Below, piece after piece: positions 1 through 23,611 of a DNA stretch of 23,611 bases. The stretch covers positions 1 through 23,611 of IMG/VR virus record IMGVR_UViG_3300032011_000135. One strand, given 5' to 3'. This stretch comes from a virus. Position 1 is the first letter of the stretch. The number at the start of each line of letters is the position of its first letter. The notes below the pieces were generated by a model that made no database searches, was not told the origin of the DNA, and saw nothing but the letters and a program-made list of their open reading frames with translations. Position numbers and translations under genes: made by a program.

Positions 1-1
1 T

Positions 2-2077
2 AATACAACAGATAGAAGGAACCGTCATATGTTTCTTTTTGAATCTACTACTCACGATGATGGACATTACCAAGTAGATACTACCGGTAATGGATATTGG
101 GATATAAATTTAGGTCAAAACGTAACTTTAGATGCTATAGGAATAGCTTACTATTACGTTACAAGTAATAGAGGTAATAATAATAGTTTACTTAGAGTAG
201 GGGTTGAATATTCTTCTGACGGTTCAAACTGGTCTACAGCAAAGACAAACGCTGCAGATCCTCGATTGAGTAATATGGCCGGTGATAATAGGATTTATCA
301 ATTTACTCAAATAACAGCTAGATTTTTAAGAATACATGTAGGAGGTACTAGTAATAATAATAGAAACTATATAAACCATTTTAGTATTTATAATTTTAAT
401 GGTAGAGGAAATACAATAGAAGTAAATAATTCATCTGATATAGCTGTTAATGATACTATAGCATTTTATAATCCTAGAGGACACAGAGGACAAGCTTATC
501 ACAGTAGTGGACTTCATAATAATTTTAGATCTGAAGTATTAGCAGGGAATAAGTCTTTAAGTGATTACCCCGGTAGCTGTAGCTATATGTATACAGTTAC
601 AGGAAAGAGCGGTAATGTATTAACCTTAGATAGATTAATTGAAGGAATAGAAATACATCATGATACTGGAGTAATGAAAATGGATAGAGCTATAACAGTA
701 AAAAGTGCAGCAGGAACAAACAATCTTATTCCTTTCGGTTTATACCACTCTGATAGTTCAAGTCAATCTCAAAAAATTATATTTAATAATGTATTTGCTA
801 AATCCTTAGGAGGAGGAAGTAGAGAAAGAATGTACAAATATGCTTATTCTTATTCTACATTATGGGAACTGTCAAACTGCGCTTTGAATGCAGTAGAACA
901 AAGTAATGATTATTCTAATGCATCTGGAGAATATAGGAAAAATAATGTATGGATAACACATGGTTCTTTTGCAAATGCCGGATCTAGAATGTATAAAGAT
1001 CATAAAATACACGGAGAAATATTCCCTAGTCTCTATAATTTCTACTTCAGAAACGTACATTCAACCACACAAATATACTCAGGTAATTTTGTTAGTGGAC
1101 CACGTTATTTTTATGTAAATTCTCACTCTACTCCCTATGATGCAGGTGCTGGTGAATTTGTTGTAAGAAATAATGTGCTAAATTGGAATGATTATATGAA
1201 TTTAGATTTTAATAGTTACAATGGAATGTCAACAGCTCCTAGAAAATTTGAGTGGTATGATAATGTCGAAACAGCAGCAGGAAACGGATATAAAAGGCAT
1301 TATAGCCCTTATTTAAGAACAGAAAGTAGTAAGAATAAAAGAGTAGAGGGAAGTAGACAATATCCAAAAGTTGTAAATAGTGGTTATATAGTTAGAACTG
1401 AAGGTAATTTTACCGACTCACAACAGATGGGCACAGATTATTTAGAAATGGATCCTTACTTTGATAAACTTACTACAAACAGAAGACCTTATTTAGTAGA
1501 TAACGGTAGAAGAATGATTATTCGAAATCGTGATAAAAGGCATCAATATGATATAATTAACTTAGGTTTAAATAGAGTTCAACCTATTTTAGTCGGAGCA
1601 TCATTCTCAGTTCACTCACAACAAGCAATAAGAGTACAACAGAAAATGACATATAAACATAATTTTGGTACATATTTTAATGAATATTTAGGATCACCAG
1701 AATCAACTAATAATAATATAAGAGGATTATTAATTTATAAAGGTAGAACTGTAAAAGGGGATTCTTCTCCTGTTTCTATGACTTATACAGATTTTTCATT
1801 TGACGAATCATTCACAGCTGAACCTGGTAACTATTTATATATAATGATGCAACGTAGTAGAGCATATACGTTAAACTTACTTACGTTTAAGAATATGTCA
1901 TTTTCAGTAACTGGAGACACACCAGATCATTTAGAAATTGATTATAATGGATTTGAAGCTTATAAAGTGTTGAATAGACCTGATAAAATAGTAACAGCAA
2001 CTTTATTTGGTAATCCGAAAGCACCTAAGAAGTTAGCGACTAGAGGAGTAATAAAATTAAGAAAATTTAAGTTTTAA
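2..2077 (+). CDS. Tail fibre/tailspike-like protein, discoidin-like plus beta-helix (5' partial)
   Basis: Probable virion adhesin. The frame is open to the left edge, and the first ATG (29) falls inside what looks like a discoidin/F5-8C galactose-binding domain, so I treat the gene as truncated at its 5' end. Domain signs, numbered from ATG 29, are WDINLGQNVTLDAIGI (about 23-38), VEYSSDGSNW (about 59-68) and ARFLRIHVGG (about 97-106). A G-N-T-I-E-V / V-N-D-T-I-A-F stretch follows (about 127-147), of the kind that opens phage beta-helix spikes. Then come about 250 residues of short Asn-rich strands (IIFNNVFA, LYNFYFRNV, FVVRNNVLN) that fit a parallel beta-helix. The last 200 residues are Arg/Tyr-rich and unrecognised. 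The next gene starts two bases after the stop. Binding of host surface sugars is inferred; a depolymerase role is possible but no catalytic residues were identified. Confidence 0.78.
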   Translation, partial: NTTDRRNRHMFLFESTTHDDGHYQVDTTGNGYWDINLGQNVTLDAIGIAYYYVTSNRGNNNSLLRVGVEYSSDGSNWSTAKTNAADPRLSNMAGDNRIYQFTQITARFLRIHVGGTSNNNRNYINHFSIYNFNGRGNTIEVNNSSDIAVNDTIAFYNPRGHRGQAYHSSGLHNNFRSEVLAGNKSLSDYPGSCSYMYTVTGKSGNVLTLDRLIEGIEIHHDTGVMKMDRAITVKSAAGTNNLIPFGLYHSDSSSQSQKIIFNNVFAKSLGGGSRERMYKYAYSYSTLWELSNCALNAVEQSNDYSNASGEYRKNNVWITHGSFANAGSRMYKDHKIHGEIFPSLYNFYFRNVHSTTQIYSGNFVSGPRYFYVNSHSTPYDAGAGEFVVRNNVLNWNDYMNLDFNSYNGMSTAPRKFEWYDNVETAAGNGYKRHYSPYLRTESSKNKRVEGSRQYPKVVNSGYIVRTEGNFTDSQQMGTDYLEMDPYFDKLTTNRRPYLVDNGRRMIIRNRDKRHQYDIINLGLNRVQPILVGASFSVHSQQAIRVQQKMTYKHNFGTYFNEYLGSPESTNNNIRGLLIYKGRTVKGDSSPVSMTYTDFSFDESFTAEPGNYLYIMMQRSRAYTLNLLTFKNMSFSVTGDTPDHLEIDYNGFEAYKVLNRPDKIVTATLFGNPKAPKKLATRGVIKLRKFKF

Positions 2078-2079
2078 AT

Positions 2080-4758
2080 ATGAAACAAAGAATATATAAC
2101 GGCCATTCATTAGACTTTTTTGATAGTTCTAATAACCACAAAGCAGAAATTAAAGTATCAGGTTCGGATTTAATTATAAATCCTATAGATAATTCAGGGA
2201 CTGTAATTATTGGTGAAGCTGGTTCTATTAATGATATAGAAGTAGGTGCTGTAGGTACAGCGGTTGATTTTACATTCTTAGGAGGTGGTGTATTAACTTC
2301 TAATGGAGCTACTTTAACCATAGGAGAATCGGGGGATACTGTAGACCTATCAAATACAACAATAGCAGCAATTTCTGCCTCTGAATTTACTGGTTCATTT
2401 ATTGGAAATGGAGCAAACTTAATAGGAGTAGTTCCCGATTTATCTTCTTACACAGGTAATGTAGGTATTACAGGTAATTTAACTGTTAGTGGGACTACAA
2501 CAACAGTAAATCAAACTAACTTAGATGTATCAGATAATATCATAGGTTTAAATAGAGGCGCTTCTTCAAATGCAAATGATTCAGGTATTATAATAGAAAG
2601 AGGATCCACAGGTGATAATGCTGCAATACTATGGGATGAAAGTATAGATACCTTTGTTATAGGTACAACTACCGCAACTGCTTCTGATACCGGTGATATT
2701 GCTTTATCAGCATTTGCCCCAATAAAATCTGCTGGTATTGATGCTGGAGGTAATGTAACATTAACCGGTAATGGTTATGTTGTTGCATCTCGTAAATTTA
2801 CTGCTAGAGATGGTAATGGAACAGGACTTTTTGCTGATGACGCTGCAAGTGGATTAACAATAGCAGATAACGGTAATGCAACCTTTACAGGTGAAATCAC
2901 AATACCACAGTATATAAATCACACCAGTGATGCAGATACCTACTTCGGGTTTAGTGGAAATAATCAAGTACTATTCCATGTAGGAGGAGGTGATAGATTA
3001 TTTATAAAATCAGACGGAGATATAGGTATAGGAACTACTAATACAACTAGAATAAATTCTAATAGTAGTTATTTTAGACCTGACCCTGATGGAAGAGTGG
3101 TAGTGGTTAATCATGTCAGCGGATCTTTTATAAACCTAGAAACACAAGCAAATGCAGCTGGAGATCAAGTAGGAGGTTTATTCTTTACTAAAACAGCTGG
3201 CGCAACAGACGCTCATTTGAGTGTTGCAGGTATTGATGCAATTATAGTAGACCACGGTAATAATACCCTTGACGGTGCCACTTTAAGATTTTTTACAAAA
3301 CCTATAGGTAGTGCTACAGCACATCCTAGAATGACAATAGATAATAATGGAAATATTGGTATAGGTACTACCACTCCATTAAATAACTATGCAGCAGGAA
3401 CAACACCAACTAATCTCGCAGTACATGGAGGTACAGGTACAGGTTATAAAGAAGTTGCTCATTTTGCTGCAGGACAAGATGCTAACGATACAGGAGCTAC
3501 AGTTAGAATTGGACAAGTAGGTAACGATAGAGGGTTGTTTATTAAAGCAGGTCGAGGTACTGCTGATCAAGGTAAAGCATTATTTGGATTAAGAAATTCT
3601 AGTAATACTGATGAGAATATTCTTTCTATTATAAAAGGAGGAGACGTTGGAATAGGAACAACAGACCCAGTCTTTACTTCTGGTGGAGGACTTGAAATAA
3701 TGCACGCCACTCAAGCTAATTTAAGATTATCTGATTCAACTAATGGTGCATACCATACAGATTTAGCGATTTCTAATGATGATTTTTACTTAGTAAATAG
3801 ATCTACTACTGGGCATTTAAAAATTAGAGTTGCTAATAGCACAGAAGCTATTACTGTATTACAGGATGGAAAAGTAGGAATAGGAAGCACAGTACCATCA
3901 CACTCATTAGATGTAAACGGCGATATAGGACAATCATCCGGTAATAGAATATGGTTTAGAGGTTCGAACGCATCTTCTGGAGTAGGAGCACAGTCTTACA
4001 TATACTCTAATGGTCTAAACTTACAAATAAAAGGAGATGACAATGTTCAATTATTAGGAGATGGTGGAGGTATAATATCTCATTTTGACTATACCGGTAA
4101 AGTTGGTATAGGTACCATAACACCTTCTGGATCATTACATGTGCATTCTGGAGATGGAGGTAACTTTACTATGAATACAAATCACGATGATATAGTAGTT
4201 GAAGGAAGTGGCAATATTGGATTACAGTTCTTAAGTCCTAACAGTTCTTATCAGTATATAGCATTTGGAGATCCTAATTCTGTAAATGCAGGATATATAA
4301 GATATTATCACGGCAGTAATGAATTAGTTTTTAGAACTAATGGTAGTGATAATATGGACTTAGATAGTGCTGGTAACTTAACTACAACAGGAGGTTTAAC
4401 AGTAGGAGATTCTAATGCAGATACAGCTCAAATAGGCCTTAAACATTTATTAGGTTATTGTGAAAACACAGATGTAGATACAGGTACGGAAGATGTTAAG
4501 TCATTACCTCTTTCTACTTACCAAGCAGTATTTTTTGATTACTTAGTTAAAAAGGGTACTAATTTAAGAGCAGGAACTATAACCGCAGTACATGATGGTA
4601 CTAATGTAAAGTTTAATGAAGTATCAACAGTTGATGTCGGAGACACAACAGATGTAAAATTAGGAGTAGTAATTGCAAGTAGTAATATGAAACTACAAGC
4701 TACAGTATTATCAAACGACTGGAGTGTTAAAGCTAATATAAGAGGTATAAAAGTTTAA
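2080..4758 (+). CDS. Tail fibre protein with GIGTT shaft repeats (892 aa)
   Basis: Long fibre, probably trimeric. Residues 1-100 form an unrecognised N-terminal region that may dock to the virion. A G-S-F-I-G-N-G-A-N-L motif (about 105-114) of the kind common in marine phage fibres follows. Residues 126-210 are a module also found in the giant fibre at 11030-19705. At least five shaft motifs of the form (V/I)GIGTTxP...L.V.G follow (for example NIGIGTTTP, KVGIGSTVP, KVGIGTITP). Residues about 789-892 (from HLLGYCENTD) form a C-terminal knob of a type I recognise from phage fibres: FFDYLVKKGTNLRAGTI, then a D-G-T-N-V segment, and a final WSVKANIRGIKV. No intramolecular chaperone (peptidase S74) domain is visible. 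The start is two bases after the previous stop and has no Shine-Dalgarno sequence, so translation may be coupled. Confidence 0.85.
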   Translation: MKQRIYNGHSLDFFDSSNNHKAEIKVSGSDLIINPIDNSGTVIIGEAGSINDIEVGAVGTAVDFTFLGGGVLTSNGATLTIGESGDTVDLSNTTIAAISASEFTGSFIGNGANLIGVVPDLSSYTGNVGITGNLTVSGTTTTVNQTNLDVSDNIIGLNRGASSNANDSGIIIERGSTGDNAAILWDESIDTFVIGTTTATASDTGDIALSAFAPIKSAGIDAGGNVTLTGNGYVVASRKFTARDGNGTGLFADDAASGLTIADNGNATFTGEITIPQYINHTSDADTYFGFSGNNQVLFHVGGGDRLFIKSDGDIGIGTTNTTRINSNSSYFRPDPDGRVVVVNHVSGSFINLETQANAAGDQVGGLFFTKTAGATDAHLSVAGIDAIIVDHGNNTLDGATLRFFTKPIGSATAHPRMTIDNNGNIGIGTTTPLNNYAAGTTPTNLAVHGGTGTGYKEVAHFAAGQDANDTGATVRIGQVGNDRGLFIKAGRGTADQGKALFGLRNSSNTDENILSIIKGGDVGIGTTDPVFTSGGGLEIMHATQANLRLSDSTNGAYHTDLAISNDDFYLVNRSTTGHLKIRVANSTEAITVLQDGKVGIGSTVPSHSLDVNGDIGQSSGNRIWFRGSNASSGVGAQSYIYSNGLNLQIKGDDNVQLLGDGGGIISHFDYTGKVGIGTITPSGSLHVHSGDGGNFTMNTNHDDIVVEGSGNIGLQFLSPNSSYQYIAFGDPNSVNAGYIRYYHGSNELVFRTNGSDNMDLDSAGNLTTTGGLTVGDSNADTAQIGLKHLLGYCENTDVDTGTEDVKSLPLSTYQAVFFDYLVKKGTNLRAGTITAVHDGTNVKFNEVSTVDVGDTTDVKLGVVIASSNMKLQATVLSNDWSVKANIRGIKV
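2455..2709 (+). repeat. Fibre module, copy A (partner at 14579-14833)
   Basis: This segment encodes residues 126-210 of the 892-residue fibre. It aligns without gaps to residues 1184-1268 of the giant fibre, with about 63 of 85 residues identical by hand count. The best conserved core is SDNIIGLNRGASSNANDS. Several stretches of more than 20 bases are identical between the copies while many third codon positions differ, so the copies are homologous but not recent. Confidence 0.85.
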
Positions 4759-4770
4759 AATAAATAAGTT

Positions 4771-5508
4771 ATGGCATTTGCAAGAGGACCTAAAATAATA
4801 ACAGATGGTTTACAAATAGCTGTAGATCCATCATCAATAAAGTCCTACCCAGGATCAGGTACTTCGGTATTAGATTTAAGCGGTAATAGTTATAGTGGTA
4901 CTTTGAATAATGGAGCAACAGTAGCGTCAGGTTCGGCAACTGATAGTGATAAGTACATATATTTTGAACAAGATGATCATATGACATTTGCTAATGTAGC
5001 AGCTCTTCAGTATCAACCCTTACAGAGTTTTTCTTTAATGGCAGTTTTTAGCCTAACCAGTATAGCTCCGTACAATGAAGCTAATCAATATGATACGAAT
5101 AATACACTATTTGGAAAAGGCTCAACCTCAGGAGCAGTAGGATTAGGTCTAAGAAGACAAACTAATGGTAACTTAAGTATATATGCTGGTTCAAGAGGAA
5201 ATAGTCAACTAACTGAAACTTATAGTATATCAGCCGATACAATTTATTGTACTACATTGACATATGGACCAGAATTCCAACATCTATATGTAAATGGAGC
5301 ATTTATAAGTAGAACTGATACATCAGGAGGAGCAGAAGGTACTTTTGATAATACAGGTTGGAGATGCTTCTACCCAGGAGCAGTTCCTGGAGGTAACAGC
5401 GCAAACGCAGTAGGTAAACTCTTCTTAGCCCGTTTATACTCTAAAAAACTTTCTGAAGCAGAAGTACAACAAAATTTTAACTCAATTAAAAGTAGATTCA
5501 ATTTATAA
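4771..5508 (+). CDS. LamG/concanavalin-like lectin-domain protein 1 (short form)
   Basis: First of six related LamG-type proteins. It has an N-terminal tag ARGPKIITDGLQIAVDPSS (residues 4-22), then SYPGSGTSVLDLSGN, which is typical of phage LamG proteins. A jelly-roll domain follows (about 60-225), with QSFSLMAVFSL, HLYVNGAFISR and GKLFLARLYSKKLSEAEV as expected strand and turn signatures. It ends with QQNFNSIKSRFNL. This is the short architecture: tag plus one lectin domain, without the extra middle module of the long paralogues. It begins 12 bases after the previous stop in an A/T-rich leader without Shine-Dalgarno, and its stop overlaps the next start (TAATG). Sugar binding on the virion surface is inferred from the fold; no enzymatic residues are seen. 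Confidence 0.85.
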   Translation: MAFARGPKIITDGLQIAVDPSSIKSYPGSGTSVLDLSGNSYSGTLNNGATVASGSATDSDKYIYFEQDDHMTFANVAALQYQPLQSFSLMAVFSLTSIAPYNEANQYDTNNTLFGKGSTSGAVGLGLRRQTNGNLSIYAGSRGNSQLTETYSISADTIYCTTLTYGPEFQHLYVNGAFISRTDTSGGAEGTFDNTGWRCFYPGAVPGGNSANAVGKLFLARLYSKKLSEAEVQQNFNSIKSRFNL

Positions 5509-6182
5509 TGCACACAGGACCTAAAGTAATAAACGATGGATTAATTTTTGCAGTAGACCCTGCATCTACTAGAGGTACTTATATGCAAGATATAGTTAAT
5601 GGTTCAACCGTTACAGAATCAGGTACACCTACTTCTTCAAGCGAAGGACATAAAACAGTTACTTTTGACGGTAATGGAGAACAGTATCATTACGGGACTT
5701 CTAATGTAGTAAGAGGGTTAGGAGATTTAACTATGATGGGCTGGGTTAAACAGCCTTCAACTTCTCATCCACATCAAACTGTATTTTGTACTTCAACCGG
5801 TTACCAGTATGGATTAAAATTAATGAGTAGGTATCATGGTCAATGGGTAGTTTGGTTAGGTAACGGTTCTGCTAGTTCAACATATGGGTCTGGACATACA
5901 ATAGCTGGTGATGATATATTTTACTTAATTGGTTGTACAAGAAGAGCATCAACAGGAGATATAATACTATATGAAGACGGTGCATTAAAAAATTCACACA
6001 CAAACGTAGTATATACCGGCACTATCTCAGAATCTGGGAATACTTCTTATGGAAGTGATTACCATTCTAACGGATATAAACATGTCGGAAAACTAGGTCA
6101 AGTCTGGGTATGGAATAGAGTACTAACAGCAGAAGAAATAGCAACTATGTATAATGTTACTAAAACAAGATATAAAGGGTAA
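5508..6182 (+). CDS. LamG/concanavalin-like lectin-domain protein 2 (short form)
   Basis: Second LamG-type paralogue (224 aa). The tag is TGPKVINDGLIFAVDPAS (residues 3-20). The lectin-like core includes VTFDGNGEQYHYG (about 51-63), LTMMGWVKQPS (about 74-84), ILYEDGALKNSH and KLGQVWVWNRVLTAEEI. The C-terminus, MYNVTKTRYKG, is a divergent form of the array's usual QNF...K.RF ending, making this the most atypical tail of the six. Its ATG overlaps the upstream TAA by one base, suggesting translational coupling, and no Shine-Dalgarno sequence is visible. Probably a virion adhesion or decoration protein; the exact location on the particle is unknown. Confidence 0.83.
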   Translation: MHTGPKVINDGLIFAVDPASTRGTYMQDIVNGSTVTESGTPTSSSEGHKTVTFDGNGEQYHYGTSNVVRGLGDLTMMGWVKQPSTSHPHQTVFCTSTGYQYGLKLMSRYHGQWVVWLGNGSASSTYGSGHTIAGDDIFYLIGCTRRASTGDIILYEDGALKNSHTNVVYTGTISESGNTSYGSDYHSNGYKHVGKLGQVWVWNRVLTAEEIATMYNVTKTRYKG

Positions 6183-6187
6183 TAGAA

Positions 6188-7378
6188 ATGGGATTTAAAA
6201 GAGGATCAAATATAGTAAGAGAAAATCTAGTACTTGGATACGACACAGGATTCCCTATGGTTTCTTCAAGTTTTGATACCTATAGATTCAACTCAGGCGA
6301 ACCTACAACTAATTTAGCAGATACAAATACTAAAAGAACAATAGGTGCACATAATGCTGGTGGATATAATCATACAATGGAAGCATCAGATGCTCCTGAA
6401 AAAGGACCTGGTTGGAAAAAACTTAACATCACACAGATTGGAACAAACCATAGGTTAGCTCAATTTCCTTATATCACACAAAATTCAGGATCTACTTTAA
6501 GTTATAGCATAGAATATGATTTTAACGGATTACCTAGCAGTACAGGTTCAGGGACTTCAGGGTACTATTGGAAGTTAGATGGAAGTACCGGTACGATGGG
6601 TAACGCAACTCCATTTGATAACGGTTATCAAAAATCTCATACTTATACTAGAAGTAGTAACGGTGTTCAAGCAATTTTTCTCTCTAATAACTCTTTAAAT
6701 AGAGCCGGTATAAATGAAACTATTTACTATAAAAATTATCAGGTAGAAGAAAAACCTCACAACACTCCTTTTATAGATACAGTAAGATCTGTATCAGGTA
6801 GTATCAAAGATATAACAGGTACTCATGATTTAAACGTTTCTAATGTATCATTTGATTCTAATGGACAAATTACTTTTGATGGTACAAACGATTATTTAGA
6901 AGTTGCTGATAATAATTCTTTAGATTTAACTACAAATATGAGTTTTGAATTTATTGTAAAAGCTAATTCAAGTCAAAGTAATGCATACCCTAGACTTATA
7001 GATAAATCTAATTATTTAATACATATCTCTCAAACATCCCCATTCACTATTGCTATGAATATAACAGTTAGCGGTGGAACTTTACGTCAGACTGCTATAG
7101 GTACTGCATTTACAGCTAACAAATATACTCATATAGTTTGTACTTACGACGGTCAATTGGGTAAAATATATGTTGACGGGTTCGGGTTATTCGAAAGAGA
7201 TTTTTTATCTCTGGCAGGAGCTGCTACTAATAGTACTTCACTAAAATTTGGCGGTAACGGAACCTCAGATAGAGTATTGAACGGAGAAATGCCAGTAGCT
7301 AGAGTTTACAGCCGGGTTTTATCAGCAGAAGAAGTACTTCAAAACTTTAATACATTAAAAGATAGATTCGAAATATAA
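6188..7378 (+). CDS. LamG-domain protein 3 (long form with inserted middle module)
   Basis: Long-form paralogue (396 aa). The N-terminal tag is diverged (RGSNIVRENLVLGYDTGFP, residues 5-23) and carries DTGFP where short forms have DP(A/S). A GEPTTN motif follows (37-42), then a module of roughly 140 residues that ends in YYKNYQVEEKPHNTPF (about 180-195). This pattern is seen in phage proteins with a carbohydrate-binding, galactose-binding-like module. After SVSGSIKDITGTHDL the LamG domain begins (FDGTNDYLEVADNNSLDL, about 230-247) and continues through GKIYVDGFG. It closes with RVYSRVLSAEEVLQNFNTLK. The start lies five bases after the previous stop; a weak AAAGGG lies upstream but spacing is long. 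Function as a two-domain lectin is inferred. Confidence 0.85.
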   Translation: MGFKRGSNIVRENLVLGYDTGFPMVSSSFDTYRFNSGEPTTNLADTNTKRTIGAHNAGGYNHTMEASDAPEKGPGWKKLNITQIGTNHRLAQFPYITQNSGSTLSYSIEYDFNGLPSSTGSGTSGYYWKLDGSTGTMGNATPFDNGYQKSHTYTRSSNGVQAIFLSNNSLNRAGINETIYYKNYQVEEKPHNTPFIDTVRSVSGSIKDITGTHDLNVSNVSFDSNGQITFDGTNDYLEVADNNSLDLTTNMSFEFIVKANSSQSNAYPRLIDKSNYLIHISQTSPFTIAMNITVSGGTLRQTAIGTAFTANKYTHIVCTYDGQLGKIYVDGFGLFERDFLSLAGAATNSTSLKFGGNGTSDRVLNGEMPVARVYSRVLSAEEVLQNFNTLKDRFEI

Positions 7379-8085
7379 TGGCAACAGTATCAGGACCAAA
7401 CATAATTACAGACAACTTAGTGTTGTATTCAGACCCTGCAAACATTGACTCTAACGAAGGTGGAAAAAATATGGCAGATTTAATGGGTAATTATAGTGAT
7501 GAAACATTTACTTCTGCACAACTGACTTTTGGAGGCGATCCTAAAGTCATAACATCAACCGGTGATGGTGGTAATTATCGTTTTTTGAACACAGGAGGTA
7601 ACATTGATTGGGCATCTACAGAATGGACTATTTCCTGTTGGGGCAAAAGAGATAATTCTACAGCTAGAGAAAACAGAATGATTGATTTATTGAATGCGGG
7701 TAACGGTCATTTAAGATTAACTTTAGGTGCAACACCAGATTTAAGATTCAGACCATCAGCTGGTAGCGGTAATAATTTAATATCTGGAGGTACTTCAACA
7801 ACAGGTCAATGGTATAATATAGTTGTTACTAAAACTATTGCATCTTCTGGTGAAAACGCTGATTATGTAATGTATAACAACGGAGTGCAAGTAGCTACTA
7901 ACACAACTAATGCGTTAGCTACAGATTCAAATTTCACATATGTTAGGTTAATGAGATCAGCTGATGATGACCAAACAAATATAAGTTGGGATGGTGATTT
8001 TGGACCTTTCTCTATCTATAATAAAGTTTTAACCTCAGCAGAAGTTTTACAGAATTTCAATGCTCTAAAATCTAGATTTATATAA
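7378..8085 (+). CDS. LamG/concanavalin-like lectin-domain protein 4 (short form)
   Basis: Short-form paralogue (235 aa). The tag is SGPNIITDNLVLYSDPAN (about 5-22), followed by GKNMADLMGNYSD, then a lectin-like domain with WTISCWGKRDNSTAREN, LRLTLGATPDLRF, QWYNIVVTKTI and YVMYNNGVQVATN. The end is SIYNKVLTSAEVLQNFNALK, nearly the same as in paralogues 3 and 5. The ATG overlaps the previous TAA by one base, and its own stop overlaps the next ATG in the same way, so genes 3, 4 and 5 form a chain that is probably translated in a coupled manner. Virion-surface sugar binding is inferred; nothing catalytic is recognised. Confidence 0.84.
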   Translation: MATVSGPNIITDNLVLYSDPANIDSNEGGKNMADLMGNYSDETFTSAQLTFGGDPKVITSTGDGGNYRFLNTGGNIDWASTEWTISCWGKRDNSTARENRMIDLLNAGNGHLRLTLGATPDLRFRPSAGSGNNLISGGTSTTGQWYNIVVTKTIASSGENADYVMYNNGVQVATNTTNALATDSNFTYVRLMRSADDDQTNISWDGDFGPFSIYNKVLTSAEVLQNFNALKSRFI

Positions 8086-9392
8086 TGTTTACAGGACCTA
8101 AATATATAACAGATGGATTAGTTTTCGGTACCGATACCGGATATCCTGCTGTAAGCGAAAGTCATCATAAATACAAGTATAATTTAGGAGAACCTACTTC
8201 CACTTTTAATATAGGTACTATGGTACCAACAAACCCAACAACTTATTTTACTAGTTCTCATACATACCATAGTAATATGCACGGTACAGTATGGGATTGG
8301 ACCTACTACCCTGATTCTAATATTCATGCAGATGGAGGTATGGAATGGATACCTTCCTACCCAGGGCCTACTTTTAAAGGAGCATGGAAAATGAAACAAA
8401 GACCAGGAGGTAATTCAGAGAGTAACTTTTCCGGAACAGCACCCGGTACTATCTCACAAACCTCTGCATATACAGTTTCGGTTTGGTGTAAAACAACAAC
8501 AGCATCAACTTTTAGAATACATCTAAATACAACTAAAGATGGTAGTAGCTATTGGGGATATGCTAGTAGTTATCACTCAGGAGGAGGAGATTGGGAGAGA
8601 CTTTCAGTTACAATTCCTGCCAATGCAGGAAATACTTCCATTAATACTATAAGATGCCAAGGAACTGGAAATAATAAAACAGCAGATGCATATTGGAGAG
8701 ATTATCAAGTAGAACAGAACCCTCATGCAACTCCATTTATTCCCTTATCTGGATCAGATAATATTAGATCAAGTGCTAATTCATTAGTAGATTTAACAAG
8801 AACATATACTATAAATACCGCAAATGTTTCTTATGATTCTCAAGCTCAAGTAGATTTTGACGGTACAGGTGATCATCTACTATTAGGTGATGGTAGTGAT
8901 ATAACTTTCAAAAGCAACGGTGGTAACTGGACTGTAGAGTCTATAGTTAAATATGACAGTGTACCAGCTGGTTACAATAACAGTACATCACCAGGCAATT
9001 TTATTGGTGCATCTGGTATATCATATAATAGCTGGTATTGGTCAGTTTTGAATAGTAAATTAGCTCTTTGGAACATGAGCCCCGGTACTTGGAAATACGG
9101 TTCAACTACGTTAGTAGCTGATAGGTATTATCATGCTGTATTAGTATGTGAAACAGGTGGAACTACATATAGAATGTATTTAAATGGAGTAGAAGAAGGA
9201 GGTACACATTCTGGATATAGTTTCAATGCTTCTTACTCTGGTTTAAAGATACAGTATATAGGTAGAGGAAGTAGCGGTAATCCAAGAGCTGTAAATGGTA
9301 AGATACCTGTAACTAGGGTATATGATAGAGCATTAAATGCATCTGAAATTTTACAAAACTTCAAAGCATTTAAGAAAAGATTTGATATGTAA
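8085..9392 (+). CDS. LamG-domain protein 5 (long form with inserted middle module)
   Basis: Long-form paralogue (435 aa). The tag is TGPKYITDGLVFGTDTGYP (3-21), then a GEPTST motif (35-40). An inserted module covers about 45-215 with jelly-roll-like strands (YTVSVWCKTTTASTFRI, WERLSVTIPANAGN) and closes with YWRDYQVEQNPHATPF (about 203-218). The LamG domain follows: VDFDGTGDHLLLGDGSDI (about 256-273), NWTVESIVKY, RYYHAVLVCETGG, YRMYLNGVEEGG. The protein ends VTRVYDRALNASEILQNF. It starts on a TAATG overlap with paralogue 4. A conserved promoter-like element begins two bases after its stop, so this gene probably ends the transcription unit or its coupled segment. Confidence 0.85.
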   Translation: MFTGPKYITDGLVFGTDTGYPAVSESHHKYKYNLGEPTSTFNIGTMVPTNPTTYFTSSHTYHSNMHGTVWDWTYYPDSNIHADGGMEWIPSYPGPTFKGAWKMKQRPGGNSESNFSGTAPGTISQTSAYTVSVWCKTTTASTFRIHLNTTKDGSSYWGYASSYHSGGGDWERLSVTIPANAGNTSINTIRCQGTGNNKTADAYWRDYQVEQNPHATPFIPLSGSDNIRSSANSLVDLTRTYTINTANVSYDSQAQVDFDGTGDHLLLGDGSDITFKSNGGNWTVESIVKYDSVPAGYNNSTSPGNFIGASGISYNSWYWSVLNSKLALWNMSPGTWKYGSTTLVADRYYHAVLVCETGGTTYRMYLNGVEEGGTHSGYSFNASYSGLKIQYIGRGSSGNPRAVNGKIPVTRVYDRALNASEILQNFKAFKKRFDM

Positions 9393-9393
9393 A

Positions 9394-9406
9394 TATTTAT
9401 AATAAA
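9394..9406 (+). promoter_or_regulatory. TATTTATAATAAA late-promoter-like element
   Basis: One of four exact copies of this 13-mer in the window, all in intergenic gaps. It ends 11 bases before the ATG at 9418. The reverse complement contains TATAAATA, the T4 late promoter core, but the position immediately before + strand starts suggests it acts on this strand. If it is a -10 type element, the leader would be only a few bases long. Confidence 0.6.
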
Positions 9407-9417
9407 AAACACACACG

Positions 9418-9753
9418 ATGAGTAGATTTCCAAACAGAAGATGGTTAGTTATACCTACAACAATAACTGGTTCTATTGATTTTAATGAAGTTTTAGAACA
9501 TTCAGTAGATTCTTTAAGAGTTTCTTTGGATGGATCAGAAACATTTGTAAAGTACGAAGTTCAAGTTATAGATAAAGCACTAGTAACTTCAGTACTTGAC
9601 CCAACAACAGGTAAAGAAACATTTCAGACAACTCCAGCAGGAACTTACGGTAGACCTTCCTTCTATTCTGGTAGTTATACAGAATATGTACATGAAGATA
9701 TTTTAGCTTTACTTGTAACAGATGCATGGACAGATACAACTGAATTAGAATAA
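9418..9753 (+). CDS. Conserved phage protein of unknown function (111 aa)
   Basis: Small protein set between LamG paralogues 5 and 6. The pattern RRWLVIPTTI...SIDFNEVLEHSVDSLRVSLDG..TFVKYE (residues 7-46), ending in GRPSFYSG..TEYVHEDIL (about 78-95), resembles a family of short proteins often found in marine T4-like phages next to tail genes. I recall it as uncharacterised and assign no function. It begins with its own TATTTATAATAAA element 11 bases upstream of the ATG and has no Shine-Dalgarno sequence. The next LamG gene starts four bases after its stop. The confidence applies to the gene being real. Confidence 0.82.
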   Translation: MSRFPNRRWLVIPTTITGSIDFNEVLEHSVDSLRVSLDGSETFVKYEVQVIDKALVTSVLDPTTGKETFQTTPAGTYGRPSFYSGSYTEYVHEDILALLVTDAWTDTTELE

Positions 9754-9757
9754 TAAT

Positions 9758-10972
9758 ATGTCAACTAATTTAGGACCAGCTACAAATGAAGATGGATTGG
9801 TATTCGGATTCGATACCGGTTATCCTCTTGTATCTGATGCTCTAGATAGTTACAGATTTAATTTAGGAGAACCTACTACAAATAAACTTAATGGTAATAT
9901 AATAGGAACAGGTAATGGAGCAAGTTTAGGCTCAGATGGTTTTGGTACCTATATACAATTAGCAGATCAAACTTCAAGTTACTCAAGATTTCAACTACCC
10001 AGTATTACTGTTGTTTCTAATGAAACATATACTTGGAACTTTGAACTGTACTCTGCTAACACTATATTAAAAAGCGGAAATTACTACTTTGATACTAATG
10101 AATACTCAGATCAATTTCCTTCTAGTAATGATCAATCAAGATTATCCTCAACCAATTCCTGTCCTTCTACTATGTCTGCACATACATGGACTCCTTTTAG
10201 ATTAACTGTTACTATGAAAGATAATTTAACTGGAGCTTATGCATATGATTTCTTTAATATGCTTTACCCAGGATTTCAAAACGAAAAAATTTACTATAGA
10301 AATATGCAATTTGAAACTAAAGGTCACAAAAGCGCATATGCAGGTCCAGGAGGCATAAGATCAGTATCAGGTTCTTTAGTAGATTTAACTGGTAATCATG
10401 ACATTAATGTAACTAATCTTACTTATGATAGTACTTCTCAAATAGACTTTGATGGAACAAATGATAGAATTGATACTGCACTGTATCATTTGAGTGGATC
10501 TTCTCATACTGAAGAAGTAGTAGTATATAGAGGAACATCAGGTGCACAGCAAGGCATATTATCAGACTTACAGTATGGGTTTTATGGATTATTATTTCTA
10601 GCTAATAATAAAATAAGATATAGACAAATGCAACAACTCAGTAACCCAACTTCTTACCCTAACGTAAATGTAGATACTCCAGATACTTACGGAGTAGGCA
10701 CTTACCATATAGTTGGTTCATTTAGCAGTGCTAATGGATTTAGGTTGTATGTTAATGGGGTATTAAAGAATTCTAATAGTACAGACTTACCTTTTAATTT
10801 AAGTGGAAATAGAGGTATAAATCACATAGGCGTATATAAAGATTCTACAGCTTCTAGTTATAATAATCCATTTGATGGCAAAATACATATAGTGAGATGT
10901 TATAACAGAGAATTAACTGCAGACGAAGTTTCAAAAAACTTTAATAGTTTAAGACATAGATTTGACTTGTAA
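9758..10972 (+). CDS. LamG-domain protein 6 (long form with inserted middle module)
   Basis: Last LamG-type paralogue (404 aa), separated from the other five by the 111-residue gene. The tag is LGPATNEDGLVFGFDTGYP (5-23), followed by YRFNLGEPTTN (32-42). The inserted module (about 45-190) has NETYTWNFELYSAN and ends with KIYYRNMQFETKGHKSAY, a diverged form of the Y..N.QVE..PH.TPF boundary in paralogues 3 and 5. The LamG part includes IRSVSGSLVDLTGNHDI, IDFDGTNDRID, TYHIVGSFSSANGFRLYVNG and HIVRCYNRELTADEV. It ends SKNFNSLRHRFDL. It starts four bases after the previous stop with no Shine-Dalgarno sequence. Sugar binding is inferred from the fold. Confidence 0.85.
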   Translation: MSTNLGPATNEDGLVFGFDTGYPLVSDALDSYRFNLGEPTTNKLNGNIIGTGNGASLGSDGFGTYIQLADQTSSYSRFQLPSITVVSNETYTWNFELYSANTILKSGNYYFDTNEYSDQFPSSNDQSRLSSTNSCPSTMSAHTWTPFRLTVTMKDNLTGAYAYDFFNMLYPGFQNEKIYYRNMQFETKGHKSAYAGPGGIRSVSGSLVDLTGNHDINVTNLTYDSTSQIDFDGTNDRIDTALYHLSGSSHTEEVVVYRGTSGAQQGILSDLQYGFYGLLFLANNKIRYRQMQQLSNPTSYPNVNVDTPDTYGVGTYHIVGSFSSANGFRLYVNGVLKNSNSTDLPFNLSGNRGINHIGVYKDSTASSYNNPFDGKIHIVRCYNRELTADEVSKNFNSLRHRFDL

Positions 10973-10985
10973 CTATTAAACATAC

Positions 10986-10996
10986 TATTTATATAT
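10986..10996 (+). promoter_or_regulatory. TATTTATATAT late-promoter-like element (variant)
   Basis: Shortened variant of the TATTTATAATAAA element: it shares TATTTATA exactly, then diverges. It lies in the 57-base gap before the giant fibre gene, ending 33 bases before its ATG. That leaves room for a longer leader, which holds the only convincing Shine-Dalgarno-like sequence in the window (AAGGA, 11014-11021 region). Confidence 0.5.
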
Positions 10997-11029
10997 GACC
11001 CTTTTGGACAATGAAAAAAGGATATAATT

Positions 11030-14000
11030 ATGGCAAACGAATTTAAGGTTAAAAAAGGCCTGATAGTAAACGGATCAGGTTCTACATTATTAGATATACA
11101 AGGTGCCCAAGGGCAGGTATTTTCTGTAACAGACTCTCTTTCCGGTTCTTTATTTGGAGTATCAGATATTTCAGGTGTTCCAATATTTGAAGTACTCTCT
11201 GACGAAACTATCATATTAGGAACAAGCGGAAGTGAAGCCATATTAATATCCGGTAGTACAGCTACTATAACAAGCGGGGTCTTATCAGGATCATTCTCAG
11301 GATCATTTGTTGGTGATGGATCTTCATTATCAGGATTAAGCTCAGGAGCAGTAACAGCTATCAATAATGCAACAGCAAACAGGCTAACTACAATAGCATC
11401 TACAACAACTCAATTAGATGCAGAAGCAAATTTAACATTTGACGGTACTAATATACTACACGTTAATCATACAAGCGGTCAGTTAAAATTAGGTGCAGAT
11501 GTCTCTTTATTCAGAGATGGTGCTAATATACTTAGAACTGATGATGCATTTCATGCTAATGCAAATATTCATGTTGGAGGTGATGGAAAAATATTTGATA
11601 GAGCAGGTACTAATTCATTTATACATTTTGATCATACTAATAGTAAGATAAAAATTCAAGAAGGCGGCGAAGAAATGGTAACTATAGATTCAGGAACAGT
11701 TACTATTAACCAAGCACAAGGTAATAATAAATTTAAAGTATTTGCATCAAGTTCAAGTGCACATTTCTTTGTATCATCTTCCGGTATGGTTGTTATTAAT
11801 AACGATACAACTGATTATTTTGGAGCATCTACAAGAGTACAAATAGCATCAGGTAATAGTAGTAAAGGTGTAGGTATTAGAACTAATATTTTTTACTTAT
11901 ATGGATACGGTAATGGTTCTACTACTCAAATGATATTCGGAGACGGTTCTGCAAACTGGGGATTATTTGCTAATGATGCTAATTTTAAATTATATGACTA
12001 TTCTATATCAGGGCCTGCATTAACAGTTGATGACGGAGGTAATTATTTCAAATTTTTAAGTGGTTCTTTAAATATTACAATAGGTAGAGATTTATCAGAA
12101 TCTACAGCTGAAGGTAGATTAAAAATGTACCTTAGAGGTAATAATGCTGTCTTAAGTACTTACCACTATAATAGTTCATTAGAACTTAGAGCGGGTATAT
12201 CAGGCTCAGGATATGCTGATAATTGGTCGAAGATAGTTTTACAAGATACACATAATGCTACTACCGGTGATATAGAATTCTGGACTAGTGGTTCACAGGC
12301 AGCACGAATTTCACATGAAGGTTATCTTGGAATTGGAGCAACAACACCTGGCGCTAAATTAGAAGTCGGCGGTGCTAATGCCGCTATTTGGATAAACCCA
12401 GCTGACGGTGCTCATGCAGGTCTGCATTTTAGACAAGCTGATGCTTTTAAAGGTTTTGTTGGATATAACGATAGTGCTGATGTAGTTAATCTAAGTATGG
12501 ACGGAAGTATTGTTAATGGTATTAACGTAAATTCTAGTCATAATGTAGGAATAGGAACAACTGTGCCTAAATCAGGTGATAAGTTATTTGTCAAAGGAGG
12601 AGATTTAAGAGTAGAAGGTACATCAGCTACTTCTGATTTAATTTTAGATCACAACGGACAATATAGTGGTAGTAGAATAAGAGGTATAAGAGACGAAGGC
12701 AATGATGGTCAAGATTTCGGTAGTAGTATGTTACAGTTCTTAACTAATGATAATAGTACTACATCTGCTACAGTAGCAATGACTATAAATTCTGAAGGTA
12801 AAGTTGGAATAGGTTCAACAGATCCTGCAGAATTATTAGATGTAGCTGGAACTGCAAGAGCAGCAACAGGTATAATAGAAGGGCATTTATATGCTGGAGA
12901 CAGTCTTCAACATTGGGGTGATGGTGGAACTGGATTATTCTTTCCTGCTAACGATAGAATAGTTCTTCAAACTACATCAACAGAAAGACTTAGAATAGAT
13001 AGTTCTGGTATAGTAACAATAAACGATACAGGTCAACAAGGCTGGGCAGGAAATAAATTAAACGTAGGTGATACTGGAGATGCAGCTTCTGGTATTAACA
13101 TATTAACAAACGCAACAGGAAATGCTTATCTATTATTTTCTGATGTAGTAGATAATAGTGCTGCTGAATATGCGAATCAAATAAGATTTGCTCATGATGG
13201 AATGTTCTTATCAACAAATATTGGAGGAACTGAAATAATGAGGTTATCTGGTTCAGGTGCAGTTGGTATAGGAACAACAACACCAGCAACTGAGTTAGAT
13301 ATTTTTAAAGATGGAGGTAACGCTACATTAAGAGTTAGAGCTGATGGACAATCTACAATAATAATAGATTCAGATGCTGATAATACTGGAACAGCAGGAG
13401 CATACTTATCCTATAGAGACACTGGAGCTACTAAATGGACACTTTATAAAGAAACTAATAACGATTTTTACCTTTATAACGCTGCAGCAACTTCATATCC
13501 AATTCATGCAAAAGCTGGAGGAGATATAGTATTTATGGAAGATGGAGGTAATTTAGGTGTAGGACCAGGAACTCCAGCATCTAGATTAGACGTATCAGGA
13601 TCTATTAGAGTACACCAATCTGCAGCTTCAAAATATATAGAAGTATTTGGAGGAAATAGTGGAAACTTCATAGATAGTTACGCTAACAATTTATATATTA
13701 GATACGGCGGAGATACTAATAAGTCTATAATGTTAGACAGTTTAGGCAACTTAACATTCAGTTCTAGAGCAATATTTCCTTCTTCTGCTGGATCCACAGC
13801 AAGCCCTACTATAGCATTCCCTTCCCATTCCACAGCAAACCATGCTGGTATATACTATGACCAAAATAACCAGTACTTAAAATTCAGAGCAGCAGATGGA
13901 GATAGAGCCTGGATAGGTTCTGCCGGTATATTCTCTAACTCTAATGTATATTCAGGTACAACAGGGCAGTTTAGAAATTATGGAGGTGTATGGAAAGCAA

Positions 14001-17000
14001 CAACAGGTACTTCTGGTAACGGATTTAATTTCTCATCTGCAGATATACCTAATGCAGTTACTATTACAGGTACTGCAAGTAATATCTTAAAAATTACAGG
14101 TTCTGGTACCAGTACGGGTATACAGATAGAAAAAGCTAGTGGTAGTAGTGCATCAACTGCAATGCTTACACACTTACGTCAAGGTAATTCTACATTTTAT
14201 GTATCAGTTGACGAAAATCAAAATGGAGGTAAAGCCTTTGCAGTAGAGATTAGCGGAAGCACAAGATTATCAGTAAATGCATCTAGAACTTATCATTACA
14301 ATACTCTTAACTTAAGAAACCGTACTACCGGCAATAACCCACCAGAGATTCAATTCGATAGAGACGATTCTACTACTTCAAATGGAAATAATCTTGGTGC
14401 GATAGTAGCTAGAGGTAATGATCCTTCTGGATACGAAAATGGTGCACAAATAAAATTTAAAGCAGATGGTACTTGGGATTCAAACGATTATCCTAGTAGA
14501 ATAGAATTTGCTACTGATCAAGCAGGTACTATGACTAATATACTTGTATTAGATAGTAACCAATCATCTTCCTTTACAGGTAATGTAACAATAACAGGTA
14601 ATTTAGAAGTAACCGGAACTACTACAACAGTTAATTCTACTAATTTAGATTTATCAGATAATATCATAGGTTTAAATAGAGGTGCCTCATCTAATGCAAA
14701 TGATTCAGGTATTATAGTAGAAAGAGGCAGTACAGGTAATAATGCAGCATTAATTTGGGATGAAAGTGAAGATAGTTGGAAATTTGGAACTACAACTGCA
14801 ACACCAGATTCTACAGGAAATCTTTCTGTAGCAGCAGCACCATTTATATCAAATGGATTTTGGACTACTACTAGTGCAGTTTCTCACTGGGGAGGTTATA
14901 ATACAGTATACGGAACTCTAACATGGTCTTCAGGATTTGCATCTATATATTCAAGAGCAGATGCAAGATTGAGATTAGGTTCTCATAATACTCAAGGTGT
15001 TATGGTAATATCTTCTTCTAAAGTAGGTATTGGAACAGAAACACCTCATGGTAGTGATACAGCATTACACGTACATGGAGGAAATATACTTCAATCAGGT
15101 TCTACAGCTAATAATCTATATATTCAAGATGGATCTAATGTACGTGGTAGCAATCATTTATTTTTACAAGGTGATGCAAGTTATGTACAGGTAAAATCTC
15201 CCGGTAATGCTCTATATTTAGATGCAGGTGCTGGACAATACTTTAGAAATGGTTCAGGTACTCAATACGGTCATTTTAGAACTAACAATTACTTGTTTAA
15301 TACCGGTTCTGCAAGTACAGTAGGAGGAAGTGCATTTATGACATTAAATGTTGGAGCAACTACTAATAAACCTATTTCTATTGTAAATGATGGAACTGAT
15401 GGAATGTATATTAGAAGATATGATTCTTCTGGTAAATATCAAATACAGACAACATCAGGCGGTGGTAACTCAGGTATTTTATCTTTACAATCATATGGAG
15501 GTAAAGTCTCTATCGGAACAATAGATGCACCAGGACAAGGAAATTTAGAAGTAAGAGGCATAATTAAAACCTCAGGAAGTTCTAATGGTTTCTTTTTAGA
15601 AGGAGCTGCAGGGTCAGCAGGTGATGAAGCAAGAATTTACTTAGGTGTTAACAGTGCATATGCTGGTAATACATTAGGGTTTATGTCAGGAAGATCTGGT
15701 TCGGTTCATAATAACTATGAATTTAGAACCGGAGATAATGATACTAGTTCAGCAGTAAGATTATGGATCTCAGCTTCTGGAACGGTTGGTATAGGTACAC
15801 AAGTACCTGTAGAAAAGTTTACAGTAGCAGGAGGTAGTATTATAGCTACAGGTTCTGGTAATACAAGTATTATAGCACGTTCTTCAGGAGGATGGAGTGG
15901 ATTACAAACAGTCTCATCAGATGCAGAAAATGCTTACTTATTTTTCAAAGATGTATCAGGAGAAAGATCTAGAATATGGGCTAGTTCAAATAATGATTTA
16001 AGATTTGCAACAAACGGAGGCGGATCAACAGCTTTAATAATAGATAGTAATAAAGACGCGGAATTTTTTGGACAAACTTTTTCTTTTGGTACTTCTAATG
16101 CAACTACAACTACACTTAACCTGACAGCAACTAATACAGCTGGATCCCCTGCAAACGCAGTTCAAGTTATAATGACAGGTTATGAAGGAAGAGGTGTAGG
16201 ACATTTTTATTTAGATACATCTTATAATAATAATGAGTGGTTTAGCGGTATGAGATATAGCGGTGGTGCTGCTAATTTCCAAATAGGATATTCAGCCACC
16301 GGCCAAGCAGAGTATATTACTTCTTCTCTAGTGAATATACATAAATCAGGTGTAGTAACATTTTCTGGAAGTAATTCTGTTCACAATTCTGGTAGCGTAA
16401 TAATATCAAACGGACAAATAAGCATTTCAGGCGATGGAACAAATGCAACTACTTTAACAGAAAGTGGTAATGGTGATTTTACCATTGCTGCTGTAGATGA
16501 TTTAAGATTACAAGCAGGCGGAGAAGATATAGTACTAAAAGGAAGTAGTGGTACAGAATTTGGTAGATTATCTAATTCAAGTGGACATACTATATTAAGA
16601 AATACTTCTAACGATAAAAACATAACAATTAAGTTCAAAACAGGTGGTAGTGAATATAACGGATTAATAATTTCTGCTTCCCAAAACGGTACTGCTTACT
16701 TTAATAGAAATGTACATGCAGGCTCAGGTTATAGTATGTTTGCAGCAGCATTTTATGATTCTTCAAATTCTTCTTACCTATTAGATCCAGCAAATACTGG
16801 AACGTCTTTAGCTGTAGCAGGTAAAGCCGGGTTAGGAGGAGTAACTAGTCCAAGTAAAACACTACATGTTGGAGGAGTAGGAGGTTCTGGAGGAGGAATA
16901 ATGATATCACCATCTTCAGGTGATGCTGAAATACAATTTCAAGACTCAGGAGTTACAAATGCATATATAACTCTAGAAGATGGAACTCAAGAATTAAGAT

Positions 17001-19705
17001 TCAGAGATGATACTGCTAATGTGTTAAACATTAATTTCAGTACTGAAAGAGTAGGAGTAGGTATTACAGCACCATCAGCAAAATTACATGTATCCGGTAC
17101 AAATGATGTAGCTTTAATAGAAGGATCAGGTAGTACAATACTATCAGTAGAAGGATCACAAGGTCAATTATTCTCTGTAACAGATTCTCTATCTGGATCT
17201 TTATTTGCTGTTAGTGATATCTCAGGTATCCCTATCTTAGAGGTAGAATCTAATGATGCTGTTACAATGGGTACCTTTGGAGCTAACACACTTGTAGTTA
17301 CAGGTTCTAGAATAGGTATAGGAACAGCAGATCCTTCTTACCCTGTTCATATATACGGTAATGGAAGTGCTAGATTTATGGTAAGTTCTGATGTAGCTGT
17401 ATTAGGATCAACTAATTTTGCAATACCAGCAGGTAGAAAGTTATTATTAGATGGTATTGGTGGTCATACATATATAGAAGAAGAATCAGATAGTAATCTT
17501 AAAATTTATGTCGCTGGAAGTGAAAGATTAAATATAACAAATACCGTAGCACAATTTGCAGGAGAAGTAGAAGCTTCAACTCTAGACATAAACGGAGTTA
17601 GTGCTCTTGATGGTAAAGTAACAATTACAGATGACGATGCTGGTGCGTTAACTGTAAGAAGAGCGTCTAATACAGATCAAGCCTTATATTTAAGAGGTGG
17701 CGCTGGTTCAGGTGAGGGTAGAGTTGCGGCTCAATACTCTTTAGACTTAGTATCAGGTTTAGGTGGTAGTAATAATTATGATTTAAAACTTGTTACAAAC
17801 GCTGGTACAGCTTTACAAATAGATGCTAGTAATAGTAATACATCTATATTTTCAGGACCTTTAGATGTAAACAGTAACGCTGATATATCAGGACAACTTA
17901 CAGTACATAATACATCAAGCATTTCAGCACAACATGTTGCAATAGGATCAGCAGGAGCTGCTAATTACTTATACTTACAAGGATTAGGAGATACAGATAA
18001 AGTTTATTTAGGCACACACCACAATGGTATGTTAGATATTCATGCTCAAGATGCAACTAATTTCATGTCTGCTTCTGTTACTATGATGACAGTTAGTAGT
18101 AGTGGTAAAGTTGGTATAGGAACAACCACACCAACTGTAAATCTTGAAGTTGTAGGAACAGGTGCTCCAGATATTAGAGTTAGAGATGCAGATGGTACAA
18201 ATCACTACGGTGATAGAGGCCATAATGGTGGTAATACTACTTATGTTTCAAGAAAAGGTACTGCATACGGTTCACATACGTTCTATAGATCAAATGGTAC
18301 TTCAACAACTGCAGTTTTAACTTTAGATACAAGTGGACACGTATCATCTTCAGGTAATTTTAAGTTGGCAGACAATAAAGCGATATCATTTGGTAATGAT
18401 GATGATTTAAATATATATCACGACACCACCAACGGCCTAATAACAAACGAACTTGGACAACTTATTATTCAAAATAATCAAAGTGATGGTGATATTATTT
18501 TCAATGGTAAAGATGGTAGTTCTGCTATAACTGCTCTAACATTAGATATGTCAGATGGTGGTACAGCGGAATTTGGCAGTAGAGTATATTTCCCAGAATA
18601 TCTTGCTCACAGTGGAGATCCTGATACACTTTTTGGATTTAGCGGTAATGATACATTTATTATTAACACTGCTGGTACAACCGCTCTTACAATAGATTCT
18701 TCTCAAGATGCAACTTTTGCAGGTAATATAAGTGTTGGCGGTACTATAATTAATATGGATACTATATATCTTCAAGATACAGCAGGTGGAAGATTAGGTT
18801 TCAATAGAAACACATCTAATGGTGCAATTCACAATAGTGGTTACAACGCTTTTCAATTACAAGTAAACACATCCGGCGCTTCTGGTTGCTTAGAAGTACA
18901 GGCCTACAATGGGGCTGGTACCTACGGTGGTAGTTTCCTTGTTGACGGATCTGCTCGACCAATTATTAACGATCGTATACTACATAATGGAGATACTCAT
19001 TCTTATTTTGGATTCCCTGGCGGTGATACATTTAATATTGTTTTAGGAGGATCAGAAAGATTACGCGTTGATTCTTCAGGTAATGTCGGTATCGGAACAA
19101 CTGCACCTGCAGTTACAACAGGAATTACTCCAAGACTAGACATTGTAGGTGGAATAACTCATACAGCTATTAGAAGAAAACCTATTGCATGGTCAGCATC
19201 ACCTGCAGCAGGAGAATCAGGGTATTATGCATTATTAGCAAAATTTGATATAGACGATGCAAATAATACAGATTTATGTGCCGTGTATACGATATCTGCA
19301 GAAGAAACCTCAGGCGTTGGATGTTATGCACGTATAATGATTAAACTACGTAAAGGCACATCTTCAAGTACCTTACAAGTAGCATCTTTAACTATACTTG
19401 ATATTGATGGAAATGTATCCGATTTTGGAGCAAGTGATGCTACTTCTAATGCTGAAATGTTAGAAGAAGACAGTTTTATTTTAAAAGTAATATCTGCATC
19501 TGATGTAAGGTTATATATTAAAAAGAAAACTACTTACGGAATAGTTCATCTATTTGAAGATTCATTATCATATGAAAATAATCTTGACTCTACTGATACT
19601 ACGCAAATAACTTATTACGAAGATGCTGATTGGAGCGCTAGCTTACCTATGACAGCTGGTAATACTATAAGTTCTTATATGGCTGCTACTAGAGCTATGC
19701 ATTAA
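11030..19705 (+). CDS. Giant tail fibre protein (2891 aa)
   Basis: Very long fibre, far longer than the T4 proximal long-tail-fibre subunit (about 1,290 aa). The N-terminus MANEFKVKKGLIVNGSGST is a recognisable start of marine phage fibres. It is followed by FSVTDSLSGSLFGVSDISG (31-49) and SGSFSGSFVGDGSSLSGL (86-103). The body has about 13 shaft motifs of the form (V/I)GIGTTxP...L.V.G, spread from about residue 435 to 2700. Residues 1184-1268 match a module of the 892-residue fibre, and residues 2032-2082 repeat the N-terminal module 15-65, pointing to fusion of fibre units. The C-terminal domain (about 2706-2891, ITHTAIRRKPIAWSASP to ATRAMH) includes CYARIMIKLRKG and VRLYIKKKTTYG and may bind receptor. 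AAGGA lies upstream. The frame continues open after the TAA stop into 20083. Trimeric receptor-binding fibre is inferred. Confidence 0.88.
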   Translation: MANEFKVKKGLIVNGSGSTLLDIQGAQGQVFSVTDSLSGSLFGVSDISGVPIFEVLSDETIILGTSGSEAILISGSTATITSGVLSGSFSGSFVGDGSSLSGLSSGAVTAINNATANRLTTIASTTTQLDAEANLTFDGTNILHVNHTSGQLKLGADVSLFRDGANILRTDDAFHANANIHVGGDGKIFDRAGTNSFIHFDHTNSKIKIQEGGEEMVTIDSGTVTINQAQGNNKFKVFASSSSAHFFVSSSGMVVINNDTTDYFGASTRVQIASGNSSKGVGIRTNIFYLYGYGNGSTTQMIFGDGSANWGLFANDANFKLYDYSISGPALTVDDGGNYFKFLSGSLNITIGRDLSESTAEGRLKMYLRGNNAVLSTYHYNSSLELRAGISGSGYADNWSKIVLQDTHNATTGDIEFWTSGSQAARISHEGYLGIGATTPGAKLEVGGANAAIWINPADGAHAGLHFRQADAFKGFVGYNDSADVVNLSMDGSIVNGINVNSSHNVGIGTTVPKSGDKLFVKGGDLRVEGTSATSDLILDHNGQYSGSRIRGIRDEGNDGQDFGSSMLQFLTNDNSTTSATVAMTINSEGKVGIGSTDPAELLDVAGTARAATGIIEGHLYAGDSLQHWGDGGTGLFFPANDRIVLQTTSTERLRIDSSGIVTINDTGQQGWAGNKLNVGDTGDAASGINILTNATGNAYLLFSDVVDNSAAEYANQIRFAHDGMFLSTNIGGTEIMRLSGSGAVGIGTTTPATELDIFKDGGNATLRVRADGQSTIIIDSDADNTGTAGAYLSYRDTGATKWTLYKETNNDFYLYNAAATSYPIHAKAGGDIVFMEDGGNLGVGPGTPASRLDVSGSIRVHQSAASKYIEVFGGNSGNFIDSYANNLYIRYGGDTNKSIMLDSLGNLTFSSRAIFPSSAGSTASPTIAFPSHSTANHAGIYYDQNNQYLKFRAADGDRAWIGSAGIFSNSNVYSGTTGQFRNYGGVWKATTGTSGNGFNFSSADIPNAVTITGTASNILKITGSGTSTGIQIEKASGSSASTAMLTHLRQGNSTFYVSVDENQNGGKAFAVEISGSTRLSVNASRTYHYNTLNLRNRTTGNNPPEIQFDRDDSTTSNGNNLGAIVARGNDPSGYENGAQIKFKADGTWDSNDYPSRIEFATDQAGTMTNILVLDSNQSSSFTGNVTITGNLEVTGTTTTVNSTNLDLSDNIIGLNRGASSNANDSGIIVERGSTGNNAALIWDESEDSWKFGTTTATPDSTGNLSVAAAPFISNGFWTTTSAVSHWGGYNTVYGTLTWSSGFASIYSRADARLRLGSHNTQGVMVISSSKVGIGTETPHGSDTALHVHGGNILQSGSTANNLYIQDGSNVRGSNHLFLQGDASYVQVKSPGNALYLDAGAGQYFRNGSGTQYGHFRTNNYLFNTGSASTVGGSAFMTLNVGATTNKPISIVNDGTDGMYIRRYDSSGKYQIQTTSGGGNSGILSLQSYGGKVSIGTIDAPGQGNLEVRGIIKTSGSSNGFFLEGAAGSAGDEARIYLGVNSAYAGNTLGFMSGRSGSVHNNYEFRTGDNDTSSAVRLWISASGTVGIGTQVPVEKFTVAGGSIIATGSGNTSIIARSSGGWSGLQTVSSDAENAYLFFKDVSGERSRIWASSNNDLRFATNGGGSTALIIDSNKDAEFFGQTFSFGTSNATTTTLNLTATNTAGSPANAVQVIMTGYEGRGVGHFYLDTSYNNNEWFSGMRYSGGAANFQIGYSATGQAEYITSSLVNIHKSGVVTFSGSNSVHNSGSVIISNGQISISGDGTNATTLTESGNGDFTIAAVDDLRLQAGGEDIVLKGSSGTEFGRLSNSSGHTILRNTSNDKNITIKFKTGGSEYNGLIISASQNGTAYFNRNVHAGSGYSMFAAAFYDSSNSSYLLDPANTGTSLAVAGKAGLGGVTSPSKTLHVGGVGGSGGGIMISPSSGDAEIQFQDSGVTNAYITLEDGTQELRFRDDTANVLNINFSTERVGVGITAPSAKLHVSGTNDVALIEGSGSTILSVEGSQGQLFSVTDSLSGSLFAVSDISGIPILEVESNDAVTMGTFGANTLVVTGSRIGIGTADPSYPVHIYGNGSARFMVSSDVAVLGSTNFAIPAGRKLLLDGIGGHTYIEEESDSNLKIYVAGSERLNITNTVAQFAGEVEASTLDINGVSALDGKVTITDDDAGALTVRRASNTDQALYLRGGAGSGEGRVAAQYSLDLVSGLGGSNNYDLKLVTNAGTALQIDASNSNTSIFSGPLDVNSNADISGQLTVHNTSSISAQHVAIGSAGAANYLYLQGLGDTDKVYLGTHHNGMLDIHAQDATNFMSASVTMMTVSSSGKVGIGTTTPTVNLEVVGTGAPDIRVRDADGTNHYGDRGHNGGNTTYVSRKGTAYGSHTFYRSNGTSTTAVLTLDTSGHVSSSGNFKLADNKAISFGNDDDLNIYHDTTNGLITNELGQLIIQNNQSDGDIIFNGKDGSSAITALTLDMSDGGTAEFGSRVYFPEYLAHSGDPDTLFGFSGNDTFIINTAGTTALTIDSSQDATFAGNISVGGTIINMDTIYLQDTAGGRLGFNRNTSNGAIHNSGYNAFQLQVNTSGASGCLEVQAYNGAGTYGGSFLVDGSARPIINDRILHNGDTHSYFGFPGGDTFNIVLGGSERLRVDSSGNVGIGTTAPAVTTGITPRLDIVGGITHTAIRRKPIAWSASPAAGESGYYALLAKFDIDDANNTDLCAVYTISAEETSGVGCYARIMIKLRKGTSSSTLQVASLTILDIDGNVSDFGASDATSNAEMLEEDSFILKVISASDVRLYIKKKTTYGIVHLFEDSLSYENNLDSTDTTQITYYEDADWSASLPMTAGNTISSYMAATRAMH
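11072..11224 (+). repeat. Fibre N-terminal module, copy 1 (partner at 17123-17275)
   Basis: Encodes residues 15-65 of the giant fibre. It aligns without gaps to residues 2032-2082 of the same protein, with about 35 of 51 residues identical by hand count. The exact shared core is FSVTDSLSGSLF followed by VSDISG. At the DNA level the copies have diverged at many third positions. Confidence 0.85.
14579..14833 (+). repeat. Fibre module, copy B (partner at 2455-2709)
   Basis: Encodes residues 1184-1268 of the giant fibre and is homologous to residues 126-210 of the 892-residue fibre. Here the module sits in mid-protein, whereas in the smaller fibre it is near the N-terminus. This is consistent with module exchange, or with a junction between former fibre units. 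Confidence 0.85.
17123..17275 (+). repeat. Fibre N-terminal-type module inside the giant fibre, copy 2
   Basis: Internal copy of the 51-residue module found at the N-terminus of the same protein. The remaining protein from this point to the stop is 860 residues, close to the 892 residues of the sibling fibre at 2080-4758. That suggests an entire fibre unit fused to the end of another. Confidence 0.83.
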
Positions 19706-19825
19706 TTTGCATTCTTTACTAACACTACTTCTACAAGGTATTTATCTTTATATAGTGGATTTTTAACTGGTAATGTAAGTTATAACCAAAGATATGTAAT
19801 ACCTAAACCAGGTAAACTAGTAGGA

Positions 19826-20083
19826 ATGTCCATCCAGGCTAATGCTTCTAGATCTAATAATACATTAAGAATATATGACGCAGATAATCCAACTAGTTAT
19901 TCTCAAATGACAAGCACCTCTTTTAGCGTTACAGCAAATAGAAATACTTGGGTGCCTTTAAACTTAGGTTTAAATATGAACGGTAGTGCATTAGGAGACG
20001 ATAATGCAATAGTATTCGGTATAAACTGTTCTTCATCTACAACAACTAACTGGAATGCAGTAGCAGTATTCCAATTTAATTAA
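19826..20083 (+). CDS. Detached C-terminal fibre domain (85 aa from first ATG; frame open from 19706)
   Basis: Reading from the first ATG gives 85 residues, but the same frame is open for 40 further codons up to the TAA that ends the giant fibre, and it is the giant fibre's own frame. The 40 upstream codons (including STRYLSLYSGFLTG and YNQRYVIPKPGKLVG) look like genuine protein. With the ATG part they resemble the beginning of a compact phage fibre C-terminal beta-domain in which YxQRxxxPxxGxLVGM precedes the core. The remainder (LRIYDADNP, NRNTWVPLNLGLNMNG, AVAVFQFN) continues it. No ATG, GTG or TTG occurs in the 40 codons, and there is no Shine-Dalgarno sequence before 19826. It may be a real short gene, a piece cut off by a nonsense mutation, or a readthrough extension. 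The sequence is credible as coding; its expression is uncertain. Confidence 0.55.
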   Translation: MSIQANASRSNNTLRIYDADNPTSYSQMTSTSFSVTANRNTWVPLNLGLNMNGSALGDDNAIVFGINCSSSTTTNWNAVAVFQFN

Positions 20084-20093
20084 ACTAAATAAA

Positions 20094-20588
20094 ATGGCAA
20101 CAATAGATAGTACATTTGGAAAAAAAGAATTAACAAAAGCAGCATCTACTTCAGAATTATCTGATATGGCTTCTAAAGGAGAAAAAGCACAACTTAGTAA
20201 TGGAGCATTAGTAATGGATTCTACTACAAAATCCGCTATTGATGCAGCAACAGATCCTTCTATATTAATAAATGATGAAGCAGAGTTTCTAAGATCTAAA
20301 TTCTATTTTAAACAAATAGAAGATTTGAGAGCTGAAATAGCTAAATTACATGCTTACGTAAAAGCTGCATTTGGAACAGATTCATCAGCAGCATCTTCAA
20401 AAGGGGCAAAAGGTGATACTGGTAATACAGGTCCACAAGGACCTACTGGACCTCAAGGAGCTACTGGAGCAACAGGAGCTACAGGACCTGCTGGTAGTAA
20501 TGCTTCAGTTAGTGGTTTTGAAGGAAGCAAAACAGTTGGTAAAGAAACATGGACATTTGAAGACGGTTTATTAAAAACAGTAAAATAA
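20094..20588 (+). CDS. Collagen-like repeat virion protein (164 aa)
   Basis: Residues 1-100 are unrecognised apart from a short amphipathic, coiled-coil-like helix (about 67-93, FYFKQIEDLRAEIAKLHAYVK) that could nucleate a trimer. Residues 104-136 are 11 perfect G-X-Y triplets (GAK GDT GNT GPQ GPT GPQ GAT GAT GAT GPA GSN), a collagen-like segment of the sort common in phage fibres. The C-terminal 28 residues (FEGSKTVGKETWTFEDGLLKTVK) look like a small cap; a closing W-T-F-x-(D/N)-G-L pattern is usual after such segments. It starts 10 bases after the previous stop with an A-rich leader. Probably a short trimeric fibre or fibre accessory protein; no specific attachment site can be named. Confidence 0.82.
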   Translation: MATIDSTFGKKELTKAASTSELSDMASKGEKAQLSNGALVMDSTTKSAIDAATDPSILINDEAEFLRSKFYFKQIEDLRAEIAKLHAYVKAAFGTDSSAASSKGAKGDTGNTGPQGPTGPQGATGATGATGPAGSNASVSGFEGSKTVGKETWTFEDGLLKTVK

Positions 20589-20599
20589 AAAATATAAAC

Positions 20600-20612
20600 T
20601 ATTTATAATAAA
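20600..20612 (+). promoter_or_regulatory. TATTTATAATAAA late-promoter-like element
   Basis: Exact copy of the 13-mer, eight bases before the ATG at 20621 and preceded by a C. This is the tightest spacing to a start of all copies in the window. Confidence 0.6.
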
Positions 20613-20620
20613 ATAAGTAA

Positions 20621-20977
20621 ATGGCTGTAAAGTACACTTGGGATTGCAAAACTGTTGATGCTTACAAAGAGCATAGTGATGCACAAACCCCAACAAATAA
20701 GAAACCTGATGTAATTCACACCGTACATTGGAAACTTACAGGTAAAGAAACTAAAGACGGAGTTGAATATGTAAGCGATTGCAACGGTATTACTTTAATA
20801 GATACTGATGATTTATCAGACTTTAAAGATTTCTCTGCTCTGACAAACACAGACATTAAAGGATGGGTTACAGAATCTTTAGGTAATACTAAAGTAGAAG
20901 CATATAAAGCAACAATTAAAAGTACTATAAAAGAAAAACAGAATCCAACAACTATTTCAAAATTAATTGAAAGTTAG
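20621..20977 (+). CDS. Small phage protein, DUF7936-like (118 aa)
   Basis: Opens with AVKYTWDCKTVDAY, and shows a V-I-H-T-V-H-W-K-L-T-G-K strand, then D-G-V-E-Y-V and a C-terminal part with D-I-K-G-W-V-T-E-S-L-G followed by EAYKATIKSTIKEKQNPT. This layout (short beta part with YTW near the start, then a helix with GW and a final I...I....P.T segment) matches small proteins I recall from T4-like marine phages that fall in DUF7936; the assignment is from memory of the pattern only. The function is unknown. Its own promoter-like element lies eight bases upstream. It is followed by a 73-base A/T-rich gap. Confidence 0.8.
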   Translation: MAVKYTWDCKTVDAYKEHSDAQTPTNKKPDVIHTVHWKLTGKETKDGVEYVSDCNGITLIDTDDLSDFKDFSALTNTDIKGWVTESLGNTKVEAYKATIKSTIKEKQNPTTISKLIES

Positions 20978-21016
20978 TTGGAATATTAAAAAATAGTTCT
21001 TATATTATAAAGAATA

Positions 21017-21028
21017 TTAATCGATTAA
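21017..21028. other. 12-base perfect palindrome TTAATCGATTAA
   Basis: A perfect inverted repeat in the 73-base gap between the genes at 20621 and 21051, with a loosely similar TATATTATAAAG just upstream (21001-21012). It could be an operator-type site, but such palindromes also arise by chance in A/T-rich DNA. Confidence 0.25.
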
Positions 21029-21050
21029 ATAAATTAAAAGTTTTAAAATT

Positions 21051-21338
21051 ATGGCAAATCAAAAGCTAAAAGAAGAAGAAGTAAAAAATTTACAAGAACT
21101 TCAACAAAAAAACGCTGCACTTGTTACTGAATTAGGAAGTATTGAGTTAGCAAACATTGGATTAGAAGAGCGTAGAGAAAATGCTGAAAAATTTCTATTC
21201 GAACTTAGGGAAGAAGAGAAAGAACTAGCAAAGTCTTTAGAAGAAGCTTATGGAATAGGTTCTATCGACTTAGTTAAAGGTGAATTCATACCAGCCCCTG
21301 TTCAAGAAGAAGAGGTTGCTGAAGAAGTAGCTGAGTAG
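21051..21338 (+). CDS. Small coiled-coil protein (95 aa)
   Basis: Highly charged and helical. Residues about 3-68 carry heptad-like Leu/Val spacing with Glu/Lys flanks (KLKEEEVKNLQELQQKNAAL, then FLFELREEEKELAKSLEEAYG). This is followed by GIGSIDLVKGEFIPAP, where a G-x-I-D-L-x-x-G-E-F-x-P motif recurs in small phage proteins, and an acidic tail ending EEVAEEVAE. No signal peptide or membrane segment. It lies directly upstream of the tail sheath gene. It could be a scaffold, chaperone-like or tail accessory protein, but the sequence alone does not decide. The stop is TAG, and a GC-rich hairpin follows 30 bases later. Confidence 0.8.
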   Translation: MANQKLKEEEVKNLQELQQKNAALVTELGSIELANIGLEERRENAEKFLFELREEEKELAKSLEEAYGIGSIDLVKGEFIPAPVQEEEVAEEVAE

Positions 21339-21368
21339 TTTCTATAGTCTAAATACAATTTTTAGTTT

Positions 21369-21390
21369 AGGAGGGTTTTTACATCCTCCT
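21369..21390 (+). terminator. Hairpin between coiled-coil gene and tail sheath unit
   Basis: AGGAGG and CCTCCT form a six-base-pair stem with a loop of about ten bases, the only strong G/C-rich stem in the gaps of this window. It follows the stop at 21338 and precedes two promoter-like elements. There is no good T-run after the stem (the T-run is in the loop), so it may be a weak terminator or an RNA-processing or stability hairpin. Confidence 0.42.
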
Positions 21391-21394
21391 TTAC

Positions 21395-21405
21395 TATTTA
21401 TATAA
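21395..21405 (+). promoter_or_regulatory. TATTTATATAA late-promoter-like element (distal, before tail sheath)
   Basis: Variant of the recurrent element, preceded by C, as is the one at 10986. It lies four bases after the hairpin and 83 bases before the tail sheath ATG. It is the first of two such elements ahead of the sheath gene. Confidence 0.5.
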
Positions 21406-21452
21406 GAGAAGTAAAAACATTTCTAACAACACTGTTTTACATTCCTAAACGA

Positions 21453-21465
21453 TATTTATAATAAA
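21453..21465 (+). promoter_or_regulatory. TATTTATAATAAA late-promoter-like element (proximal, before tail sheath)
   Basis: Exact copy of the 13-mer, ending 23 bases before the tail sheath ATG. With the copy at 21395 it makes a tandem pair, which fits the high copy number needed for sheath subunits. Confidence 0.62.
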
Positions 21466-21488
21466 CTAAATAATAAATTAGACCAGAC

Positions 21489-23240
21489 ATGGCAGAACAA
21501 ATTATTTCCCCAGGTGTTTTTACAAGAGAAAATGATATTTCTTTTATAACGCCAGCACCAGTAGATGCGAGCTCAGCATTTATAGGACCAACAGTAAAAG
21601 GACCAGTAGAACAACCTACTGTAGTTACTTCATATAACGAATATAAAGCTATATACGGAGAGACTTTTTCTTCAGCTTCAGTTAATAGAGAATTCCTTAC
21701 TTCTATCGCAGTTAAAAACTTCTTCCAACAAGGAGGAAATTCAGCTTTAGTTACAAGAGTTGTATCTGCTTCTCAACACTGGACTCAAGCACAAAGTGCA
21801 GCAGTAACATCATCGTTAATTGCAGGTGTTCCATTTACGTTGAAAACACACGGAAAAGGTGTAATATATAATAACGGTACATCCGCAACAGATCATGGAA
21901 CTGAAATAGCAGGATCAGGAGGAGCATTAGTATCTGGTTCTAAAGATAATATTAGATGGGAAGTAACAAATAAAGATAATAATAATGGAACATTTACCTT
22001 ATCTATTAGAAGAGGAAATGACAACCATAGTAATAAAGTAATATTAGAGCAATATACAAATGTAAATTTAGATCCTAACTCAGATAACTATATAGAAAAA
22101 GTAATAGGTAATCAAACTACTACTGTAGCTACTGACGGTAATTTAAAATTTGTTAAAACTACAGGTAACTTTGTAAATAAATCTAACTACGTTTATGTAT
22201 CAGCAGTAGGAAAACCAACAATTGATTACTTAGCAGCAGATGGATTCACAGTTAATTCAGACGGTACTAATTCTTACTCAGCATCTTTACCAGCTGAAGA
22301 ATCAGGATCTTTCTATAATGGAGGAGGTAATATAGTTGTACCGTCTATGACATTTAATGATGCTATTTCTAATACCGATACACAAGGTTTAGAAGCAGCA
22401 GATTATTCTGATGCAATTACAATTTTGCAAAATAAAGACGAATACGTTATTAACGTAATGGCAGCACCAGGGTTAATATATGATCATTCATCTCACGGAA
22501 CTGTATTAGACTCATTAATATCAGCTGCAGAAACAAGAAGCGATTGTATTGCAATAATAGATTTAGTAGCTTATGGAAGCACAACTGCAAATGTAGTAGA
22601 TCAAGGTAAATTAGTAAATAGCTCTTATGCAGCAGCTTACTGGCCTTGGGTACAATTAAGCGGAGGAGCAGGTATTCAATGGGCACCAGCTTCTTGTGTA
22701 GTACCAGGAGTATATGCATTTAACGATAGCGCTGCAGCACCTTGGTTCGCACCAGCAGGATTAGTAAGAGGAGGTATCACTGGAGTTGTTCAAGCAGAAC
22801 AGAAATTAAGTAGAGTACAGAGAGATACAATATATGCTGGAAAAGTTAATCCAATAGCTACTTTCCCTGGACAAGGAATCGCAGTATTTGGACAAAAAAC
22901 ATTACAAACTAAAGCATCAGCATTAGATAGAGTAAACGTTAGAAGATTATTAATCGCGCTTAAGAAATTCTTAGGAGATCAAGCTAGTAATTTAGTTTTC
23001 GAACAAAATACAATTGCAACAAGAAATAGATTCTTAGCAAATGTAAATCCATACTTAGAATCAGTAGTACAAAGACAAGGTCTTTATGCATACAGAGTAG
23101 TAATGGATGACACAAATAACACAGCAGACGTTGTTGATAGAAATCAATTAGTAGGTCAAGTATTTATTCAACCAGCTAAAACAGCAGAATTTATAGTACT
23201 AGACTTTACAATTGAACCTACAGGAGCAACTTTTGCATAA
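21489..23240 (+). CDS. Contractile tail sheath protein (gp18-like)
   Basis: Sheath subunit that polymerises round the tail tube and contracts on infection. The N-terminus (EQIISPGVFTRENDISF, with IGPTVKGPVEQPTVVTSYNEY at about 32-52) is the classic phage tail sheath start. The middle (about 90-290) is a variable, protease-resistant-type insertion. The conserved C-terminal part runs from about residue 330 and includes YWPWVQL, WFAPAGLVRGGI, LSRVQRDTIYAGKVNPIATF, GIAVFGQKTL and RVNVRRLLIALKKF, ending in FIQPAKTAEFIVLDFTIEPTG. Its 583 residues are somewhat shorter than T4 gp18 (659), with the difference likely in the outer domain. Two promoter-like elements lie upstream, and the tail tube gene follows 41 bases after the stop, as in T4-like phages. 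No Shine-Dalgarno sequence precedes the ATG. Confidence 0.96.
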   Translation: MAEQIISPGVFTRENDISFITPAPVDASSAFIGPTVKGPVEQPTVVTSYNEYKAIYGETFSSASVNREFLTSIAVKNFFQQGGNSALVTRVVSASQHWTQAQSAAVTSSLIAGVPFTLKTHGKGVIYNNGTSATDHGTEIAGSGGALVSGSKDNIRWEVTNKDNNNGTFTLSIRRGNDNHSNKVILEQYTNVNLDPNSDNYIEKVIGNQTTTVATDGNLKFVKTTGNFVNKSNYVYVSAVGKPTIDYLAADGFTVNSDGTNSYSASLPAEESGSFYNGGGNIVVPSMTFNDAISNTDTQGLEAADYSDAITILQNKDEYVINVMAAPGLIYDHSSHGTVLDSLISAAETRSDCIAIIDLVAYGSTTANVVDQGKLVNSSYAAAYWPWVQLSGGAGIQWAPASCVVPGVYAFNDSAAAPWFAPAGLVRGGITGVVQAEQKLSRVQRDTIYAGKVNPIATFPGQGIAVFGQKTLQTKASALDRVNVRRLLIALKKFLGDQASNLVFEQNTIATRNRFLANVNPYLESVVQRQGLYAYRVVMDDTNNTADVVDRNQLVGQVFIQPAKTAEFIVLDFTIEPTGATFA

Positions 23241-23257
23241 TAAATTTAAATTAACAA

Positions 23258-23270
23258 TATTTATAATAAA
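23258..23270 (+). promoter_or_regulatory. TATTTATAATAAA late-promoter-like element
   Basis: Exact copy of the 13-mer in the 41-base gap between sheath and tube genes, ending 11 bases before the tail tube ATG. It implies the tube gene can be transcribed from its own start as well as by continuation from the sheath unit. Confidence 0.6.
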
Positions 23271-23281
23271 ATAAATAAAAC

Positions 23282-23611
23282 ATGGCAGTATTAGATCCAA
23301 GCGAACTTATGTTTAAGGCCTTTGAACCAAAGGTACAAAACAGATTTGTAATGTATGTTGAAAACATTCCTTCATTTATGGTAAAGAATGTTAAAGCACC
23401 TACTTTCACTGATAACATTATAAAATTAGATCACGTTAACTCTTATAGAAAAATTAGAGGAAAAAGAGAGTGGGAAGATATAACAATGACTCTATATGAT
23501 CCAGTAACTCCATCTGGTGCTCAAGCTGTTATGGAATGGGCTAGATTAGGATACGAATCAGTAACTGGTAGAGCAGGTTATTCAGATTTCTACAAAAAAG
23601 ATTTAACTCTA
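23282..23611 (+). CDS. Tail tube protein (gp19-like), 3' partial
   Basis: The first 110 codons are present and open to the right edge. The protein begins MAVLDPSELMFKAFEPKVQN, followed by RFVMYVENIPSFMVKNVKAP (21-40), then an R-x-I-x-G-x-R-x-W segment (RKIRGKREWEDITMTLYDP, about 56-74) and QAVMEWARLGYE. This is the usual opening of T4-type tail tube subunits (about 160-200 residues), which stack as hexamers to form the inner tube inside the sheath. It follows the sheath gene as in T4-like phages. It is missed by methods that require a stop codon. The ATG is set by the A-rich leader, the promoter-like element 11 bases upstream and the good match of the first residues. Confidence 0.93.
   Translation, partial: MAVLDPSELMFKAFEPKVQNRFVMYVENIPSFMVKNVKAPTFTDNIIKLDHVNSYRKIRGKREWEDITMTLYDPVTPSGAQAVMEWARLGYESVTGRAGYSDFYKKDLTL

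Follow-up and report, generated by a model that had tools for sequence, protein, structure and literature searches.

A private in-frame TAA near the 3' end of a giant tail-fibre gene in a marine phage contig is most probably a very recent nonsense allele or a consensus error

Results

A lone stop divides a giant fibre gene that is otherwise continuous

A TAA found in one metagenomic contig, and in none of its relatives, interrupts the 3' end of what is most probably a single fibre gene of 3017 codons. This private stop could have two origins, a nonsense allele that arose very recently or a wrong base in the contig consensus; we give the two together a probability of roughly 0.94 and judge one about as likely as the other. 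The whole stretch of DNA analysed here, which we call the window, is an IMG/VR record of 23,611 bases classed as a linear fragment.

The giant tail-fibre ORF of the window, in its truncated form, extends over 8.7-kb of the plus strand (11030 to 19705) and encodes 2891 aa, ending at the TAA at 19703–19705. After this stop the same frame stays open for 125 sense codons, up to a TAA at 20081–20083. The first in-frame start past the stop is the ATG at 19826, the 41st codon after it, which opens a sub-ORF of 85 aa on the plus strand (19826–20083). An earlier description of the window made from its letters alone (the sequence-only reading) had reported the TAA, the same frame open to 20083 and the lack of any start before ATG 19826, and we found all of it as described. 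At the base composition of the window, 125 stop-free codons would occur by chance with a probability of about 3e-5, and the same-frame continuation after the stop of every other gene in the window is closed within 0 to 13 codons. The open frame past the TAA is more than chance.

All five relatives carry a glutamine codon at the position of the stop

We searched for relatives among 2.9 million viral contigs using the downstream peptide, the upstream end, alignments of the fused end and DNA patterns, leaving the window's own record out of the IMG/VR searches. Every type of search led to the same set of up to five other IMG/VR contigs. All five contigs encoding the region have CAA (Gln) at the position equivalent to 19703–19705, a single-base difference at 19703, and their fibre gene is uninterrupted. 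A DNA pattern fitting TAA and CAA alike matched only these five contigs in IMG/VR, all with CAA, and the 21-mer containing the TAA stop had no match there (own record excluded). The sequence-only reading had suggested checking whether the two parts are fused elsewhere, and they are fused in each of the five. This comparison set includes three diverged contigs, which differ from the window at 18–28% of bases (about 72–82% shared) and are fused too. The motif HQFAFF around the site, including the Gln, was invariant in the three distinct sequences aligned, and the stretch after the stop showed 76–85% amino-acid identity to the relatives. Regarding INPHARED phages and species-level genome contigs, no relative of the C-terminal part was found in either.

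Two of the five contigs come from practically the same phage. IMGVR_UViG_3300032047_000127 (G002) differs from the window by 6 mismatches in 14,259 bases, with no gaps (99.96% over 14.3 kb), and IMGVR_UViG_3300032073_000241 (G001) by 3 mismatches in 10,226 bases, also with no gaps (99.97% over 10.2 kb). In both, CAA replaces the TAA at 19703–19705. The undivided gene of G002 starts at the same ATG and ends at window position 20083 (window 11030–20083, plus strand), encoding 3017 aa, while G001 begins at window position 13386 and thus holds only the 3' part of the fibre, open through to the same end.

Between 9353 and 23611, the six positions that differ between the window and G002 amount to four events. 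Two of these are synonymous changes of two bases each, at 18938/18940 (Leu) and at 22344–22345 (Ser). The others are an A/T difference at 13385, which exchanges Thr and Ser, and the change at 19703 (C in the relatives, T in the window) that creates the stop. Besides the stop, all of them are synonymous or conservative. In these genes a random change of one base gives a stop in about 4.8% of cases, so finding one among the 4–6 differences observed has a chance of 18–26% and is unremarkable. The 378 bases that follow the stop within the gene show 0 differences between the window and G001 or G002, so that a downstream frame that is 'not decayed' tells us only that the event is recent. A single-base difference with intact flanks, while all the relatives are uninterrupted, is the pattern of an intact gene family in which one contig has a nonsense allele or a wrong base. 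As a separate observation, the Thr/Ser difference at 13385 sits one base outside the start of G001, as if the assembly had broken at a strain variant. Besides, a 5-bp inverted repeat with a 6-base loop (19698–19713, ATGCA-TTAATT-TGCAT) surrounds the changed base at 19703, which falls in the loop; we speculate that such a repeat could favour local mutation or a base-call error.

The region after the stop is conserved and predicted to be rich in beta strands

According to the sequence comparisons, the start-less domain described by the sequence-only reading forms the final 125 residues of a single fibre (19706–20083, plus strand, with the natural stop) and is not a separate gene. Among the relatives, the part after the stop is under purifying selection (dN/dS about 0.16, 0.21 and 0.32), including the 40 codons that precede ATG 19826, which are conserved like the remainder (36/40 and 32/40 residues identical).

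We modelled the 125-aa part alone with AlphaFold2 and obtained eight strands with a moderate mean pLDDT of 60, while the 275-aa fused end gave a poor model (pLDDT 45). In this low-confidence model, roughly 65 residues with few strands surround the Gln and lie between two strand-rich parts. The last 125 residues are thus predicted, with low-to-moderate confidence, to be an all-beta module, and are probably beta-rich. Foldseek matches of the C-terminal part were weak and to mixed beta-sandwich proteins (best E 1.6e-4 among viral structures and 2.8e-3 in the PDB), so we name no fold family. Neither Pfam nor PHROGs had a family that matched this part significantly (best PHROGs E 0.024), and a sequence search against the PDB gave no matches. 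From its position at the end of the fibre, the module may be a receptor-binding tip.

Alternative explanations for the stop

The sequence-only reading had offered three explanations, a recent nonsense mutation, a sequencing or assembly error and stop-codon readthrough, of which the first two both fit our results. The one it favoured was readthrough, in which a minority of fibres would decode the TAA as an amino acid and gain an extra tip, displaying two tip variants. One could argue for it from the downstream frame, which is intact and constrained among the relatives, and from the possibility of low-level suppression of an ochre stop. However, readthrough requires a stop that is kept, and this one is not conserved, since every other contig found has the sense codon CAA, even the one 99.96% identical to the window; the claim is therefore unsupported. 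Moreover, genes of this phage usually end in TAA, and neither the window nor the relatives' contigs yielded a tRNA gene. For a readthrough-extended virion protein, we would expect a conserved stop followed by a conserved extension, and found CAA in 5/5. Nor did we find a fitting precedent for tail-fibre readthrough in the literature searched. We regard readthrough as very unlikely, and grant equally little to a related scenario in which the stop is real and maintained in the phage population at appreciable frequency, and low-level ochre suppression by the host would yield a mixture of truncated and full-length fibres with altered host recognition.

Neither is it at all likely that the downstream part is its own gene, translated from ATG 19826 or by translational re-initiation. 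This ATG is directly preceded by GGA, and this weak purine-rich stretch beside the start would be the only ribosome-binding cue, but the GGA abuts the ATG, too close for a usual Shine-Dalgarno site. The ATG corresponds to an internal Met in all the fused relatives (LVGMSIQAN), and conservation is just as high over the preceding 40 codons as further on, although these would lie outside the 85-aa ORF. Fusion in 5/5 relatives contradicts a separate gene; a stand-alone ORF with its own start was seen in none of the homologues.

The least credible of the alternatives, and extremely improbable in our view, is that the phage decodes TAA as glutamine, by analogy with TAG in other phages. The stop does fall exactly at a conserved Gln position, and in this it resembles the crAss-like phages with code 15, which read TAG as Gln and have stops in structural genes where relatives have glutamine (PMC9523058). 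Those phages, however, have recoded TAGs in many of their genes and predicted suppressor tRNAs (PMC9523058), whereas here a single contig has a single such TAA, and genes otherwise end in TAA. It is the sole TAA in a frame of 3017 codons, while the 2891-codon ORF contains 66 CAA codons, and TAA ends 13 of the 15 ORFs examined, the fibre included. Recurrence within genes, as in code 15, was not observed: there is one in-frame TAA and most genes end in TAA. The search for tRNA or suppressor tRNA genes, none of which were found, covered the window and the relatives' contigs, all of them genome fragments.

Consequences of a nonsense allele or a consensus error

The stop in the window is no device for a two-tip fibre; it is either a private mutation of an ordinary kind or a sequence error. 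If it is real, translation would end at residue 2891 and the last 125 residues, the predicted beta-rich C-terminal module, would be lost; such a truncated-fibre mutant would probably be impaired or have a changed host range. If confirmed, it would be a loss-of-tip allele that arose naturally in the fibre of a marine phage. If the stop is an error, the phage would make the ordinary fused fibre. Here a single metagenomic contig with one in-frame stop gave the appearance of a split or readthrough fibre, a reading that near-identical contigs dispel. Gene callers would wrongly assign to the window contig a truncated fibre and an orphan gene of 85 aa.

Genomic context of the fibre gene

The window comes from a marine, contractile-tailed phage and contains fibre genes, LamG-like structural proteins, a collagen-like protein, a tail sheath and a tail tube. 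The best annotated match of the tail sheath is that of Flavobacterium phage immuto, with 62% identity and a similar gene order. Flavobacterium phage vB_FspM_immuto_2-6A (Immutovirus, NC_055915) resembles the window in the order of the fibre and structural genes, sheath and tube. The first ~90 residues of the giant fibre are similar to the N-terminus of an immuto tail fibre protein (41% over 75 aa, E 3e-11), gp47, which is related to the N-terminal ~75 aa (41%) but differs in having 578 aa and no similarity to the C-terminal part of the window fibre. The next gene after the fibre encodes a short collagen-like protein (20094–20588, plus strand), and in L004 and L006 the same MATID-FGKK protein start comes within a few codons after the fused fibre.

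We also noted several repeated modules. Consecutive proteins encoded between 4771 and 10972 share a common start (GPKIITDGL / GPKVINDGL / RGSNIVRENL) and a common end (EVLQNFN-LK-RF), and the one at 4771–5508 matches Laminin_G_3 in Pfam; the series resembles a tandem array of related lectin-like structural proteins that duplicated and diverged. The two large fibre genes have in common the module FTGNVTITGNL-V-GTTTTVN-TNLD-SDNIIGLNRGASSNANDSGIIVERGSTG (2442–2650 and about 14566–14774, 82% DNA identity), pointing to a duplication or to recombination between these genes. Finally, the module GSGST(I/L)L-(V/I)-G-QGQ(L/V)FSVTDSLSGSLF-VSDISG(I/V)P occurs twice in the giant fibre, at 11030–11300 and about 17110–17310, and once in the gp47 fibre of the immuto phage, at its N-terminus.
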